Position numbers and translations under genes: made by a program. A model generated the notes under the pieces. The model was not told the DNA's origin and ran no database searches. It worked only from the letters and a program-made list of their open reading frames with translations. A DNA stretch of 64,000 nucleotides from positions 124,001 through 188,000 of the forward strand of contig NZ_ATVA01000018.1 in assembly GCF_000420485.1 (NCBI RefSeq). The letters run 5' to 3'. Below, piece by piece: positions 1-64,000 of this stretch. Origin of the DNA: Paucidesulfovibrio longus DSM 6739 (GTDB lineage: Bacteria; Desulfobacterota; Desulfovibrionia; Desulfovibrionales; Desulfovibrionaceae). Position 1 is the stretch's first letter; each line of letters starts with the position of its first letter.

Positions 1-258
1 CTCGTGAACACCATGCCGGAACCGGCCCGCGCCGCAGCGGCCGCCGTGGTCGGGGAGGACAACGTGCTCACCGGGGAACTTCCGGTCATGGGCTCCGAGG
101 ACTTCGCCTTCTACCTCCGGCACGTTCCGGGCTGCTTCCTCTGGGTCGGCAACGGCAAGGATTCCGCTCTGCTGCACAACAGCAAGTACGACTTCAACGA
201 CGAGGTCATCCTGGTGGGCGCTTCCGTGTTCGTGGAGCTGGTCCGTCAGGTTCTCTAA
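1..258 (+). CDS. M20-family amidohydrolase, C-terminal fragment
   Basis: The reading frame is open from the first base, so the 5' part lies outside the window. The visible 85 or so residues carry the end of an M20D metallopeptidase/amidohydrolase (hippurate hydrolase or N-acyl-amino-acid deacylase type). The GSEDFAFYL motif supplies the late metal-binding and catalytic-dimer region of this family, followed by a VPG...WVGNG strand and the LHNSKYDFND segment containing the C-terminal metal-ligand His. Family members hydrolyse N-acyl amino acids or aromatic amides in the cytoplasm. The next gene, an L-serine ammonia-lyase, starts 17 bases downstream on the same strand, so the two are probably co-transcribed in amino-acid breakdown. 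The exact substrate cannot be read from this fragment. Confidence 0.8.
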   Translation, partial: LVNTMPEPARAAAAAVVGEDNVLTGELPVMGSEDFAFYLRHVPGCFLWVGNGKDSALLHNSKYDFNDEVILVGASVFVELVRQVL

Positions 259-275
259 CAAAAGAAAAGCGAAGC

Positions 276-1493
276 ATGGATTCCCTGCAACAGCTCTACA
301 AGGTCGGCAACGGCCCTTCCAGCAGTCATACCATGGGGCCGCAAAAAGCGGCCCTGCGGTTTCTGGAACGCACGCCCCAGGCGGCGGGCTACCGCGTGAC
401 CCTGCTCGGCAGCCTCGCGGCCACGGGCCGGGGCCATCTGACGGACATGACGATCCAGCGCACCCTCGGTGAGGAGCGCACGGAAATCGTCTGGAAACCC
501 GAAGAAATCCGGCCTTTCCATCCCAACGCCCTCGTCTTCGAGGCGCTGGACAGGGAGGGAGCGCCGCTGGATCTGCCCGGCTCTGTCTGGGAGGTCTACA
601 GCGTGGGCGGCGGAACCATCGTGGAGGCGGGCGAACCACGGCGCAAGGCCGTGGACGTCTACCCGCACACGACGCTCACGGAGATCATGGAGCATTGCCG
701 CTCCGAGAATCTGGAGCTGTGGGAATACGTGGAATCCGTCGAAGGGGCCGAAATCTGGCCGTTTCTGGAAGACAGGTGGCGGGACATGAACCACTCGGTG
801 GTGCAGGGCCTCTCCCGTACGGGAGTGTTGCCCGGAGCGCTTCGCTACCCGCGCAAGGCCAATTCCTTTCTGAGGAAGGCGCGATTGCAGACCGGCGCGC
901 TGCGCTCCACGGGCATGACGTTCGCCTATGCCCTCGCCGTTGCGGAAGAAAACGCATCGGGCGGACGAGTGGTCACGGCGCCTACCTGCGGTTCCGCCGG
1001 GCTGGTTCCCGCCGTGCTTCGCTCCATAGCCGAGGACCATGGCCTTGAGGAGTGCGAAATCCTCAGGGCCATGGCCGTCGGCGGACTCGTCGGCAACCTG
1101 GTCAAGGAGAACGCGTCCATCTCCGGGGCCGAGGTGGGCTGCCAGGGAGAGATCGGCACGGCCTGCGCCATGGCCGCCGCCATGACGGCGTTTCTGTTCG
1201 GCGGCTCCCTCCGGCAGATCGACTACGCCGCGGAAATGGCACTGGAGCACCATCTGGGCATGACCTGCGACCCGGTCGGCGGCTACGTCCAGGTGCCATG
1301 CATCGAGCGCAACGCCGTTTCCGCCGTCCGCGCCGTGAACACCGCGCAGTACACGCTCTTCACGGACGGGGAGCATCGCATCAGCTTTGATCAGGTCGTG
1401 CGGACCATGGGCGAGACGGGGCGGGATCTCAAGTGCGGCTACCGGGAGACTTCCCTGGCCGGATTGGCCAAGCACGGCTGCGGCCCGGCCTGA
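276..1493 (+). CDS. sdaA: L-serine ammonia-lyase, single-chain iron-sulfur type (405 aa)
   Basis: Deaminates L-serine to pyruvate and ammonia in the cytoplasm using an oxygen-sensitive [4Fe-4S] cluster. The N-terminal half has the beta-domain signature NGPSSSHTMGP (near residue 12) and the SVGGG strand. The C-terminal half carries three cysteines at about 289 (GCQGE), 331 (CDPVGG) and 342 (CIER). Their 42- and 11-residue spacing matches the cluster ligands known from the Legionella enzyme. At 405 residues it is the shorter single-chain form. It follows the amidohydrolase by 17 bases, consistent with a small amino-acid-catabolic operon. A second, only distantly similar copy of 452 residues lies at 58705-60063. 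No strong Shine-Dalgarno precedes the ATG; the start is set by the conserved N-terminus. Confidence 0.93.
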   Translation: MDSLQQLYKVGNGPSSSHTMGPQKAALRFLERTPQAAGYRVTLLGSLAATGRGHLTDMTIQRTLGEERTEIVWKPEEIRPFHPNALVFEALDREGAPLDLPGSVWEVYSVGGGTIVEAGEPRRKAVDVYPHTTLTEIMEHCRSENLELWEYVESVEGAEIWPFLEDRWRDMNHSVVQGLSRTGVLPGALRYPRKANSFLRKARLQTGALRSTGMTFAYALAVAEENASGGRVVTAPTCGSAGLVPAVLRSIAEDHGLEECEILRAMAVGGLVGNLVKENASISGAEVGCQGEIGTACAMAAAMTAFLFGGSLRQIDYAAEMALEHHLGMTCDPVGGYVQVPCIERNAVSAVRAVNTAQYTLFTDGEHRISFDQVVRTMGETGRDLKCGYRETSLAGLAKHGCGPA

Positions 1494-1562
1494 GCGGCAT
1501 TCTGGTATTATGTGTTGCGAGGCACGATAAGAGATACGATGCCGTGTTGCCGCGCCCCACGA

Positions 1563-1577
1563 ATTGAGTTACTCAAT
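1563..1577. promoter_or_regulatory. 15-bp palindrome upstream of the TPR gene
   Basis: ATTGAGT-T-ACTCAAT is a perfect 7-bp inverted repeat around one central base. It lies 16 bases before the start codon of the 1594 gene, just ahead of its GTGGGGGAA ribosome-binding region. It is AT-rich in a GC-rich setting. It may be an operator or simply a small hairpin masking the ribosome site. No T-tract follows, so it is not a terminator. Confidence 0.35.
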
Positions 1578-1593
1578 GGAGTGGGGGAAATGA

Positions 1594-2934
1594 ATGATAC
1601 AGACCGCACGATACGACAGCATCGTTCTGGAATATCTTGAAAAGCCGAACTGCACCATTTTCATCGTTTCCGACGATGAGCTTTTCAAAAAGAATCTTCG
1701 GGCGACCCTGAACAAGACTCTGGGGCTGAAGCAGGATCTGCTCGAGAGCTACGAATCGCCCGCTCTGGTGGCCAAGCCGCTCAAGGCGCGGCTCGACCAC
1801 GGACATCCCGTGCTGCTCTTCGTGGAAGGATTGCTTCACGGCAAGCTGACCACCGACTTCATCGTCACGCTCAAGTCCCAGAGCCCCGAAGTCAAGATCA
1901 TCGCCCTGGTTTCCGAGGGGCGGCGCGAGGACATCGCCTACCTTTACGAGGTCGGCGCCAACAACGTCATCGCCAAGCCCGCGTCGGTGAACAACATCAT
2001 CGAGAAAATGGCCTTCACCATCCGGCCGCAGGGCAAGCTCACCGAGATCGTGCACCTGGCCAAGCGCCTGCTGGCGGCCCGGCAATACGAAAAAATACTG
2101 CCCCTGTGCGAGAAAATCCTCAAGATCAAGCCGGGCAGCCCCACGGGACTGATGCTCAAGGGCGACGCCTTTCTGGGTATGGGCAAGCGCGACCGCGCCC
2201 AGGAGGCGTATCTGGAGGCCCACGAGAACGCCAAGCTCTTCATCGAGCCGCTCAAACGGCTGGCCGCGTTCTATCAGGGCTCGGACAACGACATGTATCT
2301 GGCGTACATGAAGAAACTGGACAAGCTTTCCCCGCTGCACGCCGAGCGCAAGCGCGACATCGGCGAGGTGCACCTTTCGCGCGGGGAAATGGATTCCGCT
2401 GAGAAGTATTTCGATCAGGCCATCGAATGCGCCACGCGCGAGGCGTCCGCCATCATCGAGAGCATGGCCGAAAGCATCGCCCAACGGGTGCAGGGCCGCT
2501 CGCCCTACCTCGCGGAAAAATATCTGAGCAGGATGATCGAGGCCAAGAAGGGCAACCTGACCCGCTCCGACCTGGAAACGTTCAACCGCCTGGGCATTGC
2601 GCTCAAGCTCCAGGGCAAGTGGGAAGAGGCCATCGAGAACTATCGGAAGGCCTTGAAGATCGCGCCGGACGACGAGGGCCTGCACTACAACGTGGGCGTG
2701 GCCTACTTCGAGGGCGGGCGCACGCAGGACGCCGTGAACAGCTTCGCCCGCGCCGTGAAGCTCAACCCGGACTTCCACAAGGGCAACGACCGCGTCAGCT
2801 ACAACCTGGCCAACGTCTTCTACCGCGCCGGCAGCATTCCCCGCGCCGAGCAGTATCTCAAGGACGCGCTCGAAGCCAACCCGAACAACGCCCAGGCGAA
2901 AAAGCTGCTGGACGAGATTCTGCGGCGCTCCTGA
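1594..2934 (+). CDS. Pseudo-receiver domain + TPR repeat protein
   Basis: Residues ~18-140 fold like a response-regulator receiver: acidic pair D27/D28, a VLLFV strand, and the conserved K128 in AKPAS. The phospho-acceptor aspartate is absent, with V77/E78 occupying that position, so classical phosphorylation is unlikely. Residues ~145-446 are a series of tetratricopeptide repeats, clearest in the last 150 residues (for example the GKWEEAIENYRKALKIAPDD and LHYNVGVAYFEGG helices). TPR arrays bind protein partners. This architecture (REC-TPR) is seen in deltaproteobacteria, where it is usually linked to signalling or motility scaffolds. The gene stands alone on the plus strand and is convergent with the photolyase gene. 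Its partner is unknown; the role given is inference from domains only. Confidence 0.82.
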   Translation: MIQTARYDSIVLEYLEKPNCTIFIVSDDELFKKNLRATLNKTLGLKQDLLESYESPALVAKPLKARLDHGHPVLLFVEGLLHGKLTTDFIVTLKSQSPEVKIIALVSEGRREDIAYLYEVGANNVIAKPASVNNIIEKMAFTIRPQGKLTEIVHLAKRLLAARQYEKILPLCEKILKIKPGSPTGLMLKGDAFLGMGKRDRAQEAYLEAHENAKLFIEPLKRLAAFYQGSDNDMYLAYMKKLDKLSPLHAERKRDIGEVHLSRGEMDSAEKYFDQAIECATREASAIIESMAESIAQRVQGRSPYLAEKYLSRMIEAKKGNLTRSDLETFNRLGIALKLQGKWEEAIENYRKALKIAPDDEGLHYNVGVAYFEGGRTQDAVNSFARAVKLNPDFHKGNDRVSYNLANVFYRAGSIPRAEQYLKDALEANPNNAQAKKLLDEILRRS

Positions 2935-3036
2935 GGCCGGAAGCGTCCCGGCCACGCCAGATCGACGAAAGGGCGGGGCCGGTTCGGCGTGTGTTTCTGT
3001 TCGCCCCTGTTTTTTTCGGCGTTCGCCTGCGAACCC

Positions 3037-4440
3037 CTACTTCCGGCTTGCGAAGGCTCGCGCCTGCTCCACTCCCGCATAGCGCCGCACATATTCCGCC
3101 GCGTCGAACTTGCGGCGCGCGCCGTTGGAATTCATGTAGCGGATCGAACCGAACACGGGCCGCTCGGCCCAGCCCCGGTCATGCACGCCGCACACGCTCC
3201 AGGCCGCTCCGGCGTAGCCGTTGCTGTCCATGCCGTCCAACGACCAGCAGTCGTTGAGCCGGACGACCGCGTCCAGCGCCTCCTCGGGCGTGGGGCTCCA
3301 TTCCAGGATTTTCTTCGCCCAATACATGCGCATGTAGCCGTGCAGGAAGCCCTCGTCCACAAGCTGGCGCTGCGCCGCGTTCCAAAGGGGCTGATGGGTT
3401 TCGCCTTTCTCCAGCGTATTGAAATCATAGACGTATGATCGTTTGTCGCCGCGGTGCTTGTCCAGGGTCGCCTGCGCCCAGGCCGCGCAGGCGTCCAGGG
3501 CGTCGTAGCGCGGCTCGTGCAGGCAGAAATTGTCCGCGAGTTCGCGGCGCACGATGAGTTCCTCCAGGAAGGCGTCCTTGTCCTCCTGGGGAGCGCTCGA
3601 TTTTGCGGCTGCCAGGGCCGCGTCGAGTGCGGACAGGAAACCGAAATGCAGCCAGGGCGAGAGGCGCGAGGAAGCGTCCTTGACCGGGTCGTTGCGGTTT
3701 TCCGCATAGCCGCGCAGCCCCCCGCGCACGAAGGCGTCCAGCCTTTGCCCGCCCTGGGGCTCGCCGGTCTGTTCCGCGCTCGTGACCCAGTCCACGGGAG
3801 CGGCGGGATACGCTTTGGCCGCGTGCGCCTCGGCCGCGCTCCAGTCGGCCTCGCCCGCCGGTGCGGTTCCGGCTTGCGCGGGCCAGGGAGCGGGAGCGGC
3901 GCGCAGGGCCGGAAGCGAAGCCATGAATTCCGGCAGCAGCCGATGGATTTTGGGCCGGATGGTCCGGGCCATGTATTCTTTTTTGTCCGAAACGAGCCAG
4001 CAGGGCACGGTGTTGCGGCCGTCCGATTCCCAGACAGGGGCGTTCACGGTTTCAAGGAGCGTGCGCAGGTGCCGCCCGGCCGGGCGCAGCGGATCGAAAT
4101 CCGTGGTCAGGGCGCTGATGCGCGCGCTGCGGGCAAGATCGGCCACCTGGGCAGCGGGATCGCCGACGCGCAGAAAGAACGGAATGTTCAGGGCGCGAAG
4201 CCGCGCCTGGAGCGGGCGCAGGCCGTCGAGCAGGAAGCGCAGCTGGCGCAGGGAGGGGAGTTCGTGCGCTTCCGGCAGGCAGACCACGACGCCGAGGCCG
4301 ACCCCGTTTTCCTCGGCCAGCTCGCGGGCCAGGAGCAGGCCGGGATTGGACTCCACGCGGAACTCCCGGCGCATCCAGTGCAGGACCGGGCCGCGCGTCC
4401 CTGGTTCGGCGTCCTTCAGGAGTCTTGATCGGTCGCGCAT
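3037..4440 (-). CDS. phr: Class II deoxyribodipyrimidine photolyase
   Basis: Light-driven repair of cyclobutane pyrimidine dimers using FAD. The protein (467 aa) has the class II layout. An N-terminal alpha/beta antenna domain (~20-150) contains LHWMRREFRVESN. A helical FAD domain (~190-460) contains LSPWLHFGFLSA, the EELIVRRELADNFC segment, KKILEWSPTPEEAL and the W-rich C-terminal stretch GVHDRGWAERPVFGSIRYMN, all characteristic of class II rather than class I photolyases. Length is normal for the family. It is the last gene of a minus-strand run; its start overlaps the end of the glycosyltransferase gene by 25 bases, suggesting translational coupling with surface-glycan genes. The activity call is strong; the reason for this operon partnership is not evident. 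Confidence 0.93.
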   Translation of the reverse strand: MRDRSRLLKDAEPGTRGPVLHWMRREFRVESNPGLLLARELAEENGVGLGVVVCLPEAHELPSLRQLRFLLDGLRPLQARLRALNIPFFLRVGDPAAQVADLARSARISALTTDFDPLRPAGRHLRTLLETVNAPVWESDGRNTVPCWLVSDKKEYMARTIRPKIHRLLPEFMASLPALRAAPAPWPAQAGTAPAGEADWSAAEAHAAKAYPAAPVDWVTSAEQTGEPQGGQRLDAFVRGGLRGYAENRNDPVKDASSRLSPWLHFGFLSALDAALAAAKSSAPQEDKDAFLEELIVRRELADNFCLHEPRYDALDACAAWAQATLDKHRGDKRSYVYDFNTLEKGETHQPLWNAAQRQLVDEGFLHGYMRMYWAKKILEWSPTPEEALDAVVRLNDCWSLDGMDSNGYAGAAWSVCGVHDRGWAERPVFGSIRYMNSNGARRKFDAAEYVRRYAGVEQARAFASRK

Positions 4441-6116
4441 TGTTCCTCCAGGGCGGGGCGCACGCGCTCCATGCGGGCCTGAAGGTCCGCCAGAACGGCT
4501 TCGGCGTCTTTGCGGGTGGCCTCCGCGATTTCCTCCGCGCCGTGCAGCACCTGCATCTTGTAGCGGTTGCCGAGGGCGTTGGCGTTTTCCTGTCCCGGAA
4601 CGAGGGTGCTGCGGCCTGTGCGTTTTCTGTGGCGCACGCGCAGGTGCCCCTGGTAGGCGGCGAGCCTGCCCTTGGCGAGCATGCGCAGATCGCGTTCCAT
4701 GTCGTCGTATTGGGACGGGGACAGGTACAGGGAAAAGTCTCCGGCCTCCAGAAGCCGGTCGCGCCGGAAGAGATGGCAGCAGCCCGTGACCGAGGCGCAG
4801 GGACGGACATAGTTGAATTGTCCCCGGTCCAGGCCCTGGATCTGGAGATTGGAAAGCTTGAAGGGGTGCGGCTCGATGCGGCTGAGGTCCGGCGCGTCGG
4901 CAAGGGCCGCTCCGGGCGGGGTCAGGTGGTAGTCGGCGGACTGCGCCAGGAGCGGCTGGGCATCATCCACCACGCGGCAGCCCCAGACCCCCGCTTCGGG
5001 CAGGCGCTGCACGGCCGCGCCCAAGCGGCCCAGCCAGTCGCGGGGCACCAGGGCGTCGTCGTCGAGGTAGACGAGCCAATCCGCGTCTTTGGCCTCCGCG
5101 TGCAGGAGCCAGTTGCGCGCCGCGGGCGCGCCCACGTTCACGGGCAATTCCACCACGCTCATCCTGTCGCGGCCGAACTCCCCTTGCCACTTGGCCAGAA
5201 CCCGCGCGGTATGGTCCGTGGAACCGTTGTTCAGGGCGGCGATGCGCGCCAGTCCGAGGTCCGAACGGGCCAGGGCGGCCAGGGCCGCGTCCAGGTCGTC
5301 GGCCTTGTTCCAGGTATAGAGAAGCACGCAGACCTGCCCGCGCATGGGCGCGGTTTCCTGGTCCTGTCCGTCGAGCAGCTCGCTCGCTCGGAGCAGCTCG
5401 TTGACGCGCCAGGGAGAGCGGGCCAGGGATGCGAGCAGGCGGCAAAGGCCCTCCCCGCGTCCGCCTCCGGCAAGGGCCGATTCCGCTGCGCGAGCGTGGG
5501 CGAATCCCGCTCCGAACAGGGCTTCGGTTTCCTGCGCCAGATCCGCGCCCTCGTCGTGCCGTCCGGCCATATAGAAGGCCTGCCAGCGGCCAGCCGCGTG
5601 CACCGGCGCAAGCCCGCGCAGGACGTCGCTGTCCAGGGCCGCGAGGGCGAAGTCCGGGTCGCCTTCGGAAATGGCCAGGGTCAGGGCCTGCTCGCGCCAG
5701 AAGAGATTGTCCGGCTCCGCGCAGATGCGCCCTTCGAGGAAGCCGCGCAGCTTGGCCATGTCGCGGCGTGCCGCGAGATTCTGGAAATAGGAAAGGTTGG
5801 CGGGCCGCTGCCAGGCGTCGGCCAGGCTGCGCAGCAGGGCGGCGCGGTCCGGTTCGATGAGTTCGCGCAGTTCCGGTATGTTCAGGATGCGTCCGGCCAG
5901 CTCGCCGTTCAATGGGCTTTCGCCCAGGGCCGAGAAGAGCATGTCCGCATAGACCGCGCCGAGGGCGGCGTTGTGCGGCGCGTCCAGGCCGCGCCCGGCC
6001 ATGTCGAGCAGGTTGCGCACCCCGCAGGAGCCGATGCCCAGCCTCTCGCGCAGCGGGCCGGGCAGGGCGGAGAACAGGGTGGCTGGGTCGCGGGTGAACA
6101 GGCTCGGTCGCTGCAT
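4416..6116 (-). CDS. GT2-family glycosyltransferase with long N-terminal helical region
   Basis: Residues ~1-255 form an alanine/leucine-rich helical domain that resembles degenerate TPR-like helices and has no recognised signature. Residues ~265-470 are a GT-A nucleotide-sugar transferase. They carry VCVLLYTWNKADDL at the start, NNGSTDHT in the nucleotide-binding loop, and VYLDDDALVP near residue 352 as the metal-binding DXD. A C-terminal coiled helix rich in Glu/Arg follows. It probably transfers a sugar from a nucleotide donor to a cell-surface polymer or to a protein; the acceptor is unknown. It sits 51 bases after the deacetylase-GT4 gene and overlaps the photolyase gene, so it is part of one minus-strand operon. 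Confidence 0.85.
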   Translation of the reverse strand: MQRPSLFTRDPATLFSALPGPLRERLGIGSCGVRNLLDMAGRGLDAPHNAALGAVYADMLFSALGESPLNGELAGRILNIPELRELIEPDRAALLRSLADAWQRPANLSYFQNLAARRDMAKLRGFLEGRICAEPDNLFWREQALTLAISEGDPDFALAALDSDVLRGLAPVHAAGRWQAFYMAGRHDEGADLAQETEALFGAGFAHARAAESALAGGGRGEGLCRLLASLARSPWRVNELLRASELLDGQDQETAPMRGQVCVLLYTWNKADDLDAALAALARSDLGLARIAALNNGSTDHTARVLAKWQGEFGRDRMSVVELPVNVGAPAARNWLLHAEAKDADWLVYLDDDALVPRDWLGRLGAAVQRLPEAGVWGCRVVDDAQPLLAQSADYHLTPPGAALADAPDLSRIEPHPFKLSNLQIQGLDRGQFNYVRPCASVTGCCHLFRRDRLLEAGDFSLYLSPSQYDDMERDLRMLAKGRLAAYQGHLRVRHRKRTGRSTLVPGQENANALGNRYKMQVLHGAEEIAEATRKDAEAVLADLQARMERVRPALEEQCATDQDS

Positions 6117-6167
6117 GCTTTCTCCTGTGGGTGGAAGATGCGCCGCGCATCACCGCTGCGCGGAGCG

Positions 6168-8240
6168 CTAGTCCTGTTCCGGCAGAGGCGGCAGGGAGGC
6201 CACGCGCTGGCCGTGGTAGACCCGCAGCAGGTCCAGGCCCTTGTCCCGGCTGGAAAAACAGGCGGCCACGAAAGCCTGGTTGAGGCGGCCCATGCGCAGG
6301 CGCTCCTCGCGGTTCTCCGCAAGATACCTGATTTTCTCCGCCAGGCAAACCGCGTCCTCCAGGTCGCAGAGCAGGCCGTTTCGACCGTCCGTGACCAGCT
6401 CCGGAATGCCGCCCGCACGGGTGCAGACCACGGGCAGTCCGAAATGAAAGGCTTCCAGGAGCACGTTGGGCATGCTTTCCTGGCGCGAGGGAATCACGAG
6501 CATGTCCGAATGGCGCAGCAGTTCCAGGGCTTGGTCGTGCGGCACGATCCCGGCGTCGTGGATCCGCGACGCGGCGTCGGCGGGGAGCGCCTGAAGCAGG
6601 CGAGCCAGCTTGCGCGCCCCGGCCACCACGAATTCCGTGTCCCGCGCGTCGAAGCGGCGGACGTATTCGGTCACGGCGTCGAGAAACACGTCCAGGCCCT
6701 TGGCCGGAGCCTCGTTGCCCAGACAGAGCACCCGCAGGCCGCGCTTCTTGCGCGCCTCCCGATCCGGGGGGGAGGCGTCTGCGGGCACGAAGGCGTTGTA
6801 GACCACGTTCAGACGCTTGTCCGGCACGCCGAGCTTTCGCAGGGAGCGGGCGCAGGCAAAGGAATTCACGACCATGCCGCTGGCCAGCCTCGCCCAGAGC
6901 CCGAAGAGCGCGTTGGCCTTGAAGATCACGCCGCGATTGATGAACAGCCGGAAGGGGCGCGACGAGGCCAGCGAGAGCAGCCGGGCCAGGATGGCGGGCT
7001 TGTAGGCTTTGTTGTGGAAGGTGTGGACCACGTCCACGCTTTGTTCCCGGCAAAGGCGCGCCAGGAACAAGGCGGCCTTCAGCGGCTTGCGGAACTCGTC
7101 GAAGCGCCGCACCCCGACGCCCGCAGACAGTTCCCCGGCGATGGGCGAATCCTTGGGCACGCAGACCGTGACGCGCATGCCCAGATCGTGCAGGGCGGCG
7201 GCGTTGTTGATGAGCTGGCGGCTGCCTCCGGAAATCTTGGTGGAATCCGTGGCCAGGAGCACATGGGAAAGGTCCGGGCGCTTGCGCAGTTTCTTGAAGA
7301 AGAAGCGCGCTCCCGGAGATGTGGAATACATGCGCAGCCTGGACTGGAGCCACTTGCCGTCCTTGCCGGAAGCCACGCCGATGCGGTGGAGCCGGAACGG
7401 GTCGGTGCCGCGCACGTTGGGTCCGCGTTCCAGGGTGAAGGCTCCCTGGAAGCCCGCTTTCTTCAGCTCCGCTTCGGCCTTGGCGTCGTAATTGCCCCAG
7501 GGCCAGCAAAAGAGCTGCACGTCGCTGTGGTTCAAGGCGCGGATGCGGGCGAGGCTGCGCGTGAAGTCCTCCGCGCAGAAGGCCAGCCGTTCGGCCTCGC
7601 CGCGCCGGACGAAGCGCGTCCGCGGGGTCGAGTCCTGGGGCCAGAACCCGTCGTAGACGTAGGCGCTGCCGACCTCGAAGGTGGGCAGACCTGGAGCGGG
7701 CTGGGAATAGATGCCCGCGGCAGCCCAGTGCGCCTTGTTCGTTCCGATGGGGCCGCGCGGGTGGAGCGTGCGGAAGCAGCCCTGGTGGCGCGCGCCGTGG
7801 GCGTGGACCTCGTGCCCGGCGGCAAGCAGCGCCGCGATTTCGCCTTCGTTGATGAATTGCGAGTAATCTTGGTTGGTAAGCGCCTGCCGAAAGCAATCAG
7901 GCATGGGCAGGTCCGGCGGCGCATCGGACATGCGCCGGGCCGGGCCGGGCGCGATGAAGTCCGTGACCGCGAAGAACACGCCCGTGAGGCCGCGTTTTTC
8001 CAGTTCCGGCGCGGCCCGCAGGAAATTGCTCCAGTGCCCGTCGTCAAAGGTCAGGACCAGGGATTTGCGCGGGACGGGACGCCTGCCCGCGACCGCTTCG
8101 AACAGCTCCCGCGCCGTGATGCTGCGCCAGCCTGCGTCGAGCAGAGCGTCGAGATGCTCGCAAAACCGCTCCGGAGCGAGGCTGCCCTGGGCCGGGCTGA
8201 CGTCGTGGTAGCAAAGCACGGGAATGTTCGAGAGCATCAT
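6168..8240 (-). CDS. Polysaccharide deacetylase (NodB) - GT4 glycosyltransferase fusion
   Basis: Two enzymes in one 690-residue chain. Residues ~5-310 are a NodB-homology deacetylase: CYHDVSP near residue 10, the catalytic/metal TFDDGH with D66/D67, and the HAHGARH motif with H148 and H152 as probable metal ligands. Residues ~320-675 are a GT-B family 4 glycosyltransferase: NNAAALHDLG at the start of the acceptor domain, and a donor-binding VIPSRQESMPNVLLEAFHFG segment near 590. The pairing suggests one polypeptide that transfers a sugar and N-deacetylates the same glycan. Its start overlaps the stop of the upstream SGNH gene. A second ATG one codon later has the better Shine-Dalgarno spacing. 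There is no signal peptide, so a cytoplasmic or membrane-peripheral site is likely. Confidence 0.88.
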   Translation of the reverse strand: MMLSNIPVLCYHDVSPAQGSLAPERFCEHLDALLDAGWRSITARELFEAVAGRRPVPRKSLVLTFDDGHWSNFLRAAPELEKRGLTGVFFAVTDFIAPGPARRMSDAPPDLPMPDCFRQALTNQDYSQFINEGEIAALLAAGHEVHAHGARHQGCFRTLHPRGPIGTNKAHWAAAGIYSQPAPGLPTFEVGSAYVYDGFWPQDSTPRTRFVRRGEAERLAFCAEDFTRSLARIRALNHSDVQLFCWPWGNYDAKAEAELKKAGFQGAFTLERGPNVRGTDPFRLHRIGVASGKDGKWLQSRLRMYSTSPGARFFFKKLRKRPDLSHVLLATDSTKISGGSRQLINNAAALHDLGMRVTVCVPKDSPIAGELSAGVGVRRFDEFRKPLKAALFLARLCREQSVDVVHTFHNKAYKPAILARLLSLASSRPFRLFINRGVIFKANALFGLWARLASGMVVNSFACARSLRKLGVPDKRLNVVYNAFVPADASPPDREARKKRGLRVLCLGNEAPAKGLDVFLDAVTEYVRRFDARDTEFVVAGARKLARLLQALPADAASRIHDAGIVPHDQALELLRHSDMLVIPSRQESMPNVLLEAFHFGLPVVCTRAGGIPELVTDGRNGLLCDLEDAVCLAEKIRYLAENREERLRMGRLNQAFVAACFSSRDKGLDLLRVYHGQRVASLPPLPEQD

Positions 8241-9412
8241 TTCTCCGTGGCGGCGCGCAGTTGCGGTCCGGCCGCGTCGATGATCGCCTTGGTGAACGCC
8301 TCGTAGCCCGCACGGTTGAAGTGGTCCCAGTCGCGCGGGCCATGCAGCAGGGTGTGCGCGGCCTCCTCCCGCAATTCGGGCCGGGTGTCCACGAAGCCGA
8401 ACCCGTTTTTCGCCGCGAACTCGCGGATGCTTCCGGCCAGAGCCTGGCTGAAGAGCATGATATCCTGCCTGGAAACGGGGTTTTTCTCCCGCTCCTCGCT
8501 GACCTTGTCGCCCTCCCAGGAATAGCAGGACAGAGGCGAGGGCACGTAGACGATGATCATGCGGGTTTTCGGGAAATGGTCGCGGATGGACAGGGCGGCC
8601 TGCTGAAACATGATCGTGCTGCTGTCCAGCATGTCCGGGGAGATGCTTACGGGCGGCCCCTGGAGCTTGTCCGGTACGGGCACGATGCCGGAGTCGAGAA
8701 CGATGCGGTTGATCTGTCCGGGCGCGCGCAAGGGGTCCGGATCGACGATGTTGCGGGTCAGGGGGTAATACACGCTGTCGCGAAGCAGCCGCAGGATCAT
8801 GTTGCCGAAGAGCAGGCCGTCTCCGGGTTCCCTGGGGGCTCCGGAGGCGTACTTGCGCACGAGCGTCTCCAGGAAGTCGCGATACTGTTCCGGCGTCTGC
8901 GGCCTTTCCCTGTGCTCGGAGTCGAGATGGTCGTAGAGGAAGCGCTTGTTGTCGTAGACGTCGTTGCCCTCGTAGAAATAGAGGAGCATGGCTCCGGGCT
9001 GGGGCAGCTTCAGGCCGAGGCGGTTCAGGCGGTTGTAGATCTGGAGCGGCTCCAGCCCGAGGCCGTCCCAGCTGCTCGCGCCGCTGCGCCCGAAGGTCAG
9101 GCAGTCCACGCCGAGGGCGTCGTGGAGCAGGTGCGTTGCCTGAAAGCGCGAGTTGCGGTCGTAGCCGTTGGCGATGAACCAGTCGCCCTTGCCCTGGGCG
9201 TAGGAATCTCCGGCGATGGCGAGGTAGCCGGGCGCGGGCAGGAGGTCGGCCTTGGAGGTCTGGCCGAGCACCCGCAGCTCGCGCGGCATGAAATTATAGA
9301 GGTTCGGCGGCAGGCGGTCGAGCAGGAAGGGGAAAAAAACGAACTCCGCCAGCAGATAGACCAGGGTCACGCTGGCCAGGGGCAGCAGCAGGGTTGTGAG
9401 CAGCTTTCGCAT
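8237..9412 (-). CDS. Membrane-anchored SGNH/GDSL-type hydrolase
   Basis: The ATG at 9412 gives 391 residues starting MRKLL and an immediate hydrophobic anchor (residues ~4-30). The upstream 14-codon extension lacks support. The SGNH pattern is readable: block I AGDSYAQG with probable nucleophile S70, block III YEGNDVYDN, and block V DWDHFN supplying the Asp/His pair near the C-terminus. Such proteins act as sugar O-acetylesterases or O-acyl transfer partners on exported glycans. First gene of the minus-strand cassette with the deacetylase-GT4 and GT2 genes, which supports a role in O-acyl trimming of a surface polysaccharide. Substrate is inferred from context. Confidence 0.8.
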   Translation of the reverse strand: MRKLLTTLLLPLASVTLVYLLAEFVFFPFLLDRLPPNLYNFMPRELRVLGQTSKADLLPAPGYLAIAGDSYAQGKGDWFIANGYDRNSRFQATHLLHDALGVDCLTFGRSGASSWDGLGLEPLQIYNRLNRLGLKLPQPGAMLLYFYEGNDVYDNKRFLYDHLDSEHRERPQTPEQYRDFLETLVRKYASGAPREPGDGLLFGNMILRLLRDSVYYPLTRNIVDPDPLRAPGQINRIVLDSGIVPVPDKLQGPPVSISPDMLDSSTIMFQQAALSIRDHFPKTRMIIVYVPSPLSCYSWEGDKVSEEREKNPVSRQDIMLFSQALAGSIREFAAKNGFGFVDTRPELREEAAHTLLHGPRDWDHFNRAGYEAFTKAIIDAAGPQLRAATEK

Positions 9413-9712
9413 CGGATTTTCCAGTGCAACAGGGGATTGGGAAACGCATCGCATCGTCCCGAAACGCCTCCGGAGGCCGCCAGACGGCGTGCAGCCCGCA
9501 ACGGCGAGGGAAGAGCCCGGGAAAACCAGCGGCCCTTGAAAGACGGCGCAGGGGCGTGCTCCGGCCGGAGCGGCCCGGCGCGAGGCCCGGACGCCGGAGA
9601 CTCGGACGCCGGAGACTCGGACGGATTTCTAGGTAGCAGAAGCATTGCCCGCGAGCAAGCGAACGCATGTATTGATATTGAAATGATTCCCGGTTGCGGA
9701 TAAGAGAGGGGC
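9413..9712. other. Divergent intergenic region with two 15-bp tandem repeats
   Basis: Three hundred bases separate the minus-strand glycan operon from the plus-strand sigma-54 activator. The unit GGACGCCGGAGACTC occurs twice head to tail (9589-9603 and 9604-9618), followed by a partial third copy. Bases 9660-9690 are AT-rich and probably contain the activator's promoter, but no convincing -35/-10 pair was found. Several in-frame extensions across this gap look like shadow coding. Confidence 0.5.
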
Positions 9713-11146
9713 ATGTCCTCAAAGACGATTCTGTTCGTGGCGGAACCGCAGGCCGTTACAGGCATCTTCCCCACACTCAAGGAGGCCGGGCTTCAGGCCG
9801 GGCTGGCCGACAACCTCAACGGCGCGCTGCACTTCATCCGCAAGTCCACGCCCGTGGCGGTTTTCTGCCGTCCGAGCCTCCAGGGCTTCACGGCGGAAAA
9901 GCTGCTGGCCGAGGCCCAGGCCGACCCCGATTTTCCGCCCATCGTCATTTTTTCCAAAGGGGGCACGGCGGACGAGGCCCAGCGCTTCATGGAGCTCGGC
10001 GCGCGCGATTTCTGGCTCGAACCGCTCCTCTACGAGAAGATCAAGGCCGTGCTGCCCCGCAACCACGACCCCCGGCCCGAACAGGAACCCGTCGAGACCG
10101 CCCGCAGGGACGCCCCCCGCCGCGAGGCCGCCGCGCCTTCGCCCGGAGGGTCCAAGAGCTTCCAGATCATCGGCAAGCACCCGGCCGTGCTGCGCGTGCT
10201 GGCCCTGGCAAAGCAGGTGGCCCGCTCCAAGGCCACGGTGCTCATCTCCGGCGAGTCCGGCACGGGCAAGGAAATGTTCGCCCGCTTCCTGCACCACCAT
10301 TCCGACCGCGCGGACAGGCCCTTCGTGGCCGTGAACTGCGCGGCCCTGCCCGAACATCTGCTCGAATCCGAGCTCTTCGGGCACGAAAAGGGCGCGTTCA
10401 CCGGCGCGATCAACCGCAAGCTCGGCAAGTTCGAGCTGGCCTCCGGCGGCACCCTGCTCCTGGACGAGATCACGGAAATGGACATGGGGCTTCAGGCAAA
10501 GCTCTTGCGCGTGCTCCAGGAAGGAGAGATCGACCGCGTGGGCGGGGTGGAAACCGTGAGCGTGGACGTGCGCGTGCTGGCCACCACCAACCGCGACATC
10601 GAACAGAGCGTGCGCGAGGGCAAGTTTCGCCAGGACCTCTTCTACCGCCTGAACGTGATTCCGCTGAAGCTCCCGGCGCTCAAGGAGCGCGGCGACGACA
10701 CCCTGCTCCTGGCCGAGTTCTTCGTGGCCAAGTATTGCGCGGCCTACGGCCTGGGGAGGCTGCATTTTTCCGACGAAGCCGGGAAATGGCTGCTCGAATA
10801 CGACTGGCCGGGCAACGTCCGCGAGCTGCAAAACCTCATGGAACGCGCCGTGCTCCTGGCCGGGTCCGGACCCATCGCCACCTCGCATTTCCTCATCGAC
10901 CCGGACGCCTGGCAGCCCGACGACCTGGAAGGCGCCTCCGCGGAAACCGACAACACCCCGCCGGAAACCCCGGACGAGGCCATGTCCGTGATGCCGCTGC
11001 ACGAGATGGAGAAGCGGCTCGTGCTCAAGTCCCTGAACGAGACGGGCGGCAACCGCACCCAGGCCGCGGACCTGCTCGGCATCTCCGTGCGCACCCTGCG
11101 CAACAAGATCAACGAGTACAAGCAGCTCGGCCTGGACATTCCCTAG
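9713..11146 (+). CDS. Sigma-54-dependent activator with degenerate receiver domain
   Basis: A 477-residue enhancer-binding protein. Residues 1-~115 fold like a receiver but lack its chemistry: the acidic pair is E11-P12, the acceptor site reads FCRPS around residue 52, and the usual Lys is E103. Residues ~148-385 are the AAA+ sigma-54 interaction domain: GESGTGKE Walker [14 protein letters not shown] loop that contacts sigma-54, DEITEMD Walker B and the FYRLNV sensor region. The C-terminus holds a Fis-type helix-turn-helix ([13 protein letters not shown]...). FleQ/FlrC-like flagellar regulators often show such degenerate receivers, so control by ligand or partner rather than phosphorylation is likely. 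No target promoter or cognate kinase is adjacent. Confidence 0.9.
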
Positions 11147-11363
11147 ACCCGGATACGGTTCCCGCGATGTGTTGCGTTGAAGGATTGCCGCGCAGCCTGC
11201 GTGCTTCCCGCGCTGTTGCCCTGCCCGCTGTTTTCCGCTCGACCCGCTCCCGCCTGCCCAAACTTGATCTTTTTCCGATTCTCTGGTCTGGAAAGTCAGC
11301 GCCGCCGCCGACCGCGTCCGGCGAAATCGGCGGGAACGCTGCAACGCACCAAAGGACCAGTTC

Positions 11364-12125
11364 ATGACCGATCAGACCCCCGAATTTCTCAACGACATGC
11401 CCCAGCTCGCTCCGGGCGAGACGTTCCAGTTCCGCTGCCATCCCGGCGTGGACTGCTTCAACGCCTGCTGCAGCGACCTGAACCTGATGCTGACTCCCTA
11501 CGACGCCTTGCGGCTGCGCCGTTTTCTGGGGCTTTCGAGCCGCGATTTCGTGCAGCGGCACTGCATGGTCTCGGCGGGCCGCGACCTGGGCTTTCCCCTG
11601 GTGCAGATGCGCATGCTCGACGACGCGCGCCGGAGCTGCCCCTTTGTGCGGCCGGAAGGCTGCTCGGTCTACGGCGACAGGCCCGGCGCCTGCCGCACGT
11701 ATCCCCTGGGGCGGGCGTCCATGATCGACGACGATGGCGAGATGAAGGAATATTTCTTCATCGTGCGCGAGCCCCACTGCAACGGCTTTTTGCAGGAGGG
11801 GAACTGGACTTCGGGCGAATGGCTGAAGGACCAGGGACTGGAGGCCTACAACACGGCCAACGACCGCTACATGCGGCTGATGAACCGCTGGAAGAAGACG
11901 GGCAGGCCCCTGGACGAGCGCCAGGTGAACATGGCCTTTCTGGCCCTGTTCCAGCCGGACGATTTTCAGCGTTTCGTGCGCGACATGAAGCTCTTCGCCC
12001 GCGTGAACGCGGACGAGGCCCGGCAGAAAGCCGTGCTGGAAGACGAAGAGGCCGCCCTGGCCTTCGGCGTGGACTGGCTGGAGCTGGTCCTGCTCGGCGA
12101 AAGCGAAGGACTGGAAAAGAAATGA
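11364..12125 (+). CDS. YkgJ-family cysteine-cluster protein
   Basis: A 253-residue protein with the CxxxCC metal-binding signature of YkgJ/UPF0153 proteins: C25, C31, C35 and C36 near the N-terminus ([11 protein letters not shown]), then a CPF...[17 protein letters not shown] block around residues 90-115. The family is thought to bind Zn or Fe-S through these cysteines; its biochemical role is not settled. The C-terminal half is helical and acidic. Its stop overlaps the start of the heptose nucleotidyltransferase gene (ATGA), so the two are translationally coupled. A 217-bp gap with no clear signal separates it from the sigma-54 activator upstream. Confidence 0.85.
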
Positions 12126-12628
12126 CCGCCGACGCGCGCAGGGCAGACATGCCCGCGAACCCCAAGCTGCATACGCCGGAGTCGTTCCGGGAGGTGCGGC
12201 GCGGCTTGCCGGAAAGCTATCGGCTGGTCTTCACCAACGGCTGCTTCGACATCCTGCACCCCGGCCACGTGGACCTGCTCCAGCGGGCGCGCGCCCTGGG
12301 CCACGGGCTGATGCTGGGCCTGAACTCGGACGCCTCGGTGCGGCGGCTGGGCAAGGGGCCGGAGCGCCCCCTGAACAGCGAGGCCGAGCGCGCCTTTGTG
12401 CTCGCCGGGCTCGCCTGCGTGGATTTCATCGTGATTTTCGACGAGGACACGCCCCTGGAGCTGGTCCGGGCCGTGCGGCCGCAGGTGCTGGTCAAGGGCG
12501 GCGACTGGCCCGTGGAAAAGATCGTGGGCCGGGAGATCGTCCAGGCCGACGGGGGCGAGGTGGTCAGCCTGCCGCTGCTGCCCGGCTACTCCACCACCGG
12601 GCTGGTGGAGCGGATTCGGAAACTGTAG
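12122..12628 (+). CDS. rfaE2: D-glycero-beta-D-manno-heptose 1-phosphate adenylyltransferase
   Basis: A 168-residue nucleotidyltransferase equal to the C-terminal half of HldE. The N-terminal [16 protein letters not shown] stretch includes the HxGH nucleotide-binding motif (H46/H49), and the [12 protein letters not shown] and [13 protein letters not shown] segments are family hallmarks. The enzyme makes ADP- or CDP-heptose precursor for the lipopolysaccharide inner core, so the organism is Gram-negative. The kinase half is not adjacent and must be elsewhere. The start ATG lies inside the stop of the previous gene (ATGA). The protein ends [14 protein letters not shown], as is typical. Long upstream in-frame extension through the YkgJ gene is a shadow. 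Confidence 0.9.
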
Positions 12629-12761
12629 CGGAGCCGGAACGGACACGCCTTTCGGCTTCGGCGGCAGGATTCGCCCGGCCCGCTCCCTGGGACGCGCCGG
12701 GACTCTTCCCGGCGGTGCCGATTTCGCGAAGCCCCGGAGGCCAACGCTTGCGCAGGTGATC

Positions 12762-12790
12762 TTGACAGCCGGTTCGATACGGGGTATCGA
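12762..12790 (+). promoter_or_regulatory. Sigma-70 promoter of the tRNA-Met gene
   Basis: TTGACA at 12762-12767, a 17-base spacer and TATCGA at 12785-12790 form a near-consensus housekeeping promoter. Transcription would begin around 12797, about 14 bases before the mature tRNA 5' end. Confidence 0.75.
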
Positions 12791-12810
12791 AATCGGCTCA
12801 TGACGAATTT

Positions 12811-12886
12811 GGGCCAGTAGCTCAGTTGGCAGAGCCACCGGCTCATAACCGGTCGGTCCCAGGTTCGAATCCTGGCTGGCCTACCA
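12811..12886 (+). tRNA. tRNA-Met (anticodon CAT)
   Basis: A complete cloverleaf of 76 bases with encoded CCA. Acceptor GGGCCAG pairs with CTGGCCT (first pair is a G-U wobble), with discriminator A. The D arm is GCTC...GAGC. The anticodon stem ACCGG/CCGGT bears loop CTCATAA, and the T arm CCAGG-TTCGAAT-CCTGG is perfect. The acceptor end is paired, unlike the initiator tRNA, and the body resembles elongator tRNA-Met. A lysidine-modified tRNA-Ile2 also has a CAT anticodon gene and cannot be wholly excluded. It stands alone with its own promoter. Confidence 0.95.
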
Positions 12887-12985
12887 ACACACCCCGAACG
12901 CATTCGGGGCCGAGGAAGGAAGTATTGCCGAAGGCCGAGGTTTCCAAGAAACCGCTTTCCTCGCCGACATCCGAGAGGCATGGAA

Positions 12986-13023
12986 GCTCCCCCAGGGGAA
13001 ACCCTAGGGGAGCATCTTTTTTT
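12986..13023 (+). terminator. Rho-independent terminator after tRNA-Met
   Basis: GCTCCCCCAGGG pairs with CCCTAGGGGAGC across a short GAAA-type loop (12986-13013), followed by a tract of T residues at 13017-13023. A smaller perfect hairpin (CCCCGAA/TTCGGGG, 12892-12909) lies just after the tRNA but has no T-tract and may be a processing or pausing element. Confidence 0.8.
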
Positions 13024-13042
13024 CGGGAATGTGCCCTAACGT

Positions 13043-14062
13043 ATGAAAATTAAAGAAGTAATATCCGTTTTGCAGGGGCTTGCCCCGGAGCGCTACGCCG
13101 CATCCTGGGACAATTCCGGACTTCAGGTGCGCGGAACGCGGCAGGACGCCGCGCGCGTGGCCGTGTGTCTCGACCCCTTGCCGGAGCGGCTCGCCGAGGC
13201 CCTGGACTGGGGCGCGGATCTCGTGGCCTCCCACCATCCCCTTTTTCTCAAGCCTGCGGCGCCCGTTGCCGAGGGGCCATACCTCGAGGCGCTGCGGCTG
13301 CTGCTGCCCGCCGGGGCCTGGCTCTACTCCGCGCATACCTCCCTGGATTCGCGTCCGGGCGGCCCGGCCTGCTGGCTGGGCGACGAGCTGGGCCTGGAGG
13401 AACGGCGGTCCCTGGAGCCGAGCCGCAGCTTCGGCGCGCTTTCCGTGTCGTTCTTCCTTGAGCAGGATCTCGGCGAAGAGCTGGCCGACGCCCTGGCCGA
13501 GGTGGACGGCGTGTTCGGCATCGGCCAGGACGCCACGGGCGAAGTGCGCATCCTCTGCCATGACGCGGCCTGGCCGCCGCTGCGGGCCGTTCTGGACGAG
13601 GTGCTGGCCGCCCTCGGCTGCGGCCATACCCAATATTTCCTGACCCAGATGCGCTCGCCTTCCGAGGAAGTGGGCTTCGGCGAGGTCGGCGAGCTGCCGG
13701 AGCCGCTGCCGTACGACGCGTTCGCGGAGCGGCTCGCCGGGCTGCTGGGCAGAGGGTTCTGGACGCAGACCGGACCCCGGCCCGAAACGGTCGCGCGCGT
13801 GGCCTACCTGCCCGGTTCCGGGGCTTCGGCCCTGGACGCCGCCCTGGCCGCGCGGGCGGACGTCTTCATCACGGGCGACGTGAAGTATCACCAGGCCCTG
13901 GACGCGGTGGGCGCGGGCCTGCATGTGCTGGACGTGGGACATTTTTCCCTGGAAGAGGAGATGATGCGCCGTTTTGCCATCGAGCTGGAAGCGGAGCTTC
14001 CCGGCGTGGAGGTGCGATTTTTTCCGGGCCGCGATCCCTTCGCGGTCCGCATGAACGGGTGA
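13043..14062 (+). CDS. Nif3-like dinuclear metal-centre protein (DUF34)
   Basis: A 339-residue member of the NIF3/YbgI/DUF34 family, which forms toroidal hexamers with a two-metal site. Metal ligands visible are the HHP pair H64/H65, H98 and D102 in HTSLD, and the C-terminal GHFSLEE (His and Glu). The ~100-residue insert between the two halves (ELGLEERR... to GHTQYF) is present, as in longer bacterial members. Proposed roles include GTP cyclohydrolase-like hydrolysis and metal-cofactor insertion, none firmly proven. A zinc-ribbon coiled-coil gene follows 46 bases downstream; this pairing is common in deltaproteobacteria and many Firmicutes and suggests shared function. Confidence 0.9.
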   Translation: MKIKEVISVLQGLAPERYAASWDNSGLQVRGTRQDAARVAVCLDPLPERLAEALDWGADLVASHHPLFLKPAAPVAEGPYLEALRLLLPAGAWLYSAHTSLDSRPGGPACWLGDELGLEERRSLEPSRSFGALSVSFFLEQDLGEELADALAEVDGVFGIGQDATGEVRILCHDAAWPPLRAVLDEVLAALGCGHTQYFLTQMRSPSEEVGFGEVGELPEPLPYDAFAERLAGLLGRGFWTQTGPRPETVARVAYLPGSGASALDAALAARADVFITGDVKYHQALDAVGAGLHVLDVGHFSLEEEMMRRFAIELEAELPGVEVRFFPGRDPFAVRMNG

Positions 14063-14108
14063 CACCCGGCCCAAGGCCGGATCGCGAATAGAGAAAAGGT
14101 GAGGACGC

Positions 14109-14843
14109 ATGTATCAGAAGCAAATCGAACAACTGGTGGTGTTGCAGAGCGTTGACGACGAGATCATCGGTCTGCGCGAGGAACTGGAAGGGGCTCCCCG
14201 CGAGCTTGCCGAGCTGGAGAACCTGCTCCAGTCCTACGACGAGCGTACCGCGCAGATCGACGAGAAGCTGGACCTGCTGAAGCAGCAGCAAAAGCGTCTC
14301 GACGACGAGATCGAAGAGGACGCCGGCAAGGTCAAGAAGAGCAAGAACAAGCTCATGATGGCCAGCAATACCAAAGAATACCACGCCATGATGCGCGAGA
14401 TGGACAGCCTGGAAAAGCTGAACCGGATGCGCGAGGAAGAGCGCGTGGCCGTGGTCGAGGAACTGGCCCGGCAGAAGGAAGCCAAGGTGGAGCTGGACGA
14501 GGAAGTGGGCACGGTCCGCGTCGACTTCGACGCCAAGAAGGCCACCCTGGACGAGCGCGTGCAGCAGGCCCAGAAGCGGCTGGACGCCCTGGACAAGAAG
14601 CGCAAGAAGGCGGGCAAGGTCGTTCCCGCGCCCATCCTGGGCCGCTACGAGTTCATCCGCTCGCGTCTGCGCAACCCGGTCATCGTCCCGGTTACCGAGG
14701 GCATCTGCAGCGGCTGCAACATCATGATTCCTCCGCAGATCTACAACGAGCTGCAGAAGGGCAAGCAGATCCTCTCCTGCCCGAACTGCCAGCGCCTGAT
14801 CTACTGGGTGGAGCACACTCCGGTTCCGTCCGCCGAGGACTAG
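14109..14843 (+). CDS. C4-type zinc ribbon coiled-coil protein (DUF164 family)
   Basis: A 244-residue protein made of a long charged coiled coil (residues ~5-180, rich in Glu/Lys/Gln heptads) followed by a zinc ribbon with C200-x-x-C203 (CSGC) and C224-x-x-C227 (CPNC). This is the layout of the DUF164 family, which has been linked to nucleic-acid or ribosome-associated functions but has no firm role here. A good GGTGAGG Shine-Dalgarno precedes the ATG. It sits between the Nif3-like gene and rnpB, the conserved order noted in related genomes. Confidence 0.88.
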   Translation: MYQKQIEQLVVLQSVDDEIIGLREELEGAPRELAELENLLQSYDERTAQIDEKLDLLKQQQKRLDDEIEEDAGKVKKSKNKLMMASNTKEYHAMMREMDSLEKLNRMREEERVAVVEELARQKEAKVELDEEVGTVRVDFDAKKATLDERVQQAQKRLDALDKKRKKAGKVVPAPILGRYEFIRSRLRNPVIVPVTEGICSGCNIMIPPQIYNELQKGKQILSCPNCQRLIYWVEHTPVPSAED

Positions 14844-14910
14844 AACCAGCGCGGGGTTTCCATGCCGGGGCGGCTTTTGCGCCGCTTCGGATTCTGATAG
14901 ACTGCATTTT

Positions 14911-15266
14911 GGAGTCGGACAGGTCGTCGCTGCGGCGCAAGCCGTGGAGGAAAGTCCGGGCTCCGTAGGGCAGGGCGCTGGGTAACGCCCAGCGGGAGCG
15001 ATCCCGGGAAAGTGCCACAGAAAACAGACCGCCTGCCGGGGCAACCCGGCCGGTAAGGGTGAAACGGTGGGGCAAGAGCCCACCAGCGGCTGCGGCGACG
15101 CAGTCGGCTAGGTAAACCCCGTCCGGAGCAAGACCAAATAGGGGAGCTGGCCGGCCCGGCCATGCGGCTCCCGGGTAGGTTGCTTGAGATTCGCGGTAAC
15201 GCGCGTCCTAGATGAATGACGACCGCCCCGAAAGGGGAGACAAAACCCGGCTTATCGTCCGGCTCC
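14911..15266 (+). ncRNA. rnpB: RNase P RNA, bacterial class A
   Basis: The catalytic RNA that trims tRNA 5' leaders. The universal core GAGGAAAGTCCGGGCTCC (P4 5' strand) is at about 14946-14963, followed by the TAGGGCAGGGCGCTGGGTAACGCCCAGCGGG hairpin. Near the 3' end come the ACAGAAAA segment, TAGATGAATGAC and AACCCGGCTTATCG (P4 3' strand). P1 is formed by GGAGTCGGAC (14911) with GTCCGGCTCC ending at 15266, which sets the boundaries. About 356 nt, normal for class A. Several apparent open frames cross it and are not genes. Confidence 0.95.
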
Positions 15267-15335
15267 ATTTGTCGAATCGAAAGGGCCCGTTCCGGCAGCG
15301 CCGGGGCGGGCCCGCACAAAAAAAACGGAAGAAGC

Positions 15336-16568
15336 GTGAGCACGAGCGCCGAAACCTGGGCCATTCTCCTGGCCGCCGGAAGCGGAACGCGGCTGGCCTC
15401 CGCCACGGGCGGGGAGCGCAAGCAGTTCCTCTCCCTGGACGGCGCGCCGCTGTATTGGCGCTCGGCCCGGACCCTGGCCGCTGCGCCGCGCGTGCGCGGG
15501 CTGGTATTCGTTTTTCCTCCTGCGGAGCTGGCCGCCCGCGAGCAGGAGCTTGCGGAACTCTTTCAGCGCCAGCCCCTGGGACTGCCCTGGCGGGCCGTTC
15601 CCGGCGGGGAGCGGCGGCAGGATTCCGTGCGCCTCGGGCTTGGCGCGCTTCCGCGTGAATGCGGGACCGTGCTCGTGCATGACACCGCCCGGCCCTTTGC
15701 CACGGCGGCCTTGATCCGCCGGGTGCTCGACGCGCTGGATGCCGGGGCCGGGGGCGTGGTGCCGGGCCTGGCCGTGACGGATACCATCAAGCTGGTGGAC
15801 GAGGCCGGAGGCGTGCGGGAAACCCTGCGGCGCTCCGAGCTGCGCGCCGTGCAGACCCCGCAGGGATTTGCGCGCGCCCTGCTCTGCCTGGCCCACGAGC
15901 GCGCCGAGGCCGAGGGCTGGGAAGTAACGGACGACGCCTCCATGATCGAACGGCTGGCCGCCGAGGGGCTGGCAAGTCCCGTGATCGTCGTGGACGGCGA
16001 GGAGGGCAATGTGAAGATCACCACGCCCGGCGACCTGGAGCGGCTGCGGCCGCAGCGGACCGAAGAGCCGGTAACGGGCTGGGGCTACGACGTGCACCGC
16101 TACCGCCTGCACGAGAACGAATCTCCCGCGCGGCCCATGGTCCTGGGCGGCGAACCCATTCCGAACGCGCCGGAAGTGCTGGCCCACTCGGACGGCGACG
16201 TGCTGCTGCACGCGCTCACCGACGCCATCCTCGGCTGCTGCGCGGGCGGGGACATCGGCGACCATTTTCCGGATACGGACGCGGCCCACGAAGGCCGGAG
16301 CAGCGCGATCTTCGTCAAGGAGGCCCAGTGCCTGGCGCGGGAGCGGGGCGTGCGCATCGTTTCCGCGGACCTGACCATCATCGCGCAGGTGCCCCGGCTC
16401 GGACCGCACAAGGAGCGCATTCGCGCCAACATCGAGCGGCTGCTGGAACTGGAGCCCGGACGCGTGAACGTCAAGGCCACCACCGAGGAGAAGCTCGGAT
16501 TCACCGGAGCAAAAAAAGGGATCAAGGCCGTGGCCTGCGTCAGCGCGCTGCGGACCTGGAAAGCCTAG
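15336..16568 (+). CDS. ispDF: Bifunctional IspD/IspF enzyme of the MEP isoprenoid pathway
   Basis: A 410-residue fusion of two non-consecutive MEP-pathway steps. Residues ~5-235 are IspD (2-C-methyl-D-erythritol 4-phosphate cytidylyltransferase) with LLAAGSGTRL, VHDTARPF and TPQGF motifs. Residues ~250-408 are IspF (2-C-methyl-D-erythritol 2,4-cyclodiphosphate synthase) with GYDVHRY, AHSDGDVLLHALTDAILG and TTEEKLGFTG motifs holding the zinc ligands. The GTG at 15336, preceded by GGAAG, gives the natural N-terminus; the longer ORF reaching back to 15216 runs into rnpB. Same fusion is known from Alpha-, Epsilon- and some Deltaproteobacteria. An uncharacterised membrane protein follows after 10 bases. 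Confidence 0.95.
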   Translation: MSTSAETWAILLAAGSGTRLASATGGERKQFLSLDGAPLYWRSARTLAAAPRVRGLVFVFPPAELAAREQELAELFQRQPLGLPWRAVPGGERRQDSVRLGLGALPRECGTVLVHDTARPFATAALIRRVLDALDAGAGGVVPGLAVTDTIKLVDEAGGVRETLRRSELRAVQTPQGFARALLCLAHERAEAEGWEVTDDASMIERLAAEGLASPVIVVDGEEGNVKITTPGDLERLRPQRTEEPVTGWGYDVHRYRLHENESPARPMVLGGEPIPNAPEVLAHSDGDVLLHALTDAILGCCAGGDIGDHFPDTDAAHEGRSSAIFVKEAQCLARERGVRIVSADLTIIAQVPRLGPHKERIRANIERLLELEPGRVNVKATTEEKLGFTGAKKGIKAVACVSALRTWKA

Positions 16569-16578
16569 GGAGCAGGGA

Positions 16579-17463
16579 ATGGCGAAAGCGAGAAACGTAT
16601 TGGTGCTTTTCGGCATCGGAGCGGTGCTGCTGGTGGCGGGCTACTTCGGGGCCAAGTTCATGGCCGAGAACGTGGCCGAGCAGAAGGTCAAGGAATTCTT
16701 CGCGGGCATGGACGACGTCGCCCACGCCCAATACGGCGAGGTCGAGGTCGATCTCTTCAGCCATGAGGCCGTGATCCACGATCTGACCATCGCCGTGCTC
16801 GGCGGCAAGGACATCGACGTCCGCAAGTTCACCCTCTCCCGGTATGAGGAGAAGGACGGCCTGCCGAGCGCGCTCAAGGTCCGCTTCGAGGGCGTGACCC
16901 TGCCCGTGACCCCCGAATATTTCGCAGGCTCCGCAGCGGACATGAAAGCCATGGGCTACGACGAATTTCACTGCGACTACGCCATGGATTATGAATACCA
17001 CGAAAAGGAAAAGAGCTTCGAGCTTCGGGACTTTTCCCTGGCCGTGGCCGATGCGGGCCGGCTCAGCCTCTCTCTTCGGCTGGCCAACGTGAACATGAAG
17101 GATCTCGTGGCGGGCGGCGCCAGCTCCATGCTCGTGGGCATCGAAGGCGCGAAGCTTCGCTACGAGGACGACTCCCTGCTGGGCCGGGCCATCAAGGCCG
17201 CCGCCCAGGAGCAGGGCCTCAGCGAGGAGCAGCTCATGGAGCAGTTCTACGCGGGCATCGACGGGGAGATCGAACGCAACCGGGCCAAGGGGCAGGACTT
17301 CGCCGTCCAGGTGCTGGAACAGCTTCGCCGTTTCGTGGACAACCGCAAATCCATCAGCGTGAGCGCGTCCCCTGCCGAACCCGTGGCCGTGCTGCAACTC
17401 CTGGGGCTTGACGATGCGGCCAAGGTGGTCCGCGCCCTGGGCGTCAAGGTCGAAGCAGAATAG
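16579..17463 (+). CDS. Membrane-anchored protein of unknown function
   Basis: Not recognised. The 294 residues begin with a positively charged start and one transmembrane or uncleaved signal-anchor segment (residues ~7-27, LVLFGIGAVLLVAGYFGAKF). The remainder is soluble and probably periplasmic. The body alternates beta-rich stretches (EVEVDLFSHEAVIHDLTIAVLG, LRLANVNMKDL) with a helical acidic region around 195-250, faintly like AsmA/DUF945-type periplasmic beta proteins. It is 10 bases after ispDF and 44 bases before cysS, so likely transcribed with them. No catalytic motif was seen. Confidence 0.7.
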   Translation: MAKARNVLVLFGIGAVLLVAGYFGAKFMAENVAEQKVKEFFAGMDDVAHAQYGEVEVDLFSHEAVIHDLTIAVLGGKDIDVRKFTLSRYEEKDGLPSALKVRFEGVTLPVTPEYFAGSAADMKAMGYDEFHCDYAMDYEYHEKEKSFELRDFSLAVADAGRLSLSLRLANVNMKDLVAGGASSMLVGIEGAKLRYEDDSLLGRAIKAAAQEQGLSEEQLMEQFYAGIDGEIERNRAKGQDFAVQVLEQLRRFVDNRKSISVSASPAEPVAVLQLLGLDDAAKVVRALGVKVEAE

Positions 17464-17507
17464 AACGAGTTTGATATAAACCAAATAGTTAGGATTGGAG
17501 TGTTTTA

Positions 17508-18962
17508 ATGCGCCTGTACAATACCATGTCCGGCGGCAAGGAGGAGTTCACCCCGCAAAACGGCAATGCGGTGAACATGTACGTCTGCGGCATCACGGCC
17601 TACGACCTCTGCCATATCGGCCACGCCCGTTCCAGCGTGGTCTTCGACGTGCTCGTGCGCTACCTGCGCCACAAGGGCTACGACGTGACCTTCATCCGCA
17701 ATTTTACGGACATCGACGACAAGATCATCAAGCGCGCCGCGGAAACGGACATGGATCCCGCCGCCCTGGCCGCCAAGTTCATCGACGAGTTCTATGTGGA
17801 CATGGACCGCCTCAACGTGCTGCGGGCCGACGTGGAGCCCAAGTGCACCGAGCACATCGCCGAGATGATCGACCTGACCGGCCGGCTCATCGAAAAGGGA
17901 CACGCCTACGCCGCGCTGAATGGGGACGTCTACTTCCGGGTGCGTTCCTTCGAAGGCTACGGCAAGCTTTCCGGCCGCAAGATCGAGGAGCTGGAGTCCG
18001 GCGCGCGCATCGCTCCGGGCGAGCAGAAGGAGGATCCCCTGGACTTCGCCCTTTGGAAGGCGGCCAAACCCGGCGAACCGTCCTGGGACAGCCCCTGGGG
18101 CCCGGGCCGTCCGGGCTGGCACCTGGAATGCTCGGCCATGAGCGAAAAGTACGCGCCCCTGCCCCTGGACATCCACGGCGGCGGGCAGGATCTTTCCTTT
18201 CCGCACCATGAGAACGAGATCGCCCAGTCCGAGGCGGCCACGGGCAAGCCCTTTGCCCGCTACTGGGTGCACAACGGCTTCGTGCAGATCAATTCCGAGA
18301 AAATGTCCAAGTCCCTGGGCAACTTCTTCACCATTCGCGACATTCTCGCCCAGTTCCACCCGGAAACCCTGCGCTATTTCCTGCTGACCATGCATTACCG
18401 CAGCCCGCTGGACTTTTCCTTCGACGCCCTGGAAGAGGCGGAAAAGGGACTCAAGCGCGTCTACGCGGCCCTGCGCCAGATGGACGAGGAGCTGACCCGC
18501 TCCAAATGGTCCAAGACCGAACTGCCCGCCGAGCTGTCCGCCGAGCTGGAGAAGATCGAGTCCGAGTGGACCCGGAGCATGGAAGACGATCTGAACACCG
18601 CCGGGGCCATGGGCCAGCTTTTCAATGCCGTGCGCCTTTCCGGCCGGATCGTGGACGACAAGGCCCTGCGCAAGTCCGAGGGGGCCAAGGCGCTTTGGCA
18701 GCGCATCCGTTCCGATGTGGCCGAATGGGCCAAGGTCTTCGGGGTCTTCGAGCGCGAGCCCGCCGCGTTCCTGGACGAACTCAAGACCAGCCGCGCCGCG
18801 CGCAAGGGCATCGACCCCGCCAAGGTGGAGGCGCTCATGGCCGCGCGCCTGGAAGCCAAGAAAGCCAAGAACTTCGAGGAGTCCGACCGCATCCGCGACG
18901 AGCTGGCCGCACTGGGCGTCGAGGTCAAGGACACGCCCCAAGGCCCGGTCTGGGACGCCTAG
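17508..18962 (+). CDS. cysS: Cysteinyl-tRNA synthetase
   Basis: Charges tRNA-Cys with cysteine. The 484-residue protein has the N-terminal zinc-ligand cysteine in YVCGIT, the class I HIGH motif in [17 protein letters not shown], the zinc and substrate segment [26 protein letters not shown], and the KMSKS loop (K265-S269). The C-terminal DALR-type anticodon-binding helices end in the usual [11 protein letters not shown]. Length is typical for the family. It ends 28 bases before a strong terminator, closing the housekeeping run that starts at 13043. Confidence 0.97.
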
Positions 18963-18990
18963 CTTCCCGCAACAGTTCATAATGGAAAAA

Positions 18991-19020
18991 AGAGGAGGCA
19001 TATTGCCTCCTCTTTTTTTT
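18991..19020. terminator. Rho-independent terminator after cysS
   Basis: AGAGGAGGCA pairs perfectly with TGCCTCCTCT around a TAT loop (18991-19013), followed by eight T residues; A residues precede the stem, so it could also work on the other strand. The open reading frame of the AT-rich islet begins within a few bases of the T-tract. Confidence 0.92.
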
Positions 19021-19026
19021 GACGGT

Positions 19027-19968
19027 ATGACTTGTGACACGATGTTTTACTTTGGCTCCCAAACATCAGAGTACAAGACCATAAGAGCAATCTTCACGGG
19101 AAGGTTTTGCTTCGTTCTTGGTATTGACGAAGATGTGATCCGAGATTGCATTCGGCAGAATGACCCAGATTGCGTTGCCGATCCGGTCCTGCGGGAAGAA
19201 TTACTCCATTCATTGGTTTTCAGGAGATGCCTTTCCGGATTGGCGCTCAACGGATTGCGATATGCCGTTAGGTTGCTTTGGGCAATGTGCGGGTCAAGAT
19301 ATGTCGTTGAGCAGTATTATAGATTACGAACTGCATTTTATCTTATCATGTACGAGGTACATGAAGACATTGTCGCACGCGGGAAAAAGCGTTTTGAACT
19401 TCTAAAAAGTGATTATTCATATTATAAATTTGTAGTTCAGAGATGTAATCCGTTCTTTTCTTTGTCGTTTATACTGCTAAGTCCCATTCTGTCTGTCGTT
19501 GGCTATGTGTTAACGGCTCATTATTCAGTCGTCATCTGCGGCACATGTAATGGGAATTCAATGAATTTTGTTTCAAAAAATAAGTATGTCGATAGCGTAA
19601 CCCGTGATAACAACAAATTGTACGGATTCTTCGGTAAATGGTTGCAGCTGGAGAATTGGATTAAGAGTCACAGCAAAGACTATGCTGCATGGACTGTGTT
19701 TAAGTTTACAGCTGAAGAGGAGGCTTTGTCGGAATTTTTACCGCTGCTTCCATATGGAACTGCAAGTTTTTATTCCGACTTCCGACGATATCTCATGGAA
19801 TCTGTATCTATAGCAGGTACATGGTGCAATTCCAATAACGTCGAAAGCTGGATTCGCATTGTGACTATATTGCTCGGAGCGGAAAGACCTGCGGAAAAGA
19901 TTTCTAAGATCGAGGCTGAACAAGATTTGTATAATATATGCAATTTCTACTATTTACATGGAAATTAA
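19027..19968 (+). CDS. Unknown protein, first gene of an AT-rich two-gene islet
   Basis: Not recognised. From ATG 19027 it encodes 313 residues. It is rich in Tyr, Cys, Ser and Asn, with a likely membrane-associated hydrophobic stretch (about residues 140-165, SLSFILLSPILSVVGYVL). Base composition is about 40% G+C by eye, down to about 30% in places, and it uses ATA, AGA and TTA codons that neighbours avoid; this indicates recent acquisition. The start is uncertain: ATG 19027 and ATG 19042 lack Shine-Dalgarno sequences and lie just after the cysS terminator, while TTG 19003 has AGGAGG five bases upstream but inside the terminator stem. A later internal start, or a 5'-truncated remnant, is possible. 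The stop directly abuts the next start. Confidence 0.55.
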   Translation: MTCDTMFYFGSQTSEYKTIRAIFTGRFCFVLGIDEDVIRDCIRQNDPDCVADPVLREELLHSLVFRRCLSGLALNGLRYAVRLLWAMCGSRYVVEQYYRLRTAFYLIMYEVHEDIVARGKKRFELLKSDYSYYKFVVQRCNPFFSLSFILLSPILSVVGYVLTAHYSVVICGTCNGNSMNFVSKNKYVDSVTRDNNKLYGFFGKWLQLENWIKSHSKDYAAWTVFKFTAEEEALSEFLPLLPYGTASFYSDFRRYLMESVSIAGTWCNSNNVESWIRIVTILLGAERPAEKISKIEAEQDLYNICNFYYLHGN

Positions 19969-20442
19969 ATGTATCTTACGAAAATGGATCACATACAATC
20001 ATTGGATGAGTTGTCGAACGCAATCGATCCTGACGAAAATCTCATCGTGATTGCTGTAAGAGACGCATCCGTTTATAGTGACATAGCAGTCAGCGCTATT
20101 GCAATGCAGTCTAATTTATCAAAGGATATGCATGTATTTTTTTTGAGCGGAATCGATATCGTTGATAAATTTGTAACGCATCTGTCCCTCTGCTACAGCA
20201 TTGACGTCGGGAAAAGTGATTTTGTCGTCATGCTGCCCTCGTGCGTATTCGGCAACATTGGCGCAAAGAATATCATCGTTATTGCGGATCAACCGTCGGA
20301 TGTCCCAGAGGACAACGATACGCGACTTGTCGCTGCATGGAAGTCCGCTCTAAAACGACTGCGCGTCAAGAATGTGATTGGTTCAACAGTGAGCACCATA
20401 CGGAACGACTTCGTGCACGCGCTTCTGGGACTGTTGAGCTGA
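19969..20442 (+). CDS. Unknown protein, second gene of the AT-rich islet
   Basis: Not recognised. 157 residues, beginning with the base immediately after the previous stop codon, so translation is probably coupled. Alternating beta strands and helices (LIVIAVRDAS, MHVFFLSGIDI, DFVVMLPSC, NIIVIADQPSD) suggest a small alpha/beta Rossmann-like or flavodoxin-like fold without a clear nucleotide loop. No signal peptide or membrane segment. It is AT-rich at the 5' side and closer to host composition at its 3' end. The gene is convergent with the PAS-receiver gene 67 bases away. Confidence 0.55.
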   Translation: MYLTKMDHIQSLDELSNAIDPDENLIVIAVRDASVYSDIAVSAIAMQSNLSKDMHVFFLSGIDIVDKFVTHLSLCYSIDVGKSDFVVMLPSCVFGNIGAKNIIVIADQPSDVPEDNDTRLVAAWKSALKRLRVKNVIGSTVSTIRNDFVHALLGLLS

Positions 20443-20509
20443 ACGCTGCAAGGCTGTGCTCATCCCTCTTTTCCTCTGCTGCCGCTTGGACGAGAGGAGA
20501 GTCATTTCA

Positions 20510-21631
20510 TTAAGATATCTCCTTGCGCAGCAGGCTCCCAAGGGCGTTCAGCAACTCCTGTTCCTTGTGGGGGGCGGCCACGCAGACGTCGAAGGGGGAA
20601 TCTTCGCCTTCGAATGCCTGGCAGCCGTAGCCCGGCGGGGAAAGGCAGACGATGGGCAGGCGGCGGCTTCCGGGCTTCGCGGCGTCCCGGACGGTGCGCG
20701 CGGTCTCCTCGCCGTTCAGGTAGGGCAGCTGCGCGTCCACGAGAAAGATGTCGAACGCTTTCGATTTCAGCAGGGCAAGGGCGGAAGGTCCGTCCTCGAC
20801 GATCTGCACATGGTACCCGGCTTGTTCCAGGAGCGTTCGGAGCACGTACGCGGTCAGGCTGTCCTCTTCGGCGAGCAGCACGCTCGGCCTGGGAAGGCTC
20901 GGCGCGTCGTCATCGCTCCCGCCGGAGTCCCCGGAAAGGGGGCGTTCCGTGGCCTCGGCCGTGTCCGCGAGCGCGGCAAGAGCCGCGGCAAGACGTTCCA
21001 GCACGGGGCGGGGGTCTTCATGCCCATGCCCGCCGCCCATGGGAGTCCCGGAATTCAGGTCGCGCAGGAGCCGGTCGAGCAGCTTGCTCGCCTCCAGGAA
21101 TTCGTTGCAATGTCCCCGCAGCGTGGATTCGAGCCGCGTGTTGCTGTCCAGGAGCATCCGCGTGAGCTGGTAGCGTTCGGAAACGTCCAGATGGGATACC
21201 ACGACGCCGTTCCCGCCGGATATCGGGGTGGCCTGCATCAGGAACCAGCGTTCCCGCGTGGGAGAGTGACAGGGATAGTGCAGCCGGAATTCTTCCAGCT
21301 CGCCGCGCAGCACCTTGCGCAGCCCGTCCAGCGCCACCGAGGCGTAGGGGTCTTCCTCGGAATCCAGGGCGCCCTTGCAGATGCGCAGGTAGTCCACGCC
21401 CGCGCCGAGCTGCGCCGGGTCGCCGCCATTGAGCGCGGCGAAGCGTTTCCAGGCCCGGTTCACGGCGAGAATGCGCCCCTGCTCGTCCAGCAGGGCCACA
21501 TGCGCGGAAAGGGAGTTGAGAATGTCCAGGGCGTCGGGACCGGTGCATTCTCCGGCCTGCGGCGGCACCTGTCCGCCGTGGTTTCGCCGTTCGGTTTCTT
21601 TGTCCCGAAAGTGTCCGCCATTCATGCCCAT
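20510..21631 (-). CDS. PAS - receiver signalling protein
   Basis: 373 residues from the ATG at 21631, chosen because GGAGGAAGC precedes it; the longer ORF start at 21679 has none. Residues ~35-155 are a PAS domain (ILNSLSAHVALLDEQGRILAVN pattern through HLDVSERYQ). A helical linker follows (~160-245), then a receiver (~250-370) with phospho-acceptor D299 in FLVDAQLP. There is no histidine-kinase or output domain. The position usually held by the conserved Lys reads VAAPHKE, so its switch may be altered. It could be a single-domain phosphate sink or relay for one of the hybrid kinases in the window. Gene stands alone on the minus strand. Confidence 0.8.
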   Translation of the reverse strand: MGMNGGHFRDKETERRNHGGQVPPQAGECTGPDALDILNSLSAHVALLDEQGRILAVNRAWKRFAALNGGDPAQLGAGVDYLRICKGALDSEEDPYASVALDGLRKVLRGELEEFRLHYPCHSPTRERWFLMQATPISGGNGVVVSHLDVSERYQLTRMLLDSNTRLESTLRGHCNEFLEASKLLDRLLRDLNSGTPMGGGHGHEDPRPVLERLAAALAALADTAEATERPLSGDSGGSDDDAPSLPRPSVLLAEEDSLTAYVLRTLLEQAGYHVQIVEDGPSALALLKSKAFDIFLVDAQLPYLNGEETARTVRDAAKPGSRRLPIVCLSPPGYGCQAFEGEDSPFDVCVAAPHKEQELLNALGSLLRKEIS

Positions 21632-21768
21632 TGCTTCCTCCGGTAGTGCGCGCCTGCGAGGGATATTCACGATCCGCATAGCACAAACAGGGGGCTTCTG
21701 CTACAGCGCCGACGCTTCGCGCCGGGAGGACGCAGGAGGGGAAAGGCGGTCGGGCAACGGGGCGCGTC

Positions 21769-23001
21769 TCAGCCCTGGCGGGCGAGGTATTGCAGCATGG
21801 CCTGCGCGGAACGCTTCGAGCGGCTCACGGCCTCGGCCACGGTCTTGGCCCCGGTGACCACGTCGCCGGAGGCGAACACGCCGTCGCGGCTGGTGCGGCC
21901 TTCCTCGTCCGTGATGACCAGCCCGGTCCTGCCGATCTCCATGCCGGTGAGATTGGTGCGGGGAGCCTGGCTGGCCGCGATGAAGATGGAATCCGCCGGA
22001 AAGAACTCCCGCTCCTGCTCCAGGGTTTCGACCCGCGTCCTGCCCTGCTCGTCGATAGCGAGCCGGGTCCGGGCGCAATGCAGTCCGCCTTCCACGATTT
22101 CCAGCGGCGCGGTCTGGAACCGGAAGCGGACGCCGTCCAGCTTGGCGTAGTCGTATTCGTACCGGGTGGCGGTCATGTGCTCCTCGCCCCGGCGGTAGAG
22201 GATGGTCACGTCGTCGGCGCCCTTGCGGAGCGCGGTCCGGGCCACGTCCATGGCCACGTTGCCCGCGCCGATGATGGCGACCTTCTTGCCGATCCAGTAG
22301 CTGTCGGGGTTCTTGAGGTAGTTGATGGCGTAGTGCACGTGGCCGAGGGTTTCCCCGGCGATGCGCAGCGGCCGGGGGTTCCAGACTCCGGTGCCCACGA
22401 AGATGGCCCGGTACTCGTCGCGGAAGAGGTCGTCCAGGCCGATGACCGGGCCGATGGTCATGTTCGGCCGGATCTTCACGCCCAGCTTCAGCAGCATCTC
22501 CCGAATCCGCTCAAGGATGTCCTTGGGCAGCCGAAAGGCGGGAATGCCGTAGCGCAGGACGCCGCCGATGTGTTCCTCGGATTCGAAGATAGTGACGTCG
22601 AACCCTTGCGAGGCCATGATGAAGGCCACTGTCAGCCCGGCAGGCCCGGAGCCGATGACGGCGATGCGGGTGCCGTTGCTGTCCCGCACGGGCCGCTGCG
22701 GCTGGAACTGCTCCAGGTAGTAGCGGGAGACGTAGTTCTCGATGTCGCTGACCTGGACCGGCGCGCTTTTCTTTCCGAGGATGCAGTGTCCCTCGCAGAA
22801 TTTCTCGTGCGGGCAGATCAGCGAGCAGACCACGGAAAGCGGGTTGTTCTGGAAGAGCAGTTCTCCGGCCCGGCGGATGTCTCCTTCCAGAAAGGTCTTG
22901 ATCATGTCGTTGACGGGAGTGCCGACGGGGCAGCCCTTGCTGCAGAGCGGGCGCTTGCATTGCAGGCAGCGCGACGCCTCTTCGATGATGTGTCTCCCCA
23001 T
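21769..23001 (-). CDS. GltD-like FAD/NAD(P)-binding Fe-S oxidoreductase
   Basis: 410 residues from ATG 23001; the longer form depends on a TTG start. The protein matches the glutamate-synthase small-subunit fold: an N-terminal Fe-S domain with C12, C15, C20 and C24, a second cysteine group in CSLICPHEKFCEGHC, an FAD-binding GSGPAGLT loop near residue 116 and an NADPH-binding GAGNVAMD loop. It ends with the ASGDVVTGAKTVAEAV helix that caps FAD. Such subunits pass electrons from NAD(P)H; homologues serve glutamate synthase, NfnAB transhydrogenase or stand alone as electron-input modules. No large glutamate synthase subunit is adjacent, so the electron acceptor is unknown. Confidence 0.88.
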   Translation of the reverse strand: MGRHIIEEASRCLQCKRPLCSKGCPVGTPVNDMIKTFLEGDIRRAGELLFQNNPLSVVCSLICPHEKFCEGHCILGKKSAPVQVSDIENYVSRYYLEQFQPQRPVRDSNGTRIAVIGSGPAGLTVAFIMASQGFDVTIFESEEHIGGVLRYGIPAFRLPKDILERIREMLLKLGVKIRPNMTIGPVIGLDDLFRDEYRAIFVGTGVWNPRPLRIAGETLGHVHYAINYLKNPDSYWIGKKVAIIGAGNVAMDVARTALRKGADDVTILYRRGEEHMTATRYEYDYAKLDGVRFRFQTAPLEIVEGGLHCARTRLAIDEQGRTRVETLEQEREFFPADSIFIAASQAPRTNLTGMEIGRTGLVITDEEGRTSRDGVFASGDVVTGAKTVAEAVSRSKRSAQAMLQYLARQG

Positions 23002-23124
23002 GGGGGCCTCGTTTGCGGGTGGAATGTTGGACGGTTGGAAAAGCGCCCGCAACGCGGGAGCGCGAGCGGACGGACGATGCGGGAGCCGTTGGTGAAAGGG
23101 GGTCCGCGCGGAGGGGACCGGGAC

Positions 23125-23142
23125 GCCGATCCGCGGATCGGC
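23125..23142. promoter_or_regulatory. 18-bp perfect palindrome in the leader of the GltD-like gene
   Basis: GCCGATCCG followed directly by CGGATCGGC, a gap-free dyad. It sits in the 213-bp space between the GltD-like start and the MATE stop, both on the minus strand, just downstream of a TATAGC box read on the minus strand. An operator for the GltD-like gene is plausible; nothing identifies the regulator. Confidence 0.4.
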
Positions 23143-23214
23143 CGACTTGCTATAGCTCCAAAGAGCCTCGGCGTCAAAAGTGCGGGAGCAGGGCTTCCGG
23201 CCCGGATGGCGGCG

Positions 23215-24615
23215 TCAATTCGGGCTCGGCCCGGATTCGTTCTCCGCGGCGCGCTCCTCGCGCGCGAGCGTCCGCCGCACCCAGAACAGGGCCACCCCGG
23301 CGGATATCCAGACGATGGCGAAAATGCCCCACCAGAGGCTGGTCAGTCCGAATTCCAGCCGGAAGATCAGCAGCGAGAAGAGAAGGCCCGGCGCGACGAT
23401 CTGCCGGAACAGGCCGAGCCCCACGGCGAACAGGGGATGCTTCATGCCCTGAAGCGTGGACGTGGAAACGAAAATGACCACATAGCCGTACAGCACCAGG
23501 GCGTCGATGCGCAGGTAGTCCGCTCCGGCCTTCTGCACCTGCGGCGCGTCGGAGAATATCCACATCAGCCCCGGAGCGAGAAAAAAGACCAGCAGGGTGC
23601 CCGCGGCCATGAGCCAGGCGCCGTAGCGCAGGCAGGCGTTCATGGATTCGCGCACCCGGTCGAGTCTGCCCGCGCCGTGGTTCTGCGCGGCCAGGGTCAG
23701 GGCAGCGATGCTGAGGCCGATGGTCGGCACGAGCACGAGCTGCTCCACGCGCACCGCCGCGCCGTAGGCGGCCTTGGCTTCGGCTCCGAACTGGCCCACG
23801 AAGTAGAGGATGACGAACACGCCGAGTCCGATGGTCACGGAGTTGGCGCTGGCGGGCAATCCCTGCCCCAGGATCGCGCCGATGGTCCGCGGGCGCGGGA
23901 GCAGGCAGCGCAGGCCCGTCATGCGCAGCAGCCCTGCCCGGTAGGCCCTGCTGCCGATGTAGACGGCCCCTATGCCCTGGATGAGCACCGTGGCCCAGGC
24001 CACTCCGGCCACGCCCATGGCGGGCAGGCCCAGGCCCCCGTGAATGAACCAGGGGTCGAGGCCGCAGTTGAGGAAAAATCCGAAGATCAGGAAATTCCTC
24101 TGAATGCGGGTGTTGCCCGCCGCGTTCAGCGAGGCGTTGGCCAGCTGCACGAGCAGGAACAGGGGCGCGCCGAGGAAGATGGTCCGCATGTAGTCCAGGC
24201 CCGCGCGCATTTCCTCGCCCTGCGCGCCGAGCACGGCAAAGGCCGGACGGGACAGCAGCCAGCCGAGGACGCAAAGGAGCAGGCCGCAGATCAGGGCCAG
24301 GCTGAGGCTCTGCACCGCGAGCACCTGGGCGCGGTCCTCGTCGTCCCTGCCCAGGGCTTGGCCGATCAGGGCCGTGGCTCCGGTGGCCAGGCCGGAAGCC
24401 GAGGCCGAGATCAGGAAATAGAGCGGAAAGGAGATGGACAGGGCGGCCAGGGCTTCGGTGGAGATGGTGCCCGTGAAGAAGGTGTCCACCACATTGTACA
24501 TGGTCTGGAAGAAAAAACCGATGCTGGCCGGTACGGCGATGCGGCGGACCAGCCCCGGCACGGGATCCGCGGTCAGGGCGCCGCGGCCGAGAGAAGGCGC
24601 TTGCAGAGGCTTCAT
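23215..24615 (-). CDS. MATE-family efflux transporter
   Basis: A polytopic membrane protein with about 12 hydrophobic segments and the MATE signature regions (IGFFFQTMYNVVDTFFTG in TM1, LNAAGNTRIQ in the loop after TM5, and the repeated half VGQFGAEAKAAYGAA). It exports cationic drugs or metabolites in exchange for Na+ or H+. The ATG at 24615 gives 466 residues, the normal family length. Upstream in-frame starts at 24693 and 24771 would add a charged leader that overlaps the divergent antiporter promoter. The start is therefore moderately certain. The divergent neighbour is a cation/proton antiporter; no local regulator is seen. Confidence 0.88.
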   Translation of the reverse strand: MKPLQAPSLGRGALTADPVPGLVRRIAVPASIGFFFQTMYNVVDTFFTGTISTEALAALSISFPLYFLISASASGLATGATALIGQALGRDDEDRAQVLAVQSLSLALICGLLLCVLGWLLSRPAFAVLGAQGEEMRAGLDYMRTIFLGAPLFLLVQLANASLNAAGNTRIQRNFLIFGFFLNCGLDPWFIHGGLGLPAMGVAGVAWATVLIQGIGAVYIGSRAYRAGLLRMTGLRCLLPRPRTIGAILGQGLPASANSVTIGLGVFVILYFVGQFGAEAKAAYGAAVRVEQLVLVPTIGLSIAALTLAAQNHGAGRLDRVRESMNACLRYGAWLMAAGTLLVFFLAPGLMWIFSDAPQVQKAGADYLRIDALVLYGYVVIFVSTSTLQGMKHPLFAVGLGLFRQIVAPGLLFSLLIFRLEFGLTSLWWGIFAIVWISAGVALFWVRRTLAREERAAENESGPSPN

Positions 24616-24751
24616 CCCTTGAACATAGGCAGCGGAGCCGATTCTGGCAAGCTTGCGCCGAAAAGGTTTGAAGAGCGCCGGAAAAATTGTCATCATAGCA
24701 CGATAGGCAATCCTTCCGCCGCGGCTCGTGGCGTCATGCAGGGGAAATACT

Positions 24752-26761
24752 GTGGGAATCGCATCGGACATTATTCTCGTGGTGGTGGCCGCCCTGGTCT
24801 GCGGGCTTCTGGCGCGCCGCCTGGGCCAGCCGCTGATCCTCGGCTACATCGTGGCCGGGGTGCTCCTGGGTCCGCACACGGGCGGCGTGACCGTCTCCTC
24901 CGTGCATGAGATCGAAATGCTTGCGGAGATCGGCGTGGCCCTGCTGCTGTTCGGCATCGGCCTGGAATTCTCCCTTTCGGACCTGCGGCCCGTGCGCGGC
25001 GTGGCCCTGGTGGGCACGCCCATACAGATCGGGCTCATCGTGGCCTACGGCTGGGGCATCGGCATCTGGTTCGGCTGGGACTGGGAGCCGTCCCTCTGGC
25101 TCGGCGCGCTGCTTTCGCTTTCCAGCACCATGGTCATCCTCAAGACCCTGGAAAGCCAAGGGCTCATGGGCACGCTCTCCAGCCGCGTCATGATTGGAAT
25201 GCTCATTGTCCAGGATCTCGCCGTGGTGCCCATGCTGGTGATCTTGCCCATTCTCGGCGAGCTGGGCGGGGACGCGCTGGGCGGCATGGCCCTGCTGGGC
25301 TGGGCGGTCTTCAAGGCTTCCGCATTCCTGGGGCTGATGATCCTCGTGGGCGCGCGGGTGATTCCCTGGCTGATGAAGCGGGTGGCCCGGACCAACTCCT
25401 CCGAGCTTTTTCTGGTGACCACCAGCGCCATGGCCCTGGGCATCGGCTACGGCACGTATCTTTTCGGGCTGTCCTTCGCCTTCGGCGCGTTCGTGGCCGG
25501 GCTGGTCATCAGCGAGTCCGACTACAGCCACCACGCCCTCTCCAGCATCCTGCCCCTGCGCGACCTGTTCGGCCTGCTGTTCTTCGCCTCGGTGGGCATG
25601 CTCCTGGATCCCGGGTTCCTGGTCGACCACTGGAAGGGCATCCTGCTGCTCGTGGGCCTGACCATGGCGGGCAAGAGCGTTGTCTGCGCGGGGCTGGCCA
25701 GGGCCTTCGGCTACGTGAACATCGTGCCCCTGGCCGTGGGGCTGACCATGTTTCAGGTGGGCGAGCTGTCCTTTCTGCTGGCCAAGGTGGGCCGCGAGGC
25801 CGGCGCGCTGAATCCGGAGCAGTACGGCCTGATCCTTTCCACGGCCATCGTGACCATGATCCTGACCCCGCCCGCGTCCCGGCTGGCCGGGCCGCTCTAC
25901 CGCGTGCAGCGCCGCTTTTTCCAGCGGGAATCCGTGCAGAGCGTGAACGTGACCGGCGACTGGCTGCGCGACCACGTCATCGTGGTCGGCGGCGGCCGCG
26001 TGGGCGGGTTTTTGGCGCGGGTGCTGGCTGGGGCCGACGTGCATTACGTGGTCATGGAGGCGGAACACCGCGCCTTTGAGGCGCTCAAGGCCCGGGGCGT
26101 GCCCGTGATCTATGGGGACGCCACCCAGCGCGCCGTGCTGGAGGCGGCCCATCCAGGTCATGCCAGGCTGCTCATGGTCACGGTGCCGGCCTTTTCCGTG
26201 GTCCGGCAGGTCGTGGAGCTGACGCGCTCCCTGGCCCCGGACCTGGGCATCGTGGCCCGCGCGGACGGCATGGAACAAATGCGGCGGATGCGCGAGCTGG
26301 GCGCGAATCAGGTCGTTCAGCCCACGCTGGAGACGGGTCTGGAGTTCGCGCGCAAGGCGCTGCGCTGCCTGGGGCTGCCTCCGGGAGCGGTGCAGCGTTT
26401 CGCGGACGCGGTGCAGGGCGACGACTACGCGGCACTGGCCGGCAACGGCGGGCTGCAAGCCTCGCTGCACCAGCTGGAGGCGCTGCGCGCGGTGGAGATC
26501 ATCTGGCGGCGGGTGGCGCAGGGCGGACCGCTGGAAGGGAAGAGCATCGCCGGGCTGGGAATTCGCGGCCGTACGGGAGTTTCCGTGGTCGGCGTGCTGC
26601 GCGCAGGGCTCATGCTGCCGAACCCCGACATTCATATGCCCCTGGAGGCGGACGACATGCTCGCGCTCATCGGCGGCCCCAAGGAGCAACGCCGCTTCGA
26701 GAAGGAGTACGGCGCGGACTCGCTCGTCGAGGCACCGGACTGCGAAAAAGTTCCTGTCTGA
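24752..26761 (+). CDS. KefB-like cation:proton antiporter with RCK (TrkA-N/TrkA-C) domains
   Basis: About 669 residues. Residues ~5-380 form a CPA2 antiporter core of 12-13 membrane segments ([21 protein letters not shown] in TM1-2, [12 protein letters not shown], the QDLAVVP motif of TM6, and [13 protein letters not shown]). Residues ~410-545 are an RCK/TrkA-N nucleotide-binding domain ([31 protein letters not shown]). The last ~90 residues resemble TrkA-C ([24 protein letters not shown]). It probably expels K+ or Na+ against protons under nucleotide control. GTG 24752 with AGGGGAAAT upstream is preferred over ATG-frame starts eight codons earlier. A terminator follows. Confidence 0.9.
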
Positions 26762-26784
26762 CGGATGCACCGGCATCAAGCAAT

Positions 26785-26824
26785 GGTCCGGGAGGTTTTC
26801 ACGCCTCCCGGATCTTGTTGTTTT
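26785..26824 (+). terminator. Probable terminator after the antiporter gene
   Basis: GGTCCGGGAGG pairs with CCTCCCGGATC over an 8-base loop (26785-26814) and is followed by a T-rich run (TTGTTGTTTT). The stem is strong; the T-tract is interrupted. Confidence 0.7.
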
Positions 26825-26900
26825 GGAAGCAGAGGACGAGCAAAACGCCATTTTGAACGGCCGTTCAATGTTGTGACGCCGATTATTCACATAGCATTTC

Positions 26901-26929
26901 TTGACAAAATCGAAATTACGGCATTATAT
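26901..26929 (+). promoter_or_regulatory. Sigma-70 promoter of the CheB-CheR / hybrid kinase operon
   Basis: TTGACA (26901-26906), 17-base spacer, TTATAT (26924-26929), with TATATT one base on at 18-base spacing. It lies in an unusually AT-rich stretch about 48 bases before the GTG start. Confidence 0.75.
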
Positions 26930-26976
26930 TCTTTATAAGTGCAAAATCCTGTCACAAAACGAAGCGGAGAGTTGCA

Positions 26977-29901
<2,925 letters not shown>

Positions 29902-29911
29902 GGAGGGTCTG

Positions 29912-31645
29912 ATGAGCGCGGACAGGCAGGATCCCCATAACCGAGAAGGTCTTCGCGAGCGGGCCGAGCGGCTGCTGCGGGAGCAGGAGGCCAACGGCTC
30001 GGACGATTTCGACGAGGTGCGCGATCTGGTGCATGAACTCGCCGTGCACCAGATGGAACTCGACATGCAGAACGAGGAATTGCGGGGTTCCCAGCTGGAA
30101 TTGAACCGTTCGCGGGACAGGTACCAGCTACTGTTCGACTCGGCCCCGATCGGCTATCTGGTGCTCGATGCCAAGGGGGTCATCCGGGAAGCCAACGACG
30201 AGGCGGCGGCCCTGCTCGGCGTGGAGCGCGGACGCGCGGCGGGAAAGCCGCTGGTCGCCCTGCTGCCGGGCCGGGAGCACGGCAACTTTTTTACTCTCCT
30301 GCAGAGCGTGTTCGCCCAGGGCGAAGCAGCCCGCGACATGGAGCTGCGCCCGCGGGACGGGGCGCTGCGCACGATCCGGCTCACGGCCAGCCTGGCCCGC
30401 GAGTCCTTGGCGGACGAGGCGCGCTGCCTCTGCGCCATGCAGGACATCTCCTTCCGGGTGGAGGCCGAGCGTGCCCTGCGGCAGGCGCTCAAGGAGGCGG
30501 AAACCGCCAACAGGGCCAAGAGCGTTTTTCTGGCGAACATGAGCCATGAGATCCGCACTCCGCTCAACGGCGTGCTCGGCATTCTTCAGCTTCTTTCGCG
30601 CACGGCCCAGGAGCCGCGCAACAAGGAGCTGATCGATGTCGGGCTGAACGCGGGACACGGCTTGCTGTCGATCCTCAACGACGTGCTGGAGTTCTCGCGC
30701 ATCGAAGCGGGCCGCGTCGATGTCCAGGATCAGGCCTTTGTGCTGCGGGATCTGTTCAACATGCTGCTGCGGCTTTTCCTTCCCCAGACCGCCACCAAGG
30801 GCATCAACCTGGTCATGGACCTGGCCCCGGATTCTCCGGACGTGCTCTCCGGGGATTCCGGCCTGCTGCGGCAGATTTTGTTCAACGTGATCGGCAACGC
30901 CGTCAAGTTCACCCAGAAGGGCGAGGTCCGGGTCTGGGCCGGGCCGCTTCCCGCGCGCAGCGCAGGAAGATGCCGCATGCTGTTCATGGTCGAGGACTCC
31001 GGCATCGGCATGGCCGACAACGACCTTGCGGGCATTTTCGATGAGTTTCATCAGGTGGAGCGGCACTACAACCGCCGTTTCGGCGGGGTCGGGCTCGGCC
31101 TCGCCATTGTCCGTCGGCTCGTGTCGCGGATGGGCGGAACGCTGGCCTATGAGAGCGAACGGGGCAAGGGAACCCGCGCCTGGATCAGCCTGCCCTTCGG
31201 CGCTCCGTCGCTGGAGGGCGCCTCGTCCGTCCCGAAGGGGGAAGTCGAGTGCGGCGAGCGCGGGCGGATTCTCGTGGTCGAAGACGACGACGTGGCCCGC
31301 AAGGTGATTTGCCGCATCCTGGAAGAATGGGGCTACGGATTCGCCGTGGCCGAGGACGGGCACATGGCCCTGGACCTGCTGGAGCGCGAGGAGTTCGACT
31401 GCGTGCTCATGGACATCCGCATGCCCGGCATGGACGGCGAGGAATGCACCCGCAGGATTCGCAGCGCGGACAGGAGCTATTCGAGCATTCCCATCGCGGC
31501 CATGACCGCCTTCGCCTACACGGAGGAACGGGACAAGATCCTGAGGGCGGGAATGGACGCGTATCTCGCCAAGCCCCTGGACATTGAGGAGCTTCAAAAG
31601 GTGCTCACGGAGCTTGTTCCGCGGGCCTGCCGCCCTGCGCTCTAG
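29912..31645 (+). CDS. PAS hybrid sensor histidine kinase with receiver
   Basis: 577 residues from ATG 29912, which has AAGGAGG eight bases upstream; an earlier in-frame ATG overlaps the CheB-CheR gene and is less likely. The N-terminus is a charged helix (~10-70), then a PAS domain (~75-190), HisKA with phospho-acceptor H212 ([12 protein letters not shown]), HATPase (~315-430, with FGGVGLGLAIVRRLV G2 box) and a C-terminal receiver with D501 (LMDIRMPGMDG). No membrane segment, so a cytoplasmic sensor. Co-transcribed with the CheB-CheR-PAS gene; both share similar helical stretches that may associate. The final output regulator is not adjacent. Confidence 0.93.
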   Translation: MSADRQDPHNREGLRERAERLLREQEANGSDDFDEVRDLVHELAVHQMELDMQNEELRGSQLELNRSRDRYQLLFDSAPIGYLVLDAKGVIREANDEAAALLGVERGRAAGKPLVALLPGREHGNFFTLLQSVFAQGEAARDMELRPRDGALRTIRLTASLARESLADEARCLCAMQDISFRVEAERALRQALKEAETANRAKSVFLANMSHEIRTPLNGVLGILQLLSRTAQEPRNKELIDVGLNAGHGLLSILNDVLEFSRIEAGRVDVQDQAFVLRDLFNMLLRLFLPQTATKGINLVMDLAPDSPDVLSGDSGLLRQILFNVIGNAVKFTQKGEVRVWAGPLPARSAGRCRMLFMVEDSGIGMADNDLAGIFDEFHQVERHYNRRFGGVGLGLAIVRRLVSRMGGTLAYESERGKGTRAWISLPFGAPSLEGASSVPKGEVECGERGRILVVEDDDVARKVICRILEEWGYGFAVAEDGHMALDLLEREEFDCVLMDIRMPGMDGEECTRRIRSADRSYSSIPIAAMTAFAYTEERDKILRAGMDAYLAKPLDIEELQKVLTELVPRACRPAL

Positions 31646-31663
31646 CCTCGGAGGCCGCGCGGC

Positions 31664-32470
31664 CTAGCCCAGGCCCACGTCGAGGCTCATCATCAGGGCG
31701 AAGCCGAGAATCAGGCCCATGGTGGCCAGGTCGCCGTATCCCGAGGCCTGGGATTCGGGAATGACCTCCTCGCAGGAAACGAAGATCATGGCCCCGGCGG
31801 CAAAGGACAGGGCATAGGGCAGCAGGGGCTGGGCATAGACCACGGCCACCGCGCCGATCACCCCGGCGATGGGTTCGACCATGCCGGAGAACTGGCCGTA
31901 CATGAAGCTGCGCATCCGGCTCATGCCTTCCCTGCGCAGGGGAATGGCAACCGCCGCGCCTTCCGGAAAGTTCTGGATGCCGATGCCGATGGCCAGGGCG
32001 ATGGCCCCGGCCAGGGTGGCCGAAGGCAGGCCCGCGCCCACGGCGCCGAAGGCCACGCCCACGGCGAGCCCTTCCGGGATGTTGTGCAGGGTGATGGCCA
32101 GCACCAGGAGCACGCTGCGGTTCCAGGAGGTGGAGATGCCCTCGGCCTCGCTGCGCGGCGCGTTCAGGTGCAGGTGGGGCAGGAACATGTCCACCAGCCG
32201 CAGAAAGCCCGCCCCGGAGATGAAGCCCACGGCGGCCGGAACGAACTTCCAGGGGCCGAGGTGTTCGGACATCTCGATGGCCGGGGCCAGCAGGGACCAA
32301 TAGCTGGCCGCGATCATCACGCCCGCGGCAAAGCCGAGCATCACGTCCAGGGTCCGTTTGCTGATGTTCTTGGTCAGGAAGACCATGCCCGCGCCCAGCG
32401 CGGTCACGCCCCAGGTGAAGAGCGTGGCCAGCAGAGCCTGAAGCACGGGGCTCAGAGAAGCGATGTCCAT
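31664..32470 (-). CDS. ZIP-family divalent metal transporter (GufA-like)
   Basis: 268 residues with about eight membrane segments. Metal-site motifs HNIPEG (TM4) and QNFPEG (TM5) with a His-rich PHLHL loop between TM3 and TM4 identify the GufA branch of ZIP transporters, which import Zn2+ and related divalent metals. The gene is convergent with the hybrid kinase gene, with 18 bases between the stops; a perfect palindrome AGGCCGCGCGGCCT (31652-31665) straddles this junction and may help end both transcripts. No metal-responsive regulator is adjacent. Confidence 0.9.
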   Translation of the reverse strand: MDIASLSPVLQALLATLFTWGVTALGAGMVFLTKNISKRTLDVMLGFAAGVMIAASYWSLLAPAIEMSEHLGPWKFVPAAVGFISGAGFLRLVDMFLPHLHLNAPRSEAEGISTSWNRSVLLVLAITLHNIPEGLAVGVAFGAVGAGLPSATLAGAIALAIGIGIQNFPEGAAVAIPLRREGMSRMRSFMYGQFSGMVEPIAGVIGAVAVVYAQPLLPYALSFAAGAMIFVSCEEVIPESQASGYGDLATMGLILGFALMMSLDVGLG

Positions 32471-32551
32471 TTTTCCCTCCGCATGGATCGGTCTTCCGGA
32501 AGCATAGCGTTCCCGGCGGGTTTTGTGAACCCGGCCTGCGAAGATTCCCGG

Positions 32552-33954
<1,403 letters not shown>

Positions 33955-33958
<4 letters not shown>

Positions 33959-36399
33959 GATGCTCCTTGCGAAGAGGGGGAGTTGGGCTGCGGGGCCTCG
34001 CCGGGCAGATGGATCGTGAACACGGCGCCGCCTTTGTTTTCAACCTCGATGCGGCCGCCCATCTCTGCCACGAGTCCGTAGACCACGGCCAGGCCGAGGC
34101 CCGTGCCCTTGCCCATTTCCTTGGTGGTGAAGAAGGGGTCGAAGAGCCTGCGCAGGTGTTCCTCGGAAATGCCGGGTCCGTTGTCCGCGACGCGCAGCAC
34201 GACGCCGTCCTCGCCCCGGCCCCGGCCCACGCCGACGTGGATGCGTCCGGTTTCCGGGGCCACGGCGTCCAGGGCGTTGCTGAAGAGGTTGGCCAGGATC
34301 TGCTCCAGGTGTTGCGGGTTGGCCACGAAACGCGGCAGGTCCGGCTCGCTGTCCACCTCGACCAGCACGCCGCGCTTTTCGGCCTGGACCTGGAAGACCT
34401 TGACCGCATCCCCGACCATGGCCGCGAGGTCGAGCGAAACAGGGGCGGTCTGCTTGGGCCGCGCGAAGTTGAGCAGCTCCTGGAGCACGTTCTGGGCCTG
34501 GCCCGCATGCTTGAGGATCACGCGCACGTCTTCGAGCTGTTCCGGGTCCGTCACGCTGCCGCGCAGCAGCTCCCCGTAGCATTTGATCACGCCCAGGGGG
34601 TTGTTGATCTCGTGGGCGAGTCCTGCGGCGAGGCGGCCCACCGTGGCCAGCTTCTCGCTGCGCTGCATGGTGGAAAGCATCCGCTTTTCCTGCGTCACCT
34701 CGCGGATGTAGACCACGATGCGGCCCTGCACGTCTTCGGATTCGGCCACGGTCACGGGATAGATGTTGATGGAGAAGGAGCGGTTGTCCGCGGTGCGCGC
34801 CTCGCGGGCCTGGGGCTGGCCCTGGAGCATGGTCTCCCGGAGGGGGCAGCTTTCCAGGACGCCGCCCGGCATGAACAGCGGGGCCAGGTCGTGCCGCCGC
34901 TGCATCCCGAACGTGTCGGCCAGGCTGCGCGCGGCCTCGTTGGCCAGGACCACGCCGCAGGCCGCGTCCATGAGCAGCAGCGGGTCGCTGATGCCCTCGA
35001 AGACCGCCTGGAGCATGTCCTTCTGGCGCAGCAGGTTGTGGAGCACCGTGAGGTTTTCCATGGCGATGCCGAGCTGCTGGCCGAGGGCCCGGAGCACGTC
35101 GCGGTCCTGCTCCTTGAGCACGGTTCCGGCGGGCCAGGTCAGCACGAGCAGGCCCTCGGCCGAGGCATCGCTGGAGGTCACGGGGATGAAGGCGCGGTCC
35201 TCGTCGAAACGGGGCTGCGCGTCCATCATGATCGACTTCCAGTTGTCCGGCATCTCCGGCCGCTTGTCGGCCACGGGCCAGGAATAATAGGTGGTCTGGG
35301 TCAGCATGCAGGCGAAGCCCGCCTCCAGCGCGCCGAAGCGGCGGCCCACCAGGGGCAGGGCGAAGCGCCAAAGCTCGCGGCGCGAGCTGCTGCGGTTCAG
35401 GCCGTCGAGCAGCTGCACGAAGAGGCGCACGTCGGCCCGGCGTTCGTCCGCCTCGTGCTTCAGCTCGCAGGTGCGCTCCTCGACCATCTGCTCCAGGTTG
35501 TCGGAATGGGCCTTGAGCTGCTGCTGCACCGAATGCAGATGGTCGCCCAGCTCTTCCATGCCCTGCACGATCTCGTCGATCTCGTCCTCGTTGCCGAGCT
35601 TTTCCAGCACGGTGATCTCGGCCTGGTCCTGGAACAGGGTCTTGAACTTGTCCGTAAGCCGCCGGAGGTTGTGGATCACGAGGCGGTTGAAGAAGAACTG
35701 GATGACCGTGAAGAAGAGCAGCCCGCCCGTGGCATAAAGCCCGACGTAGCCCACCGTGGCTTCGCGGATCTTGGCCACGGCGCGCTCCACGGGCACGCCC
35801 ACGAGAACGATGCCGTCGATGGCCCCGGCCTTGTGGCCGAAGCCGCGCTCGCTGCCGTAGCGCTCCAGCAGCTCCGGCGGGGAGTCGGACGGCACGCCGT
35901 GGCAGTGCAGGCAGGAGGACTTGAAGACCACGGGGCGCGCCTTGACGTAGTGTTCCTGCCCGTCGATGCGCCTGCGCCCGGTCCAATATTTCGCGTCCGG
36001 GTTTTCGCGGAAGAACCGCAGCACCTCGCGCTCCTGTCCGGCGACTTCGGACTTGGGATTGCGGGCGTTCTCGGCCACGCGGCGGTAGTGGTATTCCACG
36101 TCGTTGACGTTCAGGCGGTCCATGACCGCGCGCGAGACGTAGGAGGTGCTCATGGCCTCGATGACGAACTGGTCGTCCAGGATCGCGTACATCTTGGGTC
36201 GCAGCTTCTCGCGGACATAGGACTGCACCGCGTCCACCTGGGCCAGCACGAGGTCCGCCTTCTCCTGCACCTGCGTCTCCAGCAGGGAATTGAGATGGAA
36301 ATAGAGGCTGGCCGCGAAGAACGCGCCGAGCACGCAGACAATGGCCCCCAGGCCCAAGAGGAATTTGGCCTGGAGCCGCTGGGGGAGAATTCGGGACAT
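33955..36399 (-). CDS. Membrane histidine kinase with DUF3365-type haem sensor domain
   Basis: 814 residues from ATG 36399, selected because AAGGAG precedes it; the longer ORF would run through the divergent promoter region. The order is TM1 (~11-33), a periplasmic DUF3365/Tll0287-like domain (~40-235) with a single CxxCH haem-binding motif (C163, C166, H167), TM2 (~245-265), HAMP, coiled coil, GAF-like domain (~370-500), PAS (~515-630), HisKA with [10 protein letters not shown], and HATPase. Lack of hybrid receiver fits pairing with the coupled NtrC-type regulator. A c-type haem would let it sense redox state, NO, CO or sulfur compounds; the ligand is not known. Confidence 0.92.
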
Positions 36400-36503
36400 G
36401 CCGCTCCTTTTCCCGCGCGTCGCGCGGATCGCTTTCGCCTGGATACGCGAGAAGCGGCGTGCAGCGCAAGGCGGCCCGCAAAGGTGCATACCCGACGACA
36501 GGA

Positions 36504-36523
36504 CTGCAAACCTGGGTTTGCAG
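36504..36523. promoter_or_regulatory. Enhancer (UAS) palindrome for the sigma-54 regulator
   Basis: CTGCAAACC-TG-GGTTTGCAG, a perfect 9-bp inverted repeat with a 2-base centre. It lies about 75 bases upstream of the -24 element, the usual distance for a dimeric enhancer-binding protein to loop onto the sigma-54 holoenzyme. The adjacent NtrC-type regulator is the natural candidate to bind it. Confidence 0.75.
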
Positions 36524-36586
36524 CCGGAGGAAGCGGTGCTGGTGCAATCGCCTTTGTTTTCGGGAGGATGAAGAGTCGTCGAATCC

Positions 36587-36601
36587 TGGCACGCGTCTTG
36601 C
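36587..36601 (+). promoter_or_regulatory. Sigma-54 (-24/-12) promoter of the YeiH-type operon
   Basis: TGGCACG-CGTC-TTGC matches the sigma-54 consensus TGGCACGNNNNTTGC at every defined base, with GG and GC spaced correctly. It would start transcription near 36612, about 50 bases before the ATG at 36663, which has AAGGAGAGGAGGT just upstream. Confidence 0.92.
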
Positions 36602-36662
36602 CTAAACAGCTGCGTTCGTTGGATCCGCATTTATTCATCAACCCGAAAGAAGGAGAGGAGGT

Positions 36663-38303
36663 ATGGCGCATACCGACGTCAGCCGTCCGAGCAACGTCCC
36701 CCTGCTGGTTCTCAGCGGATTGCTGCTGCTCTACGGAGCGCTCGTTGCATCCGGCGTATTCGAAGGCATGTTCAAGGCACTGCACACGCACAAATCCATC
36801 GACATGATGGAAATACTCAGCTTCACCTTCGGCGGCATCGGGCTCGCGGTCGCGCTGCTTCGCCAGGGAAGGATGAACAAGCCCCTGAGCAACCTCGACA
36901 CCTTCGTGCTCGAGACCATTCCGGGGATCATCTTCATCATGGTTCTGGCCATGGGCATCCGCTGGTTCCTGGAGCCGGTGGTGGACATCGCCAGCAAGGG
37001 GCTGGAGCCCGCCCTGGGCTTCTCCATCTTCCACGTGCTCAACCTCAACTACGTGGTGCTCGGCATCCTCGTGGGCATCGTGATCACCAACAGCTGGGGC
37101 ATTCCGGCCTTCGCGGCCTCCGGCGTGAAGACCGCCCGCTTCGTGCTCAAGATGGGCGTCATCCTGCTCGGCGCGCGGTACTCCTTTGCGGAGCTGGCCA
37201 AGCTGGGCATGGTCTCCGTCTGGATGATCGGCTTTTTCGTCCTCGGCACGGTCTTTTTGGTGCTCTTCCTGGGCAAGCTCTTCAAGCAGCCCAAGTCCAT
37301 GACCGGCGTGCTCTCCGCGGGCATGGGCGTTTGCGGCGTTTCCGCCACGGTGGCCTGCGCCCCGGTGGTCAAGGCCAAGTGCTCCGAGATGGCCTACACC
37401 ATCGGCACCATCCTGGGCTTCGGCATCCTCTGCATGTTCGCCTTCCCGACCATCGGCAAGATCGTGGGCATGAACCCCACGCAGTTCGGCGCCTGGGCCG
37501 GAACGGGCATCCTCAACTCCGCGCAGGTCGCGGCCGCCTGTCTGGCCTTCAACTCCGTGGACATCAAGACCCTGAAGGTCGGCGAGATCTTCAACATCAC
37601 CCGCGTGCTCTTCCTGCCCATCATCGTGCTGGTGCTGGCCACGTGGTACGGGCGCAGCGGCGGCCAGAAGCTGACCTTCAAGGAAGTGGTCGTGGACAAG
37701 TTCCCGCTCTTCATCCTCGGCTTCCTGCTGCTCTTCCTGATGTCCTCCTTCGGCCTCTTCAGCCCGCCGGATCACTACAAGGGCAAGTATCTCGACTTCA
37801 GCTACAACAAGCGCACCGAGATCACCCCCGAGGAGCACGACATGCTGGCCGCGGCCCTGGCCGCCGGCATTCCCGGCCTGAATGAAGAGGAACAGGCCGC
37901 CTTCGCCGACCTCGTCAAGCAGCGCCAGATCGCCGGCGAATTCGACGAGCGCGACGACAAGGTCAAGTTCGACACCACGGCCCGCCACCGCATGAACGCT
38001 TTGGAGTCCATGCTCGCCCGCGACAAGGGCGGCGAGATCACCCTGGGCAAGGACGTCAAGAGCGCCGTGGGCCACGCCATCAAGCAGGTCCACAAGAAGT
38101 CCAAGACCATCGTGACCCTGACCGACGCCATGATCTGGTTCTTCGCCTACGGCCTCATCGGCCTGGGCATGCAGATCACCAAGAAGTCCCTGGCCCAGGC
38201 CGGCGGCTGGCCCCTGGTCATGGGGGCCATCTCCGGAGTGGCCAAGGCCACCCTGTCCTTCATCGTGGTCATGTACTTCGTCAAGGACGTCGTGCTGAAG
38301 TAA
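36663..38303 (+). CDS. YeiH/UPF0324-type putative sulfate exporter (long form)
   Basis: 546 residues with about 11-12 membrane segments. The core (~100-330) has YeiH/UPF0324 features: VLGILVGIVITNSWG, FVLKMGVILLGARYSF, MGVCGVSATVACAPVVKAK with the conserved Gly/Ser-rich reentrant stretch, and GTGILNSAQVAAA. Unlike the ~340-residue typical members, it has a ~120-residue hydrophilic insertion (residues ~380-490, charged and helical) before the last two membrane segments. The family is annotated as sulfate/anion exporters without solid proof. Driven by the -24/-12 promoter; followed by a 59-residue membrane peptide after 10 bases. Sensing by the haem kinase suggests redox-linked anion traffic (inference). 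Confidence 0.88.
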   Translation: MAHTDVSRPSNVPLLVLSGLLLLYGALVASGVFEGMFKALHTHKSIDMMEILSFTFGGIGLAVALLRQGRMNKPLSNLDTFVLETIPGIIFIMVLAMGIRWFLEPVVDIASKGLEPALGFSIFHVLNLNYVVLGILVGIVITNSWGIPAFAASGVKTARFVLKMGVILLGARYSFAELAKLGMVSVWMIGFFVLGTVFLVLFLGKLFKQPKSMTGVLSAGMGVCGVSATVACAPVVKAKCSEMAYTIGTILGFGILCMFAFPTIGKIVGMNPTQFGAWAGTGILNSAQVAAACLAFNSVDIKTLKVGEIFNITRVLFLPIIVLVLATWYGRSGGQKLTFKEVVVDKFPLFILGFLLLFLMSSFGLFSPPDHYKGKYLDFSYNKRTEITPEEHDMLAAALAAGIPGLNEEEQAAFADLVKQRQIAGEFDERDDKVKFDTTARHRMNALESMLARDKGGEITLGKDVKSAVGHAIKQVHKKSKTIVTLTDAMIWFFAYGLIGLGMQITKKSLAQAGGWPLVMGAISGVAKATLSFIVVMYFVKDVVLK

Positions 38304-38313
38304 GGAGAAAGAT

Positions 38314-38493
38314 ATGGAACCGAACGTCGATACCAATTGCCCTGTCCCTCCGAAGCCCGAAGCGGACCAGCAGGAGAACGAGGAGCGCGCCCTGTCCGTT
38401 TTCGCCTCCGAGCGGAACGAAGACCTCACCGCCCTCGTCCTGGTGCTGATCGTGACCTTCGTGACCCTGCTCTTCACCAAGTGGATGGCCTAG
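38314..38493 (+). CDS. 59-residue single-pass membrane peptide
   Basis: Starts ATG 38314 with AAGGAG seven bases upstream, immediately after the transporter. The N-terminal 40 residues are proline- and acid-rich (MEPNVDTNCPVPPKPEAD...). The C-terminus is one transmembrane helix, about LTALVLVLIVTFVTLLF, ending TKWMA. Predicted N-in or N-out topology cannot be decided. Size, position and membrane nature suggest an accessory subunit that binds the YeiH-type transporter, as small subunits do in other transport systems. No family recognised. Confidence 0.75.
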   Translation: MEPNVDTNCPVPPKPEADQQENEERALSVFASERNEDLTALVLVLIVTFVTLLFTKWMA

Positions 38494-38589
38494 GGGACAA
38501 GCAAGAGAAGTGATTGCGCGGGGGGCGGAGAATCCGTCCCCCGCATTTTCCGGAACACCAGCGGCAGAATATTTCATCGGAGCGAGCGA

Positions 38590-39033
38590 ATGCGGCACAT
38601 CCTACTGGCCACCCACGGAACCCCCGGAGCGCAAAAGGCCGAAGACCTCGCCCTGGAATGGGCCGGGCGCTTCGGCGCGCGGCTGACCGTGCTTTCCGTC
38701 ATCAACGAGGACTGGAAGCACATGACCGGCGACGACTGGCTGAACACGTCCACCTCGCGGAACCGTTTCGCCGAGTATGTCGAAGGCGAGATCGAGAGCG
38801 AGATCCAGGCGCTCTGGAGCCGCCTGAAAGTCAAGCTCGAAGGCGCGGACCCCGCGTTCGTGCGCCGGGTGGGCGTGCCGGAAAACGTGCTCTGCGAGGT
38901 GGCCGCCGAGATCGACGCGGACCTCATCGTCATGGGCGCGTACCAGAAGAAGCAGGCGCCGGGCTGGCGCGCCCGCTTCGACAACAAGCGCCTGCACCCG
39001 CAGTTGCCGTGTCCCGTGGTGGTGGCGCCGTGA
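38590..39033 (+). CDS. Universal stress protein (UspA family)
   Basis: 147 residues with the Usp alpha/beta fold: start MRHILLATHGTPGAQKAEDLAL, a VLSVINEDW strand, and the C-terminal DADLIVMGAY...PVVVAP strands. The ATP-binding G-x2-G-x9-G(S/T) signature is not well kept (MGAYQKKQAPG then no GS), so ATP binding is doubtful. It is the third gene of the sigma-54 operon and its stop overlaps the start of the next gene (GTGA). Paired membrane transporter and Usp genes are common, where the Usp regulates the transporter. Confidence 0.88.
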   Translation: MRHILLATHGTPGAQKAEDLALEWAGRFGARLTVLSVINEDWKHMTGDDWLNTSTSRNRFAEYVEGEIESEIQALWSRLKVKLEGADPAFVRRVGVPENVLCEVAAEIDADLIVMGAYQKKQAPGWRARFDNKRLHPQLPCPVVVAP

Positions 39034-39629
39034 GCACGGCCGCGCGGAATTTCGCGGCGGAGTCCGAAGCCCCGCAGGGACGCCGGGGCGAGTGGATTTC
39101 CCTGGAATTGCCCTGGCGGCAGGGCTTCTGGGAGCGGCTTCAGCCCATGACGCTGCTGCGGCTGAATCCGCACTGGAACATGGAACCCGGCAGCGGCCCG
39201 GCCTGGAACGTGGAAGACGTTCTCGTGGAGGCCCGCATCGTCGCGGATCCTGAAATTTCCGTCCGCGAGGGGGGCTGGACGGCCCGCTTTCCCTCGGCCG
39301 GTCTCGTGCTGGAGGCCGAGTCCCGCGAGGGCGGGGCGAACACGGCCCTGCGCTGGGAGCACGAGCGGAGCCGGGGCGACGCGGGACTGCTTCCGGCCCA
39401 GGCCCAGCGCACCGTGCAGTATTGGCTGCCGAGCCTGCGCGAATACTACCGGCTCTTCGAGTCGGACGGACTGAAGCATCGGTTCTGGCGTCTGTTCATG
39501 GACAAGGTCATGCTGACCATGAACCCGACCCAGCGGCGCATCTGCTCCTTCATCTTCAAGTTCACGCTGCTGGAGCTGCTGCTGATCGTCGTGGTGCTGA
39601 CAGCCTATTTCAATTTCTTCGCCAAGTAG
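39030..39629 (+). CDS. Unknown C-terminally membrane-anchored protein
   Basis: Not recognised. 199 residues from GTG 39030, overlapping the universal stress protein stop by four bases. The soluble N-terminal part (~1-165) has many Trp and Arg (RQGFWERL, LRLNPHWNMEPG) with a beta-rich middle. One hydrophobic segment lies near the C-terminus (~170-192, FKFTLLELLLIVVVLTAYF), giving a tail-anchored topology with the bulk probably cytoplasmic. Fourth gene of the sigma-54 operon. A short membrane protein gene follows after 14 bases. Confidence 0.75.
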   Translation: MSTAARNFAAESEAPQGRRGEWISLELPWRQGFWERLQPMTLLRLNPHWNMEPGSGPAWNVEDVLVEARIVADPEISVREGGWTARFPSAGLVLEAESREGGANTALRWEHERSRGDAGLLPAQAQRTVQYWLPSLREYYRLFESDGLKHRFWRLFMDKVMLTMNPTQRRICSFIFKFTLLELLLIVVVLTAYFNFFAK

Positions 39630-39643
39630 TCCAAGGGGGAACA

Positions 39644-39943
39644 ATGAGCCTTCGCAACTGGTTCCGGCATTTCTTCGTGGCAACGGGAGCCTTGTTCTAC
39701 ATCGGCTCCATGCTCATGCTGCTGTATCAATACATCGGACTGACCCAGGGCTGGCCCGGCCTGTTTTTGCGCGTCGTCTACGACGAGGCCGGGGACTGGT
39801 GGCTGGACATCGACTGGTCCTCCCCCGTGCTGATCGGATTCTTCTGCGCCATCCTGCTCGGCGCGGCCCTGCACGGCTGGATCCGGCGCGATGACCGCGT
39901 GGCCTATCGCGAGCCCACGGTTCGCAGCCAGCCCGGATTCTAG
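39644..39943 (+). CDS. Unknown small membrane protein (two TM segments)
   Basis: 99 residues from ATG 39644, preceded by AAGGGGGA. Two membrane helices (about 10-30 and 60-80) flank a Trp-rich loop (DEAGDWWLDIDWSS). The C-terminal tail is arginine-rich. Last gene of the sigma-54 operon, ending just before a strong 14-bp hairpin. It may assemble with the two preceding membrane proteins and the transporter. Not recognised. Confidence 0.72.
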   Translation: MSLRNWFRHFFVATGALFYIGSMLMLLYQYIGLTQGWPGLFLRVVYDEAGDWWLDIDWSSPVLIGFFCAILLGAALHGWIRRDDRVAYREPTVRSQPGF

Positions 39944-39973
39944 CTTACACATCGGCGACCCCTTCACTCCGAA

Positions 39974-40015
39974 GGCCCGCACGCTCCTGCCCCCTCTCCG
40001 TGGAGCGTGCGGGCC
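39974..40015 (+). terminator. Strong hairpin ending the sigma-54 operon
   Basis: GGCCCGCACGCTCC and GGAGCGTGCGGGCC form a perfect 14-bp stem around a 14-base pyrimidine-rich loop. The T-tract afterwards is poor, so it may be a terminator or an mRNA 3' stabiliser. Confidence 0.6.
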
Positions 40016-40162
40016 GAATCGGTTCCTTTCCGCTCCTGTTTTCTCCGGCGTGGGATTCTTCGCCGGGAGAATAATGGTTCTTCTCCGCAGAATGTACTAT
40101 GCTGCATCCGCGTTCCCCCGCCGGCGTCCGGCCGGAAGGGAGGGGCGCGGAGGGGAATCGCC

Positions 40163-41482
40163 ATGTGGTGCGCGCTTCGGGTGCTGGCGGGAATGCAGAC
40201 CCTGCCGAGACCTCTTCAGACCGGAGACGTGATCTGCGGCGTCCGCGTTCACGATCAGATCCACCACGGACCGCCCATGCTCCAGTTTCACGGCAGCGAC
40301 GGGGCGCGGCCCTATCTGGTGAGCCAGTTCTACAGCCTGGACACCGGGGCGTTTCTGCGCTGGCAGACCGAGACGCGCCACGCCCTGCTGCCGGAGGTGC
40401 CCGGCCTGCTCTGGCCCTGCATGGAATGGGAGGGCGGCATGATTTCCCCGCGTCCGGGGACGCCGCCCCTGCTGGCCCGCGCCGAGAGCGTGCGCACGCC
40501 GGAAACCGCGCTCCGCGCGGCAAGAGCCCTGGCCCTGCTCTTGGTGCGGCTGCACGCCCTGGGCATGAACCATCTGCGTCTGACCCCCCGCGTCGCCTAT
40601 TACCGCCCCCGGCGCGACGAAGCCTACATCGGCTGCTTCAACATCGCCCGGCGACGCGGCTGGGATGATTTCTGGACCGACACGGCCCCGCCCGTGCACG
40701 ATCCCTCCTGGGTCGCGCCCGAAGTGCTGCGCGGCAGTCGCGGCGACGAACGTACGGACGTCTTCGGCTTCGGCGCGCTCCTGCATTGGCTGGTCGCGGG
40801 GCGGCCCCCATACGGTCCTGTCGCGACGTTCTGGCGCGAGATGGTCCGGCCCGGCTTCGGCCCGCGCCTTTGCCCGGCGGAGCCGGGCCAGGCTCCGGAA
40901 CTGCTGCGGCTGGCCTCGGCCTGCCTGGCGCCGAATCCGGCGGGCCGCCCGACCATGCTCGAGGCGGCCCAGGTGCTCGGCGTGGACTACGGCGCGCTGC
41001 GGAGCGCCACGGCAGCGTCTTTTCCCGCCTTGCCGGACGAAGCTCCGCCGTCTCCGGGGGAGCGTCCCCTGCGGATCATGGCCTTTGTCGGCGCGGACGA
41101 GCGCGCCGCCGAGGTCTTTCACGCGGCCCGCGAAGCCGTCGAGGAACGTCCCTGCCTCTTTCTCTTCGTGGCCATGATTCCCTCGAACCTGCCCAGCGGG
41201 CACCTGGAACGCTTCAAGGCGCTGCTGTTCACGGAACTGGGGCACGGGCTTCGGGATTGCCGCGGACGCCGCATCCAGTACGGCCTGCGCGTCTTCGACA
41301 ACGTGATTCCCTCGCGGGCTGCCGAGGTCATGGTCCGGCGGTATTCGCCGGATCGGATCATCGTGGGCAGGCCCACGTCTCAGCGCGGCCGGATTCGGGG
41401 CGGGGTGGTGCCGCGTCTGGAGCGGCTGGGCGTGCCGTTGGAAGTGGCCGAGGCGCTTCCTGCCAAGTCCGGCGCGGCGTAG
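40163..41482 (+). CDS. Pseudokinase fused to a C-terminal USP-like domain
   Basis: 439 residues from ATG 40163, with GGAGGGG eight bases upstream. Residues ~20-275 resemble a Ser/Thr kinase: VAPEVLRG for the APE motif and DVFGFGALLHWLVAGRPPYG for helix F. The HRD loop is NHLRL, the DFG is CFN, and no VAIK lysine is apparent, so catalysis is unlikely. Residues ~295-435 resemble universal stress protein folds (RPLRIMAFVGADERAAEVFHAA; strands FLFVAMIPS and DRIIVGRP). It may be a scaffold that senses a nucleotide or partner. It follows the sigma-54 operon but lies after the strong hairpin, so independent transcription is likely. Convergent with the next gene. Confidence 0.72.
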   Translation: MWCALRVLAGMQTLPRPLQTGDVICGVRVHDQIHHGPPMLQFHGSDGARPYLVSQFYSLDTGAFLRWQTETRHALLPEVPGLLWPCMEWEGGMISPRPGTPPLLARAESVRTPETALRAARALALLLVRLHALGMNHLRLTPRVAYYRPRRDEAYIGCFNIARRRGWDDFWTDTAPPVHDPSWVAPEVLRGSRGDERTDVFGFGALLHWLVAGRPPYGPVATFWREMVRPGFGPRLCPAEPGQAPELLRLASACLAPNPAGRPTMLEAAQVLGVDYGALRSATAASFPALPDEAPPSPGERPLRIMAFVGADERAAEVFHAAREAVEERPCLFLFVAMIPSNLPSGHLERFKALLFTELGHGLRDCRGRRIQYGLRVFDNVIPSRAAEVMVRRYSPDRIIVGRPTSQRGRIRGGVVPRLERLGVPLEVAEALPAKSGAA

Positions 41483-41495
41483 CGGGCTGCGGCTT

Positions 41496-42302
41496 TTAGG
41501 GGGCCTGGGGCAGCCAGCGCTGGAGAATGCGCTCGTAGTCCGGTCCGGACTTGAGCTTCAGCAATGCCTCATCGAAGCGCTTGACCAGCTCCGGGGAAAC
41601 GCTTTTCCGGCTGAAGATGGGGTAGAGCGTGCTGGGGGCGATGGGTTCGGGCAGAAGCCGGAGCTTGTCGGCGAGTCCGAGCTTGTCCACGAGATAGGCC
41701 CCGTTGTAGCGGTCGCAAACCAGCGCGTCGATGCGGCCCAGGGCGATCCTGCGAAAATTGAGCTCGTCCGTGGCCACGGGGTCGTTCTGGGGGGAGCGGG
41801 CCAGGAATTCCCGCATTTTCCGAGGGTAGGAATAGCCCCTGACCGTGCCCATCTCAACATCCTTCAGGTCGTCCAGGGACTCGGCCTTGCGCAGGTCCGC
41901 CCTGTCCGTGCGGACATAGACGACCCAGGCGGATTCCACGAGGGGTTCGTCCGGATATCGCGCCCAGTCCAGGCGTTCGGGGCGGTAGTCCGCGGAAAAG
42001 AGCACGTCCAGATCGCCGTCGTGCAGCAGGCTCAGCCCCCTGTTCCAGGGATATTCCGTGATGGATTCCACGCACTGGCCGATGTCGTCGAGCACGCGGA
42101 GCACGATGTCCGTGGAAATACCCAGAGGGTTTTCCTTGCTGGTGAATTCGTAGGGCGGCCAGTCGTCCATGCCGAGCCGCAGACAAGGATCCCCTCCGGA
42201 CGCGGCCTGCGGGAGGCAGGCCAGGGGGAGAAGAACGGACAGCAGGACGAGGACGGCCCGCAAACGGCCTTTGGACAGGATTCCCATCCAAGCAGTGTAC
42301 AT
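41496..42302 (-). CDS. Periplasmic solute-binding protein (SBP_bac_3 type)
   Basis: 268 residues with an N-terminal signal peptide (hydrophobic LRAVLVLLSVLLPLACL followed by QAASG). The mature protein starts with LRLGMDDWPPYEFTSKENPLGI, the family 3 binding-protein signature for polar amino acids, and keeps the hinge strands VLFSADYRPERLDWA and GTVRGYSYPRK. No permease or ATPase gene is adjacent, so it may feed a distant transporter or be a sensor input. In-frame Met at 42287 is another possible start. Ligand cannot be predicted from sequence alone. Confidence 0.82.
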   Translation of the reverse strand: MYTAWMGILSKGRLRAVLVLLSVLLPLACLPQAASGGDPCLRLGMDDWPPYEFTSKENPLGISTDIVLRVLDDIGQCVESITEYPWNRGLSLLHDGDLDVLFSADYRPERLDWARYPDEPLVESAWVVYVRTDRADLRKAESLDDLKDVEMGTVRGYSYPRKMREFLARSPQNDPVATDELNFRRIALGRIDALVCDRYNGAYLVDKLGLADKLRLLPEPIAPSTLYPIFSRKSVSPELVKRFDEALLKLKSGPDYERILQRWLPQAP

Positions 42303-42365
42303 TCGAGGCGCGCATCTGCCAAGCCGGAAGAGAGCTTGAATGTTATTATGAGGGGGGCGTCCGGC

Positions 42366-42761
42366 TCAGTCCCAGAAAGACGTGTCGGCCACCTGAAGGG
42401 CCGCGGAACCGCAATCGGGGCAGGGTAGGGTGGAAATCTCCTCAGGATCGGAGACGTTGTCGAGCGCGGCGCCGCAGCCGTCGCAGTGGTATCGGGACTG
42501 CCAACCGTCGTTTCGCCCGTAGAGCAGGCTGACCTGCATGCGTTCGAAGAGCCGACCGCAGGCCGGGCAGCGCATCAGCCGCAGTTCGAAGTCCTCGGCA
42601 CTGTCCGGATGGTGGTCCAGGATCTCCAGGATGCGGATGCGCTGATCCTCCGGCACGAGGTCGAGAGCGTTGCGCAGCCGGGTCATGGCCGACCCGGTTC
42701 CGAGCCGGAAGCCTTCTTCCCAGCCGCAGGCGCCGCAGTGGATGTCGATGCTGATGCCCAT
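42366..42761 (-). CDS. Small multi-zinc-ribbon protein
   Basis: 131 residues from ATG 42761, chosen because AAGGAAG precedes it; the longer ORF to 42845 lacks a ribosome site. Four CxxC pairs are visible (C9/C12 GAC; CPAC near 64; CDGC near 95; CPDC near 117), making two zinc ribbons. The linker is acidic and helical (LVPEDQRIRILEILDHH). Possibly a nucleic-acid or protein-binding adapter. No specific family recognised. Confidence 0.72.
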   Translation of the reverse strand: MGISIDIHCGACGWEEGFRLGTGSAMTRLRNALDLVPEDQRIRILEILDHHPDSAEDFELRLMRCPACGRLFERMQVSLLYGRNDGWQSRYHCDGCGAALDNVSDPEEISTLPCPDCGSAALQVADTSFWD

Positions 42762-42991
42762 TGGCTTCCTTGTCCCATCATGCCGCATGGCCGTCCATGA
42801 AATGGAGTACGCTATACCTACAGTCGAAAGATGTTGAAATGTCAAGCAAGACGGGCTTGAGTCGAGCTGCGGTATTGTTTTGGTAAGTATGGCACGAATA
42901 AGTTGGTACTTGTACGAATGGCATCAAAAAGGATAAGAGCCTGGAGAGATTCCAAAGAATCCGAAACCACAAACAAGTTGGAGGAAATGCC

Positions 42992-43588
42992 ATGTACGCA
43001 GTGGCGATCAACGGCAGCCCGCGCAAGGGCGGCAATACCGAGATTCTGCTCCACGCAACGCTCGAGCCGCTCAAGGCCGCGGGCTGGGAAACCGAATACG
43101 TGCGCATCGGCGGCAAGGCCGTGCGCGGGTGTCTGGCCTGCTACAAATGTTTCGAGAACAAGGACATGCGCTGCATCCAGACCGAGGACGCCGTCAACGA
43201 CTGCCTGGAGAAAATCTGGCGCGCGGACGCGGTGATTCTCGGCTCGCCCACCTACTTCGCGGACATGAGCTCCGAGATGAAGGCCCTGGTGGACCGCTGC
43301 GGCCTGGTCTCCATAGCCAACGGCCATCTGCTCAAGGGCAAGATCGGCAGCGCCGTGGTCGCGGTGCGCCGGGGCGGCGCGACCCACGTCTTCGACTCCA
43401 TCAACCACATGTTCCAGATGTCCCGCATGGTCGTGCCGGGTTCCTCCTATTGGAACATGGGCTACGGCCGCGACAAGGGCGAGGTCCAGGGAGACGACGA
43501 GGGCCTGAACAACATGCGCCAGCTGGGCGAGGCCATCAACTGGCTGGGGAAGGCCATCGCGCCCGTGCGCGACCAGTATCCGGAGTAG
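42992..43588 (+). CDS. Iron-sulfur flavoprotein (Isf-like NADPH-dependent FMN reductase fold)
   Basis: 198 residues. The flavodoxin-like fold starts MYAVAINGSPRKGGNTE, the phosphate-binding loop for FMN, and later has GSPTYFADM. C47, C50, C53 and C61 give the compact CxxCxxCx7C motif that binds a [4Fe-4S] cluster in archaeal Isf proteins. Isf-type flavoproteins move electrons from ferredoxin to acceptors such as oxygen or peroxide in anaerobes. The downstream ferredoxin-nitroreductase gene starts three bases after the stop, so the pair probably forms a redox unit. The ATG has GGAGG eight bases upstream. Confidence 0.88.
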   Translation: MYAVAINGSPRKGGNTEILLHATLEPLKAAGWETEYVRIGGKAVRGCLACYKCFENKDMRCIQTEDAVNDCLEKIWRADAVILGSPTYFADMSSEMKALVDRCGLVSIANGHLLKGKIGSAVVAVRRGGATHVFDSINHMFQMSRMVVPGSSYWNMGYGRDKGEVQGDDEGLNNMRQLGEAINWLGKAIAPVRDQYPE

Positions 43589-43591
43589 GCC

Positions 43592-44395
43592 GTGGAGCTG
43601 CTGCGAATCGACACCGAGCGCTGCGTGCGTTGCGGCCTCTGCGCCCAGGTCTGCCCGCTGGTGATCATCACCCAGGACGAGGAGGGGCTGCCCGCCGAGC
43701 GCGAGAACACGGCCTCCCGCTGCATCAACTGCGGGCACTGCGTTTCCGTCTGTCCCACGGGCGCGCTGGGCACCGTGCATTCTTCCCCGGAGGACTGCAC
43801 GCCCCTGAGTCCGAAGGATCTGCTCGACACGGACGCCGCCTTCCGTCTTTTCGGCATGCGTCGCTCCGTGCGCCGCTACCTGCCGGAACCCATCCCCCCG
43901 GCGGAGCTGGACCGCATTCTGGAAACGGCGCACATGGCTCCGAGCGCCAGCAACCTCCGGCCCGTGCGCTGGACCGTCGTGGAAGGAGCCGAACGGCTGC
44001 ACCGCATCGCCGCCGCCTGCGTGGAAACCATGCGCGGCAGCGGCAACGACTTCTATGCCGGCTTCGTGCGGGCCTTCGACAAGGGGCACGACGTGATCCT
44101 GCGCGGCTGTACCACGCTGGTCACGGCCCATTCCGGTCCGGAATTTCCCTGGGGGCAGGTGGACTGCGTCATTGCCGCCACGCACCTGGAGCTGGCCGCC
44201 TCCGTGTGCGGGTACGGCGCGTGCTGGGCCGGATTCGTCATGCGCGCGGCGCAGAATTCCGACGAGGTGCGCGAGGCCCTGGGCCTGCCGGAAGGCCACG
44301 CCGCGCACGCCTGCATGATGCTCGGCCGCCCGGCCCTGCGCTACGCACGCATCCCCTCGCGCGGGCCTGTGCCGGTGCGCCGCTTCGCGGACTGA
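43592..44395 (+). CDS. Ferredoxin-nitroreductase fusion
   Basis: 267 residues from GTG 43592. Residues 1-~60 are a 2[4Fe-4S] ferredoxin with clusters C11/C14/C17 plus C54, and C44/C47/C50 plus C21. Residues ~75-265 are a nitroreductase-family FMN domain (RRSVRRYLPEPIP and APSASNLRPVRW). The ferredoxin head lets electrons flow from low-potential donors directly to the flavin. Such fusions are common in anaerobes. It lies three bases after the Isf-like gene and is followed by a terminator, closing the two-gene operon. Natural substrate unknown. Confidence 0.9.
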   Translation: MELLRIDTERCVRCGLCAQVCPLVIITQDEEGLPAERENTASRCINCGHCVSVCPTGALGTVHSSPEDCTPLSPKDLLDTDAAFRLFGMRRSVRRYLPEPIPPAELDRILETAHMAPSASNLRPVRWTVVEGAERLHRIAAACVETMRGSGNDFYAGFVRAFDKGHDVILRGCTTLVTAHSGPEFPWGQVDCVIAATHLELAASVCGYGACWAGFVMRAAQNSDEVREALGLPEGHAAHACMMLGRPALRYARIPSRGPVPVRRFAD

Positions 44396-44423
44396 TTCCT
44401 GTCCGATCCCCTCTGGATCAACG

Positions 44424-44454
44424 GCCCGGCTCCCGCAAGGGGGCCGGGCTTTTT
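44424..44454 (+). terminator. Rho-independent terminator after the nitroreductase gene
   Basis: GCCCGGCTCCC pairs with GGGGGCCGGGC (one G-U) around a GCAA tetraloop (44424-44449), followed by TTTTT. Confidence 0.88.
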
Positions 44455-44522
44455 CATGCCGCCCGGCGCAGGGATTGGAAAAGGGCTTGGCCTTCGCCTG
44501 CCGGACGCGCTATACGGGGAGC

Positions 44523-45938
44523 ATGAAAATGCTCATTTGCGGAGCGGGCAGCATCGCCCGCGAATTGCTGCGTCAGCTCGGCGAGGACTGGGACATCACC
44601 CTGATCGACAAGTCCGAGGAGCGGCTGGAGCTGGCCTCGGCCCTGAACCAGGAAGTGCGCGAAATCCTGACCGAGGACGCCTCCAGCCCGGTGGTGCTCG
44701 AAAAGGCGGGCATCGGCTCCATGCAGTACGTGCTGGCGCTGACCGGGGACCACAAGGTCAACAAGGCCGTGGCCGACTTTGCGCACTCCGCCGGCGCACA
44801 GCACATCTGCGTGCTCGTGAACGACCCGGAAGACGCCCGCGCGCTGCGGGAAAAGGGCGTGCACGCGGTTCTGGCCGGCAAGCTCGTGGCGGGCAACATC
44901 TACCACTACCTCCAGGATCCCCGCATGCGGGTCATGCCCCTGAACGGCGGCCCGGCCAACGTCATGGAGGTCAACGCCTCCGAGCACATGCTCGTGATCG
45001 GCAAGCGCGCCGCCTATTTCCATCGCCGCAAGTCGCGGCTGGTGGGCATATTCCGCAAGGACAGGCTGCTCTTTCCCCGGCCCGACACCGTGATCCGCTC
45101 CGGGGACAGGCTGGTCATCCTCGGCGACACGCGCGTGTTCCAGGACGTCTGCACCCTGCTGGAATGCGACAATCCGCACTTCCCTCTGGCCTACGGGCCG
45201 GGAATGCTCGTGGCCGCCCCGGCCGTGGGCGGCGACGCCACGCATCCGGTGCTCAACGAGGCCCTGCACCTGGCCCAGAACCTTCAGATCAAGAACGTGA
45301 CCGTGCTCGGCGCGGATCCGGAAAGCCTCTCGACCGAACATCTCCAGTCCTGGCCCCAGAACCTGGCCACGGAGATCCGGCCCCTGGGCGAGGAGCTGGA
45401 GGAGGGGGTTCGCGCGGCCTGCCGCGAGGGCAATTTCGGGCTGGTGCTCATCCCTCCGCTGGAGGGAGGCATGCTCAAGGCCCTGGCCCGGCCCGCCTAC
45501 GTGACCCTGGCCCGCGAGCTGGAGCGGCCGCTGCTCGTGGCGCGCGGCAGCGTGCCCTACGAGCGCGTGCTCGTGCCCTTCAGCGGTACGGCCATGTCCG
45601 AGCTGGCCCTGGAAATCGCCGTGGACGCCGCGGCCCAGCTCGGCGCGTCGCTCAGCGCCGTGGTCGTGGAGCAGCCGGACTTCCTGACGGGCGACGAGGA
45701 AGGAGCCTGGCGGGACAAGGCCGTGGCCCGGCTCAACGAGCTGCGCCACATCCACAAGGCCGAGATCGAGATTTTGGAACGCCGGGGAAATCCCGTGCGC
45801 GAGATTCTTGCCGCCGCCGAGGACTTCGACTTGCTGGTTCTCGGCAGCACCAACCGGGATCGCGGCCTGCTGACCCCCAACATCGGCGAACGGCTGGCGG
45901 GCGGAGCGTCCTGCTCCGTGCTGCTGGCGGCGTTCTAG
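44523..45938 (+). CDS. RCK (TrkA-type) protein with C-terminal universal stress domain
   Basis: 471 residues from ATG 44523 with GGGGAG upstream. Residues 1-~135 are a TrkA-N Rossmann domain (MLICGAGSIARELLRQLG, a GxGxxG-type loop, D25 after strand 2). Residues ~140-225 form a TrkA-C ligand-binding domain (RLVGIFRKDRLLFPRPDTVIRSGD). The middle (~230-335) is a degenerate alpha/beta region. Residues ~340-470 are a Usp domain (YERVLVPFSGTAMSELALEIA; LLVLGSTNRDRG). It is the likely cytoplasmic gate for the antiporter encoded six bases downstream, which lacks its own RCK. ATP/ADP or NADH is the expected ligand type. Confidence 0.88.
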   Translation: MKMLICGAGSIARELLRQLGEDWDITLIDKSEERLELASALNQEVREILTEDASSPVVLEKAGIGSMQYVLALTGDHKVNKAVADFAHSAGAQHICVLVNDPEDARALREKGVHAVLAGKLVAGNIYHYLQDPRMRVMPLNGGPANVMEVNASEHMLVIGKRAAYFHRRKSRLVGIFRKDRLLFPRPDTVIRSGDRLVILGDTRVFQDVCTLLECDNPHFPLAYGPGMLVAAPAVGGDATHPVLNEALHLAQNLQIKNVTVLGADPESLSTEHLQSWPQNLATEIRPLGEELEEGVRAACREGNFGLVLIPPLEGGMLKALARPAYVTLARELERPLLVARGSVPYERVLVPFSGTAMSELALEIAVDAAAQLGASLSAVVVEQPDFLTGDEEGAWRDKAVARLNELRHIHKAEIEILERRGNPVREILAAAEDFDLLVLGSTNRDRGLLTPNIGERLAGGASCSVLLAAF

Positions 45939-45944
45939 GCGGCC

Positions 45945-47105
45945 ATGCAGATCAGCCAGGGATTCTCGCTGCTCATCGTGACGCTGGCCGCGGCGCTGCT
46001 GCCCGGCCTGAGCCGCCGTCTGCGGATTCCTTCGCCCGTGGCCGAGATCCTCTTCGGCGTGGTCCTGGGCAAGAGCGTGCTCGACCTGCACATGGGCGAA
46101 TACTGGCTGCCGTTCCTGGCCGAGCTGGGATTCCTGGTGCTCATGTTCCAGGCGGGCATGGAAATCGACTTCCGGCTGCTCAAGGGCCGGGGCCTGCGCG
46201 GCATGGTCTTCCAGCTGCTGCTCTTCGGCGCGACCCTGACCCTGGCCGCCTTCTGCGCCGGAGCCGTGAACCAGGACGCCTTCATCGCCCTGGTGCTCTC
46301 CACCACGTCCCTCGGACTGGTCATGCCCACCCTGCGGGAGGCCGGGGAACAGGGCACGCCCTTCGGCCAGACCGTGCTCATCGCGGCCACGGTGGCGGAT
46401 TTCCTGACGTTGCTGGGAATAACGCTGGTGGTGCTCTGGCGGCAGAGCGGGCTTTCCTGGGCCTTTGTGGCCCCGGTGCCGCTTTTCGCGGGGTTCGGGC
46501 TGGCGCTGTGGGCGGCGCGGCTCTGGGCCTGGTGGAACCCGGAGCGGGCCGAGTCCCTGCTCCTGGGCAGCAGCATGCAGGAGCAGGGCGTGCGCATGTC
46601 CCTGGCGCTGCTCTTTCTTTTCGTCAGCCTGTCGGAGCTGGCCCACCTGGAGCCCGTGCTGGGCGCCTTCATGGGCGGCTGCATCCTTTCCTTTGTCCTG
46701 CGCAAGAAGGAGAGCCTGGAATCGAAGATTTCGGTTCTCGGCTTCGGCTTTCTGATCCCGCTCTTCTTCATCCACGTGGGCATGGGCTTCGACGTGGCCA
46801 ACATCCTGACCCCGGAGCGGCTGGCCTTCACGGGCAAGCTGCTCGTGGCGGCCCTGCTGGTCAAGCTGGTCCCCAGCCTGCTCTTTCCCTTCTTCGGGAT
46901 GCGGCTCTCCGAGGGCGTTCGCGCCGGGGCGCTGCTCTCCTCGCGCCTCAGCCTGATCATCGCGGCCGCGGCCATCGGCCTCCAGGAGGGCTACCTCAGC
47001 GTGGAGACCAAGGACTCCATCGTGCTGCTGGCCCTGGTCAGCTGCCTGCTCGGCCCGGTGCTGTTCCGTCTGCTCGGCCCGCGCCGCCCCGGCGAACGGG
47101 GCTGA
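45945..47105 (+). CDS. CPA2-type cation:proton antiporter
   Basis: 386 residues with about 12 membrane helices and no soluble regulatory tail. TM1-2 reads LSRRLRIPSPVAEILFGVVLGKSVL; TM3 LVLMFQAGMEIDFRLLKG; TM6 region AATVADFLTLLG carries the acidic residue needed for ion exchange. Domain content equals the membrane half of KefB-type exchangers such as the one at 24752. Starts six bases after the RCK-USP gene, so the two subunits are made together. Transported ion (K+ or Na+) not determinable. Convergent with the large hybrid kinase gene; six bases separate the stops. Confidence 0.9.
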   Translation: MQISQGFSLLIVTLAAALLPGLSRRLRIPSPVAEILFGVVLGKSVLDLHMGEYWLPFLAELGFLVLMFQAGMEIDFRLLKGRGLRGMVFQLLLFGATLTLAAFCAGAVNQDAFIALVLSTTSLGLVMPTLREAGEQGTPFGQTVLIAATVADFLTLLGITLVVLWRQSGLSWAFVAPVPLFAGFGLALWAARLWAWWNPERAESLLLGSSMQEQGVRMSLALLFLFVSLSELAHLEPVLGAFMGGCILSFVLRKKESLESKISVLGFGFLIPLFFIHVGMGFDVANILTPERLAFTGKLLVAALLVKLVPSLLFPFFGMRLSEGVRAGALLSSRLSLIIAAAAIGLQEGYLSVETKDSIVLLALVSCLLGPVLFRLLGPRRPGERG

Positions 47106-47111
47106 GTTCGG

Positions 47112-52025
<4,914 letters not shown>

Positions 52026-52152
52026 GAACGCCCTCCAGAGGGGGTTGCGAGCCGCGGCTCCCGGTCGTCAGCGGAAAATGCGATTGATGGCGCATTGTTC
52101 CATGCGCATATCGAAACGATTCGCGCTTCCCGTGTTTACGAGAATATCCAGT

Positions 52153-52638
52153 ATGTTGATTATTAACAATTTCTTCACTTGCAGTCAATGCGGACGGTTC
52201 CGGTTCCGCCGCGCAGGCCTTCGATTCGCGCGGCCCGATATTGCCCCTGTCCCCTTCGCGGCCAAGCGTGTAGGCTGCCCAAAAGGTCATTTCGGCCGCA
52301 AAGCATCCTGGAGACAACGTGATTCCTCCGTCTGCCGTTTTTCGCCGCGCTCACATGGGCCGGCTTTCTTCCTGAAGTCCCTTGAATGCATAGGTTGCGG
52401 CTGGTGCTGCCTTCAGGACCAGTGCGAGCTTTCGCAAAGACGCCACGGCTACATGCGCCGCTGTCCGGATATTCGCTGGGACGAGGAGCGGGGCCGCTAT
52501 CTCTGCGCCCTGGTGCTTGCTCCGGAGAGCGAGGACGAGGCCCGGAAGGCGCTGTTCGTGGGACAGGGCTGCTGCAACAGGTTCTCTTCCTGGCGCGGGG
52601 ACGTCCGCAACCGCGACCACGAGTATCCCCCGGATTGA
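52153..52638 (+). CDS. Cysteine-cluster protein, start uncertain
   Basis: The convincing part is the last ~88 residues: ECIGCGWCCLQDQCELS followed by MRRCPDIRWDEERGRYLCALV and GCCNRFSSW, a YkgJ-like cluster of metal-binding cysteines. The only ATG in frame is at 52153, giving 161 residues, but the first ~70 are arginine-rich and look non-coding. CTG at 52372 would sit right before the conserved part but has no Shine-Dalgarno. The gene may use an unusual start, or its 5' end has decayed. Convergent with the hybrid kinase gene at 52652. Confidence 0.5.
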   Translation: MLIINNFFTCSQCGRFRFRRAGLRFARPDIAPVPFAAKRVGCPKGHFGRKASWRQRDSSVCRFSPRSHGPAFFLKSLECIGCGWCCLQDQCELSQRRHGYMRRCPDIRWDEERGRYLCALVLAPESEDEARKALFVGQGCCNRFSSWRGDVRNRDHEYPPD

Positions 52639-52651
52639 GCCCCGGCTGCGG

Positions 52652-55375
52652 TCAGTCTGTTTGGTCCTGGGGCGCCTGCGGCTTGCTGGCCGTCTCGACC
52701 TCGCCCAGTACCTCCGCCAGCGTGCGGGCCAGCTCGTTCATGTCCACGGGTTTGGAAAGGTAGGCGTCCATGCCCGCATCCATGAACCTGCGGCGGTCGT
52801 CGGGCATGGCGTAGGCGGTCATGGCGATGATGGGCACGGCCGTGTTCAGCTCTGCGGGGTCGGCCTCGCGGACGGTGCGCGTCGCTTCGGTGCCGTCCAT
52901 GGTCGGAAGCTGGATGTCCATGAGCACGGCGTCCACCGCCTGCTTTTTCAGGAACGGGAGAACGTCGCTGCCGTCCGCCACGGCGTGGGAATCGTAGCCC
53001 AGCTTCTTGAGCATGTTCACGATGCTCAGGGTGTTGATGCGGTCGTCCTCGACCACGAGGATGCGCTTTCGCTCCCCGGGAGAATCGTTCTGCGTCGCCG
53101 GTTTCGGCCTTGGGGCGCGCAGGGCGGGCCTGGCTGCGGAGCGCGGCCGCTGCGCGGAGGCTTCCGAAGCCGCCTGGGCCGCGATGGTGAAATGAATGGT
53201 CGTGCCCGCATCGACCTCGCTTTCCAGGGCGATGGTCCCGCCCAGGAGCTGGACCAGCTTGCGCACGATGGAGAGGCCGAGGCCCGCCCCCTGGTGCTTG
53301 CGCGCCAGGGCCGCGTTGGCCTGGGTGAACGGATTGAAGATCACGCCGATTTTTTCGTCCGGTATGCCGCAGCCCGTGTCCTCAACTGAAAAGAGCAGCC
53401 GTTTTCCTCCGTCCGGGAGATCGTCCAGGGGGTAAACCTCCACGCGCACGTGTCCCTGGTCCGTGAACTTCACGGAGTTGCCCACGAGATTGAAGAGCAC
53501 CTGCCGGAGCCTGCCGCCGTCGGTGCGAAAGACCGGGGGCACGCCCGGCCCGATCCGGTAGTCCACCGTCAGTCCCTTGTTCGCGGTCACATGGCGGAAG
53601 GTCTCCAGGACGTTGCGCACCAGCGGTTCGATTTCCACGTCCTCCTCGACGATTTCCAGCTTTCCGGCCTCCACCCTGGAGAGGTCGAGAATGTCGCTGA
53701 GCAGCGCCACCAGTCGCTTGGCCGATTCGATGGCTCCGTCGATGTAGTTGTGCTGTTCTTCATCGAGGGGGGTGGTTTCCAGCAACTGGAGCAGGCCGAG
53801 CACCCCGTTCATGGGCGTGCGGATTTCGTGGCTCATGTTGGTCAGGAATTCCGACTTGGCCAGGTTGGCGGCTTCGGCGGCTTCCTTGGCCTGGCGGACG
53901 ACCTGTTCGGAATGCTTGCGTTCCGTGATGTCCACATGGGTGCCGACCATGCGCAGGGGCTCTTTGTCCGGGCCGCGCCGCACGACCTTGCCCCGGCCGA
54001 GAATCCAGTGCCATTCTGAATTCTTGTCCATCATGCGGAACTCCACCTCGTAGATCCCGCCGTGTTTGAAATGGTGCTCCAGCTTGGCGATGACGGCGTC
54101 CCTGTCGTCGGGGTGCAGCTTTTCGTGCCAGCTCTCGAAGCTGGGCGGAAACTCTCCGGGCTCATAGCCGAGCATGGTGTAGTAGCGCGCGCTGAAATAC
54201 AGCTTGTCCTCGGCGATCTCCCAGTCCCAGAGGCCGTCGCTCGTGGCCTCCAGAGCCAGCAGCAGCCGTTCCTCGCTGGCCTTCAGCGCGGACTCGGCCT
54301 GCTCGCGCACGCGGACCTCCTCGGCGAGGTTGAGCAGGGAGGCCTGGAGGCGGGCGGTCATGGAGTTGAAGCTGGCGGCCAGCATGTTCAGTTCCCTGAT
54401 GGATCCGCTTTCCGCCTGCCTTCCCAGGTCGCCGTCGCGGATGGCCGCGGCCGTGTCCGCCAGTCCGCGGATGGGTCGCACGATCCTTCGGTTGGCGGCC
54501 TCGGCCAGGAACACCGCGGCGGCCAGGGTCAGCATGGTCAGCGCGAAGTAGATCACTCCGCTCCGGATTCCGGGCTTCAGGGCGTCCAGCGCGTCGCGTT
54601 CCGCCACGACCACCAGCTCCCGGCGGCCCACGAAAAGGGAGCGCTTCGCGGCGATCACGGTCCTGCCCGCGCTGTTGGATTGCAGAGCGGGTTCGGAACG
54701 GAGATCGGCAACGGCTCCGGAAAGCACCAGGGAGGGATTCGAATGGGCCACGATGCGGCCGTCCGCGTCCGTGACGAAGACGCGCGAGGCTTGCGCGGCG
54801 TTGTGGGCCGCGATGATGTCCCAGAGGTACTTGATGCGCAGCGTGGCCACGAGAATGAGGCGAAGGTCGCCGGAGCGCAGATCCTCGAAGGGCACGCTGA
54901 TGCGCGCCAGGGGTTCCCCGGTCGCGGGGTCGATGCGGATGGGGCCGAGGCTGGAGTCGCGGGAAATGCCGCTCGCGAAGAAGACCGCGCTGGTGTTCCA
55001 GTCCCGGGCGGGGGTCGCCTCCGGCACCTGCACGCTGGAGACTTCGAGCAGTTCGCGGCCCTCCGGGGAGATCACGGAGATGTCCCGGATCATGTGCCGA
55101 TCGGAAATGATCTTCTGGAGCATTTCCCTTTGCCGGGCTTTCGGCAGGGCGGCGAAGTCGTCGAAACGGCCGACCGAGCGCACGTCGCGTTCGATTTCGT
55201 CGAACAGATCCTGGATTTGCTGGACGATCTGGCCTGCTCTGGCGTTCTCGTACTGGAAGGCGGTGTCCACCTGGACCGAATAGGCGTGCCAGCCCAAAAG
55301 GGCTCCCGCCACGAGCAGCGGGCCCACGGCCAGGGTCATGAAGATGCGGCGCAGCAGGGTGTCGAGTCGAATCAT
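52652..55375 (-). CDS. Membrane hybrid histidine kinase (Cache-HAMP-PAS-HK-receiver)
   Basis: 907 residues. TM1 (~13-33) and TM2 (~272-292) flank a ~240-residue periplasmic domain of dCache type. HAMP (~295-345) and PAS (~370-490) follow, then HisKA with H516 ([12 protein letters not shown]), HATPase (~620-740; [15 protein letters not shown]) and a receiver with D820 ([11 protein letters not shown]). The start overlaps the stop of the periplasmic binding protein gene by four bases (ATGA), so both are translated together. The binding protein may present a ligand to the kinase's outer domain. The next relay step is not in the neighbourhood. Confidence 0.93.
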
Positions 55376-56364
55376 GGGACCGTCAGAGCTCCTGTGACCC
55401 GGATCAGGCGGTCCGCCCGGCGCAGGACCGTTTCCGGGACGTGGATTCCGAGGCGTTCTGCGGCGGCCAGGTTGATGAAGAGGTAGTCCTCCGCGGTTTC
55501 CACGGGCAGGCTGGCCACGGGCGTGCCGGAAAGCAGGAGGTGGGCCAGGCGTGCGGCCTGCTTGCCCACTTCGTAGCCGATGAATCCGAGCCCTGTCAGG
55601 GCCCCCTGTTCGACCTGGTCGAAGCGGGGAGTGGAGAGCGCCAGTTTTCGCCGCGCGCTGAGGGAGACGAAATCCTTGATGCGCGACAGGACCAGCCCTT
55701 CGCGCGGCAGAAACACGGCGTCGATGCCTTCGGGCGCGTATCCAGGAGCGAAGAGATCGGTTTTCGGCGTGAAGGGCTTGGGCAGCAGCTCCACGTTCAG
55801 CGAGGGCGCGGCCCGCCGCAGCTGGTTCAGGCTGGCCAGCGCGCTGGAGTCGAGGGGATTATAGGGCACGAAGACGCGGCGGACCGCCGGAACCACTTCG
55901 AGCAGGGACTGGAGGCGGCGTCCTTCGCTGGGGGCCAGACGCACGCCCGTGAGGTTGGCTTCGGGGCGGCGAAGGTTGTTGACCACGCCGGAAGCCACGG
56001 GGTCGTTGACCGGGGCGAAGACCACGGGCAAATCGGTTCCCCTGGTCATCTCCGCCGCCACCAGGGCAGCCGGTGTGGGCGAGACGAAAAGCAGGTCCGG
56101 ATGTTTTGCGAGCAGGAGGCGGAGCCTCGCCGCCAGTTCTTCCTTGGACTGGGCCGGACCGTCGAAAAGGATCTTGAGGTTGTCGCCCTCGTGGTAGCCC
56201 AGTTCGGCCAGGCCGTCCTTGAAGCCTTCCAGGGTCGTGAGGTTGGTGTTCGTGTATTGCAGCACGCCCACGACCACTTCGCGTCGCGGTTCCGGGGGGA
56301 CGAGCAGCCAATATGTTGCGGCGGCCATCAGCATGGCGGCCAGGACGCAGGAAATGATGCGCAT
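55372..56364 (-). CDS. Periplasmic ABC-type substrate-binding protein (ABC_sub_bind family)
   Basis: 330 residues beginning with a single hydrophobic segment ([22 protein letters not shown]), a signal peptide or anchor. The body resembles the TrpX/ABC_sub_bind family: [28 protein letters not shown] at the start, PAALVAAE and [14 protein letters not shown] in the first lobe, and LTGVRLAP and VFVPYNP in the second. Family members bind tryptophan-like or other amino acids for uptake. No permease or ATPase follows; instead the stop overlaps the start of a hybrid histidine kinase, which argues that it works as a ligand receptor for signalling. Confidence 0.87.
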
Positions 56365-56480
56365 GTCGTTTCAGACCCGTTTGGGATGAAAATACGGGAT
56401 GACCTGACGGAGGATAGCACCAAACTCCCATGATGACCATCCCGGCGGGATGAGGGGAGGGCGGTCGCCGAAGGATGGAG

Positions 56481-58403
56481 TCAGCGGGCCCAGGCCGGGG
56501 GACGGGGCAGGACGACCGTGATCAGCGTGCCTTCCTCGCTGGAGGTGCGCATGGAGATGCTCCCTTCCTGCACCTCGGCCATGAGTTTTGCGGAGTAGGT
56601 TCCGAGGCCCGTGCCGTTGAGCTTTCCGGAAGTGGAGTATTTGTCGAAGAAGGTCGCCCGCACGGCTTCGGGCACGGGCAGGGGATTGCGGATTTCGATG
56701 CGCGCGGGGTCGCCGCGCAGCAGTCGTATCTGCGTGGTTTCATTTTCCGGCGTGGATTCCAGGGCGTTGCGGATCAGGTTGGAGAGCAGCGAGTGGCAGA
56801 GCAGTTCCTCGCCGAAGACCGGGAAAGGCGCCTCGTCGGGTTCGTCGTCCCGGAGCACCTCGGCCCGGCGGTACAGGAAGGAGCGGGACGTTTCCTCCAG
56901 AACCCGGCGCAGGACCACGCGCAGGTCCACCCGCCTCGGCCGCAGGCGGTACACGCCCGTTTCGATCTTGTAGAGGTCCAGGGAAAGGTTGATCAGGCGG
57001 AGCATGCGGTAGCCCGAATCCTCGATGGCCTGGATGAGTTCGCGCTGCTCGGCGTTCAGGTTCGGGGCGGCCAGCAGCAGCTGCGGCACGGAAATCATGC
57101 TCAAGAGCGGGCTTTTGAGGTCGTGCCGCGTGATGCGGTCCACGTCTTCCCGGAGCTGCTGGAGCTTGTGCATTTCGCTGACGTCGTGGCCGATGGAGGT
57201 GGCCGAGACAAGTCCGCCGTGCTCGTCGAAGTGGAAGGAGATGGACCAGCGGATGTGATGGACGTTGCCGTCCGCATCCAGGACGCGGTTCTCGAATTCG
57301 GTCTTTTCGGGGCGGTCCTGGAGCCAGCTGGCGTAGGCGCGCATGGTCGAGGGACCGTCTTCGGGATGGAGGTTGTCGAAGGCGGGACGGCCGAGGTCGG
57401 TTTCCGGGCCGAAGATCCGCCGGGCCGCCTTGTTCAGGAAGGTGTACCTGCCCTGTCCGTCCACGCGGGTGACTATGTTGCTCGTGTTCTCGACCACCTC
57501 GCGGTAGCGTTCCTCGCTTTCCTTCAGGCGCTCGCGGGCCGAGCGGCGCTCCGTCACGTCCTCCTTGACCGCAAGGAAGTGGATGATTTCGCCCGTGGGC
57601 GATTTGATGGGCGAGATGGAGGCCCGTTCCCAGTATTCCGCACCGTCTTTCTTGCGGTTGCAGAATTCGCCGTACCATTCCTTGCCGGAACAGATCGTCT
57701 CCCACATCTCGCGGTAGAAGGCGGCGGGCTGCCTGCCGGATTTGAGCACGCGGGGGTTCTGCCCCAGGACTTCGGCCGACGAGTAGCCGGTGAGCAGGGT
57801 GAAATGGGGGTTGACGTATTCTATGTCGCCCTTGGGGTCGGTGATGACGATGGAAAGCGGGCTTTGCTCCACGGCGCGGGTCAGCGAGAGCAGCTTTTCC
57901 TCGCGTACCTTGATGTCGGTGATGTCCCGGTTGCTGCCCCTGCGGCCTTGGGGAGCGCCGTCCGCGCCGAGCACGGCCATGCAGTTGTGCCCGACCCAGC
58001 GCGTCTCTCCCCCCTTGGTGATGATGCGGAATTCAAGGTTCACCGGGGAATCCTGGCCCGCGTCTTCAAGGCTGGCGTGGCTTTCCCAGACGGCGAGATC
58101 GTCGGGATGCACGATGCGGCGCAGGAGGTCCGGGGCGGCGACGAACTCCTCGGCGCGGTAGCCTGTGAGCCGTTCGCACGAGGGCGAGATGTAGATGAAC
58201 TTGCCGTCCTGGCCGATCCAATATTCCCAGTCGAAGGAGAAGTCCGCCATGCAGCGGAGGCGCTCTTCCCTTTCGCGCGCGCGTTTCAGCTCCCGGGACA
58301 GCTCCTGTGTTCGTTTTTCAAGCTCGGCGATCCGCCCGCGCAGGGCTTCCGGCTCTTCGGCTGCGGCCGGGCGCATCTGAATATTGGTCGGAGGATTACT
58401 CAT
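56481..58403 (-). CDS. Cytoplasmic triple-PAS histidine kinase
   Basis: 640 residues without membrane segments. A short coiled coil (~18-50) precedes three PAS domains (~52-165, ~175-295, ~300-420), each ending in the PAS-C type NRDITD/KEDVTE/GHDVSE pattern. The phospho-acceptor H427 sits in an unusual RHDLKSPLL box, and the HATPase ends with GTGLGTYSAKLMAE. The same H-box and G-box appear in the kinase at 60053, so these are sister proteins. No receiver domain and no adjacent response regulator, so the phosphate acceptor must be elsewhere. Divergent from the L-serine ammonia-lyase gene with a 301-bp gap. Confidence 0.9.
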   Translation of the reverse strand: MSNPPTNIQMRPAAAEEPEALRGRIAELEKRTQELSRELKRAREREERLRCMADFSFDWEYWIGQDGKFIYISPSCERLTGYRAEEFVAAPDLLRRIVHPDDLAVWESHASLEDAGQDSPVNLEFRIITKGGETRWVGHNCMAVLGADGAPQGRRGSNRDITDIKVREEKLLSLTRAVEQSPLSIVITDPKGDIEYVNPHFTLLTGYSSAEVLGQNPRVLKSGRQPAAFYREMWETICSGKEWYGEFCNRKKDGAEYWERASISPIKSPTGEIIHFLAVKEDVTERRSARERLKESEERYREVVENTSNIVTRVDGQGRYTFLNKAARRIFGPETDLGRPAFDNLHPEDGPSTMRAYASWLQDRPEKTEFENRVLDADGNVHHIRWSISFHFDEHGGLVSATSIGHDVSEMHKLQQLREDVDRITRHDLKSPLLSMISVPQLLLAAPNLNAEQRELIQAIEDSGYRMLRLINLSLDLYKIETGVYRLRPRRVDLRVVLRRVLEETSRSFLYRRAEVLRDDEPDEAPFPVFGEELLCHSLLSNLIRNALESTPENETTQIRLLRGDPARIEIRNPLPVPEAVRATFFDKYSTSGKLNGTGLGTYSAKLMAEVQEGSISMRTSSEEGTLITVVLPRPPAWAR

Positions 58404-58704
58404 TTGGATATCCTACCACGCCCGGACAGGGAAAGGAAGAAGGCCGTGCCTTTGCGGCGTCTCGATCCGGCAAGGCCGCGAAAGGGAAGATGGGTGGGGG
58501 GCATGCTTTTCGGGTGTGCTTTTTGTCCGGGTGTCGGCGGACAGGCCGTTTCGGGCTGGTTGTCCGGTCGAATCGCCGCTGCTGGGCGCCGAAACGATTT
58601 TTTTGGAGCACGCCGATGCGGAATTCCGGCCATGTCGGCGAGATGCTGTTGTGCCCCCGGCAGGGAGCGGGTATCGTGCGCTCCAATGGAGGATACGAAT
58701 CACG
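58404..58704. other. 301-bp divergent intergenic region
   Basis: Lies between the triple-PAS kinase (minus) and the second L-serine ammonia-lyase (plus). It holds a run of seven T residues (58598-58604) and GC-rich stretches. No gene, clear terminator or consensus promoter was identified; in-frame extensions of the lyase through this region look non-coding. Promoters for both genes are expected here. Confidence 0.5.
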
Positions 58705-60052
<1,348 letters not shown>

Positions 60053-60063
<11 letters not shown>

Positions 60064-61927
60064 GGCCGGGCAGCCGCACCGTCAGCGTGGTTCCGTTCTC
60101 GTCCGAGGTGCGCATCTGCACGCTTCCGCCGTGGGCCTCGGCGATGAGCTTCGCGGAGTAGGTTCCAAGGCCCGTGCCCGAATGCTTTCCGAAGGTGGCG
60201 TATTTCTCGAAGAAGCGCTGCCGGACTTCCTCCGGAACCGTGCCGAGGTTGTGGATGGTGATGGTCGGCGCTTCCGGGTTGGTCACGGTCACGGTGACCG
60301 TGCTGCCTTCGGGCGCGGCCTCCAGGGCGTTGTTCACGAGGTTGGAGAGCATGGACAGGAGCAGGGCCGAGTCGCCCCGCGTGTCCGGGCGTTTTCCGCC
60401 TTCTGCCGCGCCGGCGACGTGCAGCGCGAAGAGGATTCCCTTGCGGTCCTGAAATCTTTGCGTCTCCCTGCGGATCTGTCCGAGCAGACTCACCAGATTG
60501 ACGGGCTCCTCTCCCGGCGTGAAGTTGCCTTCCTCGATCTTGCGCAGCGTCAGCGAACGATCCACCAGCGCCAGAACCCGTTCCGCCGAGCGTTCCATGG
60601 CCGCGAGCATCTCGCGGTATTCGGACGGAATGTCCTTCGAGGTGTTGAGCAGTTGCAGGCTGGAAACCAGGGAAGCCACGGGCGACTTGAGGTCGTGGTG
60701 GAGAATGCGTTCCACGTCCTCGCGCATGGACTCCATGCGCTTGCGCCGGGTGATGTCGCGGACCATGCCGAGAATCCGCACCGGGCGCTTTCCGCCGTTG
60801 CGCTCCGCCCGGCAGGATATCTCCATGTGGCGCACCTCGCCCGATTCGGGCAGGCGCACCGCCGTCTCGAACTCGCAGGCGTCGTCGATCTTGAGGCATC
60901 TGGCCAGGCCGCGCATGTAGTCGGTCCAGGCCTCGGCTCCGAGCAGGGCGCGGAGATTTTCCGAGTTCGGCGTAAAATTGGCGGGGTGCAGGCCGAACAG
61001 CGCGTACATCTGCGCAGACCAGATGATCTTGCCGTTGTCCGCGCTCCACTCCCAACTGCCCGCCCCTGCGATGCGCTGGGCGTCGTTCAGCCGGGCTTCG
61101 CTGCGGGCCAGATGTTCGCGGCTCTCCTGGAGGCTGCGGTAGAGCAGCCGCTGCGGTTCGGCCACTCCCGTGCGCACCACGCCGAGATATATCAAAAAAT
61201 ATGCGCCGATCTTGGAGAAATGTCCCAAGAGGTTGGAAAGCCCGTATACGCTGACGTAGAAGGTGAAGAACAGCTCCTGGACCACGGTCAGGGCGATGGA
61301 ACCCAGCAGCAGGCGCAGAAGCACGGGGTCGAGGCTGGAACGGTGCCGGTGGAAAATCCAGCCGCTCAGGAGCATCAGCACGCAGACGGCGTATTCGCTG
61401 TAGATCTTGAAGGGCGTCAGGCCGGAGCCTTCCACGAAGCAATCCGGAAACCAGCCCAGGAAGATGAGCAGCAGCAGCGCCGAGGTCGCCAGGGCGAAGC
61501 CGCTCAGAAGGGGGGCGGGCCGGGCCGGCCGGGTCAGGTAGGCCGTGGCCAGCAGGAAGGAGAAGCTCTTGAGGTAGCGCCCGGCGATCCAGAGCTGGGT
61601 CGGAAGATTGGCCTGGTCCTTGCCGAAAACGCCCATGCCCTTGTAGGCCACGGTGTGCAGCAGGTCCACGAAGCCCACGCACAGCAGGGCCACCCCCAGG
61701 ATCAGGAGGTAGCCGCGCTGGAGCCGTTCGCGCGAGTTCCAGGCCACGACAAAGGCGGCCCAGGCCACGGCTATGCTGAACAGCTCCGCAAGGGTATGGA
61801 AAAGGAGATAGTTGTATCGGCTGACGACGAACAGTGCTGCCAGACCTGCGCCGGCGATTGCCCAGGGAAAAATGAATTTTTCGGAATTCTGGGATGTTGC
61901 ACTTGTGGTAGTCGCTTGGTTCGCCAT
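60053..61927 (-). CDS. Membrane histidine kinase with MASE3-like sensor and PAS domain
   Basis: 624 residues from ATG 61927; the longer ORF begins at a TTG. The N-terminal ~270 residues have seven or eight hydrophobic segments of MASE3 type (VVSRYNYLLFHTLAELFSI, LLHTVAYKGMGVF). A PAS domain (~285-395) follows. The phospho-acceptor H411 lies in HHDLKSPVAS, and the HATPase ends GTGLGTYSAKLIAEAHGG. The catalytic part is closely related to that of the kinase at 56481. No receiver domain, no adjacent response regulator. MASE3 ligands are unknown. The 3' end overlaps the L-serine ammonia-lyase gene by 11 bases on the opposite strand. Confidence 0.9.
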
Positions 61928-61967
61928 TGAACAAGCTATACCCCAGCAAGGGGATTCCCGCAACAGC

Positions 61968-62360
61968 CTAGGACGCCAAAGCCGCTTCCGCGTCCAGTTC
62001 CGCCATGCGCTGCTCGTAACGGCGGCCCCACTCGCAGAGCTGGTTGAGCACCGGCATGATGCTCCTGCCCAGTTCCGTGAGCGAATATTCCACCTTGGGC
62101 GGCACCTGCGGATAGACCTCGCGGTGCACCATTCCGTCCGCCTCCAGTTCGCGCAGCTGCTGGGTGAGCATCTTCTGGGTGATGCTCGGCATGGTCCGGC
62201 GCAGCTCGCTGAAGCGCAAAACTTCTTCCCCGCCGAGCTTGTAGAGGATGATCGGCTTCCATTTGCCGCCGATGAGCTGCAAGGTCAGCTCGAAGGTGCA
62301 GTGGTAGCGCTTGCCGCCCAGTTCCTTGACGACGCATTGGTTCGAGGTGCATTCGGCCAT
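61968..62360 (-). CDS. HxlR-family winged-helix transcription regulator
   Basis: 130 residues from ATG 62360, with TGGAGAAGCC upstream. The winged helix is readable: [16 protein letters not shown], the [34 protein letters not shown] recognition helix and wing, and the YSLTELG strand. Cysteines at residues 4 and 9 lie before the DNA-binding domain, where HxlR relatives such as YodB and HypR carry redox-sensing cysteines. It is divergent from a nitroreductase gene with 125 bases between starts, the usual arrangement for such regulators. It probably represses the nitroreductase and is relieved by quinone or disulfide stress (inference). Confidence 0.9.
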
Positions 62361-62401
62361 GGCTTCTCCAGTGGTATCAAAATGGGAACTATTCAACTCA
62401 A

Positions 62402-62413
62402 AAGTGCGTACTT
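62402..62413. promoter_or_regulatory. Candidate HxlR operator
   Basis: AAGT-GCGT-ACTT, a 12-bp inverted repeat in the divergent gap, inside a larger imperfect ATTCAA...TTGAAT dyad. The half-site CGTACTT recurs 37 bases further on (62444-62450). TACT/AGTA-type half sites are known for related regulators of B. subtilis. Confidence 0.45.
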
Positions 62414-62485
62414 GAATGTTTCGCTGTAATGGGTGACAAGAACCGTACTTCGATTTCAAGCAATTCTCAAGCAAGGAGTATCGGC

Positions 62486-63007
62486 ATGGATGTGATGCAG
62501 GCGATCTACGAGCGCAGAAGCGTTCGGAAATATACCGACGAGCCCGTTTCCGACGAAACCGTCCGCGAGCTGCTCGGCGCGGCCATGATGGCGCCCAGCG
62601 CGGGCAACGCCCAGCCCTGGCAGTTCGTGGTCATCCGCGACCGCAAGGCCCTGGAAAGCGTCAAGTCCTTCAGCCCCTATGCGGGCATGGCCGCCCAGGC
62701 CCCCCTGGGCATCCTCGTCTGCGGCGACCGCAGCCTGGAAAAATACCCCGACTACTGGGTCCAGGATTGCTCCGCCGCGGTCCAGAACCTCCTCCTCGCG
62801 GTCCACGCCAAGGGCCTCGGCGCGGTCTGGACCGGAGTCCATCCCAAGGAAGAACGCATGGAAGGCTTCCGCAAGCTCTGCAAGCTTCCGGAAAACGTCA
62901 TCCCCCTCGCCTTCCTCGTCATCGGCGTTCCCGACCAGAAGCCCCGCCGGGAAGACCGCTACAAGCCCGAGCGGGTGCACTTGGACAGCTTCGGCTCCCC
63001 CTGGTAG
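62486..63007 (+). CDS. Nitroreductase family protein
   Basis: 173 residues from ATG 62486, set by CAAGGAG nine bases upstream. FMN-binding features are the [12 protein letters not shown] start, [14 protein letters not shown] and the C-terminal [15 protein letters not shown] strand. The family reduces nitroaromatics, quinones or flavins with NAD(P)H. Its position opposite an HxlR regulator suggests induction by electrophile or quinone stress. A different nitroreductase, with a ferredoxin head, is encoded at 43592. Downstream lie two structured repeats instead of a simple terminator. Confidence 0.92.
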
Positions 63008-63010
63008 GGC

Positions 63011-63106
63011 GGCTGAAAATCCCGCGTGGGCTGCGTTGCCGCGCACGGACCGACTCCTCGCGTATGAGGAATACGCTTCGGATCCGGTCCGTTCTTGCGC
63101 CTTGCC
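63011..63106. repeat. Structured 96-bp direct repeat, copy 1
   Basis: Ninety-six bases that recur at 63134-63229 with two mismatches. The inner hairpin GCGTAT-GAGGA-ATACGC (63060-63076) sits within an outer stem ACGGACCG / CGGTCCGT (63045-63052 with 63085-63092). Confidence 0.85.
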
Positions 63107-63133
63107 CCCACGGTTTTTGAGCCGCCCGGCCCT

Positions 63134-63229
63134 GGCTGAAAATCCCGCGTGGGCTGCGTTGCCGCGCACGGGCCGACTCCTCGCGTATGAGCAATACGCT
63201 TCGGATCCGGTCCGTTCTTGCGCCTTGCC
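63134..63229. repeat. Structured 96-bp direct repeat, copy 2
   Basis: Same as copy 1 at an offset of 123 bases. Of the two differences, one (A to G at 63172) turns an outer-stem A-T pair into a G-U wobble and so keeps RNA pairing; the other (63192) is in the hairpin loop. The remainder of the 63008-63390 gap is non-coding, with an AT-rich promoter-like end. Confidence 0.85.
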
Positions 63230-63390
63230 GCCGCGTCGGCCGCGTCGCGTCGTCCTCGGGCCGACGTGTGGTCGGCCTGTCGTATCTGCGGAGAAATATG
63301 AATTCTTTTTGTGGATAGTTGTTGTCCTGTGTGCGGGGACTGTTGTAGAGTCCTTCGCAATGCTGTCAAGATGTTGAAATAAAAGGATCG

Positions 63391-63717
63391 ATGATGAGAT
63401 TCGATGACGGAGTGACCTTGACCGTGCGGTTTCGGGCTCTTCCCGGCAGAGCGGAAGACTTGCGAACCGCATTGGCCGAGCTGGCCTTGGCCAGCCGCAA
63501 GGACGCGGGCTGCCGGCGCTACGACCTCTTCCGCCGAGGCGAGGACGATGTGCTGTTGCTGGAGAATTGGAGCGCCCGCGACCTGCTGGACGCGCACCTC
63601 GCGCAGGAGCACGTCCTCCGCTTCCAGGCCGGAGCCGGAGGGCTGCTCGCCGCTGCGCCGGAGATTCTGGAGTGGGAACCCTTTGACCTGACCAAAACGC
63701 GCACGGAGGAAAAATGA
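63391..63717 (+). CDS. Antibiotic biosynthesis monooxygenase (ABM)-domain protein
   Basis: 108 residues of the dimeric alpha+beta barrel ABM family (YgiN-like quinol monooxygenases): [58 protein letters not shown]. Related enzymes oxidise quinols without a cofactor or degrade haem; the catalytic specificity is not clear from sequence. The stop overlaps the start of the flavin reductase gene (ATGA), suggesting a coupled pair where reduced flavin or redox status matters. AAAGGATCG precedes the ATG. Confidence 0.87.
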
Positions 63718-64000
63718 AAGTATCCTTGGGAGCCGAAATCCTGGCCATGCCGACCCCGGTCTGGATCGTGGGCAGCTACGACGCCGAGGACAAGCCCAAC
63801 GCCATGACCATTGCCTGGGGCGGAGTCTGCTGCTCCAAGCCGCCCTGCGTGGGCGTGTCCCTGCGCAAGGCCACCTACACCTACGACTGCATCCTGGCGC
63901 GCAAGGCATTCACCGTGAGCATTCCTTCCGAAAGCAACGCCAAGGAGGCCGACTACTTCGGCATGGCCTCCGGCCGCGACGTGGACAAATTCGCGGCCAC
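63714..64000 (+). CDS. Flavin reductase-like protein, 5' part
   Basis: Starts at ATG 63714 with GAGGAAAA upstream and is cut off by the window end after 95 codons. The N-terminus [20 protein letters not shown] and [25 protein letters not shown] match the FMN-binding split-barrel flavin reductase family, common in anaerobes. It overlaps the ABM gene by four bases. Likely transfers electrons to FMN or binds FMN as a flavoredoxin (inference). Confidence 0.87.

Follow-up and report, generated by a model that had tools for sequence, protein, structure and literature searches.

Two abutting AT-rich orphan genes at a synteny break behind cysS in Paucidesulfovibrio longus DSM 6739

Our study examined a window of 64,000 nucleotides of Paucidesulfovibrio longus DSM 6739, in which two genes of the same strand, A and B, lie between cysS (cysteinyl-tRNA synthetase) and a PAS/response-receiver gene (Table 1). 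The TAA of A is followed with zero spacing by the ATG of B. The initial annotation of an AT-rich, directly abutting pair at 19027-20442 was borne out in its coordinates, in this junction, and in low G+C; its value of about 40% is right for A (41.0%) and less apt for B (45.6%). The composition is foreign, as had been proposed: cysS has 64.3% G+C, the PAS/receiver gene 66.4%, and the window 65.1%, a contrast of about 20-24 points between islet and host, and third-position G+C (GC3) is 0.43 in A and 0.52 in B versus 0.88 in cysS and 0.80 in the PAS/receiver gene. When G+C was measured in 500-base windows (step 50) across the whole 64 kb (mean 0.651, sd 0.048), solely those overlapping the islet fell under 0.50. 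The host is probably a sulfate reducer, because its genome holds one dsrA match above the family cut-off (616 bits, cut-off 393), which 0 of 14 control genomes pass.

Table 1. Features of the islet and its surroundings, and other AT-rich stretches of the genome and genus (positions with an L prefix belong to separate loci).
Feature	Position	Strand	Description
cysS, left flank	17508-18962	+	cysteinyl-tRNA synthetase
cysS-distal hairpin	18986-19018	+	15 perfect pairs, loop of 3, T run
TTG	19003-19005	+	possible alternative start of A, inside hairpin
gene A	19027-19968	+	313 aa from ATG 19027; hydrophobic segment ~140-172, CxxC at residues 171-174; orphan
gene B	19969-20442	+	157 aa, small soluble protein, orphan; ATG abuts TAA of A
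PAS/response-receiver gene, right flank	20510-21679	-	converges on B
tRNA	12811-12886		sole tRNA of the window
518-aa frame	L064:9099-10655	-	contig C18, own genome; 36% G+C, hydrophobic C-terminal part
294-aa frame	L077:7284-8168		congener G002; 44% G+C; adjoins tRNA-Phe 8329-8404
Frame with Rhs/YD-like repeats (by eye)	L068:6000-9957		tail pieces recur nearby

The pair had been placed behind a cysS terminator, and a real 15-pair hairpin stands there: a perfect 15-base inverted repeat (18986-19000/19004-19018) that runs into T. We read it as the probable terminator of cysS; it is absent from the output of a consensus terminator scan. The AT-rich DNA starts immediately 3' of this hairpin, and 8 bases separate the hairpin from ATG 19027. 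Where A begins is uncertain; the candidates are TTG 19003, ATG 19027, and ATG 19042, for which pairing with the anti-Shine-Dalgarno sequence was calculated at -12.0, +0.7, and -3.0 kcal/mol, respectively. No start of the region other than the TTG has a strong Shine-Dalgarno, and the GAGGAGG concerned is part of the hairpin's left arm. The frame of A stays open upstream to 18625, with no in-frame stop before ATG 19027, and a consensus scan of 18500-19027 found no plus-strand promoter-like site. A weak Shine-Dalgarno is by itself a poor argument, because among 45 mechanically chosen ORFs of the window, the first start attains -5 kcal/mol in only 21, a number that rises to 34 when the best start within 50 codons is taken instead. 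Either the 5' end of A may have been lost on the arrival of the DNA, or its translation may depend on read-through messages, with TTG 19003 as a possible start.

The open run of 315 codons in A was compared with 2000 mononucleotide shuffles of the islet, in which the median run was 88 codons and the maximum 192. Its period-3 signal is weak, being reached by 95 and 99 of 2000 shuffles in two runs, and its G+C variance by codon position was equalled in 1022 of 5000; the period-3 level of B was reached in 0 of 2000. Since this signal is clear in B and weak in A, B is accepted with good confidence as a real gene, and the case for A as a gene is made mainly by the length of its frame. The membrane segment proposed for A is seen in its hydrophobic peak (19-residue window 144-162, Kyte-Doolittle 2.09), the single strong hydrophobic segment of the protein, and A is probably a single-pass membrane protein. 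Structure prediction, which had been recommended together with profile searches, was carried out on single sequences and gave models of too low quality for use (mean pLDDT 35.0 for A and 41.6 for B). The alpha/beta fold proposed for B is based on its sequence, which suggests alternating strands and helices, and on its poor model, for which Foldseek returned 0 PDB matches at E <= 0.001 (best 0.098). A likeness of the strand-helix pattern of B to DsrE-like folds was set aside, as no tool supports it.

That neither protein is recognized agrees with our searches. At E <= 0.001, A and B each matched 1 of 99 relatives, namely their own genome, which was also the sole credible match of a joined A+B query in 395 phylum, 288 family, and 348 order genomes (overlapping sets). 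Beyond it, weak matches were found in 9 of the 395 phylum genomes (E <= 0.1), in 9 of the 288 family genomes (E <= 0.1; 10 matches), and in 1 of the 348 order genomes (E <= 0.01; the same match, in G566, as in the family set). They are mostly short, spanning 43-177 query residues at 22-41% identity. Re-scoring of 14 of the 19 weak-match loci against A and B gave some alignments that pass the HMMER inclusion threshold, five of A (36-52 residues) and two of B, which we do not take as homology because the database was tiny and consisted of loci picked for the match. The weak matches inspected (14 of 19) appear to be shadow frames or unrelated genes: in L054, L056, L007, and L004, the match lies in a frame overlapped by a longer one on another strand or in another phase; in L060, the match is a lipoprotein-like start; in L005, B matches a frame of the minus strand that lies in part opposite a Cys-rich one; and in L009, the match falls within a 694-residue frame whose translation resembles NAD synthetase.

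Pfam, NCBIfam, PHROGs, and PADLOC-DB, searched at E up to 10, contain no credible family for A or B. The matches of A to VP1_VP3 (E=0.0055; 17.1 bits, under the cut-off of 25) and phrog_5402 (E=0.11) both lie over its hydrophobic segment (146-191), so we read them as membrane-helix composition. Those of A to PPTA (E=0.081) and Mating_N (E=0.26) and of B to phrog_10173 (E=0.18) are not credible, nor is that of B to HEC-02B (E=0.011, over 19 residues of B), the only defence family model that appeared for either protein. With tblastn against plasmids and phages, the best E values were 0.6 and 1 for A and 1 and 1 for B; PDB sequences gave one match to A at E=1.3 and none to B; blastn of the islet DNA gave no match in E. 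coli genomes, and Rfam at gathering scores gave 0 matches in 17000-22500. Pattern scans of viral and genome contigs, a method that reaches close relatives only, yielded no credible relative, and a literature search found no paper. The apparent lack of homologues is a statement about the collections searched at the given sensitivity, in which profile searches cover the host phylum, and other phyla are represented by the pattern scans and the phage and plasmid collections.

To place the islet in its genomic context, we compared 30 cysS loci from 25 genomes, each with some 1.5 kb of flanking sequence and five of them with more. The cysS gene is full-length in 24 of the 25 genomes and a fragment in G005, and A or B occurs in no locus but that of the window itself. 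The two congeners compared (G001 and G002, both drafts) lack A and B and carry other genes 3' of cysS: an M16C-like peptidase in G001, and an aminotransferase followed by HtpG in G002 (names read from translations, without family search). The left block, in the order ispDF-X-cysS, is kept in both. The right block is found in the same order in G002 (MATE, 82%; gltD-like, 86%; PAS/receiver, 44%), followed by a gene whose translation resembles cyanase; in G001, the best gltD-like match, at 41%, is not close. Both blocks are therefore kept in G002, each on a contig of its own and bordered there by other genes, and because they lie apart there, the islet is the meeting point of two conserved blocks here and not in G002, that is, it lies at a synteny break. 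An empty site, with cysS joined to the PAS/receiver gene without the islet, was not found in the two congeners. The synteny break and the ribosome site within the hairpin are the new details of this locus. Just 3' of cysS, both congeners (loci L049 and L050) have similar elements in the intergenic sequence, with the core AACCTTTCTGAAGAAAGGTT, which has 0 matches in the 64-kb window at up to 3 mismatches.

The initial annotation had reported no integrase, repeats, or att-like sites, and our study confirms that no mobile-element signature lies near the islet. Two repeats were found, a direct repeat of 20 bases (85%) between B and the PAS/receiver gene, and, between this gene and cysS, an imperfect inverted pair of 29 bases (72%); judging from size and quality, both are probably due to chance, and no att-like pair surrounds the islet. 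The only tRNA of the window is 6 kb away. A Pfam scan of nine window neighbours found non-phage, non-integrase domains in eight and no domain in one; the islet shows neither integrase, att repeats, an edge tRNA, nor phage genes. The same scan found no defence gene among these neighbours, and the family libraries found no toxin or antitoxin family domain in A or B. The suggestion of a defence, toxin-antitoxin, or surface system consequently gained no backing from family matches or from the neighbourhood; what speaks for such roles is position and composition, and none of our tests favors defence over other accessory roles.

In 1-kb windows of the 222,612-base contig (mean G+C 0.654, sd 0.044), three stretches lie under 0.52, namely the A/B islet, the 518-aa frame, and the Rhs/YD-like repeat stretch; small AT-rich islets are thus not unique here, judging from the one contig examined. 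The 518-aa frame is pentapeptide-like by eye, with no Pfam match at E <= 0.001. Behind the Rhs/YD-like frame, an AT-rich stretch of small frames was observed. The contig of the 294-aa frame in G002 is elsewhere mostly 55-67% G+C. The period-3 level of these frames was reached by 253 (L077), 17 (L068), and 0 (L064) of 2000 shuffles, so that L077 is as weak as A, L068 is intermediate, and L064 is clear. The one-gene islets L064 and L077 resemble the A/B islet in having a foreign-looking frame between GC-rich genes, but no sequence link was seen, A and B matching nothing else in their own genome or in G002.

The islet belongs to a class that has been described before, that of ORFan genes in A+T-rich DNA (PMC2275313). 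The ORFans of E. coli are presented there as acquired, A+T-rich genes without homologues, with 44% G+C; they are likelier to persist than other acquired genes, and truncation is the main form of their inactivation (PMC2275313). A and B resemble them in their lack of homologues, G+C below that of the host, small cluster, and lack of a known function, and differ from them in their GC-rich host, the 20-24-point contrast, and their site at a synteny break. What marks an ORFan was found in both: no homologue in the collections searched, host-unlike composition, and absence from 2 of 2 congeners. Two-gene defence or toxin-antitoxin cassettes are likewise abutting, patchy, and AT-rich, and differ from A and B in that no recognized domain, relatives, or such neighbours were found here.

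The reading that we prefer, and to which we give an even chance, is that of acquired orphan cargo, translated in tandem, membrane-associated, weakly expressed, located at a rearrangement junction, and possibly decaying. It builds on the position, composition, and frames of the pair, on the synteny break and the weak ribosome sites, and on the failure of the collections searched to yield a relative; that other one-gene AT-rich islets occur in the genus also speaks for it. A piece of foreign, AT-rich DNA carrying the two orphan genes in tandem would, in this lineage, have come to rest at the junction of two otherwise conserved chromosomal blocks; we infer the acquisition from the composition of the islet and its absence elsewhere, with no donor or homologue found. 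A single message would serve both genes, with B translationally coupled to A through the TAA/ATG junction. The product of A may be a membrane anchor or effector and that of B its soluble partner, the two acting, or having acted, together at the membrane. Low expression by read-through from cysS would be expected, because neither a promoter nor a good ribosome site was seen from the cysS hairpin to the ATGs of A. Loss of function may already be under way, although the persistence of E. coli ORFans (PMC2275313) speaks against this part. The weak period-3 signal of A counts against the preferred reading.

The main rival account, less likely than the preferred one, is that the islet is a relic, a fragment of a phage, plasmid, or island whose first gene lost its 5' end on joining the cysS terminator and from which nothing useful is made. 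The onset of AT-rich DNA right at the hairpin end, two ATGs without Shine-Dalgarno, the missing promoter-like site and in-frame stop upstream of A, and the synteny break are all in keeping with it. Such a fragment has to be reconciled with frames of 313 and 157 codons that are both intact, with abutting stop and start, and with the clear coding signal of B; the relic account would have the frames still open because the event was recent, and the tendency of ORFans to persist (PMC2275313) goes against it. The doubt about A can be taken further, to B alone being a gene and A a chance open frame. We find this very improbable: its weak period-3 signal and its G+C variance speak for it, but an open run of 315 codons against a shuffle maximum of 192 speaks against it, and another AT-rich frame of the genus, L077, is equally weak. 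We give hardly any credence to A and B being one gene split by a single stop codon. The common frame with exactly one TAA, which on read-through gives 615 residues, would fit, but an ATG directly follows the stop, abutting genes always share a frame, and no single-chain relative is known.

That the pair works in conflict (phage defence, toxin-antitoxin, or competition), with A as membrane effector or toxin and B as soluble regulator or antidote, seems unlikely to us. The abutting genes, the patchy AT-rich islet, and the hydrophobic segment in one protein are what such a pair would show, but neither protein matches a defence, toxin, or antitoxin family, Pfam finds no defence gene among the nine neighbours, no promoter was seen, and a pair without homologues offers no evidence of co-occurrence. 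A more elaborate version is improbable: a working two-protein membrane conflict system without a described relative at a rearrangement junction, with its ribosome site in the cysS terminator stem, so that the hairpin would both end cysS messages and hide the ribosome site of A in read-through messages.

The evidence at hand favors the ordinary end of this range. If the islet is a relic, it adds one more case of a GC-rich genome that contains foreign, AT-rich DNA. If the pair works, its two proteins would have no known relatives, and orphan cargo would settle at rearrangement junctions as well as at integrase sites.
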